Below, piece after piece: positions 1-64,000 of a stretch of DNA of 64,000 nucleotides (position 1 is the stretch's first letter; each line of letters opens with the position of its first letter). The DNA is from Streptomyces sp. NBC_01264 (GTDB lineage Bacteria; Actinomycetota; Actinomycetes; Streptomycetales; Streptomycetaceae). A program made the position numbers and the translations under genes. The notes beneath the pieces are model-generated. The model was given only the letters and a program-made list of their open reading frames with translations, ran no database searches and was not told where the DNA came from. The stretch covers positions 4,154,001-4,218,000 of the forward strand of contig NZ_JAPEOX010000001.1 of assembly GCF_026340675.1 (NCBI RefSeq), written 5' to 3'.

Positions 1-277
1 CATCGACTACCCGACGCTGCGGCTGAAGCTGGGCGGCGGGGACAACGGCCACAACGGCCTCAAGTCGATGACCAAGTCGATGGGCCCCGACTACCACCGG
101 GTGCGCTGCGGCATCGGCCGCCCGCCGGGCCGGATGCAGGTCGCCGACTTCGTGCTGAAGGACTTCTCCTCCACGGAGCGCAAGGAGCTGGACTGGTTCG
201 TCGACCGTTCGGCGGACGCCGTGGAATGCCTGATCCAGGAGGGCCTGGAGCGCGCGCAGTCCACGTATAACAGCTGA
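1..277 (+). CDS. pth: Peptidyl-tRNA hydrolase, C-terminal part (5' end outside window)
   Basis: Pth cleaves the ester bond of peptidyl-tRNAs released by stalled ribosomes and recycles the tRNA. Only the last ~91 residues are here, with the frame beginning at base 2. The fragment contains the family's [11 protein letters not shown] segment and the [11 protein letters not shown] and VADFVLKDF motifs typical of the C-terminal half of bacterial Pth. The stop at 275-277 lies inside a 15-nt tandem repeat that supplies a second in-frame TGA 15 nt later. A strong hairpin follows. The convergent neighbour is ppc. The identification is firm; only the length is incomplete. Confidence 0.95.
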
Positions 278-313
278 CACGCCAACAGCTGACACGGCCA
301 CAGCTGGTACGGG
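269..313 (+). repeat. 15-16 nt tandem repeat spanning the pth stop codon
   Basis: Units at 269-283, 284-299 and a degenerate 300-313 share the core ACAGCTG. Unit 1 holds the pth stop TGA (275-277), and unit 2 repeats that TGA in frame at 290-292. It is one of several short tandem repeats in this window that sit on stop codons. Confidence 0.7.
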
Positions 314-351
314 CAGAGGGCCCGCGCACCTTCCGGTGTGCGGGCCCTCTG
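314..351. terminator. Bidirectional terminator hairpin between pth and ppc
   Basis: A stem of about 17 bp with one G-T wobble (314-330 with 335-351) closes a TTCC tetraloop. It lies between the convergent ends of pth (277) and ppc (371), so it can serve both. Confidence 0.8.
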
Positions 352-370
352 TCGTAGGTCGTACGAAACC

Positions 371-3136
<2,766 letters not shown>

Positions 3137-3412
3137 AGGTGCGGCTCCTTGCAGTGTTTCGAGCGCTACTGGGAGGTGGGTTCCGGTTGCGCGCGGTGGT
3201 GCCCGACCGGACCTTCGTCCGGCGGTGCCACCGCTCCTGATGCGCAGCTCGGGCTGCCCGTGCGGACCGCGCTGTCCGACGACACCAGGATAGGTGGCCC
3301 GTACCGGTGACCAGGCCCCTGTGTCACCAGGCGGGACGACGGCCCTGCCGCCGGGGCCGAAGGACCCGGTCGCGGGCGCGCTCCTCTTGCCGGGCGGGGG
3401 ACCTTTGCCATA

Positions 3413-3443
3413 CTTACGTTGCCGTAGGTTACGCACCCGTAGG
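3413..3443. promoter_or_regulatory. Operator-like array upstream of the desaturase (in the 363-nt gap 3137-3499)
   Basis: Three overlapping dyads built from TACG and CGTA are visible: TACG-N4-CGTA at 3415-3426, CGTA-N3-TACG at 3423-3433, and TACG-N4-CGTA at 3430-3441. They lie about 60-85 nt before the desaturase ATG. A weak -35-like TTGCCA is at 3405-3410. Since the desaturase is followed by an overlapping tetR gene, I infer this is that regulator's binding site. The rest of the gap should hold the ppc promoter; I recognise nothing else in it. Confidence 0.5.
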
Positions 3444-3499
3444 GACGCGTGGCCGGGCGGCGCGCCTGCCGACTCCCTCACCCCACAGGGGACACACCT

Positions 3500-4480
3500 A
3501 TGACCATCAGTCCCGACGTGATCGAGGACGCCTCGCCGTCTTCCGGCACGTCCGTGCCGTCCGCGACCCTCGGCGGTGAGAACAAGCGGTCCGTCGAGCA
3601 GATCGCGCTGCTGCTGTTCATCACCGTCCCCTTCCTCTCCCTGCTGGTGGCCCTTCCGCTTGCGTGGGGCTGGGGGGTGAGCTGGCTGGACGTGGGCCTG
3701 ATGGTGTTCATGTACTTCCTCACCTGCCACGGCATCACCATCGGCTTCCACCGCTACTTCACGCACGGTTCCTTCAAGGCGAAGCGGCCGCTGCGCATCG
3801 CCCTGGCGGTCATGGGATCGATGGCGGTCGAGGGACCGCTGGTGCGCTGGGTGGCCGACCACCGCAAGCACCACAAGTACTCCGACCACGAGGGCGACCC
3901 GCATTCGCCGTGGCGCTTCGGCGAGACGGTGCCGGCCCTGATGAAGGGCCTGTGGTGGGCGCACATCGGGTGGCTCTTCGACGAGGAGCAGACCGACCAG
4001 CAGAAGTACGCCCCGGACCTGATCAAGGACCCGGCGATCCGGCGCATCTCGCGCGACTTCATCTTCTGGACGATGTTCTCGCTGGCGCTGCCTCCGCTGG
4101 TGGGCGGTCTGGTGACCATGTCGTGGTGGGGCGCCTTCACCGCGTTCTTCTGGGGCTCCCTGGTCCGGGTCGCGCTGCTGCACCACGTGACGTGGTCGAT
4201 CAACTCCATCTGTCACGCGGTGGGCAAGCGCCCGTTCAAGTCGCGCGACCGCTCCGGCAACGTGTGGTGGCTGGCGGTGCTGTCCTGCGGCGAGTCCTGG
4301 CACAACCTGCACCACGCCGACCCGACCTCGGCCCGGCACGGTGTGCTGCGCGGCCAGGTCGACTCCAGTGCGCGGCTGATCCGCTGGTTCGAGCAGCTGG
4401 GCTGGGCGTCCGACGTCCGCTGGCCGTCCGAGGCCCGGATCGACGCCCGGCGCAAGGAAGAAGCGTCGAACGCGGCATGA
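3500..4480 (+). CDS. Acyl-CoA / fatty acid delta-9-type desaturase (membrane di-iron)
   Basis: A 326-aa integral membrane desaturase that would introduce a double bond into acyl chains and so adjust membrane fluidity. All three histidine boxes are present: HRYFTH, HRKHH and HNLHH, which bind the di-iron centre. Hydrophobic segments flank them (about residues 30-75 and 190-235). The ATG at 3500 is the only plausible start before the first membrane span. Its stop overlaps the following tetR gene (ATGA), pointing to co-transcription and control by that regulator. The exact substrate (acyl-CoA or acyl-lipid) cannot be read from sequence. Confidence 0.92.
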
Positions 4481-5151
4481 TGGGGGGCGTGGGAAACGAC
4501 GGCAGCAGTTCCAGCAGCGAGAAGCCCAGGCGCACCCGCCGGGTCCGGATGACGGGCGCCGAACGGCGTCAGCAACTGCTGGACATCGGCCGCACCCTGT
4601 TCGCCGAGAAGGGATTCGAGGGCACGTCGGTGGAGGAGATCGCGGCGAAGGCCGGAGTCTCCAAGCCGGTGGTCTACGAGCACTTCGGCGGCAAGGAGGG
4701 CCTCTACGCGGTCGTCGTGGACCGCGAGATGCGCCAGCTGCTGGACGGGGTGACGGGCGCGCTGACGGCCGGACATCCGCGGGAGCTCCTGGAGCAGGCG
4801 GCGTTCGCGCTCCTGGACTACATCGAGAACTACACCGACGGTTTCCGGATCCTGGTCCGTGACTCCCCCGTCGCCCAGTCGACGGGCACCTTCGCCTCGC
4901 TTATCAGCGATATCGCCACCCAGGTCGAGGACATCCTGGGCCTGGAGTTCAAGGCCCGGGGCTTCGACCCGAAGCTGGCCCCGCTGTACGCGCAGGCACT
5001 GGTCGGGATGGTCGCGCTGACCGGGCAGTGGTGGCTGGAGACGCGTCAGCCGAAGAAGGCCGAGGTGGCGGCGCACCTGGTGAACCTGTCCTGGCACGGC
5101 CTGGAGAACCTGGAGGCGAAGCCGCGGCTGGTGGGCCACCGCAAGAAGTGA
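4477..5151 (+). CDS. TetR-family regulator coupled to the desaturase
   Basis: A 224-aa TetR protein with a Ser-rich then Arg-rich N-terminal tail of about 25 residues, an HTH at about residues 28-80 ([21 protein letters not shown], then [10 protein letters not shown]), and an all-helical ligand domain. The start at 4477 overlaps the desaturase stop; ATG 4480 and GTG 4489 (after a G-run) are alternatives in the same frame. Two-gene desaturase-TetR operons are common in actinobacteria, so I infer that it senses acyl chains and binds the TACG/CGTA array upstream of the desaturase. The ligand is unknown. Confidence 0.88.
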
Positions 5152-5171
5152 GCCCCGTACCGCGCGCGCGG

Positions 5172-5217
5172 ACGACGGCGCCCCGTCACCGGAGATCCGG
5201 TGGCGGGGCGCCGTCGT
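5172..5217. terminator. Terminator hairpin after the desaturase-tetR operon
   Basis: A long stem pairs ACGACGGCGCCCCG with CGGGGCGCCGTCGT and continues as TCACCGGA/TCCGGTGG around a GA loop. It lies 20 nt after the tetR stop and faces the convergent VOC gene. Confidence 0.8.
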
Positions 5218-5238
5218 GTGGGGCGTCAGCCGTTCTGC

Positions 5239-5308
5239 GGGCTGCGCTTTACGGGCTGTGCTTTACAGGCTGTGCTTTACAGGCCGTGCTCTACAGGCTG
5301 TGCTTCTC
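5239..5308. repeat. Five tandem 14-nt units over the 3' end of the VOC gene
   Basis: Units begin at 5239, 5253, 5267, 5281 and 5295; the consensus on the plus strand is AGGCTGTGCTTTAC. The VOC stop codon (5291-5293, minus strand) lies in the fourth unit and the last codons of the gene are in the fifth. Because the period is 14, each added or lost copy shifts the frame. Confidence 0.85.
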
Positions 5309-5656
5309 CAAGAACTCGATCCGGTTGCCGACCGGATCCTCCGAGTAGAAGCGGCGGTGTCCCGGCAGGTTGTCGTCCCAGACGACCGTGGCGCCGCGGG
5401 CCTCCAGTCTGTCCGCGTAGGCCTCGATGCCCTCGACGCGGAGTCCCGGGTGCGCCTTGCGGGCGGGGTGGAAGTCCTCCTCGATGCCCAGATGGAGCTG
5501 GACCGGCCCGGCGGCGAACCAGCAGCCGCCGCGCGCCGCGAGCACCGGCGGCTTGGGGATCTCGGTCATCCCGAGCACTTCGGTGTAGTAGGCGCGCAGC
5601 CGGGGCTCCGAGCCGGGCGGTGCGGCGAGCTGGACGTGGTCGACTCCGGCGAGCAT
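5291..5656 (-). CDS. VOC-superfamily (glyoxalase/bleomycin-resistance fold) protein
   Basis: A 121-aa single VOC domain: N-terminal GVDHVQLAAPPGSE, a middle GGCWFAAGPVQLHLGIEEDF strand, and a C-terminal RRFYSEDPVGNRIEFLEK metal-site strand. Small VOC proteins bind a divalent metal and act as dioxygenases, lyases or resistance proteins; the substrate here is unknown. It begins 2 nt after the tam stop, so the two genes are co-transcribed. The C-terminus (HSL) is encoded inside a 14-nt tandem repeat, so its length could vary between strains. Confidence 0.88.
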   Translation of the reverse strand: MLAGVDHVQLAAPPGSEPRLRAYYTEVLGMTEIPKPPVLAARGGCWFAAGPVQLHLGIEEDFHPARKAHPGLRVEGIEAYADRLEARGATVVWDDNLPGHRRFYSEDPVGNRIEFLEKHSL

Positions 5657-5658
5657 GG

Positions 5659-6552
5659 TCAGGCCTCCCTGCGGGCGATGGCGAAGATCCTGCGGAACGG
5701 GAACACGGTGCCGCGGGGGCCCGTGGGGTACGCCGCCCGGAGCAGGGTGCGGTACTCGGCGAGGAAGGCCTCGACGGCCTCCTCGTCATCGGCCAGCGCG
5801 GTGAGCACGGGCCGCAGTGCGGTGCCCTTGACCCAGTCCAGTACGGGGTCGGGGCCCTGGAGCAGCTGGTGGTAGGTGGTCTCCCACACGTCGGCGGAGC
5901 AGCCGAGCTCGGTGAACCGCTCCAGGTATCCGGAGGGTTCGAGGATGTGGATGTAGCGCGCTCCGTGTCCGGCGAGCCGGGCCCGCCAGCGCGGGTTGTC
6001 GCACAGGTCGGCGAGGATCCGGTGGCTGGGGGCGGTGAAGTTGCCGGGGATCTGGAAGGCGAAGGTGCCGCCGGGGCGCAGTCCGTTGATCCAGGGGGCG
6101 AAGGATCCGGCGTGGCCGGGGACCCACTGGAAGGCGGCGTTGGAGACGATCAGGTCGTACGGCTCCTCGGGGAGCCAGTCGGCCAGGTTTCCGTGGCGGA
6201 ATTCGAGCTTGCCCCCGCCGCCCGTGGGTCCGGCGTATTCGGCGCCGGCGCGGTGGAGCATCTCCGGGGACAGGTCGAAGCCGGTGATGTGGGCTTCGGG
6301 CCAGCGGTCCGCGAGGAGCGCGGTGACGTTGCCCGGGCCGCAGCCGAGGTCGGCGATGCGGGCCGTCCGGGAGGGGAGCTCGGGTATGCGGGCCAGGAGA
6401 TCGAGGAAGGGCCTGGCCCGGTGACCGGCGTGCCGGAGGTATTGCTGCGGGTCCCAGGTGGGGGCGCTGGGTGCGGTCGGCGCGGCGGGCGCGTCCCCCG
6501 TGGGGCCGGTGGTCGACCCCGGAATCCTGGCCGGCGCGGTATCGGAATGCAT
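5659..6552 (-). CDS. tam: Trans-aconitate 2-methyltransferase
   Basis: A 297-aa class I SAM methyltransferase that methylates trans-aconitate, a by-product of citrate-cycle aconitate that inhibits aconitase. Motif I is IADLGCGPGNVT, followed by GFDLSPEML and the DLIVSNAAFQWV motif typical of Tam. The ATG at 6552 has a GGGAGG site 8 nt upstream; the first ~30 residues are Ala/Pro/Thr-rich and probably unstructured. It is divergent from a MarR gene across an operator region, the arrangement known for tam/tamR in Streptomyces coelicolor, which supports the call beyond a generic methyltransferase. Confidence 0.92.
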   Translation of the reverse strand: MHSDTAPARIPGSTTGPTGDAPAAPTAPSAPTWDPQQYLRHAGHRARPFLDLLARIPELPSRTARIADLGCGPGNVTALLADRWPEAHITGFDLSPEMLHRAGAEYAGPTGGGGKLEFRHGNLADWLPEEPYDLIVSNAAFQWVPGHAGSFAPWINGLRPGGTFAFQIPGNFTAPSHRILADLCDNPRWRARLAGHGARYIHILEPSGYLERFTELGCSADVWETTYHQLLQGPDPVLDWVKGTALRPVLTALADDEEAVEAFLAEYRTLLRAAYPTGPRGTVFPFRRIFAIARREA

Positions 6553-6632
6553 GTTCGAGCCTCCCTGCTGGCGGTGCGGTTGGAATCGGAAGCAGCTCCG
6601 GCCCCCTCCATGCCCCATGGTGGCGGAAAATA

Positions 6633-6671
6633 TATCTCGATGTCAAGATACTCTAGATCGAGATACTCGAT
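6633..6671. promoter_or_regulatory. TamR operators in the tam-tamR divergent region
   Basis: Two inverted repeats lie between the genes: an 18-bp imperfect dyad at 6633-6650 (TATCTCGA...AAGATA, two mismatched pairs) and a perfect 6-3-6 dyad at 6657-6671 (ATCGAG-N3-CTCGAT). Both resemble the site described for S. coelicolor TamR, whose binding is relieved by citrate, trans-aconitate and related ligands. Confidence 0.8.
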
Positions 6672-6700
6672 TTAAAGAGACTTCACGTCGACAGACCCTT

Positions 6701-6713
6701 TACACTGATCCGC
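6701..6713 (+). promoter_or_regulatory. Leaderless promoter of tamR
   Basis: A -10-like TACACT at 6701-6706 stands 7 nt before the ATG at 6714, and no ribosome-binding site is visible. Transcription would start at or next to the first codon. Confidence 0.6.
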
Positions 6714-7211
6714 ATGGAGGACGAGGTCGACCGACTGGTCGCGGCATGGCGGCGGGAGCGCCCTGACCTCGACGTGGAACCGCTCGAGGTGCTCAGCCGC
6801 GTCAGCAGGCTCGCGCGGCACCTCGACCGTGCCCGCCGACTGGCCTTTTCCGAGCACGGCCTGGAGCCCTGGGAGTTCGACGTCCTGACCTCGCTGCGGC
6901 GGGCCGGCGCGCCCTACCAGCTCTCCCCCGGCCAGTTGCTGACGCAGACCCTGGTGACCTCGGGGACCATGACCAACCGCATCGACCGGCTCGCCAAGAA
7001 GGGCCTCGTCGAGCGGCTGCCGGACCCCAACGACCGCCGCGGGGTCCTGGTGCGCCTCAGCCCCGAGGGCCGTGACCGCGCCGACCAGGCGCTCGCCGGG
7101 CTACTGGCCCAGGAACGGGCGATCCTGGCCCAGCTCTCGCGGACGCAGCGCGGCGATCTCGCCGGCCTGCTACGCCAGTTGACCGCTCCGTTCGACAACA
7201 TCCCCGGCTAG
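6714..7211 (+). CDS. tamR: TamR, MarR-family regulator of tam
   Basis: A 165-aa MarR/PecS-type dimeric regulator. The winged HTH is visible around residues 60-115: LSPGQLLTQTLVTSGTMTNR then DRLAKKGLVERLPDPNDRRG, with the wing in the DPNDRR segment. The S. coelicolor orthologue controls tam and aconitase-linked genes in response to citrate/aconitate accumulation during oxidative stress. Its own operators lie directly upstream. The start appears leaderless. Its last 42 bp overlap the end of the convergent response-regulator gene, so the two 3' ends are mutually antisense. Confidence 0.93.
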   Translation: MEDEVDRLVAAWRRERPDLDVEPLEVLSRVSRLARHLDRARRLAFSEHGLEPWEFDVLTSLRRAGAPYQLSPGQLLTQTLVTSGTMTNRIDRLAKKGLVERLPDPNDRRGVLVRLSPEGRDRADQALAGLLAQERAILAQLSRTQRGDLAGLLRQLTAPFDNIPG

Positions 7212-7955
7212 TCCCTGCCCCGGCAGTCCGGGCAGATCGGCGGGCCGTACGCCGGCCCGCCGGGCCAGCGCGACCGCCGCGAGGGTGGAGTGCACGCCCA
7301 GCTTGCCCAGCACGTTCTGCATGTGGGTGCGGACGGTGTGCGGGGAGAGGAACAGCCGCGCGGCCACGTCCTTGCGGCCCAGCCCTGCCACCATGCAGCG
7401 CAGCACCTCGTGCTCCCTGGGCGTGAGGGACTCCACCAGCCGTTCGCTGTCGGTACGGTGCTTGCGCGCCGCGGTCAGTTCGCGGAGCACTCCGGTGAGC
7501 AGCGCGGGCGGCAGGTGCGTCTCCTCGCGCAGGACTCCGCGGATGACGGCCAGGAGCCGCGAGAGCGAGCAGTCCTTGGCCACCCAGCCCGAGGCGCCCG
7601 CCTGAAGTGCGAGGGCGGCCCGGCGTGCGTCGTCGCGCTCGGCGAGCACGACCGTACGGACCGCTGGATGGGACACCCGTACCCCCGCCACCAGCGCGAT
7701 CCCGTCGGCCGCGGGCGTCGCGGAGCCGGACTCCCGCTGGGCGGGGACGCCCACGGGGACGGCGGCCAGGTCGGCGTCGACCAGCAGGACGTCGAAGCGG
7801 CGGCCCTCGGCCACCGCGCGTTCGAGGCAGCGCAGCGCGGCGGGGCCGCTGCCGGCCGCGGAGACGTCCACGTCCGGTTCGGCCGCGAGCGCGGCGGCGA
7901 GAGATTCGGCGAAGATGCGGTGATCGTCGACCACGAGTACCCGGATACGGACCAC
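7170..7955 (-). CDS. NarL/LuxR-type response regulator
   Basis: A 261-aa receiver plus LuxR HTH protein. The receiver begins VRIRVLVVDDH with the acidic pair, keeps an Asp in LLVDADLA and the conserved Lys in WVAKDCS, so it may be phosphorylated. The DNA-binding end is LTPREHEVLRCMVAGLGRKD and SPHTVRTHMQNVLGKLGV. The GTG at 7955 is chosen because it places the receiver at the N-terminus; the open frame continues upstream without homology. No histidine kinase is adjacent, so it is an orphan. An alanine-rich insert (about residues 68-85) lengthens the receiver. Confidence 0.88.
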   Translation of the reverse strand: MVRIRVLVVDDHRIFAESLAAALAAEPDVDVSAAGSGPAALRCLERAVAEGRRFDVLLVDADLAAVPVGVPAQRESGSATPAADGIALVAGVRVSHPAVRTVVLAERDDARRAALALQAGASGWVAKDCSLSRLLAVIRGVLREETHLPPALLTGVLRELTAARKHRTDSERLVESLTPREHEVLRCMVAGLGRKDVAARLFLSPHTVRTHMQNVLGKLGVHSTLAAVALARRAGVRPADLPGLPGQGLAGDVVERSGQLA

Positions 7956-8366
7956 AAAACCCCCAAGGGTCGGGGAACGGACGACTGCGGGTACGACGCC
8001 CGGACCGGGTGATCCGCAGGCGCCGCGGCCGCCGCCGTGACATCTCTGCACTACCCCGGACCGGACGTCGTACCCGACTTGTCTCGACCCCTGAATCAAC
8101 ACCGGCCCCCACCGGTGTCACGCATCAGCGTAGGGCCGGGGTCGGCTCGTGGTTGGCCGAATTACAGAAGTTTTCCGAGCGATTTTCCGGCGAGGCGCTT
8201 CCGGAGCGGCTCCGAGATGGCTTGAAATCGCCCACAATCCACCCGACTGACGGCCCGTTCCGTCCGGTCGTGTGCCGCGGGCAGTTGCACGAGGGGTATT
8301 TCACTCGGCGTGCGCACGCCGGGCGCCCGCGCGCAGCGCCCGGCGGCGGCGCGCCCGGAACGCACG
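7956..8366. other. Gene-free leader region upstream of the response regulator
   Basis: No credible gene is seen; a 67-aa minus-strand frame at 8162-8365 lacks Streptomyces-like codon pattern and homology. A perfect 7-6-7 inverted repeat (ACACCGG-N6-CCGGTGT, 8099-8118) may be an operator for the regulator starting at 7955. A locally less G+C-rich patch at about 8160-8260 could hold the promoter. Both ideas are inference. Confidence 0.4.
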
Positions 8367-8398
8367 CGCGCCCCCGCCCTGGTCAGGGCGGGGGCGCG
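8367..8398. terminator. Terminator hairpin downstream of galE
   Basis: A perfect 15-bp stem (CGCGCCCCCGCCCTG, 8367-8381, pairing with 8384-8398) encloses a 2-nt loop, 73 nt beyond the galE stop on the minus strand. Confidence 0.8.
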
Positions 8399-8410
8399 TG
8401 GGGCAGGGGG

Positions 8411-8470
8411 GTCGGTGGTTGCTGATGGGTACCGATGAGTGCCGGTGGGTGCCGGTGGGTGCCGGTGGGC
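8411..8470. repeat. Six tandem 10-nt units abutting the galE stop codon
   Basis: Units begin every 10 nt from 8411; the three nearest the gene are GCCGGTGGGT, GCCGGTGGGT and GCCGGTGGGC, while the three further away have decayed. The array ends at 8470 and the galE stop begins at 8471. Confidence 0.8.
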
Positions 8471-9490
8471 TCAGCCGCGCCGGGCGCGGGTGAAGTTCCA
8501 GGCGTCCGTCACGATGCCCGTGAGGTCCGAACGGGTCGGGGTCCAGCCGAGCCGCTCGTGGGCCCTGCGGGCGGAGGCGACGAGGAAGGCCGGGTCGCCG
8601 GCCCGGCGGGGGGCCACCACCTCGGGAATCTCCTTCCCGGTGACCTTGCGGACGGTCTCGATGACCTCGCGGACCGAAAATCCGCTGCCGTTGCCGAGGT
8701 TGCACACCAGGTGCTCCCCCTCGCCGACCACCCGGAGCGCGGCGAGGTGCGCCTCGGCCAGGTCGGCGACGTGGATGTAGTCCCGTACGCAGGTGCCGTC
8801 CGGGGTCGGGAAGTCCTCGCCGAACACCGAGATCGACTCCCGCTCGCCGAGGGCCACTTGCAGGACCAGCGGGATCAGGTGGCTCTCGGGGTCGTGCAGC
8901 TCGCCGAACTGCCCGTAGGCGCCCGCCACGTTGAAGTAGCGCAGCGAGACCGCCGCGAGGCCGTGCGCCGCGCACTCCCCCGCGATCATGTGGTCGACGG
9001 CCAGCTTCGAGGCCCCGTACGGGTTGGTGGGGGCGGTCACCGAGGACTCGGTCAGCGGCCCGTCGCCGGGCTCGCCGTAGGTGGCCGCGGTGGAGGAGAA
9101 CACCAGCCGGCGCACGCCCGCCCCGCGCATGGCGGCCAGCAGGGCCAGCGTCCCGCCGACGTTGTTCTCCCAGTACTTGCCGGGGTTCACCACGGACTCG
9201 CCGACCTGCGAGGAGGCCGCGAAGTGCAGGACGCCGTCGTAGGAGGGGTCGAGGTGCTCGGCGGCGTCCTGGATGCGGCCCTCGACGAACGCGGCTCCGG
9301 CCGGCACCCCGGAACGGAAGCCGGTGGAGAGGTCGTCGAGGACGGTGACCTCGTGGCCCGCCTCCAGGAGATGGGCCGCGACCACCCCGCCCACGTACCC
9401 GGCTCCGCCGGTGACGAGGTACTTGGAAGCATGGGAAGCCTTCGAAGACTTGGGATCCTTGGGAGCCTTGGATGTCGCCGTCTCGCTCAC
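8471..9490 (-). CDS. galE: UDP-glucose 4-epimerase
   Basis: A 339-aa extended SDR that interconverts UDP-glucose and UDP-galactose. It shows the NAD-binding [13 protein letters not shown] motif, the VLDDLSTGF segment, [10 protein letters not shown], the catalytic YGASK (Tyr-x-x-x-Lys) and the [14 protein letters not shown] substrate loop. The usual N-terminus would be Met-Lys-Tyr-Leu, but here about 21 residues rich in Lys/Ser/Pro precede it, encoded by five 9-nt tandem units; GTG 9490 is the only start in frame. No galT or galK is adjacent. Confidence 0.93.
9425..9469. repeat. Five in-frame 9-nt units encoding the galE N-terminal tail
   Basis: Units at 9425, 9434, 9443, 9452 and 9461 translate on the minus strand as [15 protein letters not shown]. 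The period is a multiple of three, so copy number changes only lengthen the tail before the Rossmann fold. Confidence 0.75.
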
Positions 9491-9585
9491 GCGCCTACTG
9501 CCTCTCGCCGGAAACGCACGCACCGTGCGCGTGCTGGTCACCGGCATACCCGAATCCGCGCTCCCGCGGAAATCCCGGGCCCGGA

Positions 9586-10275
9586 TCAGAGCCCGGCGCC
9601 CCCGGACGGCGGCAGTCCGGCCCGGTCCAGCAGACCGGTACGGGCGGCCAGCGCGGCCGCCTCCAGCCGCGAGCCCACGCCCAGCTTCATCAGGACCCGC
9701 TGGACGTGCGTGCGCGCGGTGCTCGGCGCGATGGCCATGCCGGCGGCGATGAGCCGGGTGTCCTCCCCCTCGGCGACCCGGACGAGCACCTCCACCTCGC
9801 GCGGGGTGAGCAGCCGCAGCAGCCGGCTGCCCTCGTCGTCGGGCTGGGCGGTGGGGTTGAGCAGCTCCGCGAAGGCACCCTGCAACAGCTGCGGCGCGAT
9901 GGCCACCTCCCCCGCCCGGGCCTTGGCCAGGGCCCGCTCCACGCCCTCGATGCGCTCGTCGTGCCGTACGTACCCCGAGGCGCCGGCCGCGAAGGCGGCG
10001 GCGATCCCGCGCGGGCTCGGCACCGGGCCCAGGACGACCACGGCGATCTGCGGGCGCTCCCGCTTGATCCGGACGATCGGCTCGAAGACCCCGGGCTCGG
10101 CGGGCGTGGCCGTGCCCAGCAGGCAGACCTCCGGGGCGCGGCTGATGACCAGTTCGGCGGCCCCCGCGGCCGGCGCGGCGGCAGCCAGCACCCGGTGGCC
10201 GCGCAGTTTCAGGGCCGAGGCGAGCGCCTCCGCCAGCAGCCGGTGCTCGTCGACCACCATGACCCGTACGCCCAT
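9586..10275 (-). CDS. Atypical LuxR-type response regulator lacking the phosphorylation site
   Basis: A 229-aa receiver-LuxR protein. The fold is recognisable ([20 protein letters not shown]), but the expected phosphoacceptor Asp is replaced (VCLLGTATP), and the conserved Lys is Arg (GYVRHDE). The HTH is [20 protein letters not shown] followed by [16 protein letters not shown]. It is therefore probably a phosphorylation-independent regulator, like other orphan 'ARR' proteins of streptomycetes. The ATG at 10275 is preferred; GTG 10287 in the same frame is possible. No kinase is nearby, and target genes are unknown. Confidence 0.85.
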
Positions 10276-10350
10276 TGAGGCACCCACCCCCGCCCTTCTG
10301 CCCCGGCAAGCTACACGCTTGTTCGACGGCGCGGTGCGATAACCGCGCAG

Positions 10351-10383
10351 AAGCCCCCGGAAGGACGGACCCTCCGGGGGCTT
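10351..10383 (-). terminator. Terminator after the beta-propeller gene pair
   Basis: An 11-bp perfect stem (AAGCCCCCGGA, 10351-10361, with 10373-10383) and an 11-nt loop lie 20 nt after the stop of the gene ending at 10403. Confidence 0.7.
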
Positions 10384-10402
10384 CCGGGCTGCTGCGCTTC
10401 GG

Positions 10403-12166
10403 TCAGCCCGTCGTGAAGGAGACGAAGTTGTAGTACGGGTCGGTGGACACCGTGGACTTGCTGTGCACGGCGTTGCGGGCGATGAAGAGCTTCCCGTTGC
10501 CGTAGCGGAACTCGCCGGAGTCCGGCAGGAACTGGGTCTCGGCGCGCTGCGATTCCTTGTCCGCCGGGTTCTGCATGAGCAGGGTCTCCTTCATCGTCTT
10601 GCCGTCGATGGAGACGACCTGGCCGCCGCCGTCGTAGGGCGGGACCTTGTAGGCGATGAGGTTGGAGCCGTCCATGCGCAGCGGGTAGATCGTGTAGCGC
10701 TCGCCGGCGTCGGCGCGGTCGGCGGTCAGCTTGCCGGTCTCCAGGTCGAAGGAGACGATCTCGTTGGTGCGGCCGTAGTCGGTCGTACCCCCCTTGTGCT
10801 CCTCGGTCGGCAGGTAGAGCTTGCCGTTTCCGACGACCATGTTGGTGCAGTCCTCGACCCTGAGGCCGCACTCGGGGTTGTAGTTGCCCGAGGTGAGCGG
10901 GATGCGCGCCTTGAGCTGGCCCCCGTCGTCGAGGACGAAGAGGTCGCTGACGCCGATGGCGTTCTTGGAGGTGTGGTTGACGTCCGCCGAGACGATCAGC
11001 GGCTTGCTGGAGACGATCCCGGCGTCCTCCAGACCCGGGGGGAGCTTGTACGTGGACTTCGGTGCGCCGGTGACCGGGTCGAGCGCCTGCGCGGACATCG
11101 CGTAGTTCCCGTACCGGCCGCAGCGGCGGATCACGGCGAGGGCGGGGCCGCCGCCGTAGCCGAGGTCCTGGCAGTCGTCCGCGTCGATCTTGGGCTTCCA
11201 CAGGGGCTTGCCGTCGGCGAGGTTCCAGGCGGCGCCGCCGTACAGTCCGCCCGCAGCCACGGTCTGGCCGCTGACGGTCACCTCCTTGAACTCGATCGGC
11301 TTGTCGCCGCCGCCCTGGGTCTTGGTGGTGGCCTTCCACAGGAGCTTGCCGGCGTTCAGGTCGATGACGCCCACCTGGTTGCACGGCTGGTACTTCTTCT
11401 CGGCCGTCGGCAGGGCCTCGTCGAAGAGGATCGCCGTCTTGTTGTCCGAGACCCAGCGGCTCGCGGCGCAGACGTTGGCGCCGAGCGGGACCTCCCACTT
11501 CTTGGCGCCGTCGGCCACGTTGTAGCCGACGACCTTGCCCATGTCGGACTTGGCGTAGGTGGTGTCGGTGAGCCAGGAGCCGGGGATCTGGACGATCTCC
11601 TTCGACTCCGGCATCGGGAGGTTGACCAGCGTCTTCGACTTGGTCTTGGCCGGTACCTTCTCGGTGCCGCCGCCCTTCGCCTTGTCGCCGTCGGTGCCGC
11701 CGTCGGCCACGGGCTGGTTGCCGGAGCCCTTGTCCTCGCCGGAGACGTACCAGAAGCCGCCGCCGATGATGAGGACGATGGCCAGGAGGGCCGCGCCAAC
11801 GATCATCAGCTGGGTGCGGATCTCGTTGCCGCCGCTGCCGGCGGGCGCGGCCGGGCTCTGGGCCGCGTACATGGGCGCGGTGACGGGCTGCGGCTGCTGC
11901 GGGTAGCCGTAGGGCTCCTGCGGATAGCCGTACGAGGCCTGCCCCGCGGGCGCCCCGGCGGGGACCGTCGGCGGCACGGCCGGGGGCGCGGGCGGCATGG
12001 CCGGGGGCGGCGGGGGGCCGGCCGGCATGGCCGGGGGCACCGGCGGGGGCCCGCCGAACCCTCCGGGCGGCTGGTCCTTGGGCGCGCCGTAGCCGCCCGG
12101 CGGCTGGTCCTGCGGCGCGCCGAAGCCGCCGGACGGCGGCTGGCTGGGGGGCGGCGGGGTACTCAT
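10403..12166 (-). CDS. Membrane-anchored PQQ-like beta-propeller protein (copy 1)
   Basis: A 587-aa protein with three parts: an N-terminal ~110-residue tail rich in Pro, Gly, Gln and Tyr with repeats such as DQPPGGYGAPKDQPPGGFG, one transmembrane helix (LMIVGAALLAIVLIIGGGFW, about residues 117-138), and a long extracytoplasmic region of repeated beta-strand blades with Cys residues. The topology is Pro-rich tail inside, propeller outside. No PQQ-binding enzyme signature is seen, so a binding or scaffold role is more likely than dehydrogenase activity. It follows a paralogue in the same direction 73 nt upstream. Function is unknown. Confidence 0.8.
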   Translation of the reverse strand: MSTPPPPSQPPSGGFGAPQDQPPGGYGAPKDQPPGGFGGPPPVPPAMPAGPPPPPAMPPAPPAVPPTVPAGAPAGQASYGYPQEPYGYPQQPQPVTAPMYAAQSPAAPAGSGGNEIRTQLMIVGAALLAIVLIIGGGFWYVSGEDKGSGNQPVADGGTDGDKAKGGGTEKVPAKTKSKTLVNLPMPESKEIVQIPGSWLTDTTYAKSDMGKVVGYNVADGAKKWEVPLGANVCAASRWVSDNKTAILFDEALPTAEKKYQPCNQVGVIDLNAGKLLWKATTKTQGGGDKPIEFKEVTVSGQTVAAGGLYGGAAWNLADGKPLWKPKIDADDCQDLGYGGGPALAVIRRCGRYGNYAMSAQALDPVTGAPKSTYKLPPGLEDAGIVSSKPLIVSADVNHTSKNAIGVSDLFVLDDGGQLKARIPLTSGNYNPECGLRVEDCTNMVVGNGKLYLPTEEHKGGTTDYGRTNEIVSFDLETGKLTADRADAGERYTIYPLRMDGSNLIAYKVPPYDGGGQVVSIDGKTMKETLLMQNPADKESQRAETQFLPDSGEFRYGNGKLFIARNAVHSKSTVSTDPYYNFVSFTTG

Positions 12167-12239
12167 CGGTGCTACTGCCTCTCGGTGGGCGGTTCGGCGG
12201 ACTGCTCGGCGGGCTGCTCGTGCGCTGGGGGGCGGGCTC

Positions 12240-13940
12240 TCACTTGCCGAAGACCATCAGGAACTTCTCGCTCTTGTTCTCGGCCTTCAGGTGGGAGGCG
12301 GAGATGAACAGCCGGCCGTCCACGTAGTCCACGTTCGGGGAGTAGAAGGAGCTCTCCACCGGGGCCGCCGCGCCGGACGGGTTGCGCAGGACAGCGGTGG
12401 GCGTGCCTCCGGCGGCCGGGATCGTGAGGACCTCGCCGCCCTTGTCGCTCTCCGCCTCGCGGTAGACGACGACCTTGCCGCCCGCCGCCTTGAGCGGGGT
12501 GAGGGTGCGTCCCTCGCCCGCCGGGGTGCGCCACTTCACCTTGCCGGTGCCGAGGTCGAAGGCGACGACCTCGTTCGGCTTGCCGATGTCGGCCTTGGTC
12601 GGCAGGTAGAGGGTGTTCGCGTCCACGTAGGAGGAACCGCAGCTCTGGAGCGAGCGGTTGAAGCTGAAGAGGCCGCCGCAGCCGACCGGGAAGGTGCCTT
12701 CGCCGGAGACGGTGGCGCGCTGCTTGCCGTCGGGTCCGAGGACCACGATGGAGCGCTCCTTGGCCTCGTTGCCGAGGTCGAGGACGATCGGGTCGAGCGA
12801 GTAGACGTTCTTGACGTCGAAGCCCTTGGGGAGCTTGTAGATCCAGGTGTTCTTGCCGGTGGCCGGGTCGGCGTCCATGACCTGGACGGTCTTGTCGACG
12901 TCCTGGCAGGTCGCGACGGAGAGCATCTTGCCGTTCATCGCGACGAAGTCGGTGGGCCGGCAGCCCTCTTCCCGCTTGTTGTCGAAGAGCTTGTCCCCGG
13001 TGCTGACCTTGAACGCGCTGACCGTGCCCGTCCGGTTGACGACGAGGGCGTCACCGGTGAGGGCGAGGTCCGGGGAGGTCATGATGTCGAAGAGGCCTTC
13101 CTTCGGCACCTCCTTCGTCCATCCCTCCTTGCCGGCCTTGAGGTCGATCAGCCGCATCATGTTGCAGTCGGCACCGTCGGACTCGCCGTTCTTGTACATG
13201 ACGACGGTCTTGCCGTCCGCGGTCATGTCGGTGACCCCGCAGATCTCGGCGGGGAGGGCGAGGGTCCACTTCTCCTTGCCGTCCTTGACCCCGTAGCCGG
13301 TGACCGACTTCCAGACGGTCTTGACGACGGTGTCCCCGACGATCCACTGCCCCTTGGAGTCCACGCCCCCGCCGGGGCCGTTGATCGTGCTGGTCTTGAG
13401 CCAGAGGACCTTGTCCTCGCCCTGCTTGCGGCCGGCGTTGAGGTCCTGCTCCTCCTCACCGCCGTTGCCGCTGCCGTCTCCCTTGTCCACGGAGGCGGAG
13501 GGCGAGGCCTTGTCGTCGACGGGCGGCGGCGTGGTGTCCTCCCCGATGACCTTGTCGTTGCGCTTGTCATCGCCGGAGAGCAGGAAGTAGCCGCCGGTGC
13601 CCAGGACGAGGACGCCGGCGACCGCGGCCGCGATCAGCACGCCGAGCTTCTTCTTCGGCCCGGCCGGCGGCGCGGGCGGCATGCCGGGGAACCCCGGGGC
13701 GCCGGGGGGCATGTGCGGGGGCTGGGGCGGGAAGCCGTAACCCCCGGCCAGCTGCTGGCCGTACGGGCCGCCCTGCAGCTGCTGGCCGTACGGGCCCTGC
13801 GGCTGGGGCTGAGGGGGCTGCTGGGGCTGCTGCGCGTACGGGTTCTCGCCCTGCTGCGGCGGGAAGCCGTACCCGGGCTGCGGGGGCCCGGGCAGGTGTC
13901 CGTAACCGGAAGGGTTCGGCGGCTGGGGCGGCTCGGTCAT
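12240..13940 (-). CDS. Membrane-anchored PQQ-like beta-propeller protein (copy 2)
   Basis: A 566-aa paralogue of the next gene with the same plan: a Pro/Gln/Gly/Tyr-rich cytoplasmic tail (PYGQQ-containing repeats) of about 105 residues, a transmembrane helix LGVLIAAAVAGVLVLGTGGYFL (about residues 110-132), an acidic/Ser linker, and an extracytoplasmic propeller with blade motifs such as VVAFDLGTGKVKW. The ATG at 13940 is preceded by a GAAGG-like site. The tandem pair suggests duplication and perhaps a heteromer. Pro-rich tails of this type are frequent in Streptomyces membrane sensors. No enzymatic motif is visible. Confidence 0.8.
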   Translation of the reverse strand: MTEPPQPPNPSGYGHLPGPPQPGYGFPPQQGENPYAQQPQQPPQPQPQGPYGQQLQGGPYGQQLAGGYGFPPQPPHMPPGAPGFPGMPPAPPAGPKKKLGVLIAAAVAGVLVLGTGGYFLLSGDDKRNDKVIGEDTTPPPVDDKASPSASVDKGDGSGNGGEEEQDLNAGRKQGEDKVLWLKTSTINGPGGGVDSKGQWIVGDTVVKTVWKSVTGYGVKDGKEKWTLALPAEICGVTDMTADGKTVVMYKNGESDGADCNMMRLIDLKAGKEGWTKEVPKEGLFDIMTSPDLALTGDALVVNRTGTVSAFKVSTGDKLFDNKREEGCRPTDFVAMNGKMLSVATCQDVDKTVQVMDADPATGKNTWIYKLPKGFDVKNVYSLDPIVLDLGNEAKERSIVVLGPDGKQRATVSGEGTFPVGCGGLFSFNRSLQSCGSSYVDANTLYLPTKADIGKPNEVVAFDLGTGKVKWRTPAGEGRTLTPLKAAGGKVVVYREAESDKGGEVLTIPAAGGTPTAVLRNPSGAAAPVESSFYSPNVDYVDGRLFISASHLKAENKSEKFLMVFGK

Positions 13941-14164
13941 CAGCGCATACCTTCGGCTTCGGGTGTGGGAGGAAGCCCTTTCTATCACTGCCGGCGAGAA
14001 CTGCCCGGGCCGGTCCGGCCCCTGTTCCCAAGGGAGGACCGGCCCGTGATGCCGCCGTTATCGCCCTGTTGGGGCCGCGGGCAGCGGTACGGGATCCTCA
14101 GCCGCTCCCGGTCCTGCTCCCGGTCCCGCGCGCGGCTCACCGCGGACGGGTCGCCGCTTCCCTC

Positions 14165-14668
14165 TCAACGCGTCCAACTCACCGCGTAGTACAGCAGTCG
14201 GGCGTCCTCGCCGACCGGGTGCATTCCGGCGGCCGCCATGACGTGCTGCGAGGCCGTGTTCGCCCGGTCGGTGTCGCCCGACACCGTGACCGCCCCCTGG
14301 GCGCGGGCGTGCTCCAGCAGGGCCCGGAGGGCCTCGGCCGCGTACCCCTGGCCCCGTACGGCGGGCACCAGCCCGTATCCCACGGTCACCCGGCCCGCCC
14401 CGTCGGCGGGGCCGTGGAACCCGGCGCCGCCGATCATCAGCCCGTCGGAGCGGCGCTGGATCTCGAACGCCCCGTACGGCGCCGGGTCACCCGTGTCGGC
14501 CAGGACCCGCAGATACCGTTCGGCCCCGGCCCGGTCCCCGGCCTCCGGATAGCCCTCGGCCCAGCGGTCCGACGGACCGGGTGGTCCGGATGGTCCGGCG
14601 GCGAGCCGCCGGGCCCGGTCGGCGTCGAGCGGGAGCAGGACGAGGCGTCGGGTGCGCAGTGGTTCCAT
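14165..14668 (-). CDS. GNAT-family N-acetyltransferase
   Basis: A 167-aa RimJ/RimL-like GNAT. The acetyl-CoA motif A is seen in GRVTVGYGLVPAVRGQGYAAEALRALLEHA, preceded by the IGGAGFHG strand and followed by TDRANTASQHVMAAAGM. It would transfer an acetyl group from acetyl-CoA to an amine; the substrate is unknown. Its N-terminus MEPLRTRRLVLLPL is typical. It stands alone between the propeller pair and the ABC-F gene; the 224-nt gap on its 3' side holds nothing I recognise. Confidence 0.85.
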   Translation of the reverse strand: MEPLRTRRLVLLPLDADRARRLAAGPSGPPGPSDRWAEGYPEAGDRAGAERYLRVLADTGDPAPYGAFEIQRRSDGLMIGGAGFHGPADGAGRVTVGYGLVPAVRGQGYAAEALRALLEHARAQGAVTVSGDTDRANTASQHVMAAAGMHPVGEDARLLYYAVSWTR

Positions 14669-14717
14669 CCACCAGGAGATAGCAGCCGCGCTCCGGGTAC
14701 CGCACCCGGATTCGGGG

Positions 14718-16517
<1,800 letters not shown>

Positions 16518-16545
16518 CAGGAGCGCTCCAGGGAAGGGGTGTGGA

Positions 16546-17886
16546 TCAGCCCCTCAGCCTAACCCTCCGCGAAGTGCCGGACCGTTCCACCAGCAGCCAG
16601 CCGCCCAGCGCCATGCCGATCGCGGCGGGCGCGGTGACCGGGAGGGCAATCAGCGTGGCGCTGTGGCCTTCCAGGAGCCCGCCGAGGCCGGTCGTGGAGA
16701 GCCCGAGGACGCCGAGCAGGCAGAGGGCGGTGCCGAGGGCGGCGCGGGGGCCGGAGCCGGGACCGGCGCCGCTGCTCGCGCTGCCTGCGCTGCCTGTGAC
16801 GGGGGCCTCGAAGCGGCGGAAGACCGCGACGAGTACGCAGGTCAGCGCGGCGGCGGCGAGGAACCGGACCGGGACCTGGGCCCACCAGGCCGCCCCGGCG
16901 GGCTCGGGCAGGGCGATGCCGAGGCCCAGCTGGGCGGCGTAGACGGCGAGCATCGCGGTGAGGTGCCAGAGGAAGGCGGTCATGGCGACCCCGTTGGCGG
17001 CGACCACGCCGCGCCAGACCCCGGGCCGGTCCAGCCAGGCGCCGACGGGGGCCCTCAGCAGTTCCACGGCGCCCACGAGCCAGATCCCGTGCGCGAGCAG
17101 GGCGAGGGTGGGCGGGGCCATGTTGGAGACCTTCTCCCCGGGCATCCCGACCATGGACAGCGGGTACGGCCCGTACGCCACCAGCGCCACGGCCCCGGCG
17201 AGCCCGGCGGCGGCGAGGGCGCCGGGGCGGCGGAGCCGCCCATCGGCGCGCAGGAAGCCCAGCTGGTGGACGGCGAGCCAGACGAAGGCGAAGTTCAGGA
17301 ACTCGGCGTACGGGACACCGCCCGCGAAGCGCAGCAGGTCGACGGCGGCCGCCGCCCCGGCCAGGGCCCCGAAGGCGGCCCAGCCGTACCGCTCGTGCAG
17401 GGTCAGCAGGGGCGGGGTGAGGGCGACCATCGCGAGGTAGATCCCGATGAACCACAGCGGCTGCGTGACCAGCCGGAACGCCGCCCCGGACAGCCGCCCG
17501 CCGCCCCCGCCGAGGAGCTGCGCGGCAAGGGCCGCGGCGGTCCAGACGCCGACGAAGACGAGGGTGGGCCGCAGCAGCCGGCGCAGGCGGGCCCGCAGGA
17601 AGGCGGCGTAGACGGGGCCGTCGGTGCGGCGGGCGAGGGAGCGGTAGGACAGGGCGTGCGAGAACCCGCCGACGAAGAAGAACACCGGCATGACCTGCAG
17701 CGCCCAGGTGAGCACCTGCAGCGGCGGCACGACGGCGAGCAGGTTGCCTATGCCGTCGGTACTGACGGCGGCCATCAGCCAGTGCCCCGCGATGACGGTC
17801 CCGAGCGAGGCGACCCGGAGCAGGTCGACGTAGCGGTCCCGGGTGGCGGGGGTGTGTGCGGCGATGTCGCTTGCGCTGGCTCCCAT
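16546..17886 (-). CDS. Acyltransferase family 3 membrane protein
   Basis: A 446-aa polytopic protein with about ten transmembrane segments. The N-terminal ATRDRYVDLLRVASLGTVIAGHW carries the conserved Arg and the catalytic-site His of the OafA/WecH acyltransferase-3 family, and VFFFVGGFSHALS is the next conserved helix. Members move acyl groups from the cytoplasm onto sugars, peptides or lipids at the membrane. The substrate is unknown. It lies 28 nt from ABC-F; a 650-nt repeat-rich gap separates it from ispE. Confidence 0.88.
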   Translation of the reverse strand: MGASASDIAAHTPATRDRYVDLLRVASLGTVIAGHWLMAAVSTDGIGNLLAVVPPLQVLTWALQVMPVFFFVGGFSHALSYRSLARRTDGPVYAAFLRARLRRLLRPTLVFVGVWTAAALAAQLLGGGGGRLSGAAFRLVTQPLWFIGIYLAMVALTPPLLTLHERYGWAAFGALAGAAAAVDLLRFAGGVPYAEFLNFAFVWLAVHQLGFLRADGRLRRPGALAAAGLAGAVALVAYGPYPLSMVGMPGEKVSNMAPPTLALLAHGIWLVGAVELLRAPVGAWLDRPGVWRGVVAANGVAMTAFLWHLTAMLAVYAAQLGLGIALPEPAGAAWWAQVPVRFLAAAALTCVLVAVFRRFEAPVTGSAGSASSGAGPGSGPRAALGTALCLLGVLGLSTTGLGGLLEGHSATLIALPVTAPAAIGMALGGWLLVERSGTSRRVRLRG

Positions 17887-18540
17887 GACCCCTACGCTCC
17901 CGCGCGGGCCGTCCCGGCAACAGGGCGCGAGTACTCACTCCCACCTAGGTACCCGGGGCGGGCGCCCCCGACCCCAGCCCCCCGGTCCGACCGCCCCGTC
18001 TCCGCTGCGCGGGGCGGCATCCCGCCTGCGACCCTGCCGCTGCGCGGGGGCGAAGCCCCGGCTGCCCCGTCTCCGCTGCGCGGAGCTATTCCCGGCTGTG
18101 CCCCTTGCCGCTGCGCGGGGCGAGGTCCCCTACCCGCCCTTCCACCGTTCCCAGGGCTCCGCCCTGACCCGTCGGGCCCCGGGCTGCCCCCGAGGCCGTG
18201 GGGCTCCGCCCCAGACCCCGCTCCTCAAACGCCGGAGGGGCTGGGATCGCCCTGCGGGCAAACCAGCCCCGGCTCAGCGCACCGCGTGCACGTGTGGGCT
18301 GACGCCAGCCAAAATCCAGCCCCTCCGGCGTTTGAGGAGCGGGGGTCCGGGGGCTGGCCCCCGGCAACGGCGCCGCACCCGGCAAAGGGTCCGGGCGGAG
18401 CCCGGGGAACGGTGGAAGGGCGGGTAGGGGACCTCGCCCCGCAGAGCCGGCCCACCCCGCCGGGCCCCGCGGGGGCGGCCGACGCCGGTCAGGGCCGGTC
18501 AGGGGCCAATCAAGGCCGGTAAGGGGCCCGTCAGGGCCCG
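17887..18540. repeat. Gene-free repeat region with a large nested inverted repeat (18115-18442)
   Basis: No gene is supported here. The part at 17990-18120 holds several direct copies of a CCGCTGCGCGGGG core. The rest is a cruciform-capable structure: an outer pair (about 18115-18170 with 18388-18442) and a perfect 29-bp inner pair (18216-18244 with 18316-18344) whose core reads CTCCTCAAACGCCGGAGGGG. Arms total about 130 nt each around a ~70-nt loop. The inner core resembles a dispersed intergenic repeat that I recall in many Streptomyces genomes. It may act as a bidirectional terminator. Confidence 0.8.
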
Positions 18541-19437
18541 TCAGAGGAGGGTCGCGCCCGGCGCCGGGCTTGTGGCCACGTGGGTGCTGCGGCAGGTGCC
18601 GGAGGCGGCGAGCGCGGCGGCGACCTTCGTCGCCGACGAGGCATCGCGGACCAGGAAGGCCGTCGTCGGACCCGAGCCGGACACCAGCGCGGCCAGCGCC
18701 CCGGCCTCCGTACCCGCGGCCAGCGTCCCGGCCAGCGACGGCCGCAGCGAAAGGGCCGCGGCCTGGAGCCCGTTCTCCAGGGTGGCGGCCAGCTCGTCCG
18801 GGTCACCGGAGGCCAGCGCCGCGAGCAGCGCCGGGGAGGCCTGCGGAACAGGGACCTCCACCCCGGCGGTGAGCCGGTCGAACTCGCGGAACACCGCCGG
18901 GGTGGAGAGGCCTCCGTCGGCCACCGCGAACACCCAGTGGAAGGTCCCGGCCGCGACCGGAGTCAGGATCTCCCCGCGCCCGGTACCCAGCGCCGCCCCG
19001 CCGACCAGGCTGAACGGCACGTCACTGCCCAGCTCCGCGCAGATGTCGAGGAGTTCCCCGACCGGGGTCTTCAGACCCCACAGGGCGTCACAGGCCAGCA
19101 GGGCCGCCGCCCCGTCCGCGCTGCCGCCCGCCATGCCGCCCGCCACCGGGATCCGCTTCTCGATGTGGAGACGCACATCGGGGCTCAGCCCGGCCCGCTC
19201 CGCCAGGATCTCCGCGGCCCGGGCCACGAGGTTGGTGCGGTCGAGCGGCACCTTGTCGGCGTCCGGGCCGGCGCAGGTCACGGTGAGCCCGTCGGCGACG
19301 CTCGCGGTGACCTCGTCGTAGAGGGAGACCGCGAGGAAGACGTTGGCCAGGTCGTGGAAGCCGTCCGGCCGGGCCGCGCCCACCGCCAGCTGGACGTTGA
19401 CCTTCGCGGGAACCCGTACGGTGATCGACCCGGTCAC
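18541..19437 (-). CDS. ispE: 4-diphosphocytidyl-2-C-methyl-D-erythritol kinase
   Basis: IspE phosphorylates CDP-methylerythritol in the MEP pathway to isoprenoids (quinone tails, undecaprenyl phosphate). The 298-aa product belongs to the GHMP kinase family: [14 protein letters not shown] at the N-terminus with the active-site Lys, [15 protein letters not shown] as the ATP loop, and [13 protein letters not shown] near the C-terminus. The GTG at 19437 overlaps the rsmA stop by 4 nt (GTGA), so the two are translationally coupled. The rpfB-rsmA-ispE order matches that in mycobacteria. Confidence 0.96.
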
Positions 19438-20396
19438 AGCGCGGGCCTCTCCGCGGCGGGCTTGTGCTCGGCGATCGCCGCGAACTCCTCGACGGTGAGG
19501 GACTCACCGCGGGCCTGCGGGGAGATCCCGGCGGCGACCAGCGCCGCCTCGGCTCCCGCGGCCGATCCGGCCCAGCCGGACAGCGCCGCGCGCAGCGTCT
19601 TGCGGCGCTGCGCGAAGGCCGCGTCGACGACCGCGAAGACCTCGGCCTTGGTCGCGGTGGTCTTGACCGGCTCCGCGCGGCGGACCAGCGAGACGAGTCC
19701 GGAGTCGACGTTCGGCGCGGGCCAGAAGACCTTGCGGCCGATGGCGCCGGCCCGCTTGACGTCCGCGTACCAGTTGGCCTTGACGGAGGGGACCCCGTAC
19801 ACCTTGTTGCCGGGCTCGGCGGCCAGCCGGTCGGCGACCTCGGCCTGCACCATGACCAGGGTCCGCTCGATGCTCGGGAAGCGGTCGAGCATCGTGAGCA
19901 GGACCGGCACGGCCACGTTGTAGGGGAGGTTCGCCACGAGCGCGGTCGGCGGCGGTCCGGGCAGCTCCTTGACCAGCATCGCGTCGGAGTGGACCAGCGC
20001 GAAGCGGTCCTTGCGCTGCGGCATCCGCGCCTCGATGGTGGCGGGCAGCGCGGCGGCCAGGATGTCGTCGATCTCGACGGCGACGACCCGGTCGGCTGCC
20101 TCCAGCAGTGCGAGCGTCAGCGAGCCCAGCCCGGGTCCGACCTCGACGACCACGTCGTCCGGCCGGACCTCGGCCGTGCGCACGATGCGGCGCACCGTGT
20201 TGGCGTCGATGACGAAGTTCTGGCCCTTCTGCTTCGTCGGCCGTACGCCGAGTACGGCGGCCAGCTCCCGGATGTCGGCCGCGCCGAGGAGGGCGGAGGT
20301 CTCGGGGGCGGAGGTCTCGGGCGCGGAAGGCGCGGAGGTCTCCGGCGCGGAGGTCTCCGGCACGGTGCTTTCGGGCTGCTGCTCTGCTGTGCTCAC
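19434..20396 (-). CDS. rsmA: 16S rRNA (adenine1518-N6/adenine1519-N6) dimethyltransferase
   Basis: RsmA (KsgA) dimethylates two adjacent adenines in helix 45 of 16S rRNA during 30S assembly. The 320-aa product shows [17 protein letters not shown] motif [12 protein letters not shown], the catalytic [11 protein letters not shown] motif and the C-terminal [14 protein letters not shown]. About 35 residues at the N-terminus are extra for the family and consist of Glu-Thr-Ser-Ala-Pro repeats encoded by a ~15-nt tandem repeat (20296-20360). It overlaps both neighbours by 4 nt: its GTG lies on the rpfB stop, and its stop lies on the ispE GTG. Confidence 0.96.
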
Positions 20397-22555
20397 CGAT
20401 AAAGGGTACGGCCGCAGTGTGGCCAGGGACTCGCCCCCCGCTGGACGTACAGCTTCTTGGCCCGGTACGTCTGTTCCGGGCCCGGAGCGTCCTGCGGGCG
20501 GCCGCTTCCGCCCAGGGCCTGCCAGGTCTGTACGTCGAACTGGTAGAGCCCCCCGTACGTGCCGGAGGGGTCCGTGGCGCCGGGCCGGCCGCCCGACTCG
20601 CAGCGGGCCAGCGCGCCCCAGTCGAGGCCGTCCGCGCCCTGCACGGAGGACGGCAGCGGCTTGGTGCCGACCTTGACGAGCTGGCTGACGGGCTCGCGGA
20701 CGGTCTCCTCGGCGAGCCGCCGGGGCTTCTGCCGGACCCCGTTGACGGTGCGCAGGCTGTACGTGACCCTGCGCGCTCCGGGCCGCCCCGAGCGCGCGAC
20801 GACTTCGGTGCCGGCGAAGAGGGAGGAGTCCTTGACCCGCTCGGTCGCGTACGGGATGCGTTCCTCGCGGATCTCGCGGGTGCCGGTGATGCGGAGCACG
20901 GTGACGGTCTGGCCGTCGCGCGGGAAGGAGCCGGCGGGCACGGAGGTGGTGTCCTGGCCGTGGAGGGTGATCCCGGCTTCGTCGAGGGCCTCCTGCACGG
21001 TGGCGGCGTTAGTGCGGATGGCGCGCTCGCGGCCGTCGGCCATGAAGGTGATGCTGCGTTCGGTGCGGACGGCGAGGGTCAGGCCGGTCCGGGGGACGGG
21101 GGCGGTGCGGGGCGAGGAGAGGTAGGCGCCCTCGGCGCGGATGCCGAACTGGCGCAGTGCGCCGTCCACGGTGCGGGCGGTGGTCCACACCTCGCGCCGC
21201 TGTCCGTCGAGGGTCAGGCTCAGCGGGCGGCCGTAGCGCAGGACGATCTCGTCCCCGTCGTCGAGGACCTGCGCCCCGGCCGGGGCCACGAGGTCGTGGG
21301 GGCCGATGCCGAGTCCTTCGGCGGCGAGCAGTTCGTCCACGTCGTCGGCGAAGGTGTGCAGGGTCCGCGGGACTCCGTCGACGGTGAGGCGTACGGCCTT
21401 GTCGGCGGCGACGAAGGCGGTGGTGCCGCCCGCCAGGAACGCGACGACCAGGGCCTGCGGCACGATGCGCCGCCAGGCGTCGCGCGAAGCGGGGGCGGCG
21501 CTCCTACGCCGCCTCGGACCGGAGGCGGGCCCGGCTCCGGTGCCGGGCCCGGTGCCAGGTCCGGGTCCGGGCCCGGGTCCGGGTCCGGGTCCGGGTCCGG
21601 GTCCGGGTCCGGGTCCGGGTCCGGGCCCGAGCCCCGTGCCAGGTCCGGTTCCGGGTCCGGACCCGAGCCCCGGTCCTGCGCCAGGTCCGGTACCGGGGCC
21701 GCTGCCCAGCCCGGTGCCCGGTCCGGCCGGGGCGGGCACCGTGCCGAGTCCGCCCCCGCCCCGGCGCCGCCCGGTCCCCGCGGGGGCGGGTCCGGCCGGG
21801 ACGGTGTCCAAGGACGCCGCCGGCGCGCCGCGACGCCGACGGCCGGTGGCCGGCACCTCCGGCTCGGGGGCGGAGCCCGGAGCGGGGGCAGCAGGGGCGG
21901 GGGCAGGACCAGCGGGGGCCCGGCCGCGCGCCCGGCGGCCCGCCCCCGGCTCGGCCGCAGTCCGCCGCCGCCCACCGCCCCGAGGCGCCGGCACCCCGGG
22001 CTCCAACTGTGAGCTCGGGTCCGGGTCCGCCCCAGTGCGCAGGAACAGGTCCAGGCCCGGATCCTGGTCCGCCCCCGGGCGGAGGAACAGGTCCGGGCCC
22101 GGGTCGGGGTCCACCTCCGGTCCCGCCTCCGGGCCCCAGAACGCGTCCGCGTCCGGACCTGCCCCGGAGCCCGGGTAGGAGTCCGGATCCCGGTAGGGGC
22201 CCGCTCCGGCCTCCGGGCCCGCGTTCCCCGCACGGCCCGCGTACGGATCCGGATCTGGATCCCGGTGAGGCCCCGCTCCGGCGTCCAGGTCCGGTTGCCC
22301 GGCCCCGGAGGAGTCCGCGTACCAGTTCCGGTCCCGGTCAGCCGCCGCTCCCGCGGCCAGGTCCGGGTTCACCGCCCCCATCCGCGCGTACGGGTCCCCT
22401 TCCCGGTAAGGCCCCGCTCCCGCGTCCAGGTCCGGGTTCGCCCCGACGAGGCCCGCGTAAGGGTCCGAGTCGGTGTACGGGTCCGCGTACGCGCCCGGGT
22501 CCGGGGGCGCGGCCCAGGGGTCGCGTCCACCGGCCGGCCAGGCCACATCGCTCAT
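20393..22555 (-). CDS. rpfB: RpfB-type resuscitation-promoting factor with giant low-complexity N-terminus
   Basis: A cell-wall lytic transglycosylase that helps dormant cells or spores resume growth. The C-terminal half is a standard RpfB: a membrane helix (about [17 protein letters not shown]), three DUF348 repeats (one begins [15 protein letters not shown]), a G5 domain, and the Rpf lysozyme-like domain starting [15 protein letters not shown] with the catalytic Glu, followed by [17 protein letters not shown]. The N-terminal ~340 residues are unusual: Asp/Pro/Tyr/Gly repeats, an Ala/Pro segment and a Gly-Pro run from a hexamer microsatellite. This part would be cytoplasmic if the helix is a signal anchor. 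ATG 22555 follows GGAG; GTG 22594 is possible. It precedes rsmA and ispE in one operon, with tatD upstream, as in mycobacteria. Confidence 0.92.
21561..21628. repeat. Hexanucleotide microsatellite inside rpfB
   Basis: About eleven copies of CCGGGT or CCGGGC follow each other, with more degenerate copies on both sides (about 21530-21720). On the minus strand it encodes alternating Gly-Pro. The period of six preserves the frame, so it can change protein length but cannot switch the gene off. Confidence 0.85.
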
Positions 22556-22668
22556 CGCGCTCGCTCCACTGGTCCGTCCGGCTGCTTCGGGCACGGCACC
22601 CTAGCGGAGCGGCCGTCACGCAACAAAGCGGAACGGCTACGGAACGTGGCGAACGGGTGAGGGCCCGC

Positions 22669-23547
22669 TCAGTAGGCGAAGGCGCGGGCCGTGTTGGCCG
22701 CCAGGGCCGTCGCCATCGCGTCCTCGTCGATGCCGCGGACCGCGGCCATGGCCCGTACGGTCAGCGGAATGAGGTACGGCGCGTTGGGCCTTCCGCGGTA
22801 CGGGGCCGGTGTGAGGTACGGGGCGTCCGTCTCCACGAGGACCAGTTCCAGCGGGGCCACCGCCAGCGCCTCGCGCAGCGGCGCCGCGTTCTTGAAGGTG
22901 ACGGTCCCGGCGAAGGACATGTAGTAGCCGGCGGCGGCGCACTCCCGGGCCATCTCCGCGTCACCGGAGTAGCAGTGGAAGACGGTCCGCTCGGGGGCGC
23001 CCTCCTCGCGCAGGACCCGCAGCACGTCCGCGTGCGCCTCTCGGTCGTGGATGACCAGCGCCTTGCCCTGCCGCTTGGCGATCTCGATGTGCGCGCGGAA
23101 GGAACGCTCCTGCGCGGCCATTCCCTCGGGGCCGGTACGGAAGTGGTCGAGGCCGGTCTCGCCGACGGCCTTCACGTGCGCGAGCCCGGCCAGCGCCTCG
23201 ATCTCGGCGAGCGCGTCGTCGAGCGCGGCCTCGCCGCCGCCCTTCCGGGCGCCCTGCCGCGACCAGCCGTCGGGGTCCCCGTGGACGATCCGGGGGGCCT
23301 CGTTGGGATGCAGGGCCACGGCCGCGTGGACGTTCTCGTACGCGGCCGCGGTCTCGGCGGCCCACCGGGAGCCCTTCACGTCGCAGCCCACCTGGACGAC
23401 GGTGGTGACCCCGACGGAGGCGGCCTTGGCGAGGCCCTCCTCCACGGTGCCGGACTGCATGTCCAGGTGGGTGTGGGAGTCGGCGACCGCCACCCGGAGC
23501 GGCTCCGGCAGCGGGGGCGGTGCGTCGTTCGGCGTACTACGGCTCAT
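22669..23547 (-). CDS. tatD: TatD-family metal-dependent DNase
   Basis: A 292-aa TIM-barrel amidohydrolase-type DNase. Metal ligands are visible in order: DSHTHLD, GETGLDHF, VIHDREAHAD, HCYSG and ETDAPYLTP. TatD enzymes have 3'-5' exonuclease activity and are linked to DNA repair or turnover. The ATG at 23547 has a -10-like TAAGAT 7 nt upstream that lies at the end of the preceding gene, and the spacing from that gene is only 10 nt, so it may be both read through and transcribed from its own promoter. rpfB follows after 113 nt. Confidence 0.93.
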   Translation of the reverse strand: MSRSTPNDAPPPLPEPLRVAVADSHTHLDMQSGTVEEGLAKAASVGVTTVVQVGCDVKGSRWAAETAAAYENVHAAVALHPNEAPRIVHGDPDGWSRQGARKGGGEAALDDALAEIEALAGLAHVKAVGETGLDHFRTGPEGMAAQERSFRAHIEIAKRQGKALVIHDREAHADVLRVLREEGAPERTVFHCYSGDAEMARECAAAGYYMSFAGTVTFKNAAPLREALAVAPLELVLVETDAPYLTPAPYRGRPNAPYLIPLTVRAMAAVRGIDEDAMATALAANTARAFAY

Positions 23548-23560
23548 GCGGCCGATCTTA
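23548..23560 (-). promoter_or_regulatory. Candidate leaderless promoter of tatD
   Basis: TAAGAT (minus strand, 23560-23555) stands 7 nt before the ATG at 23547. It overlaps the stop of the upstream zinc-ribbon gene. Confidence 0.4.
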
Positions 23561-24061
23561 TGACCGGCGGAAGAACCCCAGCAGCCGGGCCATCAGACCG
23601 GGCCGCTCCACCGGGACCGGCCCGGGGGCGTCGTGCAGGGCGGCCTTGCGGGGCTTGGGGGCCTTCGCGCTGTACCCGGCGGGCACCGGGCCGGCGATCC
23701 CCGGGGCCGCGCGGTGGTGGTAGAGCTGGTCGAGCATGCCGATGACCGACTTGACCTGGCCCTCCCTCATGATCCGCACCACGTGCCCGCCGCAGTTCAT
23801 GCAGGTCGGGTTGGACAGCGGGGAGGGGACCCGCTCACCGTCCGCCGTGTAGACGATGAACGGCATGCCCTTGCCGTCGGTGTGGTGCTCTATCTCGTAC
23901 CCCTGCTCCCAGCCGTAGCCGCACTTCATGCAGGCGAAGGAGTACGCCTCGTGCACGGTCGGCACGGTGGCGGAAACGGGAGCCGCGGCAGCGGCCACCG
24001 GGGCGGTGACGGTAGAAGCGGTGGGTACGGAGACGGGTTGGGGTTCGGCGATCTCACTCAT
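23558..24061 (-). CDS. Conserved actinobacterial zinc-ribbon protein of unknown function
   Basis: A 167-aa protein with an Ala/Val/Pro-rich N-terminal ~35 residues, then a four-cysteine zinc ribbon: FACMKCGYGWEQGY and, 40 residues on, PTCMNCGGHVVRIM. Between the pairs is a conserved EIEHHTDGKGMPFIVYTADG segment. The C-terminus is basic and ends RPGLMARLLGFFRRS, which could form an amphipathic helix. No catalytic motif is present; a nucleic-acid or protein-binding role is only a guess. A GAGGAG site precedes the ATG, and a perfect inverted repeat lies 16 nt upstream. Confidence 0.8.
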   Translation of the reverse strand: MSEIAEPQPVSVPTASTVTAPVAAAAAPVSATVPTVHEAYSFACMKCGYGWEQGYEIEHHTDGKGMPFIVYTADGERVPSPLSNPTCMNCGGHVVRIMREGQVKSVIGMLDQLYHHRAAPGIAGPVPAGYSAKAPKPRKAALHDAPGPVPVERPGLMARLLGFFRRS

Positions 24062-24076
24062 GCCAGCTCCTCTTGT

Positions 24077-24100
24077 TCCACTGGTGCCATTGCCAGTGGA
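24077..24100. promoter_or_regulatory. Perfect 8-8-8 inverted repeat upstream of the zinc-ribbon gene
   Basis: TCCACTGG (24077-24084), an 8-nt spacer and CCAGTGGA (24093-24100) form a perfect dyad 16 nt before the ATG at 24061 (minus strand). It would sit in the 5' leader or over the start of transcription, as an operator or RNA hairpin. Confidence 0.5.
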
Positions 24101-24221
24101 CGCCTCTTCGGGCGGGAGCGCATCAGGCCCTGTCTACTGTTGGACGGTCCTTGGGCGAGTCATGCCCAAAGCGCCCGGTGCGCGGTCTGAGCTTTGCTTT
24201 TCAGGTTAGCTCTTTACCGAC

Positions 24222-25142
24222 TCACGGCGACTTTTGTGCCGCGTTCTTTGCCGCGACCACGGCGTCGAAGACCTCGCGCTTGGGTACCCCGGCCTCCGCG
24301 GCGACCGCCGCGATGGCCTCCTTGCGCCGCTCCCCCGCCTCCTCGCGCACCCGTACCCGGTTCACCAGCTCCTCGGCGTCCACATCGCCGGGGGCCGCGG
24401 CCGGGGCGCCCTCGACGACGACGGTGATCTCCCCGCGCACGCCTTCGGCGGCCCAGGCGGCCAGCTCGCCGAGACCGCCTCGCTTGACCTCCTCGTAGGT
24501 CTTGGTCAGCTCGCGGCAGACGGCGGCGCGCCGGTCGGCGCCGAAGACCTCGGCCATGGCGGCCAGGGTGTCGTCGAGCCGGTGCGGGGCCTCGAAGTAG
24601 ACGAGGGTGCGGCGCTCGGCGGCGACCTCGCGGAGCTTGCTCAGCCGCTCGCCGGCCTTGCGCGGCAGGAAGCCCTCGAAGCAGAAGCGGTCGACGGGAA
24701 GCCCGGAGAGGGCGAGCGCGGTGAGGACGGCGGAGGGCCCGGGCACGGCCGTGACCTTGATGTCCTTCTCCACGGCGGCGGCGACGAGCCGGTAGCCGGG
24801 GTCGGAGACCGAGGGCATGCCGGCGTCGGTCACGAGCAGGACGCGCTTGCCGGCCTCCAGGGCCTCGACCAGCTCGGGGGTGCGCGCGGACTCGTTGCCC
24901 TCGAAGTACGACAGGACGCGCCCGGTGGTGTACACGCCGAGGCCCTGCGTCAGCCTGCGCAGCCGCCGGGTGTCCTCGGCGGCGATCACATCGGCCCGCT
25001 CCAGCTCGGAGGCGAGCCGTGGCGGGGCGTCGGCGAGGTCACCGATGGGGGTACCGGCGAGGACGAGGACGCCCACCCCGTGGCCATCGGATGAGGGGGC
25101 CGGGGAGGGGGCTTCGGCGGTGCGGGGCTGGTCAGTGGTCAC
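24222..25142 (-). CDS. rsmI: 16S rRNA (cytidine1402-2'-O)-methyltransferase
   Basis: RsmI methylates the ribose of C1402 in the decoding centre. The 306-aa product is of normal length and shows [20 protein letters not shown] at the N-terminus (after a ~20-residue Pro/Ser tail), AAEDTRR, the SAM-site [29 protein letters not shown] and FEGFLPRK motifs of the tetrapyrrole-methylase fold. The C-terminal [14 protein letters not shown] matches the family's basic tail. GTG 25142 starts the protein; it is divergent from pmt across 88 nt. Confidence 0.95.
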
Positions 25143-25218
25143 CGCCCCATCCTCTCAGCCGCCCCAACCGCCGCGCCCCACACTGCCGTCCCCCTGGGTC
25201 CGGCACAGGGTCGTTCCC

Positions 25219-25230
25219 TACGATGTGCCG
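25219..25230 (+). promoter_or_regulatory. Leaderless promoter of pmt
   Basis: TACGAT at 25219-25224 lies exactly 6 nt before the GTG at 25231, and no ribosome-binding site is visible. It decides the choice of 25231 over the in-frame GTG at 25225. Confidence 0.55.
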
Positions 25231-27012
25231 GTGACCAGTACCGCGACGCCGCCGCCCAGCCCTGCGGGGGCCCCGCCCGCCACCGAGGCCGGGCCCGGCC
25301 CCGACCCCGCCGACCAGCCGTCCGCCTGGATGCGCCGGCTGCGCGGCTTCGGCTACGCGCAGCCCGCCGGGGCGCAGCGGCAGTCGGACGTCGGCACCCG
25401 CCTGGTGCCCCCGTACGCACGGCCGTCCGCGCAGCTGTGGGCGCAGATCGGGATCGGGCCGGACGCGGCGGAGCGCTGGGAGCGGGTGCTGGCGTGGGCC
25501 GGGCCGCTGCTGGTGACGCTGGTCGCCGGGGTGCTGCGCTTCGTCCATCTGGGCACCCCGAAGGCGGTGATATTCGACGAGACGTACTACGCCAAGGACG
25601 CGTGGGCCACGATCAAGCAGGGCTACGAGGCGAGCTGGCCCAAGGACATCGACAAGTCGATCCTCGCCAACCCCCACGGAGTGCCCCTCCCGCTGGAACC
25701 GGGCTACGTCGTGCACCCGCCGGTCGGCAAATGGGTGATCGGCCTGGGCGAGTGGATGTTCGGCTTCGACCCCTTCGGCTGGCGGTTCATGACCGCGCTG
25801 CTCGGCACCCTGTCCGTGCTGATGCTGTGCCGCATCGGGCGGCGGCTGTTCCGCTCCACGTTCCTGGGCTGCCTGGCCGGCCTCCTGCTGGCCGTGGACG
25901 GCCTGCACCTGGTGATGAGCCGGACCGCCCTGCTCGACCTGGTGCTGATGTTCTTCGTGCTGGGCGCCTTCGGAGCACTCGTCATCGACCGGGACAAGGC
26001 GCGGGCCCGGCTCGCGGCCGCGCTCCCGGTGGACGAGGAGGGCCGGACCCGGCCGGACGCCCGCATCGCGGAGACGCTGAAGCTGGGCTGGCGCCCGTAC
26101 CGCATCCTGGCCGGGATCAGCCTCGGCCTGGCCTTCGGCACGAAGTGGAACGGCCTGATCGTGCTGGCCTTCTTCGGCGTGCTGACCGTCCTGTGGGACG
26201 CGGCCGCCCGCCGCACGGCGGGCGCGGGCACCCCGTACGCGGCGATGCTGCGCCGTGACAGCTGGCCCGCCTTCCTCTCCCTCGTCCCCGTGGCGATCTC
26301 CGTCTACGTGGCCTCCTGGCTCGGCTGGATCCTCTCCCCCGACAACGGCAAGGGCGGCTACTTCCGCGACTGGGCCGCCAAGAACGACCAGCACAGCTCC
26401 CTCTCGTTCCTCCCGGAGTGGCTGCGGAGCCTGTGGCACTACGAGACGACGGTCTACGACTTCCACGTGGGCCTGACCTCGGGCCACACCTACGAGTCGA
26501 ACCCGTGGAGCTGGCTGGTCCTGGGCCGTCCCGTCTCCTACTTCTACGAGTCCCCCTCCCCCGGCACCGACGGCTGCCCGGCGACGGAGACGGCCAAGTG
26601 CGCGCGCGAGGTGCTGGCGCTCGGCACGCCGCTGCTGTGGTGGGCGGGCTGCTTCGCCCTGCTGTACGTGCTGTGGCGCTGGCTCTTCCGCCGCGACTGG
26701 CGGGCGGGCGCGATCGCGTGCGCGCTGGGCGCGGGCCTGCTGCCCTGGTTCAACTACCAGGAGCGGACCATCTTCTTCTTCTACGCGGTGGTCTTCGTCC
26801 CGTACCTGTGCCTGGCGGTGGCCATGATGATCGGCGCCCTGCTGGGCCCGGCGGGCTCCTCGGAACGCCGCCGCGCGCTGGGTGCGGTGGCGGCGGGCGT
26901 CCTGGTGCTCCTGATCGTGTGGAACTTCATCTACTTCTGGCCCATCTACACGGGCCAGTCCATCCCGATGGACTCCTGGCAGAACCGCATGTGGCTGGAC
27001 ACCTGGGTCTAG
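25231..27012 (+). CDS. pmt: Protein O-mannosyltransferase (dolichyl/polyprenyl-phosphate-mannose dependent)
   Basis: A 593-aa GT39 membrane enzyme that transfers mannose from polyprenyl-phosphate-mannose to Ser/Thr of secreted proteins. After a Pro-rich tail comes the first helix (AGPLLVTLVAGVLRFVHLG), then the catalytic extracytoplasmic FDETYYAKDAWATIKQGYE with the Asp-Glu pair, GYVVHPPVGKWVIGLGE, and about ten further helices. The sequence HTYESNPWSWLVLGRPVSYFYE is a typical GT39 loop. In streptomycetes the enzyme glycosylates lipoproteins and the phiC31 receptor and affects antibiotic resistance. It is divergent from rsmI, as in mycobacteria. Confidence 0.95.
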   Translation: MTSTATPPPSPAGAPPATEAGPGPDPADQPSAWMRRLRGFGYAQPAGAQRQSDVGTRLVPPYARPSAQLWAQIGIGPDAAERWERVLAWAGPLLVTLVAGVLRFVHLGTPKAVIFDETYYAKDAWATIKQGYEASWPKDIDKSILANPHGVPLPLEPGYVVHPPVGKWVIGLGEWMFGFDPFGWRFMTALLGTLSVLMLCRIGRRLFRSTFLGCLAGLLLAVDGLHLVMSRTALLDLVLMFFVLGAFGALVIDRDKARARLAAALPVDEEGRTRPDARIAETLKLGWRPYRILAGISLGLAFGTKWNGLIVLAFFGVLTVLWDAAARRTAGAGTPYAAMLRRDSWPAFLSLVPVAISVYVASWLGWILSPDNGKGGYFRDWAAKNDQHSSLSFLPEWLRSLWHYETTVYDFHVGLTSGHTYESNPWSWLVLGRPVSYFYESPSPGTDGCPATETAKCAREVLALGTPLLWWAGCFALLYVLWRWLFRRDWRAGAIACALGAGLLPWFNYQERTIFFFYAVVFVPYLCLAVAMMIGALLGPAGSSERRRALGAVAAGVLVLLIVWNFIYFWPIYTGQSIPMDSWQNRMWLDTWV

Positions 27013-27093
27013 CGGGGCGGCCGTGAGCCCGGACGCCCAGGACGGCCAAACCCCTGAACCGTCCGTCTGTTCGACGTAAGGTCTACTCCAGAG

Positions 27094-27124
27094 GGCCCTT
27101 GAACACGTTCAGTGTCCAAGGGCC
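27094..27124. terminator. Hairpin between pmt and the penicillin-binding protein gene
   Basis: GGCCCTTG (27094-27101) pairs with CAAGGGCC (27117-27124), and ACAC/GTGT extends the stem inside. It lies 82 nt after pmt and 31 nt before the next ATG, so it may be a terminator for pmt or a leader structure of the PBP gene. Confidence 0.6.
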
Positions 27125-27155
27125 GGGGTAGGGGACACGGGAACGGGGAGCGGGA

Positions 27156-28802
27156 ATGAACGGGGCTGCAAAGGGAGCCGTCGTCGGCGGGGCCTTCCTC
27201 GCGATGCTGGGCGGGGCCGTGTACGGGGTGTACGCGCTGGTGGGGGACGCCGGTGACGGCGACGCCAAGAACACGAGCGCGACCGGCCCGGCGGTGCCCG
27301 CCAAGGGCACCGGGCCGGTCAGCGACAAGGACGCCGCGGCGACCGCCCAGGCCTTCTTCACCGCGTGGGCCGCCGGGGACGCCCGCGCCGGCGCCGATCT
27401 GACGAACAACCCCTCGGAGGCGCAGGTCGCCCTCGGCGGGTTCACGACCCAGGCCTACGTGTCCAAGGTCGCGATCACCCCCGGCGCGCAGACCGGGACC
27501 ACGGTGGCGTACTCCGTCGCGGCCGAGGTCACCTACGAGGGCGTCACCAAGCCCCTCGCCTACGAGTCCAAGCTGACCGTGGTCCGCGGCAACACCACCG
27601 GGCTCCCGCTCGTCGACTGGCAGCCCTCGGTGCTCCACCCGCAGCTCCAGAAGGGCGAGAAGCTGCGCGGCGGCGCCCCGGCCAACCCGCCGGTCAAGGC
27701 CGTCGACCGCAAGGGCCGGGAGCTGACCGCCGAGAAGTACCCCTCGCTGCGCCCGGTGCTCGACAGCCTGCGCAAGAAGTACGGGGAGCAGCTGGGCGGC
27801 AAGAGCGGCGCCGAGCTGTGGATCGAGCCGGTCGCCGAGGATGCTCCACGGCGGACCCTGCTCACGCTGGTCGAGGGGAAGCCCGGGAAGATCGAGACCG
27901 TCCTGGACGCGGACGTCCAGGCGGCGGCGGAGCAGGCGGTGCTGAAGTTCCCGCAGGCCTCGGTGGTCGCCGTCCAGCCCAGCACCGGCAACGTCCTGGC
28001 CGTCGCCGACCATCGCGGCGACGGCTTCCCCGCGTCCCTGAGCGGGGCTCGCGCGCCCGGCTCCACGATGAAGATCGTGACCGGCGCGATGCTGCTGGAC
28101 CGGGGTCTGGTGGCGGCGGACAAGGTCGCCCCGTGTCCGGCGGAGGTGCAGTGGGGCGGCAAGACCTTCAAGAACCTGAAGGGCTTCAAGCTCGAGGGCG
28201 AGACCTTCGCGACGAGCTTCGCCCAGTCCTGCAACACCGCCTTCATCAAGCAGATCCTGCCGGTGGACGACGACGACGCGCTCCCGAAGGAGGCCCGCGA
28301 GGTCTTCGGCATCGGCGAGGGCGTCGAGTGGAAGGTCGGCGTGCCCACCGTCGACGGCAAGGTCCCGGCCGCCACCGGGCCGGCGGCGGCCGCCGCGTAC
28401 ATCGGCCAGGGCCAGATCCAGATGAACCCGCTGACCATGGCCTCGATCACGGCGACCGCCCGCACCGGGGTGTTTCGCCAGCCGGTCGTCGTCAAGGCCT
28501 CGCTAGACGACCGCGAGCTCGCCAAGGCCACCCGGAGGATGAAGCCCTCGGTGGCGGCCCAGCTGGTGCGGATGATGAAGCTGACGGCCACCTCGGGCAC
28601 CGCCCAGGGCGCGATGTCCGCGGTCCGCGGCTCCGACAAGGGCGCCAAGACCGGCTCGGCGGAGGTCGACGGGGCGCAGAACCCGGACAGCTGGTTCACC
28701 GGCTTCAGCGGCGACGTGGCGGCGGCGGCGATGGTCGAGGGCGGCGGCCACGGCGGCGACGCGGCGGGCCCGATCGTGGCGGCCGTCCTGAACGCGCGCT
28801 GA
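27156..28802 (+). CDS. Class B penicillin-binding protein (MecA_N / transpeptidase)
   Basis: A 548-aa D,D-transpeptidase that cross-links peptidoglycan. Residues 5-28 form an N-terminal membrane anchor; an NTF2-like MecA_N domain follows (DAAATAQAFFTAWAAGD), then a linker and the transpeptidase domain. Active-site motifs are complete: STMK (Ser303-Lys306), SCN (Ser358) and KTG (Lys498). The ATG at 27156 follows GGGAGCGGG. The neighbouring ssgE-type gene fits the known linkage of SsgA-like proteins with PBPs in sporulating actinomycetes, suggesting a role in sporulation-specific wall synthesis rather than vegetative tip growth. Confidence 0.93.
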   Translation: MNGAAKGAVVGGAFLAMLGGAVYGVYALVGDAGDGDAKNTSATGPAVPAKGTGPVSDKDAAATAQAFFTAWAAGDARAGADLTNNPSEAQVALGGFTTQAYVSKVAITPGAQTGTTVAYSVAAEVTYEGVTKPLAYESKLTVVRGNTTGLPLVDWQPSVLHPQLQKGEKLRGGAPANPPVKAVDRKGRELTAEKYPSLRPVLDSLRKKYGEQLGGKSGAELWIEPVAEDAPRRTLLTLVEGKPGKIETVLDADVQAAAEQAVLKFPQASVVAVQPSTGNVLAVADHRGDGFPASLSGARAPGSTMKIVTGAMLLDRGLVAADKVAPCPAEVQWGGKTFKNLKGFKLEGETFATSFAQSCNTAFIKQILPVDDDDALPKEAREVFGIGEGVEWKVGVPTVDGKVPAATGPAAAAAYIGQGQIQMNPLTMASITATARTGVFRQPVVVKASLDDRELAKATRRMKPSVAAQLVRMMKLTATSGTAQGAMSAVRGSDKGAKTGSAEVDGAQNPDSWFTGFSGDVAAAAMVEGGGHGGDAAGPIVAAVLNAR

Positions 28803-28860
28803 CCGGCGGGCCCGGGCCGGCAGCGGGCCACGGGCCGGCCGGCGGGGGCCCGCCCCCGGG

Positions 28861-29334
28861 TCAGCCCTCCCGTACGTCGGCCAGCGCGGCCCCCGCGTTC
28901 CGGATCAGCTCGCGCGGATCCATCGGGAACACCGTGTGCGGAGTGCCCGCGGCCGCCCAGACCACCTCGTGGGCCAGCAGGGAGCGGTCCGCGAGGACCC
29001 GGGTGCGGGTGCGGTGCCCGAAGGGGGGCACCCCTCCGATGGCGTAGCCCGTGGTCTCCCGGACCAGGGCCGCGTCGGCCCGGGTCACCGCGCCCGCCCC
29101 GAGCTCGCGGCGCACCGCCTCCACGTCGACCCGGGAGGCGCCGTCCATGAGGACCAGTACGGGAACCCCGTCGGCTGCGAAGATCAGCGACTTCACGATC
29201 TGGCTGAGCTCGCAGCCGATCGCCGCCGCCGCGTCGGCGGCGGTCCGGGTCCCGTCGGGGAAGGTCCGTACGTCCGGCTCCAGGCCCAGGGCGGCGAGGG
29301 CTTCGGCGAACAGGGGATGCGTGGAGGTCGTCAT
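28861..29334 (-). CDS. YbaK/EbsC-family aminoacyl-tRNA deacylase
   Basis: A 157-aa single-domain trans-editing factor that hydrolyses misacylated tRNAs (typically Cys- or Ala-tRNAPro). The conserved lysine is in SQIVKSLIF, and the GGVPPFGH motif and the C-terminal VVWAAAGTPHTVFPM are also present. Its start shows a leaderless -10 element. It is convergent with the PBP gene and co-oriented with the esterase downstream of it on the map. The exact tRNA specificity cannot be told. Confidence 0.9.
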   Translation of the reverse strand: MTTSTHPLFAEALAALGLEPDVRTFPDGTRTAADAAAAIGCELSQIVKSLIFAADGVPVLVLMDGASRVDVEAVRRELGAGAVTRADAALVRETTGYAIGGVPPFGHRTRTRVLADRSLLAHEVVWAAAGTPHTVFPMDPRELIRNAGAALADVREG

Positions 29335-29346
29335 GACCGCACGCTA
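29335..29346 (-). promoter_or_regulatory. Leaderless promoter of the YbaK-family gene
   Basis: TAGCGT (minus strand, 29346-29341) stands 6 nt before the ATG at 29334; there is no ribosome-binding site. Confidence 0.55.
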
Positions 29347-29388
29347 ACGCTCCCCGCGCCGCCCGTGCGGGGCATTTCACGAGCCGCG

Positions 29389-30546
29389 CTACAGCGCCGA
29401 GCGGACCGCCCGGACCAGGGCCTGGGCGCGCGGGTCGGCGGTGACGGACTTGGCGTGGCCGTTGGTGACGTAGCCGAAGCCGATGCCCGCCTCCGGGTCC
29501 GCGAAGGCCAGCGAGCCGCCGCGACCCGGGTGCCCGAAGGAGGCCGGGGACAGCAGCGGGGAGGCCGGGCCGTGCAGCATGTAGCCGGGCCCGAAGCGGG
29601 TGTTGACCACCAGCACGCGGTCGGGGCCCGAGGAGAACTCCTTGCCGGCGAGCGCGGTGGTGGCCGGGGTGAAGATCCGCGCGCCGCCCTCCACCACGCC
29701 GATGGTGGCGGCGTAGAAGCGGGCCAGGGCGCGGGCGGTGCCGATGCCCGCGGAGGCCGGCAGCTCTGCCGCGCGGTAGGCGGGGTCGTTCTCGTCGGGC
29801 AGCGGGTCGATGGCCGCGAAGGCGCGGCGGGTGAGGGAGTCCGGGTCGGCGTAGGCCGCGGAAACGTTCCGCTTCGGCCGGGTCCTGAGCGTGCCCGCGC
29901 TCTCCGGCGGATCGACCGGCGCCACCCGGCCCACCCGGTGCTCCTCGGACTCCGGCAGGCCGATCCAGAAGTCCAGGCCCAGCGGCTCCGCGATCTCCTC
30001 GGCCAGGATGCCCCCCAGCGAACGGCCGGTCGCCCGCAGCACCAGCTCGGACAGCAGCCAGCTGAAGGTCTGCGCGTGGTAGCCGTGCTCGGTACCGGGC
30101 TCCCAGAAGGCCCGCTGGGCGGCGATCGCACGCGGTCCGGTGACTCCGTCCGCGGCCTCGGCCACCGTCAGCCCGCGGTCCAGGGCCGGGACGCCCGCGC
30201 GGTGCGCGAGCAGGTCGCGGACCCGGGTCCGCTCCTTGCCGCCCGCCTTGAACTCCGGCCAGTACGAGCTCACCGGCGCGTCCAGGTCCAGCAGTCCGCG
30301 CTGCTGGAGCAGCAGCGGCACGGCCGCGGCCACGCCCTTGGTGGCGGAGCGGACGATCTGCGCGGTGTCCTCGGCCCAGGGCTCCGTACCCTCGGCGTCC
30401 TTGGTCCCGCCCCAGAGGTCGACGACCTTGCGCCCGTCCCGGTACACGGACACGGCCGCGCCCCGGTCCCCGAGCACCTGGAAGTTGCGTACGAACGCGT
30501 CCCTGACGGGCTCGAAGCCCTCCGCCACCACACCCTGGATGTCCAC
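29389..30546 (-). CDS. Serine hydrolase of the beta-lactamase (class C) fold, esterase-like
   Basis: A 385-aa protein of the family VIII carboxylesterase/penicillin-binding type. The nucleophile motif SxxK is SATK (in IVRSATKGVAAAVPLLL), and the second motif Tyr is in HGYHAQTFSWLL. The third motif is near SFGHPGRGGSLAFADPEAG. There is no signal peptide, so it is probably a cytoplasmic esterase or amidase. GTG 30546 is the start. The substrate is unknown. Confidence 0.88.
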   Translation of the reverse strand: MDIQGVVAEGFEPVRDAFVRNFQVLGDRGAAVSVYRDGRKVVDLWGGTKDAEGTEPWAEDTAQIVRSATKGVAAAVPLLLQQRGLLDLDAPVSSYWPEFKAGGKERTRVRDLLAHRAGVPALDRGLTVAEAADGVTGPRAIAAQRAFWEPGTEHGYHAQTFSWLLSELVLRATGRSLGGILAEEIAEPLGLDFWIGLPESEEHRVGRVAPVDPPESAGTLRTRPKRNVSAAYADPDSLTRRAFAAIDPLPDENDPAYRAAELPASAGIGTARALARFYAATIGVVEGGARIFTPATTALAGKEFSSGPDRVLVVNTRFGPGYMLHGPASPLLSPASFGHPGRGGSLAFADPEAGIGFGYVTNGHAKSVTADPRAQALVRAVRSAL

Positions 30547-30591
30547 GGGGTGTGCAACAACCTCCGACCGGGGCTTATGCCACCACTGTGC

Positions 30592-31374
30592 TCATCCCAC
30601 CGACACTGACCTCGGGTCGAAGCCGAAGGGCAGCTCCAGCCGGTGCGCCCGCATCAGCGCCTCGTCGCACAGCACGTCCTGGGTGCGGCCGTCGGCCACG
30701 ATGGTCCCCTCGCTGAGGATCACCGCGCGCGGGCAGAGCTCCAGCGCGTAGGGCAGGTCGTGGGTCACCATCAGCACGGTGACGTCCAGCGAGCGCAGGA
30801 TGTCCGCGAGCTCGCGGCGCGAGGCCGGGTCCAGGTTGGAGGACGGCTCGTCCAGGACGAGGATCTCGGGCCGCATGGCCAGTACGGTCGCCACCGCGAC
30901 CCGGCGGCGCTGCCCGAAGGACAGGTGGTGCGGGGGCCGGTCGGCGAAGGCGGCCATCCCGACCTGCTCCAGTGCCTCGCGCACCCGCTCCTCCAGCTCG
31001 GCGCCGCGCATCCCGGCGGCGGCCGGGCCGAAGGCCACGTCCTCCCGGACGGTCGGCATGAACAGCTGGTCGTCCGGGTCCTGGAAGACGATGCCGACCT
31101 GGCGGCGGATCTCGGCGAGGTTGCGCTTCTCCACGGGCAGCCCGGCCACGCTCACGGTGCCGACGCCGCCGGTCAGGATGCCGTTGAGGTGCAGCACCAG
31201 GGTGGTCTTGCCGGCGCCGTTGGGACCCAGCAGCGCCACCCGCTCCCCGTGCCCGACGGCGAGGTCGACCCCGAAGAGGGCCTGGTGGCCGTCGGGGTAG
31301 GCGTAGGCGAGGCCGGCGACCTCCAGCGAGGGCGGGGGCACGGGCGCGGGCGTGGGTGCGTTCACAGGGTCCAT
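30592..31374 (-). CDS. cbiO: Nickel/cobalt ECF transporter ATPase
   Basis: A 260-aa ABC ATPase that powers the CbiMQO transporter. Walker A is LLGPNGAGKTT, the Q-loop is GIVFQDPDDQLFM, the signature is LSFGQRRRVAVA and Walker B is ILVLDEPSSNLDP. The ATG at 31374 gives a Pro-rich N-terminus before LEVAGLAYAYPDG and overlaps the cbiQ stop by 13 nt; the open frame extends further upstream without homology. Last gene of the cbiM-cbiQ-cbiO operon. Confidence 0.93.
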   Translation of the reverse strand: MDPVNAPTPAPVPPPSLEVAGLAYAYPDGHQALFGVDLAVGHGERVALLGPNGAGKTTLVLHLNGILTGGVGTVSVAGLPVEKRNLAEIRRQVGIVFQDPDDQLFMPTVREDVAFGPAAAGMRGAELEERVREALEQVGMAAFADRPPHHLSFGQRRRVAVATVLAMRPEILVLDEPSSNLDPASRRELADILRSLDVTVLMVTHDLPYALELCPRAVILSEGTIVADGRTQDVLCDEALMRAHRLELPFGFDPRSVSVG

Positions 31375-32123
31375 CCCATCAGACAGACGGCCAGCGCCGT
31401 CACCGGGAGCGCTGCGGCGTACGCCCACTGCGTGCGGGTGGCCGTCACCTCGTCGATCACCGGCATCGAGCCGGCGTAGCCGCGGCTGACCATCGCGAGG
31501 TAGACCCGCTCGCCGCGCTCGTAGGAGCGGATGAACAGGGCCCCGGCGGTCTTCGCGAGGACCCCCCAGTGGCGGATCCCGCGCGCCTCGAAGCCCCGCG
31601 AGCGCCGGGCGATGGACATCCGGCGCAGCTCGTCACTGATGACGTCCCCGTACCGGATCATGAAGGAGGCGATCTGGACGAGGAGCGGCGGCAGCTTGAG
31701 CCGCTGGAGGCCCAGCAGCAGGGCGCGCAGTTCGGTGGTGGAGGCCAGGAGCACGGACGCGGCCACGCCGAGGGTGCCCTTGGCCAGGACGTTCCAGGCG
31801 CCCCAGAGGCCGGAGACGCTGAGCGACATGCCGGCGAACTCCACCCGCTCGCCCTGGGCCACGAAGGGCATCAGGACGGCGAAGGCGACGAAGGGCACCT
31901 CGATCAGGAGGCGGCGCAGCAGGAAGCCGAGCGGGATCCGGGCCACGGCGGTGGCGGCCGCGATGAGGACGGCGTACAGCCCGAAGGCCCACACCACCTC
32001 GCGCGGTGTGGACACGACGACGGCCACGAAGCCGAAGGTCGCGGCGAGCTTGCAGTGCGGCGGCAGGTCGTGGACGGGCGAGGATCCCGGCCGGTAGAGC
32101 TTGTGGGCGTGGCCCGCGCCCAT
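31362..32123 (-). CDS. cbiQ: ECF transporter transmembrane T component
   Basis: A 253-aa CbiQ with about five to six transmembrane helices (residues 27-115 and 230-250) and the cytoplasmic coupling motif region FMIRYGDVISDELRRMSIARRSRGF, containing the conserved Ala-Arg-x-x-Arg-Gly signature that contacts the ATPase. It starts 1 nt after the cbiM stop. It forms the scaffold between the CbiM substrate-binding unit and CbiO. Confidence 0.93.
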   Translation of the reverse strand: MGAGHAHKLYRPGSSPVHDLPPHCKLAATFGFVAVVVSTPREVVWAFGLYAVLIAAATAVARIPLGFLLRRLLIEVPFVAFAVLMPFVAQGERVEFAGMSLSVSGLWGAWNVLAKGTLGVAASVLLASTTELRALLLGLQRLKLPPLLVQIASFMIRYGDVISDELRRMSIARRSRGFEARGIRHWGVLAKTAGALFIRSYERGERVYLAMVSRGYAGSMPVIDEVTATRTQWAYAAALPVTALAVCLMGWTL

Positions 32124-32124
32124 G

Positions 32125-33180
32125 TCAGGCGGCCGGTACGGCCGTCGAGGCGGCCGTCAGGTCGGAGGCGCGGCGCCGGCGCACGGTCCAGAACACGCCG
32201 GTGCCGACGAGGACGGTCGCGCCCACGCCGATGACTCCGGCGAGGCCGCCGGACAGGCGGGCGTCGGAGACGTCCTTGACGCTGTAGTCGGCGAGCGGGG
32301 AGTCCGCGGCCGCGTGCTCGGTGACCTTCTGGTCGATGCCCTTGTCTGCGGCGACCTTCTCCAGTCCGTCCGGGCTGGAGGAGGCGTAGAAGGAGACGAT
32401 GCCGGCGAGCGCCAGCGCGGCGACCAGGCCGGTGATCCACACGGGCTTCGTGGAGCGCGCGGCGGCCGGAACGGCGGCGGGGGCGGCGGGGGCATCGACC
32501 AGTTCGCCGCCGACGCGCAGCTTCAGCGGGGCGGACAGGCCGCGGGCGCCGTGGACGAGGTCGGGGCGGACGGCGATCACGGCGCCGACGGTGGCGGCGG
32601 TGATGACGGCCTCGCCGATGCCGATGAGGACGTGGACGCCGACCATGGCGCCGAAGACCTTGGCGATGGGGACGTCGGTGGTGCCGCCGAGGGCGTACAG
32701 GAGGGTGAAGAAGGCGGCCGCGGCGGGCACCGAGAGCAGGGCTCCGGCGAAGGCGGCGACGGTGACCGAGCGGCGGCTGTCGGGCAGCAGCTTGACCAGG
32801 GCGCGGAAGACGGCGTAGGCGACGACCACGGTGACGACGCCCATGGTGACGATGTTGACGCCGAGGGCGGTCAAGCCGCCGTCGGCGAAGAGGAGGCCCT
32901 GCATGAGCAGGACCACGGACACGCACAGCACGCCCGTATAGGGCCCGACGAGGATCGCGGCGAGCGCTCCTCCCAGCAGGTGGCCGCTTGTTCCGGCCGC
33001 GACGGGGAAGTTGAGCATCTGTACGGCGAAGATGAAGGCGGCCACGAGGCCGGCCAGCGGCGCGGTGCGCTCGTCGAGCTCCCGGCGGGCGCCGCGGAGG
33101 CTGACCGCCACGGCTCCGACGGCGGCGACACCTGCGGCAATGGAGACGGGGGCATCGATGAAGCCGTCGGGCACATGCAT
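32125..33180 (-). CDS. cbiM: ECF metal transporter substrate component, CbiM fused to a CbiN-like domain
   Basis: A 351-aa fusion. Residues 1-220 are CbiM/NikM: the invariant N-terminus MHVPDGF, whose Met amine and His2 coordinate Ni2+ or Co2+, HLLGGALAAILVGPY, and six to seven helices. After an Ala/Pro linker come a helix, a PDGLE-type extracytoplasmic domain (SSSPDGLEKVAADKGI) and a final helix, i.e. the CbiN/NikN part. The metal cannot be decided from these motifs. An upstream Nur-like box and no visible B12 riboswitch favour nickel. It is preceded by GGAG at a good distance. Confidence 0.92.
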   Translation of the reverse strand: MHVPDGFIDAPVSIAAGVAAVGAVAVSLRGARRELDERTAPLAGLVAAFIFAVQMLNFPVAAGTSGHLLGGALAAILVGPYTGVLCVSVVLLMQGLLFADGGLTALGVNIVTMGVVTVVVAYAVFRALVKLLPDSRRSVTVAAFAGALLSVPAAAAFFTLLYALGGTTDVPIAKVFGAMVGVHVLIGIGEAVITAATVGAVIAVRPDLVHGARGLSAPLKLRVGGELVDAPAAPAAVPAAARSTKPVWITGLVAALALAGIVSFYASSSPDGLEKVAADKGIDQKVTEHAAADSPLADYSVKDVSDARLSGGLAGVIGVGATVLVGTGVFWTVRRRRASDLTAASTAVPAA

Positions 33181-33259
33181 GGTTCTGCTCCGCTTCCTGC
33201 GGTCCGGCGAACGGTCCGTTGAGCTGACAAAGTCTTTAACCGTTCAAGAATAGGGCCTT

Positions 33260-33278
33260 CTTGCGAACAGTTGGCAAG
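33260..33278. promoter_or_regulatory. Nur-type (nickel uptake regulator) box upstream of cbiMQO
   Basis: A 7-5-7 dyad, CTTGCGA-ACAGT-TGGCAAG, lies 80 nt upstream of the cbiM ATG; the half-sites match in 6 of 7 positions. It fits the TTGCAA-N5-TTGCAA type of site described for S. coelicolor Nur, a Fur-family nickel repressor. It is also 98 nt upstream of ssgE on the other strand. The 195-nt gap shows no conserved B12-box. Confidence 0.65.
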
Positions 33279-33375
33279 AGCGGTGGCGTGACAAATAGCC
33301 CCGTGCGAATTCGTGGGAATGTGCGAGGCTGGGGGCAATACGGAAGCAAATGTTCCGATTAGAGGAGTCTTGTCG

Positions 33376-33798
33376 ATGTCAGCCGCCGCCGAGAATCCAT
33401 CCGCAGGTGCCACCGCCACCCGGGCCGCGACCGTCACGGCCTCCCTCGTCGAGGAACGGGTACGGGCCCGAGTGATCACCGACGACCCTCTCTACCGGGC
33501 CATCCCGGTCGCCCTGCGCTTCGTCCCCGACGAGCCACTGGCCGTACGGATCGTCTTCCCCGCCGACCTCTCCCCCGAGGGCACCGACAACGAGTGGGTC
33601 TTCCCCCGCGCCCTCCTGGAGGCCGGCCTGCAGGCCCCGACCGGGACCGGCGACGTACGCGTGTGGCCCTGCGGGCGGGTCCAGGCCGTCGTCGAGTTCC
33701 ACTCGCCGGAGGGCGTCGCGGTGGTCCAGTTCGACATCGCCGCCCTGCGCCGCTTCCTGCGCCGTACGTACGCTCCCGCGCCCGCGGCCACCCGTTAG
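33376..33798 (+). CDS. ssgE: SsgA-like sporulation/cell-division protein
   Basis: A 140-aa SALP-family protein, exclusive to morphologically complex actinobacteria, involved in peptidoglycan control during sporulation. Family features visible are ARVITDDPLYRAIPVALRF, DPLAVR-like DEPLAVRIVFP, and EWVFPRALLEAGL. The ATG at 33376 has GAGGAG 8 nt upstream. The proximity to a class B PBP gene matches S. coelicolor ssgE and is the basis for the symbol; other SALP paralogues cannot be excluded. SsgE is associated with spore size and maturation. Confidence 0.85.
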   Translation: MSAAAENPSAGATATRAATVTASLVEERVRARVITDDPLYRAIPVALRFVPDEPLAVRIVFPADLSPEGTDNEWVFPRALLEAGLQAPTGTGDVRVWPCGRVQAVVEFHSPEGVAVVQFDIAALRRFLRRTYAPAPAATR

Positions 33799-33832
33799 GC
33801 CCAGCCGGCCCCGCCCGGTCCCGGGCGCACGC

Positions 33833-33866
33833 GAACGGCCCCGCACCGAAAGGTGCGGGGCCGTTC
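33833..33866. terminator. Bidirectional terminator between ssgE and mmpL
   Basis: A perfect 15-bp stem (GAACGGCCCCGCACC) closes a GAAA tetraloop between two convergent genes. Confidence 0.9.
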
Positions 33867-33902
33867 TGCGTACGTACTGCCGACCGACGGCCGACCCGAG
33901 GG

Positions 33903-36110
33903 TCAGACGTTGGCCAGTTCGCGGTCCTTGTCCGGACCGGAGCCGTCCGCGGAGTCGCCGAGGTGCTTGCGCAGGCTCTCGCCCTCCACGTCCACGTTCG
34001 GCAGGATCCGGTCGAGCCACTTCGGCAGCCACCAGGCCTTGTGGCCGAGCAGCGCGAGGACGGCCGGGACGATGGTCATGCGGACGACGAAGGCGTCGAA
34101 GAAGACGGCGATGGCCAGGCCGAAGCCGATCATCTTCACCATCTGGTCGCTGGCGCCCATGAAACCGGAGAACACCGCGATCATGATGACGGCCGCGGCC
34201 ACGACCACCCGGGCGCTGTACTGGAACCCGGTGACGACGGCCTGGCCCGGCCGCTCCCCGTGGACGTACGCCTCACGCATGCGGGTGACCAGGAAGACCT
34301 CGTAGTCCATGGCCAGACCGAAGACCACGCCGACCATGAAGATCGGCATCATCGACATGATCGGACCGGTCTGCTCCACCCCGAAGAGCGAGCCGAGCCA
34401 GCCCCACTGGAAGACCGCCACGACGGCGCCGAGGGCGGCGACCACCGAGAGCAGGAAGCCGAGGGCCGCCTTGAGCGGAACCAGGATCGAGCGGAAGACG
34501 AGCATCAGCAGCAGGAAGGCGAGGCCGACGACGAGTGCCAGGTAGGGCAGCAGTGCGTCGTTCATCTTCTGCGAGAAGTCGATGTTCATCGCGGTCTGGC
34601 CGGTGACGAACACCTTGCCGCTGTCGCTGCCCTCACGGATCTCGTGGACCAGGTCCTCGGTCTCCACGGAGGACGGACGGTCCTTCGGGATGACCGAGAT
34701 GACGGCGGCGTCCTTGGCCTCGTTCTGGGTGGCCGGCATGACCGCCGCCACGCCGTCCAGGCCCTTGATCCGGTCGACGGTCGCGTCGGCGAGCGCCTTG
34801 TCCCCGTTCACGACGACCATCAGCGGGCCGTTGAAGCCGGGGCCGAAGCCTTCGGAGAGCATGTCGTACGCCTGGCGCTGGGTGGTGGACACCGGCTGGG
34901 CGCCGTCGTCCGGCAGGCCCATCTCCAGCTTGCTCGCCGGGACGGCGACGATGCCGAGGCCGATCACGCCCGCGAGCAGCACCATGACGGGGCGGCGCAG
35001 GATGAAGCGGGCCCAGCGGGTGCCGCCGTTGGGCTTGGCCTCGGCGCCTTCGGCGGCGTCCTTGCCCTTGCCGAGGAAGCGGGACTTGGTACCGGCGGGC
35101 AGCACCTTCTTGCCGGCGAATCCGAGCATGGCCGGGACCAGCGTCAGGGCGACGAGGACGGCGATGACCACGGTGCCCGCGGCGGCGAAGCCCATCTTGC
35201 TGAGCATGGGGATGTTGACGACGGCCAGGCCCACGAGGGCGATGACCACGGTCAGACCGGCGAAGACGACGGCGGAGCCGGCGGTTCCGACGGCGCGGCC
35301 GGCGGCCTCGTCGCGCTCGCGGCCCTCGGCGAGCTCCGCGCGGTAGCGGGAGACGATGAAGAGGGCGTAGTCGATGCCGACGGCGAGGCCGATCATCATC
35401 GCGAGGGTGGAGGTGGTGGAGCCGAGGTCCAGCACGTTGGCGAGCGCGGTGATGGAGGAGATGCCGATGCCCACGCCGATGAGCGCGGTCAGCAGCGGCA
35501 GACCCGCGGCGATGAGCGAGCCGAAGGTGATGACGAGGACGATCGCGGCGATCGCGATGCCGATGATCTCGCCGGAGCCCGTCTCGGGGGCGGCCTGCAG
35601 GGCGTCGCCGCCGATCTGGACGTTCAGCCCGTCGGCCTTGGCGCCCGTGGCGGACTCCGTGAGGGCCTCGCGGGTGGCGTCCGTCAGCTCCATGCCGCCG
35701 ACCTTGTACTTGACGCTCACGTAGGCGGTGGAGCCGTCCTCGCTGACGGCCTTGGCCTCGTACGGGCTGGTGACCGAGGAGATCTGGTCCTTGCCCGGAC
35801 CGTCCTTCAGCTCGCTGACGATCTTCTCGACCTGCGGCTTGACCGCCGCGGAGTCGACCTTCTCGCCGGCCGGGGCCTTGATCACGATGCGGGCGGTGGC
35901 GCCGTCGGCGGCCATCCCCGGGAAGCGCTGGTCCAGCAGGTCGAAGGCCTTCTGGGCCTCCGTGCCGGGTATGGAGAACGAGCCTGAGGTGGGTGCGGAC
36001 GCCGATGCCGCGCCGAAGCCGGCGACGAACAGCAGCGCCACCCAGACGAGGGCGACGAATCGGCGGCGCCGGAAGGCGCCCCTGCCGAGTCGGTAGAGGA
36101 AGGTGGCCAC
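33903..36110 (-). CDS. MmpL-family RND exporter
   Basis: A 735-aa RND-superfamily lipid or drug exporter. Layout: helix 1 (RRRRFVALVWVALLFVAGFG), a first extracytoplasmic domain (about 40-190), helices 2-6 with the GVGIGISSITALANVLDLGS and IGLAVGIDYALFIVSRYRAEL motifs, a second loop, then helices 7-12 with FGLAMDYEVFLVTRMREAYVHG. The Asp-Tyr pairs in the membrane are the proton-relay signature of MmpL proteins. The GTG at 36110 follows GGGAG. A tetR gene 161 nt upstream in the same direction probably controls it. The substrate is unknown. Confidence 0.93.
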   Translation of the reverse strand: MATFLYRLGRGAFRRRRFVALVWVALLFVAGFGAASASAPTSGSFSIPGTEAQKAFDLLDQRFPGMAADGATARIVIKAPAGEKVDSAAVKPQVEKIVSELKDGPGKDQISSVTSPYEAKAVSEDGSTAYVSVKYKVGGMELTDATREALTESATGAKADGLNVQIGGDALQAAPETGSGEIIGIAIAAIVLVITFGSLIAAGLPLLTALIGVGIGISSITALANVLDLGSTTSTLAMMIGLAVGIDYALFIVSRYRAELAEGRERDEAAGRAVGTAGSAVVFAGLTVVIALVGLAVVNIPMLSKMGFAAAGTVVIAVLVALTLVPAMLGFAGKKVLPAGTKSRFLGKGKDAAEGAEAKPNGGTRWARFILRRPVMVLLAGVIGLGIVAVPASKLEMGLPDDGAQPVSTTQRQAYDMLSEGFGPGFNGPLMVVVNGDKALADATVDRIKGLDGVAAVMPATQNEAKDAAVISVIPKDRPSSVETEDLVHEIREGSDSGKVFVTGQTAMNIDFSQKMNDALLPYLALVVGLAFLLLMLVFRSILVPLKAALGFLLSVVAALGAVVAVFQWGWLGSLFGVEQTGPIMSMMPIFMVGVVFGLAMDYEVFLVTRMREAYVHGERPGQAVVTGFQYSARVVVAAAVIMIAVFSGFMGASDQMVKMIGFGLAIAVFFDAFVVRMTIVPAVLALLGHKAWWLPKWLDRILPNVDVEGESLRKHLGDSADGSGPDKDRELANV

Positions 36111-36271
36111 GTCGGTGGTTCTCCCGTTCGGGTCGTGGGATGGATCAGGGCATGGAATGCCGTTCCGACGACGAGAGCGGCGTGTCAGGGCAGGCAGGAA
36201 TCGAGCGCGGGGACAGCGCGGGCGGGCGGCTGCATGGGTGGGCAGCCGGGCAGGTCAGCAGCCGTGCGGGA

Positions 36272-36862
36272 TCAGACGCCGAGGGCGGGGAAGACCACGG
36301 CGTCGATGAAGTCGCCGAGGAAGGTCCGGTCGACGGACCGGTCCTCGATCAGCGGGAGGGCGATGAACGCCCCGATGAGCATGTGCGGAACGAAGGCCAG
36401 GGCCGGACAGTCCGGGGCGATCTCACCCCGGGCGACCGCTCTTTGCAGCATCTCCTGCAGACCGTTGATCTCCGGATCGACCAGCAGGTCCCGTAGCGCC
36501 TGGTGGAGCTCGGGGCTCTCGTGCACCGCGTGGGTCAGGCCCCGCATCAGCGCGGTGTCCTTCGCCATCTGGGCGTCGTCGGAGTTCTCGATCATGACCC
36601 CGAAGTCCCCGCGGATGCTGCCCGTGTCGATCTCCCGGAGGGAGACCGGCTGGGTACAGCGCAGGGCCTTCGCGACCAGCTCGGGCTTGCTCCCCCACTG
36701 GCGGTAGAGGGTGGCCTTGCTGGACTTCGTACGGGCGGCGACCGCGTCCATGGTCAGCGCCTCGTAGCCGACCTCACGGAGCAGGTCGAGGACCGCGCCG
36801 TGCAGTTCGGCTTCCCGTTCGGGGGTGATCCGGCTGCGACGCGACATGACCTCTTCGACCAT
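36272..36862 (-). CDS. TetR-family regulator linked to mmpL
   Basis: A 196-aa TetR protein: HTH at about residues 15-60 (LTMDAVAARTKSSKATLYRQW) followed by GSKPELVAKAL, then a C-terminal ligand domain resembling TetR_C of efflux regulators. ATG 36862 follows GGGAGGAGG at a good distance and is preferred over ATG 36847. Its promoter region contains two related palindromes, so autoregulation is likely. It is divergent from the tricorn gene, which might also be a target. Confidence 0.9.
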   Translation of the reverse strand: MVEEVMSRRSRITPEREAELHGAVLDLLREVGYEALTMDAVAARTKSSKATLYRQWGSKPELVAKALRCTQPVSLREIDTGSIRGDFGVMIENSDDAQMAKDTALMRGLTHAVHESPELHQALRDLLVDPEINGLQEMLQRAVARGEIAPDCPALAFVPHMLIGAFIALPLIEDRSVDRTFLGDFIDAVVFPALGV

Positions 36863-36894
36863 CCCGGCGCCTCCTCCCGACCTTGCCCAACCGA

Positions 36895-36966
36895 ACGAAA
36901 CCGTTTCGTACGGGTAGACCATACCCCGGCCGCAAGCGAAACGAAACCGTTCCGTTTCGCTTGCGG
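36895..36966. promoter_or_regulatory. Twin TetR-type operators between tetR and the tricorn gene
   Basis: Operator 1 is a perfect 6-3-6 dyad, ACGAAA-CCG-TTTCGT (36895-36909). Operator 2 repeats ACGAAA-CCG-TTCCGT (36941-36955) inside a larger perfect 14-9-14 palindrome (36930-36943 with 36953-36966). A -10-like TATGGT (minus strand, 36923-36918) for tetR lies between them. Confidence 0.7.
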
Positions 36967-37071
36967 CGTGGTGTCGGTCACGTCCCCGGCGCCGCCCGCC
37001 ACCCCCGCGTGAGGCCGCATGGATCACCTGTACGAGTTGCCAGCCCCCCTCCGCGCGGAAAGCATTGGGGG

Positions 37072-40000
37072 GTGAGTCACGACGCGGCGTACCTCCGGTT
37101 CCCCCATCTCCACGACGATCTGCTGTGCTTCGCCACCGAGGACGACCTCTGGGTGGCGCCCCTGGTACCTCCCGGAGAGCCCGCGGGCCGGGCCTGGCGG
37201 ATCACCGTCGACCGGACCCGGGTGGGCCATCCCCGGTTCTCCCCCGACGGCAAGCACATCGCCTTCACCACCTGGCGCAGCCTCGACCCCGAGATCCACC
37301 TCGCCCCCGTCGCCGGCGGCCCGGCGCGCCGCCTCAGCCACTGGGGCTCCACCGACACCCGGGTCTGCGGCTGGACCCCGCCCGACAAGGACGGCCGCAG
37401 CGACATCCTGGCCGTCTCCTCGCACGGCCAGCCCTTCTCCTACTTCGCCTGGGCGTACACCATCCCGACCGACGGCAGCCCCGGCGGCCGGCTCCCCTGG
37501 GGTCCCGTCTCCGACATCGCCGTCCGCGAGGAGCCCTCCCAGGGGGACGAGCCGGGCGAGCGCCGCACCCTGCTGCTGACCGGCAAGCCCCCGCACGAGC
37601 CCGCCGCGTGGAAGCGCTACCGCGGCGGCGCCACCGGCCGGCTGTGGCTGCACGGCGAGCGGCTGCTGGAGGGCGTCGAAGGCCACCTGGACTCGCCGAT
37701 GTTCGTGGACGGCCGGATCGCCTTCCTCTCCGACCACGAGGGCATCGGCAACGTCTACTCCTGCCTGCCCGACGGCACGGACCTGCGCCGGCACACCGAC
37801 CACGAGGAGTTCTACGCCCGGCACGCCTCCAGCGACGGCTCCCGGATCGTCTACCAGTGCGCCGGCGACCTGTGGATCGTGGAGTCGCTGGCGCCCGACG
37901 CCTCCCCGCGCAAGCTGGAGGTCCGCCTCGGCGGCCCCCGCGCGGGCCGCCGTACCTACCAGGTCCCGGCCGCCAGCCACGTCGACTCGCTCTCCGTGGA
38001 CGCCACCGGGCGGGCCAGCGCCGTCGTCGTGCGCGGCAGCCTGTACTGGCTCACGCACCGCGACGGGCCCGCCCGCACCATCGCCGACACCCCGGGCGTA
38101 CGGGTCCGGCTGCCCGAGATGCTCGGCAGCGGCGGGCAGGTGGCGTACGTGACCGACGCGGAGGGCGAGGACGCGATCGAGATCGCCTACCTGCCCCGGG
38201 CCTCGGGCGACCGCGAGCCCCGCCGGCTCGCCTCCGGCGCCCTGGGCCGCGTACTGGAACTGCTCTCCGATCCGGACGGGGAGCGGCTCGCGATCGCCTC
38301 CAACGACGGCCGGCTGCTGCTGATCGACGCGACCGAGGAGTCCAACGGGGAGGCCAGCGAGCTGATCCGGTCCGAGAACGGGCCCGTCACCGACCTCGCC
38401 TTCTCCCCCGACGGCTGCTGGCTGACCTGGTCGCACCCCGGCATCGGCCGCTCGCTGCGCCAGATCAAGATGGCCAAGATCGCCGGACCCGGCTCCCCCA
38501 CGATCGTGGACGTCACCAACGGCCGCTTCGAGGACGAGAATCCGGTCTTCACCCGGGACGGCCGCTACCTCGCCTTCCTGTCCTGGCGCGGTTTCGACCC
38601 CGTCTACGACGTCCACACCGGCGACCTGTCCTTCCCGCTGGGCTGCCGCCCGTACCTGGTGCCGCTGTCCTCGGCCACCCCCTCCCCCTTCGCCTTCTCC
38701 CCCGACGGCCGCCCCGCGGCGGGCGGACTCGACCCGGTCGAGGGGGACTCGGACTCCGGCGACGGCGCGGTCACCGTGGAGGTGGAGGGCCTGGAGAGCC
38801 GGGTGACCCCCTTCCCGGTGTCGGCCTCCAAGTACTCGGCGCTGTACCCGGTGAGCGGTGGCGGGCTGGTGTGGCTGCGCTGGCCGATCTCGGGCGCGCT
38901 CGGCGAGACCTTCGCCAATCCGGCCGACACGAGCGGCAAGCCCACCCTGGAGTACTTCGACCTCACCAAGGCCCGCAAGACGGAACTGGCCTCCGGGCTG
39001 GACTGGTTCGCGGTCAGCGGCGACGGCACCCGGCTCGTGGTCAACGACGACGGCGACCTGCGCGCCGTACCGGCGACCGAGTCCGGCGACACCGACTCCA
39101 CCGTCTACCTGGACCTGCGGCGCATCCTGCACGAGGTGGACCCGGCGGCCGAGTGGCGCCAGGCCTACGAGGAGGCGGGGCGGCTGATCCGCGCCTACTT
39201 CTGGGAGCCGAAGATGTGCGGCATCGACTGGGACGGGGTGCTGCGCCAGTACCGCTCCCTGGTCGAACGGGTCGCCTCCCCCGACGAGTTCGCGGATCTG
39301 ATGCGCGAGGTCCTCGGCGAGCTCGGCACCTCGCACGCGTACGTGTCCCCGGCCCGCCGCAACGAAGGCCCGCCGCACTACCAGCGGGCGATCGGCCTGC
39401 TCGGCGCCAACCTCTTCCCCCGCGACGGGGCCTGGGTCGTCGGCCGGATCCTGCCCGGCGAGTCCTCCGACTCCAAGGCCCGCTCCCCGCTCGCGGGCAC
39501 CGGCATCCGCGAGGGCGCGGTCCTCACCCACGTCGACGGCCGCCCGGTGGACCCGGTCGCCGGGCCGTACCCGCTGCTCTCGGCGGCCGGCGGCACCACC
39601 GTGGAGCTCACCTTCGAGCCCGCCGAGGGGCAGGGCCGCTCGCGCCGGGTCGCGGTGGTCCCGCTGATCGACGAGCGTCCGCTGCGCTACCAGGACTGGG
39701 TGGCCAAACGCCGTGCGGTGGTCCGGGAGATCAGCGACGGCAAGTGCGGCTACCTGCACATCCCCGACATGGGCGGCTCGGGCTGGGCACAGTTCAACCG
39801 CGACCTGCGCGCCGAGATGTCCAAGCCGGCCCTGCTCGTGGACGTACGCGGCAACGCCGGCGGGCACATCAGCGAGCTGGTGGTGGAGAAGCTGACCCGC
39901 TCCATCCTCGGCTGGGACCTGACCCGCAACGCGCAGCCCGTCTCCTACGCCTCCAACGCGCCCCGGGGCCCGATCGTGGCCCTCGCCGACGAGGCGACCT

Positions 40001-40368
40001 CCTCCGACGGGGACATGATCACGGCCGCCTTCAAGCTGCTGGGCCTCGGCCCGGTCGTCGGCCAGCGCACCTGGGGCGGGGTGGTGGGCATGACCGGCCG
40101 GCACACGCTGGGCGACGGCACGGTGATCACGGTCCCGATGAACGCGGCCTGGTTCCCCGAGTACGGCTGGTCCGTGGAGAACCAGGGCGTGGAGCCCGAC
40201 CTGCCGGTCCTGCGCACCCCGCTCGACTGGGCGGAGGGACGGCACGCGCAGCTCGACGACGCCGTGCACCTGGCGCTGGAGCTGCTGGAACAGGACCCGG
40301 CGGCGGTACCGCCCGGCTACACGGACGTACCGGACCGGCGCCGGCCGCAGCTGCCGCCGCGGGGGTGA
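37072..40368 (+). CDS. Tricorn protease
   Basis: A 1098-aa self-assembling serine protease that degrades peptides released by the proteasome or other proteases. Domains in order: six- and seven-bladed beta-propellers (about 1-680, with blades like FSPDGKHIAFTTWRS), a helical C1 domain with the catalytic His755 in GTSHAYVS, a PDZ domain (GIREGAVLTHVDGRPVDP, about 800-880), and the C2 domain with the nucleophile region DEATSSDGD (Ser977/Ser978). Positions agree with Thermoplasma tricorn (His746, Ser965). GTG 37072 starts the conserved sequence. It is divergent from the tetR gene and shares its operator region. Confidence 0.93.
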   Translation: MSHDAAYLRFPHLHDDLLCFATEDDLWVAPLVPPGEPAGRAWRITVDRTRVGHPRFSPDGKHIAFTTWRSLDPEIHLAPVAGGPARRLSHWGSTDTRVCGWTPPDKDGRSDILAVSSHGQPFSYFAWAYTIPTDGSPGGRLPWGPVSDIAVREEPSQGDEPGERRTLLLTGKPPHEPAAWKRYRGGATGRLWLHGERLLEGVEGHLDSPMFVDGRIAFLSDHEGIGNVYSCLPDGTDLRRHTDHEEFYARHASSDGSRIVYQCAGDLWIVESLAPDASPRKLEVRLGGPRAGRRTYQVPAASHVDSLSVDATGRASAVVVRGSLYWLTHRDGPARTIADTPGVRVRLPEMLGSGGQVAYVTDAEGEDAIEIAYLPRASGDREPRRLASGALGRVLELLSDPDGERLAIASNDGRLLLIDATEESNGEASELIRSENGPVTDLAFSPDGCWLTWSHPGIGRSLRQIKMAKIAGPGSPTIVDVTNGRFEDENPVFTRDGRYLAFLSWRGFDPVYDVHTGDLSFPLGCRPYLVPLSSATPSPFAFSPDGRPAAGGLDPVEGDSDSGDGAVTVEVEGLESRVTPFPVSASKYSALYPVSGGGLVWLRWPISGALGETFANPADTSGKPTLEYFDLTKARKTELASGLDWFAVSGDGTRLVVNDDGDLRAVPATESGDTDSTVYLDLRRILHEVDPAAEWRQAYEEAGRLIRAYFWEPKMCGIDWDGVLRQYRSLVERVASPDEFADLMREVLGELGTSHAYVSPARRNEGPPHYQRAIGLLGANLFPRDGAWVVGRILPGESSDSKARSPLAGTGIREGAVLTHVDGRPVDPVAGPYPLLSAAGGTTVELTFEPAEGQGRSRRVAVVPLIDERPLRYQDWVAKRRAVVREISDGKCGYLHIPDMGGSGWAQFNRDLRAEMSKPALLVDVRGNAGGHISELVVEKLTRSILGWDLTRNAQPVSYASNAPRGPIVALADEATSSDGDMITAAFKLLGLGPVVGQRTWGGVVGMTGRHTLGDGTVITVPMNAAWFPEYGWSVENQGVEPDLPVLRTPLDWAEGRHAQLDDAVHLALELLEQDPAAVPPGYTDVPDRRRPQLPPRG

Positions 40369-40386
40369 GCCCGCAGGGCATGCGAA

Positions 40387-40420
40387 AGGGGTGCGACCCG
40401 GGACGGCGGGTCGCACCCCT
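40387..40420. terminator. Bidirectional terminator between the tricorn gene and csbD-like gene
   Basis: A perfect 14-bp stem (AGGGGTGCGACCCG with its complement at 40407-40420) and a 6-nt loop, between convergent genes. Confidence 0.88.
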
Positions 40421-40440
40421 CGGCATGTGTCTTCGGATAC

Positions 40441-40462
40441 CGCTACTTGTCGCTACTTGTCG
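40441..40462. repeat. Duplicated 10-mer at the csbD-like stop codon
   Basis: CGCTACTTGT occurs twice in succession (40441-40450, 40451-40460). The inner copy contains the TAG stop (minus strand, 40455-40453); the outer copy repeats it out of frame. Confidence 0.6.
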
Positions 40463-40611
40463 AAATTGTCATCGAAAGCGTCGCGGGCCTTGTCCTTGGC
40501 CTGGTCGGCGGCCTGCGAGGCGCGCTCGGACGCCTCGTCCTGCTGGCCGGAGGCCTTCGCCCGCTCCGCGAGTTCCTTGGCCTTGTCCTGGAACTGGTCC
40601 CTGATGCCCAT
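40453..40611 (-). CDS. Small CsbD-like stress protein
   Basis: A 52-aa protein too short for most gene callers. It starts MGIRDQFQDKAKELAERAKA and continues as an Ala/Lys/Asp/Glu/Gln-rich amphipathic helix ending DAFDDNFDK. The composition and the GIRDQFQDKAKEL start match small actinobacterial CsbD/antitoxin-like stress proteins, which in Bacillus are under the general stress sigma factor. A GGAGTGAGGA site precedes the ATG. The role is unknown; it probably accumulates under stress. Terminator and convergent tricorn gene lie downstream. Confidence 0.8.
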   Translation of the reverse strand: MGIRDQFQDKAKELAERAKASGQQDEASERASQAADQAKDKARDAFDDNFDK

Positions 40612-40689
40612 GTGTCCTCACTCCTGCAGCGGTGGTCGGTAAGGGGAACGCGACCAGTCTCGCCCAGGTGGACATCCGGCGCATTCCGG

Positions 40690-41574
40690 TCAGCGGCTCT
40701 TGCTGCGCTCCTGCTCGTCCGCGGCCCCGCCGGCTCCCACAAGTCCCGTGGAAACGCTCGCCAGTCGCGGTTCGAACCGCTTCATCTCGCGCTGTCCGAC
40801 TGCCGAGATGATCCCGGGCAGGTACCCGCGGACCCCCTGCATGCCCCGCAGCCACCACTGCGCGTACACGTGCGCGGAGCGCCGCTCGATGCCCGCGACG
40901 ATCCGGTCGACGGCCGGCCCCAGCGGGTACGTCCGGTTCGACGGCCACGGCAGCCGCTGGCGCAGCTCGCGCATGACCTCGTCCTGGTCGGCGCCGCGCA
41001 CCATGTCGGTGTCGGTCCAGGACAGGTAGCCGACGCCCACCTTGACCCCCTTGTAGCCGACCTCGGAGCGCAGGCAGTGCGCGAAGGCCTCGACCCCGGA
41101 CTTGGAGGCGCAGTAGGCCGTCATCATCGGCGCCGGGGTGATCGCCGCGAGGGAGGCGATCTGCAGGAAGTACCCGCGGCTCTCCATCAGCACGGGCAGG
41201 AAGGCCCGGGCGGTGACGGCGCCGCCGATCAGGTTGACCTCGATGACCCGGCGCCAGGCGTCGGGGTCGGAGTCGGCGAAGGGCCCGCCGGAGGCGACGC
41301 CGGCGTTGGCGACGACTATGTCCACCTTGCCGAACCGCTGCTTGACCTCCTGCGCGACCCGGGCCATGGCCTCGTGGTCGGTGACGTCGGCGTACCAGTG
41401 GTCGCTGTCGGTGTGCAGCCGCTCGGAGACCTCCTTGAGGGCCTCGGGCTCCAGGCCCACGAGGGCCACCTTCGCGCCGCGGGCGGACAGTTTGCGGGCG
41501 AGCAGTTCGCCGACCCCGCGCGCGGCCCCCGTGACGACGGCGACCTGGCCTTCCAGACTCCTACGGGCACTCAC
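40690..41574 (-). CDS. Short-chain dehydrogenase/reductase of the BVMO operon
   Basis: A 294-aa NAD(P)-dependent SDR. Motifs: VVTGAARGVGE (cofactor), VANAGVASGG, the catalytic Ser in IASLAAITPAPMM, and Tyr-x-x-x-Lys in AYCASKSGVEAF. The C-terminal extension (SAHVYAQWWLRGMQGVRGYLP) resembles mycobacterial SadH-type enzymes. GTG 41574 overlaps the hydrolase stop by 4 nt. It is the third gene of a monooxygenase-hydrolase-dehydrogenase operon, so it likely oxidises an alcohol to the ketone used by the monooxygenase, or acts on the hydrolysis product. Confidence 0.9.
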   Translation of the reverse strand: MSARRSLEGQVAVVTGAARGVGELLARKLSARGAKVALVGLEPEALKEVSERLHTDSDHWYADVTDHEAMARVAQEVKQRFGKVDIVVANAGVASGGPFADSDPDAWRRVIEVNLIGGAVTARAFLPVLMESRGYFLQIASLAAITPAPMMTAYCASKSGVEAFAHCLRSEVGYKGVKVGVGYLSWTDTDMVRGADQDEVMRELRQRLPWPSNRTYPLGPAVDRIVAGIERRSAHVYAQWWLRGMQGVRGYLPGIISAVGQREMKRFEPRLASVSTGLVGAGGAADEQERSKSR

Positions 41575-42530
41575 GCGGTCTTCTCCTTCGCGGGACGGTT
41601 GGTGTCGGAGCGGCTGACGGTGGAGCCGATGTACGCCTCGACGAGCTCGCGCACGGCGGCCGTGACGGCCTCCGGGGCCTCGATCGGGCTCATGTGCCCG
41701 ACCCCGGTCAGCTCGGTGAGTCCGACGCAGTTCGGCAGCGCCGCCGCCAGCCCCCGGGCGTGCACGATCGGCGTCAGCCGGTCGCTCTTGCCGCCGATGA
41801 CGGCGGTGGGCACGGTGAGCGCGGCCAGCTGTGCGTCGAGGTCCAGCGCGGCCAGCACCCCGGACCAGGCGTGCCGCACGGAGGTGGGGCAGGCGTGCAC
41901 GATCCGCGCGCAGGCCTCGACCTTGTCGGGCGCGGAGCCGGGACCCATCGTGGCGTACCTCAGCACCTTGCGGGCGACGGGGGTGACGGGCCCGAGCGGG
42001 GCCCGGGATCCCAGGACCGCCCCGGTGATACGGGTCCTCGCGCGGCCCGCGCGCCACGGCAGGACCTCCGCCTCCGCGACCAGCCGGCCGCTGCCCGTGC
42101 TGCACAGCAGCGCGGCCGCGGCGTGCTCGGCGAACTCCGGCCGGGCGGCGGCGGCCATGACCGTCATCCCGCCCATGGAGTGGCCCGCGACGACGGCCTT
42201 CTCGCCGGGGGCGAGGGTGGCCCCCAGGACCGCGACCAGGTCGTCGGCGAGGGCGTCGGTGCCGTAGCCGGAGCGGACACCGGCGGGGCTGCGGCCGTGG
42301 CCCCGCTGGTCGTAGGCGATGACCCGGTGTCCGGTGGACAGGGCCCGTATCTGCGCGGCCCAGAAGGCGGTCGAACAGGTCCAGCCGTGCGCGAGCACGA
42401 CGGCCGGGGCTCCGTCCTCACCGTGCACCTCCACGTGCAGGCGCGCACCGTCGGCGGAGGTGGCGACCAGCTCGCGGCGGGCCGCCGGCGGGGCGTACGC
42501 CCCCGCGGTCACGTGCGTCAGGCGGCTCAC
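41571..42530 (-). CDS. Alpha/beta hydrolase of the BVMO operon
   Basis: A 319-aa alpha/beta hydrolase with nucleophile elbow GHSMGG, acid in GGKSDRLTP and His in LTGVGHMSP; the oxyanion region is VLAHGWTCSTAFW and the family motif YDQRGHGRS is intact. In this operon it probably cleaves the ester made by the Baeyer-Villiger monooxygenase. GTG 42530 overlaps the monooxygenase stop by 4 nt, and its own stop overlaps the SDR start, giving tight translational coupling. Confidence 0.92.
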   Translation of the reverse strand: MSRLTHVTAGAYAPPAARRELVATSADGARLHVEVHGEDGAPAVVLAHGWTCSTAFWAAQIRALSTGHRVIAYDQRGHGRSPAGVRSGYGTDALADDLVAVLGATLAPGEKAVVAGHSMGGMTVMAAAARPEFAEHAAAALLCSTGSGRLVAEAEVLPWRAGRARTRITGAVLGSRAPLGPVTPVARKVLRYATMGPGSAPDKVEACARIVHACPTSVRHAWSGVLAALDLDAQLAALTVPTAVIGGKSDRLTPIVHARGLAAALPNCVGLTELTGVGHMSPIEAPEAVTAAVRELVEAYIGSTVSRSDTNRPAKEKTA

Positions 42531-44092
42531 GCGGCCCCCTCCTGCGCCGCTTCGGCCCCACCGGCCACCGGGACCCGCTCGCGCTCGCGGCCCCGTACGA
42601 CCTCGTACTCGCTCAGGTCCACGCCCAGGGTCTCCTTGCGGAACTCCCCGGTGGTGCCCGGCCAGACCGTGGTGTTGCGGCCCTGCGCGTCCAGGTACCA
42701 GCTGGTGCAGCCGCCGGTGTTCCACACCGTCCGCTCCATCCGGGTCTGGACCTGCCGGTTCCAGGCGTTGACGGCGGAGGGCCGGGCGGCGAGGGCCACC
42801 TTCCCTCCCAGGACGCCCAGCTGGCGCATGTAGTCCGCCATGTAGTTCAGCTGCGACTCGATCATCAGGATCATCGAGCTGTTCCCGAGCCCGGTGTTCG
42901 GGCCGATGATCGTCATCCAGTTCGGGAAGCCCGCGGCGGTGGCCCCGCGCAGGGACTGCATCCCGTCCTTCCAGACCTCCGCGAGGGTCTTGCCGTCCAG
43001 GCCCACCACCCGGTCGGCGATCGGCATGTCCGTGACGTGGAAGCCGGTGCCGAAGACGATCGCGTCCACCTCGGTCTCGGTCCCGTCGGCCGCCACCAGC
43101 ACCGACCCCCGGATCTCCTTGAGCCCGGAGGCCACGAGGTCCACGTCGGGCCGGGCCAGCGCCGGGTAGTACTCGCTGGAGAGCAGGATCCGCTTGCAGC
43201 CGATGCGGTACGACGGCGTCAGCTTGGCCCGCAGCTCCGGGTCCTTGATCGAGCGCGCCATGTTCGCCTTGGCGAGGGACTCGATCAGCCCGAGCTGGTT
43301 CGGCCGCTTGGTGAAGGCGCTGACCTGGAGCTCCCGGATCCCCCACAGCAGCCCGCGGCGGGCCGCCCGGGTGAAGGGGAGCTGGCGGTGCAGCCAGCGC
43401 TCCACCGAGGTGATCGCCCGGTCGGTGCGCGGCATCACCCACGGCGGGGTGCGCTGGAAGAGGGTGAGCCGCTCCACCTCGGGGGCGATGGCGGGCACGA
43501 TCTGGATGGCGGAGGCGCCCGTACCGATCATGGCGACGCGCTTGCCGCGCAGGTCGTAGTCGTGGTCCCAGCGAGCCGAGTGGAAGACCTTGCCGGGGAA
43601 GCCGGCCAGTCCGGGGATCTCCGGCATCTTCGGGTCCGACAGCGGCCCGGTGGCGGAGACGACCACGTCGGCGGTGAGGTCCCCGCCCGCGGTCTCTATC
43701 TCCCACCGCATCGCGTCCGCGTCCCAGCGCATCATCCGGACCTCGTGGTTCAGCCGGATGTGCCGGCGCAGCCCGAAGGTGTCGGCCACGTGCTCCAGGT
43801 ACTCCCTGATCGCGGGCTGCCCGGAGAAGGTGCGGGGCCAGTCGGGATTGGGGGCGAAGGAGAACGAATACAGATGGGAGGGCACGTCGCAGGCGCACCC
43901 GGGGTAGTTGTTGTCCCGCCAGGTGCCGCCGACGGAGTCGGCGCGCTCCAGGACGACGAAGTCCGTGATCCCCTCGCGCCGCAGCCGCACCGCGGCGCCC
44001 AGCCCGCCGAACCCGGATCCGATCACCGCCACGCGTACGTGCTCGCGCCCCTGCTCTCGTTCCCGCTCGCGCCCGTCCATGCCACCGCCCAT
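42527..44092 (-). CDS. Flavin-dependent (Baeyer-Villiger type) monooxygenase
   Basis: A 521-aa FAD/NADPH enzyme. The FAD motif is VAVIGSGFGGLGAA, the NADPH motif is VAMIGTGASAIQ, and the Baeyer-Villiger fingerprint F-x-G-x-x-x-H-x-x-x-W-D is present as FPGKVFHSARWD. It would insert oxygen next to a ketone to form an ester. The start is uncertain: ATG 44092 (AAGG upstream) is preferred, ATG 44080 and ATG 44185 are in frame; residues before the FAD motif are a charged Arg-Glu repeat. The first gene of the operon and divergent from merR. The gene set recalls the mymA-lipR-sadH genes of M. tuberculosis. Confidence 0.9.
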   Translation of the reverse strand: MGGGMDGREREREQGREHVRVAVIGSGFGGLGAAVRLRREGITDFVVLERADSVGGTWRDNNYPGCACDVPSHLYSFSFAPNPDWPRTFSGQPAIREYLEHVADTFGLRRHIRLNHEVRMMRWDADAMRWEIETAGGDLTADVVVSATGPLSDPKMPEIPGLAGFPGKVFHSARWDHDYDLRGKRVAMIGTGASAIQIVPAIAPEVERLTLFQRTPPWVMPRTDRAITSVERWLHRQLPFTRAARRGLLWGIRELQVSAFTKRPNQLGLIESLAKANMARSIKDPELRAKLTPSYRIGCKRILLSSEYYPALARPDVDLVASGLKEIRGSVLVAADGTETEVDAIVFGTGFHVTDMPIADRVVGLDGKTLAEVWKDGMQSLRGATAAGFPNWMTIIGPNTGLGNSSMILMIESQLNYMADYMRQLGVLGGKVALAARPSAVNAWNRQVQTRMERTVWNTGGCTSWYLDAQGRNTTVWPGTTGEFRKETLGVDLSEYEVVRGRERERVPVAGGAEAAQEGAA

Positions 44093-44135
44093 GCCAGCCA
44101 CCTTCGGATGCCGATGCCAACGCCCATTCGGATGC

Positions 44136-44153
44136 TGCCAGCAATCACTGGCA
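44136..44153. promoter_or_regulatory. Perfect inverted repeat in the merR-monooxygenase divergent region
   Basis: TGCCAG-N6-CTGGCA lies 44 nt upstream of the preferred monooxygenase ATG and 84 nt upstream of merR. It is the best candidate operator for the MerR protein. If the monooxygenase began at ATG 44185 the repeat would be inside its coding region. Confidence 0.5.
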
Positions 44154-44225
44154 CAATCGGGAGGGTAGAGCAGCTCCGTACTCATGGGTAGGGGTCGCGC
44201 CGGGAAAGTTACCGGGAGTACGCCC

Positions 44226-44237
44226 TAGGCTGCGCAC
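44226..44237 (+). promoter_or_regulatory. Leaderless promoter of merR
   Basis: TAGGCT at 44226-44231 stands 6 nt before the GTG at 44238, without a ribosome-binding site. The same hexamer and spacing occur before the gene at 59518. Confidence 0.6.
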
Positions 44238-44966
44238 GTGCCGCACAATGCGACGCAGGACGCGGCGCCACCCACCCACGCCACAGAAGCAGGGACCACA
44301 GTGCGCGAATACCGCACGGAAGAGCTGGCCGAGGCCGCCGGCATACCCGTACGCACCCTGCGCTTCTACCGTGAGCGCAAGCTCCTGCCGCCGCCCCGCC
44401 GCGAGGGCCGCATCGCCTGGTACGACGACCATCACCTGGCCCGGCTGCGCACCATCGCCGCCCTGCTGGAGCGCGGCCACACCCTCGGCGGGATAGCCGA
44501 GCTGACCGTCGCCTTCGAGAACGGCCGCGACGTGGGCCAGCTGGGTGAGCTGCTCGGCATCGGCTGGTCGGAGGAGACCCCGGTCCGGCTGACGCCCGAG
44601 GCCCTCGCGGACCACTTCGAGGGCGAGGTCACCCCGGAGAACCTGGCGGCCTCGCTCGACCTGGGCTACCTCGTCGCCGACGGCGAGGAGATCGTCCACG
44701 TCAGCCGCCGGCTCCTGGACGTCTCCTCGGCCCTGGTCCGCGAGGGCGTACCGCTCGCGGACGTCCTGGAGACGGGCCGCCGGGTGCGCGAGCACGCCGA
44801 CGCGATGGCGGCCCTGTTCGCGGAGCTCATCTCCGCCCACATCTCGGAGGAGGCCGTCACGCGCCTGCGCCCGCTGGCCAAGAGCGTGGTCGAGGCGGAG
44901 CTCACGATGGCCATGGACCGCCTGCGCCCGCCGGCGCCGGGGCCCTCTCAGACGCCGAGCTCGTAG
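44238..44966 (+). CDS. MerR-family regulator
   Basis: A 242-aa MerR protein with an extra ~22-residue N-terminal tail before the HTH: YRTEELAEAAGIPVRTLRFY followed by RERKLLPPPRREGRIAWYDD (second helix and wing). The remaining ~150 residues form an unrecognised all-helical effector domain without the Cys ligands of metal-sensing MerRs, so an organic ligand is more likely. It is divergent from the monooxygenase operon, which it probably controls. The last 19 bp overlap the convergent exonuclease III gene. Confidence 0.9.
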   Translation: MPHNATQDAAPPTHATEAGTTVREYRTEELAEAAGIPVRTLRFYRERKLLPPPRREGRIAWYDDHHLARLRTIAALLERGHTLGGIAELTVAFENGRDVGQLGELLGIGWSEETPVRLTPEALADHFEGEVTPENLAASLDLGYLVADGEEIVHVSRRLLDVSSALVREGVPLADVLETGRRVREHADAMAALFAELISAHISEEAVTRLRPLAKSVVEAELTMAMDRLRPPAPGPSQTPSS

Positions 44967-45751
44967 ACCACCGTCACGGGCGCGTGGTCGGACCACCGCT
45001 CCGGGTGCGTCTCGGCCCGCTCCACGAACGCCTTGACGGCCTTGGCCGCCAGCCCCGGCGTGGCCACCTGCAGGTCGATCCGCCAGCCGGCGTCGTTGTC
45101 GAAGGCCCGCCCGCGGTAGGACCACCAGGAGTACGGCCCCTCGGTGTCCGGGTGCAGGCTGCGCACCACGTCCACGTACCCGGCGGCGTCGTACACCTGC
45201 CCGAGCCACTCGCGTTCCTCGGGCAGGAAGCCCGCGTTCTTCCGGTTGGTCTTCCAGTTCTTCAGGTCGGCTTCCTGGTGACAGATGTTCCAGTCGCCGC
45301 AGACGACGACCTCCCGCCCGTCCGCGGCCGCCCGCGCCCTGAGCTCCTTCAGGTAGCCGAGGAACTCGCCCATGAACCGGTACTTCTCGTCCTGCTTCTC
45401 GGTGCCCGCCTCCCCGGAGGGCAGGTAGAGGCTGGCGACGGTCACACCGGGCAGGTCGATCTCCAGGTACCGCCCGCTGGTGTCGAACTCGTCACTCCCG
45501 AAGCCGACCTGCACCCGCTCCGGCTCCCGCCGCGAGTACACCGCGACCCCGGCCCGCCCCTTGGCGGCGGCCGGCGCGAACACGGTGTGCCACCCCTCGG
45601 GCGCCCGGACCTCGTCCGGAATCTGCCCCTCCTCGGCCCGCACTTCCTGCAGGCAGACGACGTCGGCGTCCGACCCGGCGAGCCACGGGGAGAACCCCTT
45701 CTTGGCGGCGGCGCGGATTCCGTTCACATTCACAGAGGTCACAGAGAACAT
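44948..45751 (-). CDS. xth: Exodeoxyribonuclease III (AP endonuclease)
   Basis: A 267-aa EEP-superfamily enzyme that incises abasic sites and trims 3' ends in base-excision repair. Motifs: TSVNVNGIRAAAKKGF, VCLQEVRAEEG with the metal-binding Glu, VCGDWNICHQEADLKNWK, and the C-terminal catalytic SDHAPVTVVYEL; YSWWSYRGRAFDNDAGWRID is the substrate-binding segment. ATG 45751 has a leaderless -10 element. It is divergent from a GNAT gene across only 38 bp and convergent with merR. Confidence 0.95.
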   Translation of the reverse strand: MFSVTSVNVNGIRAAAKKGFSPWLAGSDADVVCLQEVRAEEGQIPDEVRAPEGWHTVFAPAAAKGRAGVAVYSRREPERVQVGFGSDEFDTSGRYLEIDLPGVTVASLYLPSGEAGTEKQDEKYRFMGEFLGYLKELRARAAADGREVVVCGDWNICHQEADLKNWKTNRKNAGFLPEEREWLGQVYDAAGYVDVVRSLHPDTEGPYSWWSYRGRAFDNDAGWRIDLQVATPGLAAKAVKAFVERAETHPERWSDHAPVTVVYELGV

Positions 45752-45789
45752 CCCTGCACGATAGCCGGAGCGTTCCGTACGCTGTTCCG
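45752..45789. promoter_or_regulatory. Back-to-back leaderless promoters of xth and the GNAT gene
   Basis: The 38-bp intergenic region holds TATCGT (minus strand, 45763-45758) 6 nt before the xth ATG and TACGCT (plus strand, 45778-45783) 6 nt before the GNAT ATG. The -35 region of each would overlap the -10 and start of the other, so both cannot be occupied easily at once. Confidence 0.6.
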
Positions 45790-46290
45790 ATGTCTCAGGA
45801 GATCCAGCTCCGCGCCGTGTCGTACGACCACCCGGACGCGGTCAAGCTCAACGACCAAGTACAGATCGAATACCAGGAGCGCTACGAGGGCGAGGGCGAC
45901 GAAACCTTCCTCGACCCGGCGATGTTCGAACCGCCGAGGGGCCTCTACCTCCTCGCCTACGACGCTTCGGGCGCACCGGTCGCCAGCGGCGGCTGGCGTG
46001 GCCACGAGGCGAACGACGAGGGCTACGCCGACGGCGACGCCGAGCTGAAGCGCATGTACGTGATCCCCGAGGCCCGCGGCCTGGGCCTGGCCCGCCGCAT
46101 CCTCGCCGCCCTGGAAGCGGACGCCCGCGCGGCCGGCCGCCTGCGCATGGCCCTGGAAACCGGCGACCAGCAGCCCGAGGCCATCGCCCTCTACCTCTCC
46201 GAGGGCTACACCCTGACGAACGCCAAGTTCGGCCACTACCGCTTCCACGACTCCAGCCGCTGCATGACAAAGCCGCTGAACCCGTCATAG
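45790..46290 (+). CDS. GNAT-family N-acetyltransferase
   Basis: A 166-aa GNAT with motif A clearly seen: LKRMYVIPEARGLGLARRILAALEADARAAG, followed by LETGDQQPEAIALYLSEGYT (motif B). The N-terminal half has YLLAYDASGAPVASGGWRGH as beta-strands 2-3. It probably acetylates a small molecule or protein amine; the substrate is not deducible. It shares a 38-bp divergent promoter region with xth, so the two may be expressed in opposition. Confidence 0.88.
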   Translation: MSQEIQLRAVSYDHPDAVKLNDQVQIEYQERYEGEGDETFLDPAMFEPPRGLYLLAYDASGAPVASGGWRGHEANDEGYADGDAELKRMYVIPEARGLGLARRILAALEADARAAGRLRMALETGDQQPEAIALYLSEGYTLTNAKFGHYRFHDSSRCMTKPLNPS

Positions 46291-46363
46291 CGGAACCCGA
46301 GCCGGGCGCGGACCGACCCCATCCCGCGCCCGGCTCCGGCCCCAACTCGGGCCCGAACGCAAA

Positions 46364-46397
46364 AGATCCCGCCCGGTCTTCCGACCGGACGGGATCT
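46364..46397 (-). terminator. Intrinsic terminator of the tRNA-Ala gene
   Basis: A 15-bp stem with one mismatch (AGATCCCG-x-CCGGTC) around a 4-nt loop is followed on the minus strand by TTTT, 38 nt beyond the tRNA 3' end. Confidence 0.8.
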
Positions 46398-46435
46398 CGT
46401 GACGTTCCCGGGAGCAACCCGTGAACTGTCGTTTG

Positions 46436-46509
46436 TGGACCTGTGGGGATTTGAACCCCAGACCCCCTCGATGCGAACGAGGTGCGCTACCAGACTGCGC
46501 CACAGGCCC
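46436..46509 (-). tRNA. tRNA-Ala(CGC)
   Basis: A 74-nt cloverleaf: 7-bp acceptor stem (GGGCCTG/CAGGTCC), 4-bp D stem GCGC/GCGC, 5-bp anticodon stem CCTCG/CGAGG with loop TTCGCAT (anticodon CGC, codon GCG), and T arm TGGGG-TTCAAAT-CCCCA. The G3-U70 wobble pair, the alanine identity element, is present. The 3' CCA is not encoded. It reads the most G+C-rich alanine codon, heavily used in this genome. Confidence 0.97.
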
Positions 46510-46587
46510 TTGCGACGTGTGAAACATTAGCATCCCCTCGCGGGTGCTCCAAAACCGGATTCGGGGAGCGTCCGCGCAGGTCATCGA

Positions 46588-47598
46588 TCACTCGTTCGCG
46601 GCGCGCGGGCGTTCGTCGCCCTCGTACTGGTCGAAGAGGGGGGTACGGGCCGCGTCGCGCGGGCGGGGGCGGGGCGACGGGGTGGACGGCTGGGCGCGCA
46701 GGCGGGGTTCCGTCGGCTCGGCCGTGCTGGAGCGGGTCGCGCTCCAGGGGTCCGGGGTCGCCGGGCCGGTGGCGCGCGGGGCGACCGGGGCCGTCACGTA
46801 CGTGGGCAGCGGCACCGGGACGGGCTCCCAGCTGTCACCTCGGGCGGGGCCGCGCTCGCGTTCGCGCTGCTGGTCCACCCACTCCGCGTGGTCGGTCTGC
46901 TCGACCAGGGCGCGCCGGCCGGCCTCCTGCGGGGAGACGGGTGGCGCGGGGTCCGGGTCGGAGCCCGCCGACGCCTCGGACTCCCGGCGGCGCGGGCGGT
47001 TCTCGCGCAGGTGGCGGGCGGCCGCCTCGGCGCGGCGCCGGTCCATGGTGAACTCGTAGCGGCGTCGCTCCTGGACCCGCAGGTGCACGATGTACGTGCT
47101 CAGCAGCAGGGCGGGGACGGCCGGGGCCCACAGGTACTGGAGCCCGCCGACGGCAGCGGCGACCGCACCGAGGGTGAAGATCAGGAAGAGCAGCGCGGTG
47201 GTGCGCCTGCGGCGGGCCAGGACGACGAGTCGCTGTTCGCGGCGGGCCCGCTCCACGCGGTCGGCCCGCTCGGAGGCGGCGGATCTGGGCTCGGCGCGGG
47301 TCGGCGGGGGCACGACGACGGCCCGGGCGTCGGCGGCGTCCACGGATTTCACCGTTTCCGTCGCGTCGTCCGGGTCCGCGGGGTGCTGGGGCCGCGCCTC
47401 CTCGTCACCGCGCTCACGCAGCCCCTTGGCGTAACGGCGCTCCATTCCCGCCCGGCCGGAAAGCAGCCGGATGGCGGTGGAGAAGCGTTCCGTCGGACGG
47501 GCTTCGTTCAGCTCGTCCTGCCTCCGGAGCCACATGGGCACCAAGTAGGCGGCCCAGGCCCCGACAATGACTGCGTAGATGAGGCCGCTGCTGCTCAC
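46588..47598 (-). CDS. SepX/GlpR-like membrane protein (cell division, polar growth)
   Basis: A 336-aa actinobacterial membrane protein with an N-terminal helix (SGLIYAVIVGAWAAYLVPMWL, about residues 4-25), a ~100-residue charged cytoplasmic segment, two close helices (TALLFLIFTLGAVAAAVGGL and a following LWAPAVPALLLSTYIVHL), and a long Arg/Glu/Pro-rich C-terminal tail. This architecture and its position near rimJ and a moeA-like gene next to galU match the membrane receptor GlpR of corynebacteria (Rv0996 in M. tuberculosis) and Streptomyces SepX, which act in septation with the MoeA-like protein Glp. The match is by architecture and synteny. GTG 47598 has a leaderless -10. Confidence 0.8.
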   Translation of the reverse strand: MSSSGLIYAVIVGAWAAYLVPMWLRRQDELNEARPTERFSTAIRLLSGRAGMERRYAKGLRERGDEEARPQHPADPDDATETVKSVDAADARAVVVPPPTRAEPRSAASERADRVERARREQRLVVLARRRRTTALLFLIFTLGAVAAAVGGLQYLWAPAVPALLLSTYIVHLRVQERRRYEFTMDRRRAEAAARHLRENRPRRRESEASAGSDPDPAPPVSPQEAGRRALVEQTDHAEWVDQQRERERGPARGDSWEPVPVPLPTYVTAPVAPRATGPATPDPWSATRSSTAEPTEPRLRAQPSTPSPRPRPRDAARTPLFDQYEGDERPRAANE

Positions 47599-47611
47599 AC
47601 CCCACACCGTA
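47599..47611 (-). promoter_or_regulatory. Leaderless promoter of the SepX/GlpR-like gene
   Basis: TACGGT (minus strand, 47611-47606) stands 7 nt before the GTG at 47598. The rest of the 157-nt gap to rimJ is unusually A+T-rich (about 47680-47760), with a run of seven T near 47682; I see no gene there. Confidence 0.5.
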
Positions 47612-47755
47612 GAGGGGCGCGGCCGGGCGGATCCGCCAATTGGGACGGCGTGTCGCACGATCTCGCTGATATCACGGACTTTTTTTGTGATTCTTCGGAT
47701 CAGGTTATGGGCGAATCGGTCATTGGACGAAAGAATTCGAACAGATATCGGATTT

Positions 47756-48385
47756 CTATTGTCCGGGCGACTTGCCCTGCTCGGCGGGACCGTGCGGATG
47801 GCGTTCGCGGTGCCAGCGGCGCAGCAGGCCCTCGCGCGCTTCCTCCGCCGTCAGCGCGTACACGAGGTGATCGCGCCAGGCCCCGTCGATGTGCAGGTAC
47901 CGCGGGCGCAGTCCCTCCTCGCGGAAGCCGAGCTTCTCCACCACCCGCCGGCTCGGACCGTTCTCCGGGCGGATGCACACCTCGATCCGGTGCAGCCCGA
48001 CCTTGGTGAAGCAGTGGTCCACCGCCAGCGCGACCGCCGTCGGCATCACCCCGCGGCCCGCCACGTCCCGGTCCACCCAGTAGCCCACGTGGCCCGCGCA
48101 CATCGAGCCCCAGGTGATCCCCGCGACCGTCAACTGGCCCACCAGACGCCCCTGGTACTCGATGACGAACGGCAGCATCCGCCCCGCGTTCGCCTCCGCC
48201 CTCAGGTGGCGCACCATCTGGCGGTACGTCGGCCGCTGGATCACCGGCCCCCAGGGCGCCGGCGGCGGGATCGTCGCCTCCCAGGGCCGCAGCCAGTCGC
48301 GGTTGCGGCGGTTGACCTCGCGCCAGGCGGCCTGGTCCCGCAGCTTTATCGGCCGGAGCGTGACATCGCCGTCCGCCAGCACCAC
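47756..48385 (-). CDS. rimJ: RimJ-like GNAT N-acetyltransferase
   Basis: A 209-aa GNAT of the ribosomal-protein-alanine acetyltransferase type: VTLRPIKLRDQAAWREVNRR at the N-terminus, acetyl-CoA motif GYWVDRDVAGRGVMPTAVAL, and RIEVCIRPENGPSRRVVEKLGF. The start is uncertain: GTG 48385 is used here, but the frame continues upstream with GPSWP-like sequence that may also be translated. It lies between the moeA/galU cluster and the SepX/GlpR-like gene, the same place as Rv0995 in mycobacteria, where the order is also galU-moeA-rimJ-membrane protein. Confidence 0.88.
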   Translation of the reverse strand: MVLADGDVTLRPIKLRDQAAWREVNRRNRDWLRPWEATIPPPAPWGPVIQRPTYRQMVRHLRAEANAGRMLPFVIEYQGRLVGQLTVAGITWGSMCAGHVGYWVDRDVAGRGVMPTAVALAVDHCFTKVGLHRIEVCIRPENGPSRRVVEKLGFREEGLRPRYLHIDGAWRDHLVYALTAEEAREGLLRRWHRERHPHGPAEQGKSPGQ

Positions 48386-48402
48386 CGGCCAGGAGGGGCC
48401 GT

Positions 48403-48987
48403 TCAGCTCGCGCTCCCCGGAGGTCTGCCCTCGGGACGAGGGTGGTCGCCGCCGCGGATCTGGTCGACGGCGTGCAGCAGGACGCGGGACAGGACCGCGA
48501 TCCCGTCGCGGACCCCGCCGGTGGAACCGGGAAGGTTCACGATCAGGGTGTGTCCGGCCACGCCCGCCAGGCCCCGGGACAGGGCCGCGGTGGGCACCGT
48601 CGCCAGGGACTCCGCGCGGATCGCCTGCGGGATGCCCGGGATCTCGTAGTCCAGGACCCGGGCGGTGGCGTCGGGGGTGCGGTCGGTCGGCGAGATGCCG
48701 GTGCCGCCGGTGGTCAGGATGACGTCGTATCCGGCGGCCACGCCCTCGCGCAGGGCCGCCTCCACGGGGTCCCCGTCGGGGACCACGCGCGGGCCGTCCA
48801 CCGCGAAGCCGAGCGCGCTCAGGCCCTCGGCGAGCACCGGGCCGCCCTTGTCCGCGTATACGCCCTTCGAGGCCCGGTTCGAGGCCGTGACCACCAGCGC
48901 GCGCAGCGCGGGGGCCGTGGCAGCCACCGGCCGCACCTCCGGGGCGTGGGCGTGGCTGTGGACCTCGCCGCCGCGCGGGGCGTTCAC
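48403..48987 (-). CDS. MoaB/Mog-type molybdopterin protein
   Basis: A 194-aa MPT-binding domain protein. Motifs: LVVTASNRASKG, the signature LTTGGTGISPTDRTPDAT and VNLPGSTGGVRDG. Proteins of this family adenylate molybdopterin before molybdenum insertion. The GTG at 48987 overlaps the moaC stop by 4 nt and gives a His-rich N-terminal tail (EVHSHAHAPE). It is part of galU-moeA-moaC-moaB-rimJ, on one strand with small gaps. Confidence 0.92.
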   Translation of the reverse strand: MNAPRGGEVHSHAHAPEVRPVAATAPALRALVVTASNRASKGVYADKGGPVLAEGLSALGFAVDGPRVVPDGDPVEAALREGVAAGYDVILTTGGTGISPTDRTPDATARVLDYEIPGIPQAIRAESLATVPTAALSRGLAGVAGHTLIVNLPGSTGGVRDGIAVLSRVLLHAVDQIRGGDHPRPEGRPPGSAS

Positions 48988-49487
48988 GAGCGCGCCCAGT
49001 CGCCGGACTTGCCGCCCGTCTTCTCCTCGACCCGCACGTCGGTGATGACCGCGCCCTTGTCGACGGCCTTGACCATGTCGATGACGGTGAGCCCGGCGAC
49101 CGCGACGGCGGTCAGCGCCTCCATCTCGACGCCCGTACGGTCGGTGGTCTTGACGGTGGCGAGGATCTCGACGGCGTCGTCGGTGACCTTCAGGTCCACC
49201 TTCACCCCGGAGACGGCCAGCGGGTGGCACAGCGGGATCAGGTCGGGGGTCTTCTTCGCCCCCATGATCCCGGCGATCCGCGCGGTGGCGAGGGCGTCGC
49301 CCTTGGGCACGCCCTCGCCCCGCAGCAGTTCGATGACCCGGGGGGAGACGAGCACGCGGCCGCTGGCCCGCGCCGTCCGGGTGGTGACGTCCTTCGCCGA
49401 GACGTCGACCATCCGGGCCGCGCCGGCCTCGTCGATGTGCGTCAGCCTGGTGCCGGCGGCGCCGCCGGCGCTGCTTTGCGTACTCAT
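48984..49487 (-). CDS. moaC: Cyclic pyranopterin monophosphate synthase
   Basis: MoaC converts the MoaA product to cyclic pyranopterin monophosphate, the first stable molybdenum-cofactor intermediate. The 167-aa product contains LTHIDEAGAARMVDVSAKDVTTR, AGIMGAKKTPDLIPLCHPL and the active-site RTGVEMEALTAVAVAGLTVIDM. The ATG at 49487 is the sensible start; the frame upstream lacks homology. No moaA is in this window, so it must lie elsewhere. It follows the moeA-like gene after 73 nt. Confidence 0.95.
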   Translation of the reverse strand: MSTQSSAGGAAGTRLTHIDEAGAARMVDVSAKDVTTRTARASGRVLVSPRVIELLRGEGVPKGDALATARIAGIMGAKKTPDLIPLCHPLAVSGVKVDLKVTDDAVEILATVKTTDRTGVEMEALTAVAVAGLTVIDMVKAVDKGAVITDVRVEEKTGGKSGDWARS

Positions 49488-49560
49488 GTGTGCGTGCCGC
49501 TCCCGTCCGGGCCCCGCAAGGGCCTGTGTGGTGCAACACGCTACCCGCATCGGCCCGGCC

Positions 49561-50904
49561 TCAGCCGAGCAGGACCACTTCCAGCTCGGCCCCGGGCTCC
49601 ACCGAGGTCACGTCCTCCGGCACGACCATCAGCGAGTCGGCGTGCGCCAGCGCGGCGATCAGGTGCGAGCCCGCTCCGCCGACCGGGCTGACCGTGCCGC
49701 TGACCGCGTCGTACTTGCCGCGCAGGAACTGGCGGCGGCCGGCCGGGGAGCCGATCGCCTTGTCCGCCTCGAGCACCGCGCGCACGCTCGGCCGGCTGAC
49801 CTCGGAGGCGGGCAGGCCCATGAGGGCGCGGATCGCGGGGCGCACGAACAGCTCGAAGGAGACGTAGGAGGAGACCGGGTTGCCGGGCAGGGCCAGCAGC
49901 GGGGTGTGGTCGGGGCCGATGGTGCCGAAGCCCTGGGGCTTGCCGGGCTGCATGGCGAGCTTGCGGAAGTCGATCCCCGCGCCGTCGACCTCGTCGTCCC
50001 CGGTGGCGACGGCCGTCAGGGCCTCCTTGACCACGTCGTACGCGCCGACGCTGACCCCGCCCGTGGTGACGAGCAGGTCGGCCCGGATGAGCTGGTCCTC
50101 GATGGTGGAGCGCAGGGTGTCGGCGTCGTCGGCGACGGCTCCGACCCGGTAGGCGATGGCCCCGGCGTCCCGCGCGGCGGCGGCCAGGGCGAAGCTGTTG
50201 GAGTCGTAGATCGTGCCGGGCGCCAGGGCCTCACCGGGCTGGACCAGCTCGCTGCCGGTGGACAGGACGACCACGCGCGGGCGCGGACGCACCCGTACGG
50301 TGCCCCGCCCGATGGCGGCCAGCAGGGCGATCTGCGGCGGCCCGAGGACCGTGCCCGTGGCGAGCGCGAGGTCCCCGGCCTGTACGTCGCTGCCGCGCGA
50401 GCGGACGTGCGCACGCGCCTCCGCCGGGCGGTGGACCCGTACCTCGCCCGCGGCGCCCTCGGGCGCCTCGCTGGCGGGGGTCATCCCGGAGGCGGCTCCG
50501 CCTCCCGTGCCGCCGTCGGTCCACTCGACCGGTACGACGGCTTCCGCACCGGGGGGCAGCGGGGCGCCGGTCATGATGCGGGCGGCCTGGCCGGGGCCCA
50601 CGGTCGGCAGCTCTCCGCTGCCGGCCGCCACGTCCCCGATAACCGTCAGCACCGCCGGGAACTCCTCGCTGGCCCCCTGGACATCGGCGGTCCGGACGGC
50701 GTACCCGTCCATCGAGCTGTTGTCGAAGGGCGGCAGGGCGACGGGCACGGTGACGTCCTCGACCAGGACGCAGCCCTGGGCGTCCAGCAGCTGGAGCTCG
50801 ATGGGCTCCAGCGGCCGGACGGTGCCGAGGACGTCCGCCAGGTGCTCGTCCACCGACCAGAGGCGCTGGGAGCCTGTGTCCTGCGGTGCGTCGGGCTTGC
50901 TCAA
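49561..50904 (-). CDS. MoeA/gephyrin-like protein (molybdenum insertion and/or Glp division factor)
   Basis: A 447-aa MoeA: domain II/III with LPPFDNSSMDGYAVR, RIMTGAPLPPGAEAVVPVE, the MPT-binding DLLVTTGGVSVGAYD, and LALPGNPVSSYVSFELF, followed by the C-terminal domain IV. A ~25-residue Gly/Ala/Ser-rich insert follows VPVEWTDGG. The TTG at 50904, 4 nt after the galU stop, begins the homology; no better codon exists. Its position next to galU and near a SepX/GlpR-like gene matches Glp, the gephyrin-like division protein of corynebacteria, while moaC and moaB next door fit cofactor synthesis. It may do either or both. Confidence 0.9.
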   Translation of the reverse strand: MSKPDAPQDTGSQRLWSVDEHLADVLGTVRPLEPIELQLLDAQGCVLVEDVTVPVALPPFDNSSMDGYAVRTADVQGASEEFPAVLTVIGDVAAGSGELPTVGPGQAARIMTGAPLPPGAEAVVPVEWTDGGTGGGAASGMTPASEAPEGAAGEVRVHRPAEARAHVRSRGSDVQAGDLALATGTVLGPPQIALLAAIGRGTVRVRPRPRVVVLSTGSELVQPGEALAPGTIYDSNSFALAAAARDAGAIAYRVGAVADDADTLRSTIEDQLIRADLLVTTGGVSVGAYDVVKEALTAVATGDDEVDGAGIDFRKLAMQPGKPQGFGTIGPDHTPLLALPGNPVSSYVSFELFVRPAIRALMGLPASEVSRPSVRAVLEADKAIGSPAGRRQFLRGKYDAVSGTVSPVGGAGSHLIAALAHADSLMVVPEDVTSVEPGAELEVVLLG

Positions 50905-50908
50905 GGTC

Positions 50909-51811
50909 CTACATCTCCTCCGTGACGTAATGGTGAAGCCAGGCGCGGAACTCCGGGCCCAGGTCCTCACGCTCGCACGCGAGTCGGACGATGGCCCGCA
51001 GGTAGTCCCCGCGGTCCCCGGTGTCGTAGCGCCGGCCCCGGAAGACCACGCCGTGCACCGGGCCGCCGACGGTCTCGTCCGCGGCCAGCTTCTGCAGGGC
51101 GTCGGTCAGCTGGATCTCATTGCCGCGGCCCGGCTCGGTCTCACGCAGTATGCCGAAGATCGCCGGATCGAGTACGTACCGTCCGATGACCGCGTAATTG
51201 CTGGGCGCGTCCGCGGCGTCCGGCTTCTCCACGAGACCGGTGATGCGGACCACGTCCGCCTCGCCGGTGGGCTCGACCGCGGCGCAGCCGTAGAGGTGCA
51301 CCTGCGAGGGGTCGACCTCCATCAGCGCGACGACGGTGCCGCCGGCCCTCTGCTGGACCTCCGTCATCCGGCGCAGCAGCGGGTCGCGGGGGTCGATGAG
51401 GTCGTCGCCGAGGAGGACGGCGAAGGGCTCGTCGCCGACGTGCGGCTCGGCGCACAGCACGGCGTGGCCCAGGCCCCGGGGGTCGCCCTGGCGGACGTAG
51501 TGCATGGTGGCCAGGTCGCTGGACTCCTGGACCTTCTTGAGCTTGTCGTCGTCGCCCTTGGCGATGAGCGCCGACTCCAGCTCGTAGTTGCGGTCGAAGT
51601 GGTCTTCCAGGGCGCGCTTGTTACGACCCGTGATCATGAGGATGTCGTCGAGGCCGGCCGACACGGCCTCCTCGACGACGTATTGAATGGCCGGCTTGTC
51701 CACCACGGGAAGCATTTCCTTGGGTGTCGCCTTGGTCGCGGGAAGGAACCGAGTGCCGAGGCCCGCGGCCGGGATGACGGCCTTCTTGATCACGGGGTGC
51801 AACTGAGTCAT
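50909..51811 (-). CDS. galU: UTP-glucose-1-phosphate uridylyltransferase
   Basis: Makes UDP-glucose for glycogen-like polymers, envelope glycans and, with GalE, UDP-galactose. The 300-aa product shows AVIPAAGLGTRFLPATKATP (UTP site), LLGDDLIDP, VEKPDAADAPSNYAVIGRYVL and the C-terminal RRYDTGDRGDYLRAIV. ATG 51811 has a leaderless -10 element 7 nt upstream. It is the first gene of the galU-moeA-moaC-moaB-rimJ group and is divergent from the 5-formyl-THF cyclo-ligase gene. Confidence 0.95.
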   Translation of the reverse strand: MTQLHPVIKKAVIPAAGLGTRFLPATKATPKEMLPVVDKPAIQYVVEEAVSAGLDDILMITGRNKRALEDHFDRNYELESALIAKGDDDKLKKVQESSDLATMHYVRQGDPRGLGHAVLCAEPHVGDEPFAVLLGDDLIDPRDPLLRRMTEVQQRAGGTVVALMEVDPSQVHLYGCAAVEPTGEADVVRITGLVEKPDAADAPSNYAVIGRYVLDPAIFGILRETEPGRGNEIQLTDALQKLAADETVGGPVHGVVFRGRRYDTGDRGDYLRAIVRLACEREDLGPEFRAWLHHYVTEEM

Positions 51812-51824
51812 GGGCGGAACGATA
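51812..51824 (-). promoter_or_regulatory. Leaderless promoter of galU
   Basis: TATCGT (minus strand, 51824-51819) stands 7 nt before the ATG at 51811, and no ribosome-binding site is visible. Confidence 0.55.
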
Positions 51825-51891
51825 GTCGCTCCTGATGAGGGCCACGTGAGTTTCAGATGAACATGATCAGGTATACCCCGATAGAAAGTGA

Positions 51892-51903
51892 TACGAGCCA
51901 ACC
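51892..51903 (+). promoter_or_regulatory. Possible leaderless promoter of the 5-FCL gene
   Basis: TACGAG (51892-51897), one base off the TANNNT consensus, lies 6 nt before the GTG at 51904; no ribosome-binding site is apparent. Confidence 0.35.
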
Positions 51904-52524
51904 GTGACAGAGAACCAGCCGTCGAGGGCCAAGGCGGACTTGCGCCGGGAACTCCTCGCGGCCCGCCGCGCCTTGTCCGCCGACACTCTGCGCACGGCGG
52001 CCGGCGCCCTCGCCCGCACCGCCTTGCGACTACCCGAACTCAGCTCCGCCCACACCGTGGCCGCCTACGTCTCCATCGGCTCCGAACCCGGCACCCGCGA
52101 GCTGCTCGACGCCCTCCGGGCGGCCGGCGCCCGCGTGCTGCTGCCCGTCCTGCTGCCCGACAACGACCTCGACTGGGCCGCGTACGAAGGCCCGGAGAGC
52201 CTGGCCGAGGCCGCGCACCTGGGGAAGATGCGGCTCCTGGAGCCCGCCGGTCCCCGTCTCGGGCCGGACGCGGTGACCGGCGCCGACGCCGTCCTGCTGC
52301 CCGGACTGGCCGTGGACCGGCGGGGGATGCGGCTCGGACGGGGCGGAGGCTCGTACGACCGGGTCCTGGAGCGGCTGGAGCGCGCCGGGGCGGATCCCGC
52401 GCTGGTCGTGCTCCTCTACGACGACGAGGTGGTCGCGCGGGTCCCGGAGGAACCGCACGACCACCCCGTACGCGCGGTGGCCACCCCGTCGGGGGTGCTC
52501 CGCTTCAGCTCTGACGCCCTATAG
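51904..52524 (+). CDS. 5-formyltetrahydrofolate cyclo-ligase
   Basis: Converts 5-formyl-THF to 5,10-methenyl-THF with ATP, recycling a folate storage form. The 206-aa product has SRAKADLRRELLAARRAL with the basic ATP site, AAYVSIGSEPGT, and the conserved DAVLLPGLAVDRRGMRLGRGGGSYDR motif. The GTG at 51904 starts the gene. It is divergent from galU, as in mycobacteria (Rv0992c/Rv0993). Its TAG stop lies in the first unit of a 9-nt tandem repeat. Confidence 0.95.
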   Translation: MTENQPSRAKADLRRELLAARRALSADTLRTAAGALARTALRLPELSSAHTVAAYVSIGSEPGTRELLDALRAAGARVLLPVLLPDNDLDWAAYEGPESLAEAAHLGKMRLLEPAGPRLGPDAVTGADAVLLPGLAVDRRGMRLGRGGGSYDRVLERLERAGADPALVVLLYDDEVVARVPEEPHDHPVRAVATPSGVLRFSSDAL

Positions 52525-52560
52525 GCCCTATGGGTCCTATGGGTCCTATGGGTCCTACGG
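52517..52560. repeat. Five tandem 9-nt units between two convergent stop codons
   Basis: Units begin at 52517, 52526, 52535, 52544 and 52553, consensus TCCTATGGG. The 5-FCL stop (52522-52524) lies in unit 1, and the penicillin acylase stop begins at 52561, immediately after the last unit. No hairpin terminator is visible between these convergent genes. Confidence 0.85.
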
Positions 52561-55407
52561 TCAGGAACCCTCGGGCTGGAGGGTCAGGGTGTCGACCGTG
52601 GCCTTGTCCACGGCGCCCTTCCCGAAGGACCAGTCCAGCAGTTCGCCCTTGGCCCACAGCGAGGTCTGGTCCGTGTAGTGGTCGTGGTACGCGTGCCCCG
52701 AGGCGCCCGTCAGGTTGATCCAGCGGGACTTGTCGAAGTCGGCGAGGTTCACGACCATCCGCATCGACGGCACCCAGGTGACCCCGTACCCGCTGGAGGC
52801 GTTCCAGCCGGTGGCGTTGACGGTGGCCTCGCCGCCGCCCAGGTTCCAGGGGCCGCGGTTGAGGAGCCACTGCAGGTAGCCGGGGCCCTCGGTGCCGATC
52901 GTCTGGTTCTTCAGCATCAGCTGGTGCATGCGGCCCCAGCTCCAGGTCGACTGGTCCTTGCCGAGCTTGGCGGTCAGCTCCCAGCGGGCGTCCTTCATGG
53001 CCCGCGCGAAGAGCTGGTCGCGGGTGGTGGTGGCGGCCACGGTGCGGCCGACGGCCGGCGACTGCCACCACGCCGAGTCCTCGTCCTTGACCAGGCGGCG
53101 CACCACCTCGAACCAGCGGTCACCGCCGTCCGGCTGCGCCGAGTCGGAGGCGCGCTCACCGCATTCGCGGACCATCTTGGCGAGGTCGTCGGCCGGGCCG
53201 GTGGTCTGCTCGGGGACGTTCATGCAGCTGCCCTCGACCCGCAGCTCCTTGGGCATCTTGTCGCCGAAGGCCAGCTTGAGGATGTTGCGCCAGACCGCGT
53301 TGAAGTACGCGGCGGCCGCCGAGTCGGGCTCCTGGGTGTAGTTCCAGCCCTCCAGCAGCTTCTGCGCGGAGCGGACGGCCGGGTCCGAGACGTCGATCTT
53401 TGCCAGCATCGGGGTCAGCAGCGCGGAGATCTCGCTGCTGTTGTCCATCTGCATGGTGCGCATGTCGTCGGTGGAGATCTTCCCGCTGTCCTTGATCTTC
53501 GCCTCGATGAGGTCGTTGATCCGCTGGCTGCGGGCTCCGTAGCCCCAGTCGGTGGTCAGCAGGTGCGGGTACTTGCCGGCGCCCGTGCCGGTCTCGGTGA
53601 CGGCCTGGTTCGCGGTCACGATGAACCCGCGGTCCGGGTTGTACGCCCACGGCATCTCGTCCTGCGGGACGTAGCCGGCATTGCCGTCCTTGCCGCCCTT
53701 CCAGGCGTACTTGGAGTCCCAGCCGGGGGCGGGCATCTTGCCGTCGCCGGTGGTGCGCACCGGGATGCGGCCGGGGGCCTGGTAGCCGATGTTGCCGTTG
53801 GCGCCCTTGTTGTCCGCGTAGATCAGGTTCTGCGAGGGGACCTCGAAGTCGCGGGCCGCGGTGCGGAACTCCTGGAAGTTCTTGGCCCGGTTGAGCTTGA
53901 AGACCGCGTCCATCGACTTGCCCGGGTCCAGCGCGGTCCAGCGCAGGGAGACCCCGTAGCCGTTGCCGCGGTCGGGGGCGGCGCTGCTCACGGGGGCGCG
54001 GGAGCCGACCGTGGCGATCTCGTCGCTGCGGTCGGAGATCAGCGGTCCGTTGTTGGTGGACCGGACGGTGATCTTCTTCTCACCGCCGCCGGCGATCTTG
54101 ATGACCTCTTCGCGGGTGGTGAAGGGGAGCGTCTTGCCGTCGTAGACGTAGCCCTCGGGCTTGACCTGCTCCAGGTAGAGGTCGGTGACGTCGGCGCCGA
54201 GGTTGGTCATGCCCCAGGCGATGTCGGCGTTGTGGCCTATGACCACGCCCGGCATGCCGGAGAAGGTGTAGCCGGCCACGTCGTACTGGCACGAGGGCGA
54301 GGCCGCCCGGCAGTGCAGGCCCATCTGGTACCAGACCGAGGGCAGCTGCGGGGAGAGGTGCGGGTCGTTCGCGAGCAGCGGCTTTCCGGTGGTCGTGTAC
54401 TTGCCGGCGACGACCCAGGAGTTCGAGCCGATGCCGCTGCCGGAGGGGCCGAGGATCGCGGGGATCGTGTCGAGGGTGTCGGCCAGCGCGCCGAGCGAGG
54501 TGCGCAGGCCCACGGTGGCGCCCTGGGCGGTGACGTTGCCGGCCAGCCCGGTCTCACCGGTGGTGCCCGTGGAGACCTGGGAGCCGTTCGTGCCGCCCTG
54601 CCCGCCGGTGGGGGAGCCCACCGGGCTGCCGGAGCCGGGACCGGCCGCGGGGGTGTACTTGCCGCCCTTGACGGTGCCGCCCTCGACGATCGGACGGTTC
54701 CGGTCGAAGGGGTACGGCGGGTAGAGGTCGTTGATCTGCGCCTGCGAGAGCTTGCCCGTCATCAGCGCGCGGTCGATCTCGTCCTGCATGTTGCCGCGCA
54801 GGTCCCAGGCCATCGCCTTGAGCCAGGCCACCGAGTCGACCGGGGTCCACTGCTCGGGCTTGTAGTCGCCGCTGAGCTTGAGGGCGGCGTGCTCGACGGA
54901 GAGGTCCTTGCCGGACTTGTCCTTCAGGTACGCGTTGACCCCGTCGGCGTAGGCCTGCAGGTACTTCTTGGTGTCGGCCGACAGCTTGGTGTCGTACTCC
55001 TGCTGCGCGACCTGGCGCCAGCCGAGCGTGCGCAGGAAGGCGTCCGTCTCGACCTGGCCGGCGCCGAACATCTCGGAGAGCCGTCCGGAGGTCATGTGGC
55101 GGCGTACGTCCATCTCCCAGAACCGGTCCTGCGCGTGCACGAAGCCCTGCGCGCGGAAGAGGTCCTCGTCGGAGTCGGCGTACAGCTGGGGAATTCCGTT
55201 GGCGTCGCGCTTGACGTCGACGGTCCCGGTCAGGCCGGGCACCTTCAGGGAGCCGGTGGTCTGCGGGAACGAGGCCCGCACGCTGTCCACGCTCCAGTAC
55301 GCCCCGTACCCGAGGCCAGCGAAGAGCGCCAGGACCAGGACGAGCACGATCAGACGGGCGCGTCGTCCCTTCTTCTTGACGGAAGGGGCGGTTTCGTTGG
55401 CGGGCAT
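52561..55407 (-). CDS. Penicillin acylase family N-terminal-nucleophile hydrolase
   Basis: A 948-aa secreted or membrane-anchored S45 hydrolase. A helix after a basic N-terminus (ARLIVLVLVLALFAGLGYGA) is the signal or anchor. The alpha chain (about 50-280) carries DVKRDANGIPQLYADSDEDL; a Gly/Ser/Thr-rich spacer follows; the beta chain starts at Ser330 in GSNSWVVAG, the autoprocessing site and catalytic nucleophile. Family members cleave acyl amides: penicillins, cyclic lipopeptides or acyl-homoserine lactones (AhlM of Streptomyces). The substrate is not decidable. ATG 55407 follows AAGGA. Confidence 0.92.
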   Translation of the reverse strand: MPANETAPSVKKKGRRARLIVLVLVLALFAGLGYGAYWSVDSVRASFPQTTGSLKVPGLTGTVDVKRDANGIPQLYADSDEDLFRAQGFVHAQDRFWEMDVRRHMTSGRLSEMFGAGQVETDAFLRTLGWRQVAQQEYDTKLSADTKKYLQAYADGVNAYLKDKSGKDLSVEHAALKLSGDYKPEQWTPVDSVAWLKAMAWDLRGNMQDEIDRALMTGKLSQAQINDLYPPYPFDRNRPIVEGGTVKGGKYTPAAGPGSGSPVGSPTGGQGGTNGSQVSTGTTGETGLAGNVTAQGATVGLRTSLGALADTLDTIPAILGPSGSGIGSNSWVVAGKYTTTGKPLLANDPHLSPQLPSVWYQMGLHCRAASPSCQYDVAGYTFSGMPGVVIGHNADIAWGMTNLGADVTDLYLEQVKPEGYVYDGKTLPFTTREEVIKIAGGGEKKITVRSTNNGPLISDRSDEIATVGSRAPVSSAAPDRGNGYGVSLRWTALDPGKSMDAVFKLNRAKNFQEFRTAARDFEVPSQNLIYADNKGANGNIGYQAPGRIPVRTTGDGKMPAPGWDSKYAWKGGKDGNAGYVPQDEMPWAYNPDRGFIVTANQAVTETGTGAGKYPHLLTTDWGYGARSQRINDLIEAKIKDSGKISTDDMRTMQMDNSSEISALLTPMLAKIDVSDPAVRSAQKLLEGWNYTQEPDSAAAAYFNAVWRNILKLAFGDKMPKELRVEGSCMNVPEQTTGPADDLAKMVRECGERASDSAQPDGGDRWFEVVRRLVKDEDSAWWQSPAVGRTVAATTTRDQLFARAMKDARWELTAKLGKDQSTWSWGRMHQLMLKNQTIGTEGPGYLQWLLNRGPWNLGGGEATVNATGWNASSGYGVTWVPSMRMVVNLADFDKSRWINLTGASGHAYHDHYTDQTSLWAKGELLDWSFGKGAVDKATVDTLTLQPEGS

Positions 55408-55691
55408 CGCTGTCCTTAGAGGGGCAGGGTGGTCCTGGGAGTGCTGGGAGCAACCATAGGCGCAGGACCGGGTGCGTTGATCCGCCAGGGGTCGAGCTCA
55501 TGACGACAGGTCATGAGGACAGAGGCCCGCAGGCGTTTCACAATGTGGCTATCAAGTAAAGGGCGCGTCAAAGATTAGGTAAGGTAACGAAGTACTTGCC
55601 GTCCGTGCCCCTGCCGGAACGATCCGTCGACCCATCGTCGGCCGGTCCCCCGTTCCGTCATCGTCAGGCACGTCGAGGAAAGGGCCGCCCG

Positions 55692-57329
55692 CTGACTGTC
55701 CACACGCTCAATGAGCTCCTGCTGGTCTGCTCGCTCGTGCTGCTCGTCGCCGTGGCGGCGGTGCGCGTCTCTTCGCGCAGCGGCCTCCCCAGCCTGCTCA
55801 TCTACCTCGGCATAGGCATCGCGATAGGCCAGGACGGCATCGGCAACGTCGTGTTCGACAACGCCGAGCTGACCCAGGTGATCGGCTATGCCGCGCTCGT
55901 CGTGATCCTCGCCGAGGGCGGTCTGGGCACCAAGTGGAAAGAGATCAAGCCGGCCCTGCCGGCCGCGATCGTGCTGTCGCTGGTCGGCGTCGCCGTCAGC
56001 GTGAGCGTGACCGCGGCGGGCGCGCACTACCTGGTCGGACTCGAATGGCGGCAGGCCCTGCTGATCGGTGCGGTCGTCTCCTCGACCGACGCGGCGGCCG
56101 TCTTCTCGGTCCTGCGCAAGGTCCCGCTCCCCTCCCGGATCACGGGTGTGCTGGAGGCCGAGTCCGGCTTCAACGACGCCCCCGTCGTCATCCTGGTCGT
56201 GGCCTTCGCGACCGTCGGACCGGTCGACCAGTGGTACGTCCTCATAGGCAAGATCGCGCTGGAGCTGGCGATCGGCGTCGCCATCGGCCTGGCGGTGGGC
56301 TTCCTGGGCTCGTACGGGCTGCGGCACGTGGCGCTGCCCGCCTCGGGCCTCTACCCGATCGCGGTGATGGCCATCGCGATCACCGCGTACGCGGCCGGCG
56401 CGATGGCGCACGGCTCCGGCTTCCTCGCGGTGTACCTGGCGGCGATGGTGCTCGGGAACGCGAAGCTCCCCCACTGGCCCGCCACCCGCGGATTCGCGGA
56501 CGGGCTCGGCTGGATCGCCCAGATCGGCATGTTCGTGCTGCTGGGCCTGCTGGTCACCCCGCACGAGCTGGTCCACGACTTCTGGCCGGCGGTGATCATC
56601 GGGCTGGTGCTGACGATGGTGGCCCGGCCGCTGGAGGTCTTCGTCTCGCTGCTGCCCTTCCGGCTGCCCTGGCAAGAGCAGGCGCTCATGTCCTGGGCGG
56701 GCCTGCGCGGGGCCGTGCCCATCATCCTGGCGACCATCCCCATGGTGTCCGGGATCGAGGGCAGCGAGCGGGTCTTCAACATCGTCTTCGTCCTGGTCGT
56801 CGTCTACACCCTGGTCCAGGGCCCGACCCTGCCCTGGCTCGCGCGCAAGCTGAAGCTGGGCAACAGCGACGAGACCGCCTCGGACCTCGGGATCGAGTCG
56901 GCGCCGCTGGAGAAGCTGCGCGGACACCTGCTGTCCTTCGCGATCCCGCCCGCCTCGCGGATGCACGGGGTCGAGGTGAGCGAGCTGCGGCTGCCGCCGG
57001 GGGCTTCCGTGACGCTGGTCGTACGGGACGCGCGCAGCTTCGTACCGGCGCCGTCGACCGTGCTGCGGCGCGGGGACGAGCTGCTGGTGGTGGCCACGGA
57101 CCCGGTACGGGACACGGCCGAGGCGCGGCTGCGAGCGGTGGCCCGGGGCGGCAAGCTGGCGGGCTGGCTGGGGACCGGCGGGGAAGGCGAGGGGGGCTCG
57201 GCCGGGAAGGCCAGGAGCGCGGGCAAGGGCTCAGCGAAGCGCTCCGGGAAGAGCGGCGGGAAGGGCAGTGGGATGGGCTCCGGGAAGGGTTCCGAGAAGA
57301 GCTCCGGGAAGAGCTCTGGGAAGGGTTAG
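55692..57329 (+). CDS. CPA1-type potassium/proton antiporter with TrkA-C domain
   Basis: A 545-aa cation/proton antiporter: about 12 helices from LNELLLVCSLVLLVAVAAVR on, with ESGFNDAPVVILV (the ND motif of electroneutral CPA1 exchangers) and SWAGLRGAVPIILATIP. A cytosolic TrkA-C (RCK_C) domain follows (EVSELRLPPGASVTLVV...), then a ~60-residue Gly/Lys/Ser tail of repeats. Homology begins at a CTG (55692) that has AGGAAAGG 7 nt upstream; the alternative in-frame TTG at 55596 would add a hydrophilic Arg/Pro stretch. The architecture resembles CvrA/NhaP2 potassium exporters. Confidence 0.87.
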   Translation: MTVHTLNELLLVCSLVLLVAVAAVRVSSRSGLPSLLIYLGIGIAIGQDGIGNVVFDNAELTQVIGYAALVVILAEGGLGTKWKEIKPALPAAIVLSLVGVAVSVSVTAAGAHYLVGLEWRQALLIGAVVSSTDAAAVFSVLRKVPLPSRITGVLEAESGFNDAPVVILVVAFATVGPVDQWYVLIGKIALELAIGVAIGLAVGFLGSYGLRHVALPASGLYPIAVMAIAITAYAAGAMAHGSGFLAVYLAAMVLGNAKLPHWPATRGFADGLGWIAQIGMFVLLGLLVTPHELVHDFWPAVIIGLVLTMVARPLEVFVSLLPFRLPWQEQALMSWAGLRGAVPIILATIPMVSGIEGSERVFNIVFVLVVVYTLVQGPTLPWLARKLKLGNSDETASDLGIESAPLEKLRGHLLSFAIPPASRMHGVEVSELRLPPGASVTLVVRDARSFVPAPSTVLRRGDELLVVATDPVRDTAEARLRAVARGGKLAGWLGTGGEGEGGSAGKARSAGKGSAKRSGKSGGKGSGMGSGKGSEKSSGKSSGKG

Positions 57330-57367
57330 AGCGTCGCTCTAATTCTGCATTTTCGATGACTCCTGTC

Positions 57368-57464
57368 CGCATTCACCCCTGTTTAGGCGGGGCTTGAATG
57401 CGAAGTTCCAGTTAATCGCAGGTGAAGACACGCCCTGTAGCCCGAATCACAGGGCGTATCGGGC
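57368..57464 (+). promoter_or_regulatory. Structured region between the antiporter and MFS genes (in the 365-nt gap 57330-57694)
   Basis: Hairpin A: CGCATTCA (57368-57375) pairs with TGAATGCG (57395-57402), with CCCC/GGGG inside; likely the antiporter terminator. Hairpin B: ACGCCCTGT (57430-57438) pairs with ACAGGGCGT (57449-57457). The loop of B contains GCCCGA (57440-57445), complementary to TCGGGC (57459-57464), so a pseudoknot can form. A -10-like TACGAT follows at 57475-57480, so the MFS transcript may begin beyond the structures. No gene is supported in the gap. Confidence 0.5.
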
Positions 57465-57694
57465 GATCTGCCTGTACGATTAAGGAACAACACATCGAAC
57501 CAACTCTGCCTGACGCAGAGCTGGCGCGACCGCAAAGCGGCCGTGGCACCCTCCCGCAGTGGGCGCCCAGGTATCACTCGGTTCTGCGCAAGAGGACAGC
57601 TCTCGGGCCTCCCACATGTACGGGTGTCACCGCTCACGAAGCGGGGCATCGTCCGCAGACGGGGAGTTCTACCAGGCAGCGGAAAGGCCAGGCC

Positions 57695-59044
57695 GTGACA
57701 TCCGCGGTCACGACCGACAAGTCCGCCCAGTCCACCCGACCCGGCTACGGGCAGCTCCTGCGCACGCCCGGCGCCCTCGGCTTCGTTCTCCCGGGATTCG
57801 CCGCGCGACTCCCCTTCGGCATGCTGACGATCAGCATCCTGCTGCTCGTCCAGCACACCACCGGTTCCTACGGAAGCGCCGGCATCGTCGCCGCCTTCAC
57901 CGGTGTCTCCATGGCCGTGTTCGCCCCGGTCATGGGCAAGCTCATCGACCGCCACGGCCAGAGCGCCGTCCTGGTCCCGGTGGCCCTCGTACACGCCACC
58001 GCCGTCAGCTCCCTGGTGGCGTTCGCGCTGCTGGGGGCGCCCGTCTGGGCGCTCGCACTGGCGGCCGTCCCCGCCGGTGCATCCGTCCCGCAGGTCGGAC
58101 CCATGGTCCGGTCCCGCTGGGCGGCCAAGCTCGAGGGCTCCCCGCTGCTGCCGACGGCCGCCGCGTTCGAGTCCGTCACCGACGAGTTCACCTTCGTCGT
58201 CGGCCCGGTGCTCGCCACCGCGCTGTGCACCGGCATCAACCCGGCGGCCGGTCTGGTCACCGAGGCCGCGCTGACCCTGATCGGCGGCCTGCTCTTCGCC
58301 GCCCAGCGCGCCACGCAGCCGGGGCCCGTCGCCCGCCCGGCGCACGGTGAGAAGCACGCCCCGGCCCTGTCGTTCCACGGCCTGCGCGTCCTGATCGTCG
58401 CCTTCATCGGCATCGGCGCCGTCTTCGGCGGCATGCAGGTCTCGCTCGCCGCCTTCACCGAGGAGATCGGCAACCCGGGAGCCAACGGTCTGCTCTACGG
58501 CGTCTTCGCCGCGGGCAACATGATCGCCGGCATCGCCTGCGGCGCCATCGCCTGGAAGATCGGCCCGCGCCGCCGCCTGATCCTCGGCTACATCGGCCTC
58601 ACCGCGGCCGCCTCGGTCCTGTGGGCCGCGAACTCGATGATCGTGCTGGGTGCGCTCGGCCTGGTCGTCGGACTGTGCATCGCCCCGGCGCTGATCACCG
58701 GATACACCATGATCGAGAAGCTGATCCCGGCTGCCTCGCGGACCGAGGCCTTCACCTGGCTCACCGGTGGCGTCGCCTTCGGGCAGGCCGGCGCCGTGAT
58801 CCTGGCCGGCCGTCTGACGGACGCGCACGGGTCCTCGTACGGGTTCCTCGTGCCGATGGTGGCCACCGCGCTCGCGCTGACCATCCTGCTGGCGCTGCGT
58901 GCGAAGCTGGCCCCGAAGGCCCCGAGCCGGATCGTCAGCTCGTCCAAGCCGGCCGTCCAGACCGCTCAGACCACCTCCGCGGCACCCGCCGCGGGTGTGA
59001 ACGAGCGTGGTCTGGGTCACCGCGTGCCGGTGACGGTGGACTGA
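57695..59044 (+). CDS. MFS transporter
   Basis: A 449-aa major facilitator with about 12 helices; the loop 2-3 signature is PVMGKLIDRHGQSAVL, and the equivalent in the second half is AWKIGPRRRLILGY. The N-terminal ~25 residues are polar and cytoplasmic; the C-terminal tail is Ala/Ser/Thr-rich. The GTG at 57695 follows GGAAAGG with 7-nt spacing. The large hydrophobic content and no specificity motif leave the substrate unknown; the type is a drug/metabolite exporter. A ~365-nt structured leader region precedes it. Confidence 0.9.
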   Translation: MTSAVTTDKSAQSTRPGYGQLLRTPGALGFVLPGFAARLPFGMLTISILLLVQHTTGSYGSAGIVAAFTGVSMAVFAPVMGKLIDRHGQSAVLVPVALVHATAVSSLVAFALLGAPVWALALAAVPAGASVPQVGPMVRSRWAAKLEGSPLLPTAAAFESVTDEFTFVVGPVLATALCTGINPAAGLVTEAALTLIGGLLFAAQRATQPGPVARPAHGEKHAPALSFHGLRVLIVAFIGIGAVFGGMQVSLAAFTEEIGNPGANGLLYGVFAAGNMIAGIACGAIAWKIGPRRRLILGYIGLTAAASVLWAANSMIVLGALGLVVGLCIAPALITGYTMIEKLIPAASRTEAFTWLTGGVAFGQAGAVILAGRLTDAHGSSYGFLVPMVATALALTILLALRAKLAPKAPSRIVSSSKPAVQTAQTTSAAPAAGVNERGLGHRVPVTVD

Positions 59045-59050
59045 TCCGCC

Positions 59051-59076
59051 GGAATACGTCACCATGGAGCGTCGTT
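59051..59076 (+). promoter_or_regulatory. Sigma-R/SigH-type promoter of the FmdB/Ruc-like gene
   Basis: GGAAT (59051-59055), an 18-nt spacer and GTT (59074-59076) match exactly the GGAAT-N18/19-GTT consensus of Streptomyces sigma-R (thiol-oxidative stress). It lies 36 nt before the start codon and its -10 part overlaps a CIRCE element. Confidence 0.75.
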
Positions 59077-59101
59077 AGCACTCATTGAGTCAGAGTGCCA
59101 G
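59075..59101 (+). promoter_or_regulatory. CIRCE element (HrcA operator)
   Basis: TTAGCACTC (59075-59083), exactly 9 nt, then GAGTGCCAG (59093-59101). The left arm is a perfect CIRCE half-site, the right arm matches 7 of 9. It covers the expected transcription start of the downstream gene, where HrcA would repress in the absence of heat stress. Confidence 0.85.
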
Positions 59102-59111
59102 GAGGAAATTC

Positions 59112-59420
59112 GTGCCGACCTACCAGTACCAGTGCACCGAGTGCGGTGAGGGCCTTGAGGCCGTGCAGAAGTTCACCGATGACGCACTGACCGTGTGCCC
59201 GAGCTGTGACGGACGCCTGAAGAAGGTGTTCTCCGCGGTCGGCATCGTCTTCAAGGGCTCCGGTTTCTACCGGAACGACAGCCGTGGCGCTTCGTCGAGC
59301 AGCACCCCTGCCTCGAAGCCCGCGTCGACGCCCGCCGCCGCCCCGGCCGCGTCGTCCTCGACGACGTCTTCGTCCTCGACCTCGACCTCCTCGTCGTCGT
59401 CGAGCACGTCCGCCGCCTGA
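59112..59420 (+). CDS. FmdB/Ruc-type zinc-ribbon protein (redox-regulated chaperone homologue)
   Basis: A 102-aa protein: an FmdB-type zinc ribbon at the N-terminus (PTYQYQCTECGEGLE, then VCPSCDGRLKKVFS, four Cys), the conserved IVFKGSGFYRND, and a ~45-residue Ser/Thr/Ala/Pro-rich disordered tail. This plan and the neighbourhood match M. tuberculosis Rv0991c (Ruc), whose Cys oxidation releases zinc and turns on chaperone holdase activity. GTG 59112 follows AGGAGGAAA. The overlapping sigma-R promoter and CIRCE element predict induction by disulfide stress and by heat, which fits such a chaperone. Confidence 0.9.
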   Translation: MPTYQYQCTECGEGLEAVQKFTDDALTVCPSCDGRLKKVFSAVGIVFKGSGFYRNDSRGASSSSTPASKPASTPAAAPAASSSTTSSSSTSTSSSSSSTSAA

Positions 59421-59505
59421 CGCGCTCCAAGGCTCCACCGGCTGCAACAGCTTCACCCGAGGCCCTGTCGTCCCCACGGACAGCGGGGCCTTCGGCATGC
59501 CCCGT

Positions 59506-59517
59506 TAGGCTGGCCGC
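59506..59517 (+). promoter_or_regulatory. Leaderless promoter of the MTA phosphorylase gene
   Basis: TAGGCT (59506-59511) lies 6 nt before the ATG at 59518; no ribosome-binding site is visible. Confidence 0.6.
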
Positions 59518-60351
59518 ATGGCGAATGCAGAGATCGGTGTCATCGGCGGATCGGGCTTCTACTCCTTCCTGGAGGACGTCTCCGAGATCCAGGTCGAGAC
59601 GCCCTACGGACCCCCCAGCGACTCCCTCTACCTCGGCGAGCTGGCCGGCCGGACCGTGGCCTTCCTGCCCCGGCACGGCCGCAGCCACACCGTGCCCCCG
59701 CACAAGATCAACTACCGGGCCAACCTGTGGGCGCTGCGTTCCGTGGGCGTCCGCCAGGTGCTGGGCCCCTGCGCCGTGGGCGGCCTGCGCTCCGAGTACG
59801 GCCCGGGCACGCTGCTCGTCCCCGACCAGCTGGTCGACCGTACGAAGTCCCGCGCCCAGACCTTCTTCGACGGGGAGCCGCTGCCGGACGGCTCGGTCCC
59901 CAACGTCGTGCACACCACCTTCGCCGACCCGTACTGCCCGGTGGGCCGCTCGGTGGCCCTGGCGGCGGCGCGCGGGCGGGAGTGGGAGCCCGTGGACGGC
60001 GGCACCATGGTCGTCATCGAGGGGCCGCGCTTCTCCACCCGCGCCGAATCGCGGTGGCACGCCGCGGCCGGCTGGTCGGTGGTCGGCATGACGGGGCACC
60101 CCGAGGCGGTCCTCGCGCGCGAGCTGGGGCTCTGCTACACCTCGATGGCGCTGGTCACGGACCTGGACGCGGGCGCGGAGACGGGCGAGGGGGTCTCCCA
60201 CACCGAGGTCCTCAAGGTCTTCGGCGAGAACGTCGGGCGACTGCGCGAGGTCCTCTTCGACGCGGTGGCCGCCCTGCCGCCGACGGAATCCCGCGCCTGC
60301 CTGTGCACCCACGCCCACGACGGCTGGGACCTGGGCATCGAGCTGCCGTAG
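59518..60351 (+). CDS. S-methyl-5'-thioadenosine (or thioinosine) phosphorylase
   Basis: A 277-aa PNP-superfamily enzyme that cleaves methylthioadenosine (from polyamine and related synthesis) with phosphate for methionine salvage. Motifs: GVIGGSGFYSFLED, the phosphate-binding RHGRSHTVPPHKINYRANLW, DGGTMVVIEGPRFSTRAESR and GMTGHPEAVLARELGLCYTS. Length is normal. Whether adenine or inosine derivatives are preferred cannot be read safely. The pyrF-like gene follows after 20 nt and may be co-transcribed. Confidence 0.93.
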   Translation: MANAEIGVIGGSGFYSFLEDVSEIQVETPYGPPSDSLYLGELAGRTVAFLPRHGRSHTVPPHKINYRANLWALRSVGVRQVLGPCAVGGLRSEYGPGTLLVPDQLVDRTKSRAQTFFDGEPLPDGSVPNVVHTTFADPYCPVGRSVALAAARGREWEPVDGGTMVVIEGPRFSTRAESRWHAAAGWSVVGMTGHPEAVLARELGLCYTSMALVTDLDAGAETGEGVSHTEVLKVFGENVGRLREVLFDAVAALPPTESRACLCTHAHDGWDLGIELP

Positions 60352-60371
60352 CCGTCCGGAACGCCGGCCCG

Positions 60372-61280
60372 GTGAACGACACCACCGTGAACGGTCCCGC
60401 CGCCCCCCGGGTCATCGTCGCCCTCGACTTCGACGACCGCTCCGCCGCCGAGGCCCTCGTGGCACGCCTCGGGGGCGCCTGCGGCTTCTACAAGGTCGGG
60501 CTGGAGCTGCTGACCGCCGCCGGGCCGGACCTCGTGCGCGGGCTGGTCGATCAGGGTCACGAGGTCTTCCTCGACCTGAAGCTCTTCGAGATCCCGAACT
60601 CCGTGGCCGGCGCCGTCCGCGCCGCGGGCTCCCTGGGCGCGTCCGTGGTGACCGTGCACTCCATGGGCGGTACGGGCATCATGACGGCCGCCGTGGACGC
60701 CGCCCGGGAGTTCCCCGGGCTCCGGGTGCTCGCGCTGACGGTGGTCACGAGCACGACCGGGAGCGACCTCGCCGACATCGGGATCGGCGGGGGCACCGAG
60801 GAGCAGGTGCTGCGGCTGGCCCGGCTGGCGGCCGGGGCCGGATGCGACGGAGTCGTCGGATCGCCCCGGGAGGCTGGGCCGCTGCGCAAGCTGCTGGGTC
60901 GTCTCTTTCGGATCTTGTCGGCCGAGCCCGCGGCGTCTGGTTTTGTGCCTGGGCGCGCTGTCGGGGCGCTCGCGTACTGGGCGTACGTGGTCGCCTCGGC
61001 AGTGCGGCCAGGCGCGGTGCCAGGCGCCGCGGGCCCGGCAAGATCCGAAAGAGACGGCCTAGGTCCGGACCGGCTGATCGTCACGCCGGGCGTGACCCTG
61101 CCGGGGGTGACGCTGCCGGGCGGGAAGCCGCCTGCGGGGACGGGCGGGCACGCCCGCGCCGACACCCCGTGGGCGGCCTTCGCGGCCGGGGCCTCGCACG
61201 TCGTGGTGGGGCGGTCGGTGACCCGGGCCGCGGACCCGGTGGCGGCGCTCCGGCTGATCGGGGGCGGGCGGCCCCGGTAG
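60372..61280 (+). CDS. Orotidine-5'-phosphate decarboxylase-like protein interrupted in frame by a MITE-like insert
   Basis: A 302-aa PyrF-like frame: VIVALDFDDRSAAE, FYKVGLELLT, VFLDLKLFEIPNSVAGAV, VVTVHSMGG, GCDGVVGSPREAGPLRKLLG and, after an insert, GPDRLIVTPGV and ASHVVVGRSVT. The insert (60900-61064, 165 nt, 55 codons, no stop) comes between LRKLLG and PDRLIVTPG and is flanked by inverted repeats; removing it restores a normal barrel. Another oddity: the canonical D-x-K-x-x-D catalytic motif reads DLKLFE, and VTLPG is duplicated. It may be an inactive or specialised paralogue; the functional pyrF may lie elsewhere. Confidence 0.82.
   Translation: MNDTTVNGPAAPRVIVALDFDDRSAAEALVARLGGACGFYKVGLELLTAAGPDLVRGLVDQGHEVFLDLKLFEIPNSVAGAVRAAGSLGASVVTVHSMGGTGIMTAAVDAAREFPGLRVLALTVVTSTTGSDLADIGIGGGTEEQVLRLARLAAGAGCDGVVGSPREAGPLRKLLGRLFRILSAEPAASGFVPGRAVGALAYWAYVVASAVRPGAVPGAAGPARSERDGLGPDRLIVTPGVTLPGVTLPGGKPPAGTGGHARADTPWAAFAAGASHVVVGRSVTRAADPVAALRLIGGGRPR
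60900..61064. mobile_element. MITE-like element inserted in the pyrF-like gene
   Basis: A 165-nt sequence bounded by a perfect 18-bp inverted repeat, CGTCTCTTTCGGATCTTG at 60900-60917 and its complement at 61039-61056, extended by imperfect pairing to about 60 nt per arm around a loop of about 40 nt. GGT occurs at both boundaries (60897-60899, 61062-61064), a possible short target duplication, or CTGGGT/CTAGGT with one mismatch. It encodes no transposase and would need one in trans. Confidence 0.8.
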
Positions 61281-61414
61281 CTCCCGCGGGTGACGGGGAT
61301 ATCCACAAGCTGGGGACGGTCCACAGGTCCGGGCGGGATCCGGCGGGACGGCGGATCGTGTGGGGTGTCCGGGCGCTGGGTCCGGGCTTCGGATCCCCTC
61401 TGGTGGTGGCCTTC

Positions 61415-61969
61415 ATGACCGCGAACGCCCGCGTCCCCTCGATCCCCTCCCGCTCCGCACCCCACGTCCACACCCCGGTGCGCCCCTCCCCCGTCCCGTG
61501 TCCCCCCGCGCGCTCCGTTCCCCTCTTCGCCCCGCTCCGCGTGGGGCGGGCAGGGGACCGGCTGCGCAGGGCGGTGCGGCGCCGGCGGCGCGGGGCCGCG
61601 GCCGGGCTGGCCGTCGTGGCGGCCGTGCTGGCGGTGGGCGGCACCGAGGCGCGGGCCTCGCGGGGCTCGTCACCACCCGCGGCGCAGCCCCCTCCGGCGG
61701 CGGTGCGGCTGGTGTCGGCCCCGGTGCGCATCGCGGACGCGGCGACGGTGCGACTGCTGCGGCCCGGGGACCGGGTGGACGTGGTCGCCGCGGAGCGCGG
61801 CGGGCCGCCCCGGGTGGTGGCGGCGGGCGCACGGGTCACCGAAGTGCCCGCGCCGGAGCCGGGTGTTGGGGACGGCGGGGCGCTGGTGGTGCTGTCCGTC
61901 CCCCGGGACACCGCGCGGGCCCTCGTGGGCGCGGGGACCGTGTCGCGACTGGCGGTGACATTGTGTTGA
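61415..61969 (+). CDS. SAF-domain (CpaB/RcpC-like) membrane or secreted protein
   Basis: A 184-aa protein: a Pro/Arg-rich N-terminus of ~50 residues, a membrane helix (AAAGLAVVAAVLAVGGTEARA, about 60-80), and a C-terminal domain with RLLRPGDRVDVVAAERGG and ALVVLSVPRDTARALVGAG, the pattern of the RcpC/CpaB pilus-assembly domain found downstream of SAF repeats. The SAF repeat itself is reduced. In streptomycetes such proteins occur away from pilus loci and their role is unknown. ATG 61415 is the best start; upstream in-frame GTGs exist. Confidence 0.75.
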   Translation: MTANARVPSIPSRSAPHVHTPVRPSPVPCPPARSVPLFAPLRVGRAGDRLRRAVRRRRRGAAAGLAVVAAVLAVGGTEARASRGSSPPAAQPPPAAVRLVSAPVRIADAATVRLLRPGDRVDVVAAERGGPPRVVAAGARVTEVPAPEPGVGDGGALVVLSVPRDTARALVGAGTVSRLAVTLC

Positions 61970-61999
61970 ATCGTATGAAGGTGCGGTCAAGTCACCGTG

Positions 62000-62029
62000 G
62001 GGTGAGGGTCGATTGGACACGACTCACCC
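62000..62029. other. Inverted repeat upstream of mscL
   Basis: GGGTGAG (62000-62006) and CTCACCC (62023-62029) with a 16-nt spacer lie 64 nt before the mscL start. A -35-like TTGGAC is at 62014-62019. It could be a terminator for the preceding gene or an mscL control site. Confidence 0.35.
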
Positions 62030-62092
62030 AAACTGCCGTAGCTTTCGGAACCGTTGGCTCCGTGTTCGGCAGATACGAAGAAAGGCTCAGTA

Positions 62093-62608
62093 GTGAGCGA
62101 GAAGAAGAAGGAGAGCGTCCTGGCGGGCTTCAAGGCCTTCCTGATGCGCGGCAACGTGGTGGACCTGGCGGTCGCCGTGGTCATCGGCGCCGCATTCACG
62201 AACATCGTGAACTCCGTGGTGAAGGGGATCATCGGCCCCCTGGTCGGCGCCATCGGGACGAAGAACCTGGACGCCTACACCTCGTGCCTGAAGGGTCCTT
62301 GCAGCGTCGACGCGAAGGGCGAGCCGGTCGGCGTGAACATCATGTGGGGCTCGGTGCTGAACGCGGCGCTCAGCTTCCTGATCACCGCCGCGGTCGTCTA
62401 CTTCCTGATGGTCCTGCCGATGGCGAAGTACCTCGCCAAGGTGGAGCAGCGCCGCAAGGCGAAGGAAGGCGTCCAGGAGACCATGGAGATCACCGAGCTG
62501 GTGGTCCTCAAGGAGATCCGCGACGCCCTGGTCGCCCAGCGCGGTGCGAACGGCGGGAACGGCGGGGCCCAGCCCGGCCAGTACGGCGACCCCGGGCCCC
62601 GGCTCTAG
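62093..62608 (+). CDS. mscL: Large-conductance mechanosensitive channel
   Basis: A 171-aa MscL that opens under membrane tension during hypo-osmotic shock. TM1 is VVDLAVAVVIGAAFTNIVNSVVKGIIGP with the gate residues, TM2 is AALSFLITAAVVYFLMVLPM, and the C-terminal helix follows. The periplasmic loop has an insertion with two Cys (SCLKGPCS), which could form a disulfide and modulate gating, and the C-terminus has an extra Gly/Asn-rich tail, explaining the length over the usual ~135-150 aa. GTG 62093 follows AGAAAGG. Confidence 0.96.
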   Translation: MSEKKKESVLAGFKAFLMRGNVVDLAVAVVIGAAFTNIVNSVVKGIIGPLVGAIGTKNLDAYTSCLKGPCSVDAKGEPVGVNIMWGSVLNAALSFLITAAVVYFLMVLPMAKYLAKVEQRRKAKEGVQETMEITELVVLKEIRDALVAQRGANGGNGGAQPGQYGDPGPRL

Positions 62609-62621
62609 GCGGCACCCCGGG

Positions 62622-62861
62622 TCAGACGTGGTGCGGAGGCTTCTCGTCGAGGAAGCGGGCCAGGTCGGCCGCGCTTCCGCTGGCGGGCGGCCGTTCGCCC
62701 CAGCCCCGGTCGGTGTCGTCCGAGGACTGCTGGTCGAGCGGGTCGCCGAAGTCCAGGCGCGGCTTCGGCCGGGACGTCGGCTGCGTCGCGGGCTGGGGCG
62801 TGGACGGCGTCGCAGACTGGGCCTTCGGGGCGTGCGGGTCGGTGGCTGGGGCGTCGCTCAT
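62622..62861 (-). CDS. Small conserved actinobacterial protein of unknown function
   Basis: A 79-aa protein with a Pro/Thr/Gln-rich N-terminal half, a conserved-looking PRLDFGDPLDQQSSDDTDRGW segment and a C-terminal AADLARFLDEKPPHHV. The pattern (GWGERP near the end) recurs in short streptomycete proteins. No membrane segment or catalytic motif; likely disordered. It has a leaderless -10 (TACCCT, minus strand, 62873-62868) 6 nt before the ATG; a GGAGG lies too close to be a normal ribosome-binding site. Convergent with mscL. Confidence 0.75.
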   Translation of the reverse strand: MSDAPATDPHAPKAQSATPSTPQPATQPTSRPKPRLDFGDPLDQQSSDDTDRGWGERPPASGSAADLARFLDEKPPHHV

Positions 62862-62898
62862 GCCTCCAGGGTACGGCCGTCCCCGCCACCGGCCCCGC

Positions 62899-64000
62899 TC
62901 AGCTGGGGGCCTCGGCGCCCTTGCGGGCGTAGAACCAGTAGCAGACCACCAGGCACGTGGCGTAGAAGCCGATGAAGATCCACAGTGCGTTGGTGACGGC
63001 CATGGCCGCGAACATCGCGGGGATGAAGAAGAAGCCGTAGGCCGCGATGGCCGAGGAGAAGCCGGTGACGGCGCCCGACTCCATCTCCGACTGCTTGAGC
63101 GCCGCGGCCTGTGCCTCGGGGCCCTTGCCCTCGGCCTCCTTCATGTGGTGGTCCCGGAAGATCACCGGGATCTGCCGGAAGGTCGAGCCGTTGCCCAGGC
63201 CGGAGAAGGCGAAAGCCACCAGGAAGCCGATGTAGAAGGGCCAGAAGTCGCCCTCCTTGCCACCGGACGGCAGCGCGAAGATCACCACGACGAGGGCCGC
63301 GGCCATGCCGATGAAGGACAGGATCGTGACCCTGGCTCCGCCGATCTTGTCCGAGAGCCAGCCGCCGCCCCAGCGCGTGAGGGCCCCGATGAACGGACCG
63401 ATCCAGGCGTAGGTGGTGGCCTGGTAGCCCTGCCCCTCGAAATTGTTCTTGATCAGCAGCGGCAGGGCGGCCGCGAAGCCGATGAAGGACCCGAAGGTGC
63501 CGACGTACAGCCAGGTCATCAGCCAGTTGTGCTTGCGCTTGAAGATGATCTTCTGCTGGCTGAAGGGGGCCGCGGCCACCTGGAGGTCGTTCATCAGGAA
63601 CCAGGCGGCCAGCGCCATGATGACCAGCAGCGGCACCCAGAGGAAGGCGCCGTTCTGCAGCCAGATGTCGGTGTTCTTCTTCCCGTCGTACTGGGGTCCG
63701 CCCGCCGGGGCGCCCAAGACGGCCGCGGTGACCACCAGCGGGGCGACCAGCTGGACCACGCTCACGCCGAGGTTGCCGAGGCCGCCGTTGAGGCCGTTGG
63801 CGCTGCCCTTCTCCCGCTTGGGGAAGAAGAAGCCGATGTTCGCCATCGAGGAGGCGAAGTTCGCGCCGCCGATGCCGCAGACGGCCGCGATCAGCGCCAG
63901 CTCCCAGTACGGGGTCCCGGTGTCCTGGAGCGCGAAGCCCAGCCACAGCATCGGCCCGACCAGGATGATCGTGCTGAAGGCGGTGAACTTCCGCTCGCCG
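62899..64000 (-). CDS. NarK-type nitrate/nitrite transporter, C-terminal part (5' end outside window)
   Basis: About 365 residues of a nitrate/nitrite-porter MFS protein. The nitrate signature regions are present: SMANIGFFFPKREKGSANGLNGGLGNLGVS (first) and, in the second half, GFLVAFAFSGLGNGSTFRQIP. At least eight helices are visible and the C-terminal end is cytoplasmic and polar. It would exchange or import nitrate and nitrite for assimilation or respiration. The N-terminal helices lie beyond base 64000, so start and regulation cannot be seen. Confidence 0.93.
   Translation of the reverse strand, partial: GERKFTAFSTIILVGPMLWLGFALQDTGTPYWELALIAAVCGIGGANFASSMANIGFFFPKREKGSANGLNGGLGNLGVSVVQLVAPLVVTAAVLGAPAGGPQYDGKKNTDIWLQNGAFLWVPLLVIMALAAWFLMNDLQVAAAPFSQQKIIFKRKHNWLMTWLYVGTFGSFIGFAAALPLLIKNNFEGQGYQATTYAWIGPFIGALTRWGGGWLSDKIGGARVTILSFIGMAAALVVVIFALPSGGKEGDFWPFYIGFLVAFAFSGLGNGSTFRQIPVIFRDHHMKEAEGKGPEAQAAALKQSEMESGAVTGFSSAIAAYGFFFIPAMFAAMAVTNALWIFIGFYATCLVVCYWFYARKGAEAPS

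Follow-up and report, generated by a model that had tools for sequence, protein, structure and literature searches.

A putative SigR-type promoter overlapped by a CIRCE element before a ruc-type gene of Streptomyces sp. NBC_01264

Layout of the locus

The window, by which we mean the whole 64,000-nucleotide stretch analysed here, carries a short gene of the FmdB zinc-ribbon family, preceded by two promoter-like pairs, an inverted repeat and a ribosome-binding site. The features used below are as follows (positions in the window).

49561..50970, minus strand: moeA-like gene (PF03453, PF00994, PF03454), syntenic marker
50909..51901, minus strand: nucleotidyl transferase gene, galU-like (PF00483), syntenic marker
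51904..52524, plus strand: 5-formyltetrahydrofolate cyclo-ligase gene (PF01812), syntenic marker
57422..59044, plus strand: MFS transporter gene upstream of the FmdB-type gene (longest open reading frame, start provisional)
59037..59042, plus strand: TGGACT, -35-like element of a second, probably HrdB-type, promoter; overlaps the MFS stop codon by one base
59051..59055, plus strand: GGAAT, SigR-type -35-like element (pattern match; conserved in Streptomycetaceae)
59060..59065, plus strand: CACCAT, where relatives have CANNAT; -10-like part of the second pair, within the SigR spacer, at conserved columns
59074..59076, plus strand: GTT, SigR-type -10-like element, 18 bases after GGAAT; its TT forms CIRCE bases 1-2
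59075..59101, no strand assigned: CIRCE-type inverted repeat TTAGCACTC-N9-GAGTGCCAG, probable HrcA operator (0 of 100 shuffles)
59100..59105, plus strand: ribosome-binding site AGGAGG, read from the sequence; shares the last two CIRCE bases
59112..59420, plus strand: FmdB-family zinc-ribbon gene, orthologue of M. tuberculosis ruc (102 aa, GTG start; PF09723 and TIGR02605 above cut-offs)
62054..62608, plus strand: mscL (PF01741), syntenic marker

The MFS stop codon ends six bases before GGAAT, and the SigR-type element and the CIRCE overlap by two bases. An earlier note on this DNA had placed GGAAT-N18-GTT at 59051-59076 and a CIRCE at 59075-59101, both directly before an FmdB/Ruc-type gene at 59112, and the sequence bears out these positions, the spacing and the gene start (GTG at 59112). 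The repeat has two mismatches in 18 arm bases to the consensus scored here, TTAGCACTC-N9-GAGTGCTAA, which was taken from that note. The second promoter-like pair was missed there.

With up to three mismatches allowed, the CIRCE occurs once in the 64-kb window and in none of 100 shuffles, and a genome-wide search found five, distributed over three units (groEL, groES-groEL and the FmdB-type gene; reversed control, 0). On its own the SigR pattern is weak: the window has two matches, shuffles give 0.49, and 9 of 100 shuffles also contained at least two; genome-wide it gave 143 matches against 18 for the reversed control. Its other match in the window, GGAAT-N19-GTT at 10530-10556 on the minus strand, was rejected as a promoter because it lies within a same-strand open reading frame, and is probably a chance occurrence. 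For the match before the FmdB-type gene, chance was rejected on the conservation of the composite element across genomes. PMC4803200 gives the SigH consensus as GGAAYR-N17-GTT, equivalent to GGAAY-N18-GTT whose spacer begins with a purine; read as GGAATA-N17-GTT, the match before the FmdB-type gene fits it.

The zinc-ribbon cysteines of the window protein are C8, C11, C29 and C32 (CXXC-N17-CXXC), and in each of the 184 orthologues from the class, Streptomycetaceae and mycobacterial-family sets the cysteines likewise number exactly four, arranged as two CXXC pairs. The C-terminal tail exceeds 15 residues in 176/184 orthologues (among these, median 50 residues, 48% Ser) and is hydrophilic by composition, as in Ruc. 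At a mycobacterial-type locus (L287), a 5-formyltetrahydrofolate cyclo-ligase gene (PF01812) directly precedes the FmdB-type gene, and the neighbourhood of Rv0991c is presumably similar (5-formyltetrahydrofolate cyclo-ligase, galU-like, moeA and mscL genes). The same four cysteines, the Ser-rich tail and the similar neighbourhood identify the window gene as the orthologue of M. tuberculosis ruc (Rv0991c). A sequence search of the PDB found no relative of the window protein, and the predicted structure is of low confidence (mean pLDDT 56). Hsp33 belongs to a different protein family from Ruc. It resembles the Ruc type in having four zinc-binding cysteines and in being activated by oxidation (PMC7448276).

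Conservation of the CIRCE and of the two promoter-like pairs

The composite pattern GGAAT-N16..20-GTTRGCACTC-N9-GAGTGC was found in 189 of 199 Streptomyces genomes, at one site per matching genome and with no match in reversed controls, a count that describes related genomes of one genus and not independent events. In all 30 of the 189 loci that were inspected, the gene starts 12-15 bases past GAGTGC. No copy of the gene was found in three of the ten genomes lacking the composite (assembly completeness 79, 82 and 99%). The seven that carry the gene all retain a CIRCE with at most two mismatches; three have an extra T between GTT and the repeat, and four are without an exact -35 (one GTAAT, one GGAAAT and two with a replaced upstream region). 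In two Streptomyces loci (L121, L123) the sequence upstream of the CIRCE is replaced, with GGAAT and TGGAC lost and TAGTAT or TACCAT kept together with the CIRCE.

Since a pattern search selects what it seeks, loci were also drawn by protein. The gene is present in 60/61 Streptomycetaceae genomes (17 genera), and the CIRCE precedes it in 60/60, with 17 of the 18 arm columns invariant. Exact GGAAT-N18-GTT occurs in 45/60 of these loci (shuffle mean, 0.04); the 15 others comprise seven in g64, which have GAAAT for GGAAT, one in g72, and seven in g59 and g62, where the upstream region is different and has no GGAAT. Spacings of 16, 17, 19 or 20 between GGAAT and GTT were found at no locus of the Streptomycetaceae, class and mycobacterial-family sets. 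Column conservation was tabulated for 53 Streptomycetaceae loci, leaving out the seven of g59 and g62: no variation was seen in SigR columns -22 to -20 and 0 to 1, and columns -24, -23 and -1 are kept in 52, 46 and 52 loci, respectively. Named Streptomyces records have copies of the gene closely similar to that of the window. Among 19 named Streptomyces loci, all have the CIRCE and the second promoter-like pair, and 17 have the SigR-type element with spacing 18.

The CIRCE loop (59084-59092) reads ATTGAGTCA in the window and ATTGAGTGA or ATCGAGTGA in many Streptomyces loci, where the GAGTG of the loop could pair with CACTC in an alternative, shorter stem. At one further locus (L115; G220, family f23), TTGGCACTCGACACCCGAGAGTGCCAG is followed by a near-identical CIRCE-like copy and the start of a third before the gene.

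The second pair, TGGAC-N18/19-YANNAT, is present in 60/60 Streptomycetaceae loci (shuffle mean of 0.16 for the wider N17-19 pattern); it was defined after the Streptomycetaceae alignments had been viewed, so this count is descriptive. It also lies near the CIRCE in 22 of the 72 CIRCE-bearing class loci outside Streptomycetaceae, and in 0/38 mycobacterial-family loci. Its -10-like columns -15, -14, -11 and -10 always read C, A, A and T in the 53 tabulated loci, and over all 60 they do so in 54, 53, 60 and 60, respectively. More broadly, the 53 loci agree throughout in the SigR spacer columns C-A-n-n-A-T-n-G-A, an invariant group that a SigR promoter alone would not demand; columns -18, -3 and -2 are kept in 52, 52 and 51. 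HrdB-type promoters have the consensus TTGACN-N16..18-TANNNT. TGGACT-N17-CACCAT differs from this in base 2 of the -35 and base 1 of the -10. The second pair is probably a housekeeping promoter reading the FmdB-type gene under the same HrcA repressor, an identity stated as probable because the match to the consensus is imperfect. In the window, TGGACT sits on the end of the MFS gene (GTG GAC TGA), and some of the TGGAC conservation may stem from coding constraint, since GTG-GAC-stop fits a shared protein end in many loci. The letters after TGGAC vary among genera (TATC, TTAT, TCCT), and the G+C-rich reading frames gave no clear separation.

In the class set the gene was found in 97/98 genomes, one match each. 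A CIRCE-like repeat with at most four mismatches lies upstream in 80/97 (at most three mismatches, 77/97; shuffles, 0), and GGAAT-N18-GTT in 16/97, of which eight are Streptomyces and six belong to mycobacterial family f4. Nocardia jejuensis (L087) and Nonomuraea cypriaca (L085) each have GGAAT-N18-GTT together with a CIRCE-like repeat of three mismatches. At the Catenulispora pinistramenti locus (L084), a CIRCE-like repeat (four mismatches) accompanies TGGAC/YANNAT, and no SigR-type site was found. Neither a SigR-type site nor a CIRCE-like repeat was found upstream of the gene at a Chloroflexi locus.

In the family taken as Mycobacteriaceae, 35/38 loci have a CIRCE-like repeat with at most four mismatches and 18/38 have GGAAT-N18-GTT (shuffle mean, 0.04), which adjoins or overlaps the CIRCE in 13 of the 18; in G345, G352 and G362 the distance from the start of GTT to the CIRCE is 18 to 23 bases. 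The genus of G239, taken as Mycobacterium, has a composite with its own spacing, found in 101/118 of its genomes, with reversed controls at 0. Two loci of this family, both members of g82 (L239, L282), place GGAAT in the CIRCE loop, followed 18 bases later by GTT, an arrangement in which the repressor would cover the -35 and not the -10.

With a CIRCE-like repeat ahead of the gene in 80/97 class genomes, HrcA control of the FmdB-type gene is predicted to be a widely shared, class-wide input, and the predicted sigma input differs by lineage and by offset. HrcA itself (PF01628) was searched for in 80 of the 97 class genomes, comprising all 17 without a CIRCE at the gene and 63 of the 80 with one, and was matched in 79/80. 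All 17 CIRCE-less genomes have a match and one of the 63 CIRCE-bearing genomes showed none; the presence of HrcA therefore does not predict a CIRCE at the gene. Six genomes of 1.3-1.4 Mb (G218, G234, G248, G259, G271 and G280, family f21) match only the C-terminal part of PF01628 (about 123-215), and in all six the FmdB-type gene has no CIRCE.

Regulators in the genome and the mycobacterial precedent

The genome encodes one HrcA (a single PF01628 match spanning the full model, 199.2 bits), an RsrA (TIGR03988, 101 bits; cut-off 62.5) and, directly before RsrA, a sigma factor matching TIGR02947 (SigH_actino, 359.9 bits; cut-off 251.55), whose gene is also preceded by GGAAT-N18-GTT. A SigR regulon list has reportedly been published for S. 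coelicolor. The groES-groEL and groEL units share the CIRCE operator with the FmdB-type gene and have two copies each, whereas the SigR-type site before the FmdB-type gene has no counterpart in the 350 bases examined at each groE unit. At groES, TTGACC-N18-TAGTCT has its -35 within the loop of the first CIRCE copy.

Upstream of clpB (L298, G000:C1:5284935-5284967) lies the HAIR element CTTGAGTGGAATAGACTCAAC with GGAAT in its loop and GTT 18 bases on, so that clpB of this genome has a putative SigR-type promoter overlapped by HAIR, the predicted HspR operator. HAIR elements are also present at dnaK and lon, where no SigR-type site was found. The HAIR pattern search gave more matches per strand in the reversed control (13) than in the true sequence (7), and use was therefore restricted to the sites with identified genes, namely dnaK, clpB and lon. 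Taken together, the arrangements at the ruc-type gene and at clpB would bring two repressor classes and SigR together at a holdase and a disaggregase.

In M. tuberculosis, HrcA is reported to repress four genes, three of the Hsp60/Hsp10 family and ruc (PMC7448276), a set of groE genes plus ruc like that of the CIRCE units here. The same report states that ruc is induced by SigH in heat, that the SigH and HrcA sites overlap upstream of ruc, suggesting competition, and that an hrcA mutant contains abundant Ruc, with a further rise on heating; a figure legend gives a second ruc transcription start 19 bases upstream (PMC7448276). SigH dependence of Rv0991c is given as 40.3-fold after heat (PMC4803200). 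Ruc is described as a zinc-ribbon protein with a disordered tail that binds zinc and forms disulfides (PMC7448276), and, according to a section heading of that report, M. tuberculosis does not require it to resist several oxidative stresses in vitro. The earlier note had called Rv0991c a chaperone activated by cysteine oxidation and a member of the HrcA regulon, and both statements agree with the gain of chaperone activity on oxidation and the HrcA repression reported in PMC7448276.

The orthologous genes are thus alike in having overlapping sites for HrcA and for a SigR/SigH-group sigma factor (PMC7448276; PMC4803200), but they differ in detail: GTT shares two CIRCE bases in Streptomyces and abuts the start of the repeat in the genus of G239 (taken as Mycobacterium), and the TGGAC/YANNAT pair is interleaved with the SigR-type element in Streptomyces and absent from the 38 mycobacterial-family loci. 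M. tuberculosis clpB offers a second parallel, a SigH promoter overlapped by an HspR site (PMC4803200). There too the operator of a heat-shock repressor covers a promoter read by a sigma factor of this group, although the repressor there is HspR at HAIR and at the window locus it would be HrcA at the CIRCE.

Two-input control by SigR and HrcA, as proposed in the earlier note, is supported by the presence of HrcA, RsrA and the sigma factor, by the conservation of the double element and by the Rv0991c precedent. That note had further assigned thiol stress to the sigma factor and heat to HrcA; so clean a split is doubtful because SigH acts after heat in M. tuberculosis, where its contribution was measured (PMC4803200). 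The two-input idea is also less new than the note suggests, because SigH and HrcA control of ruc has already been published for Mycobacterium (PMC7448276, PMC4803200). What goes beyond that precedent is the class-wide CIRCE, the lineage-variable sigma input, the second promoter pair and the SigR/HAIR overlap at clpB.

Proposed control of the ruc-type gene

We consider it very likely that the window holds the Streptomyces version of the control region of a Ruc-type redox chaperone gene, released by withdrawal of HrcA and driven by SigR. In unstressed cells HrcA bound to the CIRCE would cover the SigR -10 and the predicted start and keep expression low; as the CIRCE lies just downstream of the housekeeping-type promoter, HrcA would hold that promoter down too. 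Protein-damaging stress would withdraw HrcA (release), and thiol oxidation would free SigR from RsrA (drive). HrcA release alone would then raise expression and SigR would increase it further, in line with the behaviour reported for an hrcA mutant of M. tuberculosis without and with heat. Oxidation of its four zinc-binding cysteines would activate the protein made, which would then aid the Hsp70 machine in refolding clients. We infer that SigR, HrcA and the second promoter act in this way in Streptomyces sp. NBC_01264.

The working promoter could instead be TGGACT-N17-CACCAT under HrcA, with GGAAT and GTT incidental and heat, through HrcA, the single input. TGGAC-N18/19-YANNAT is indeed the more constant of the two pairs in Streptomycetaceae (60/60, against 45/60 for exact GGAAT-N18-GTT), it persists without GGAAT in g59 and g62, and it recurs near the CIRCE in 22 of the 72 CIRCE-bearing class loci outside that family. 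An incidental origin of GGAAT and GTT fits poorly, however, with columns conserved well above background in the 53 loci, with the single spacing of 18 in all three sets, and with the sigma dependence measured for the M. tuberculosis orthologue (PMC4803200), and we regard this alternative as unlikely.

It is similarly improbable that the FmdB-family protein has some role other than that of a chaperone. PF09723 and TIGR02605 describe only a zinc ribbon, and the PDB sequence search gave no relative, but orthology with Rv0991c is indicated by cysteines, tail and neighbourhood, the operator is shared with groE, and oxidised Rv0991c is reported to gain chaperone activity (PMC7448276). The idea that the CIRCE acts mainly as an mRNA hairpin beside the ribosome-binding site, and not as an HrcA operator, was rejected as most improbable: a second-promoter transcript would hold the entire repeat with its 6-bp stem, but the fold is no better than shuffles (z -0.70; 45/200 at least as stable), a SigR-promoter transcript would lack most of the left arm, the arm letters themselves are kept (17/18 columns invariant in 60/60 loci), and HrcA is reported to repress the orthologue (PMC7448276).

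Within the preferred reading, control by HrcA release and SigR drive, the geometry of the two pairs suggests a further step. The SigR -35 lies in the housekeeping spacer and the housekeeping -10 lies in the SigR spacer, so that the two polymerases would exclude each other and be shut off together. For the wider proposal that one HrcA operator gates two interleaved, mutually exclusive promoters, with HrcA as the core and a sigma input that has been repeatedly exchanged or moved across Actinomycetes, we see an even balance of likelihood. Its sigma variants would be the SigR type in Streptomycetaceae and in the mycobacterial family, at different offsets, TGGAC/YANNAT in several other families, and GGAAT in the CIRCE loop in g82. 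If this proposal is true, a coincidence switch for an oxidation-activated chaperone would have been assembled repeatedly.

The comparison would extend the published mycobacterial ruc circuit to Streptomyces, a genus that is safe and well developed for laboratory work, and suggests that HrcA control of the gene is widespread in Actinomycetes while its sigma input is evolvable. It also predicts that in this genome a Ruc-type holdase and ClpB are each under SigR and a heat-shock repressor, so that the way in which cells combine thiol stress and protein unfolding becomes testable with simple reporters.
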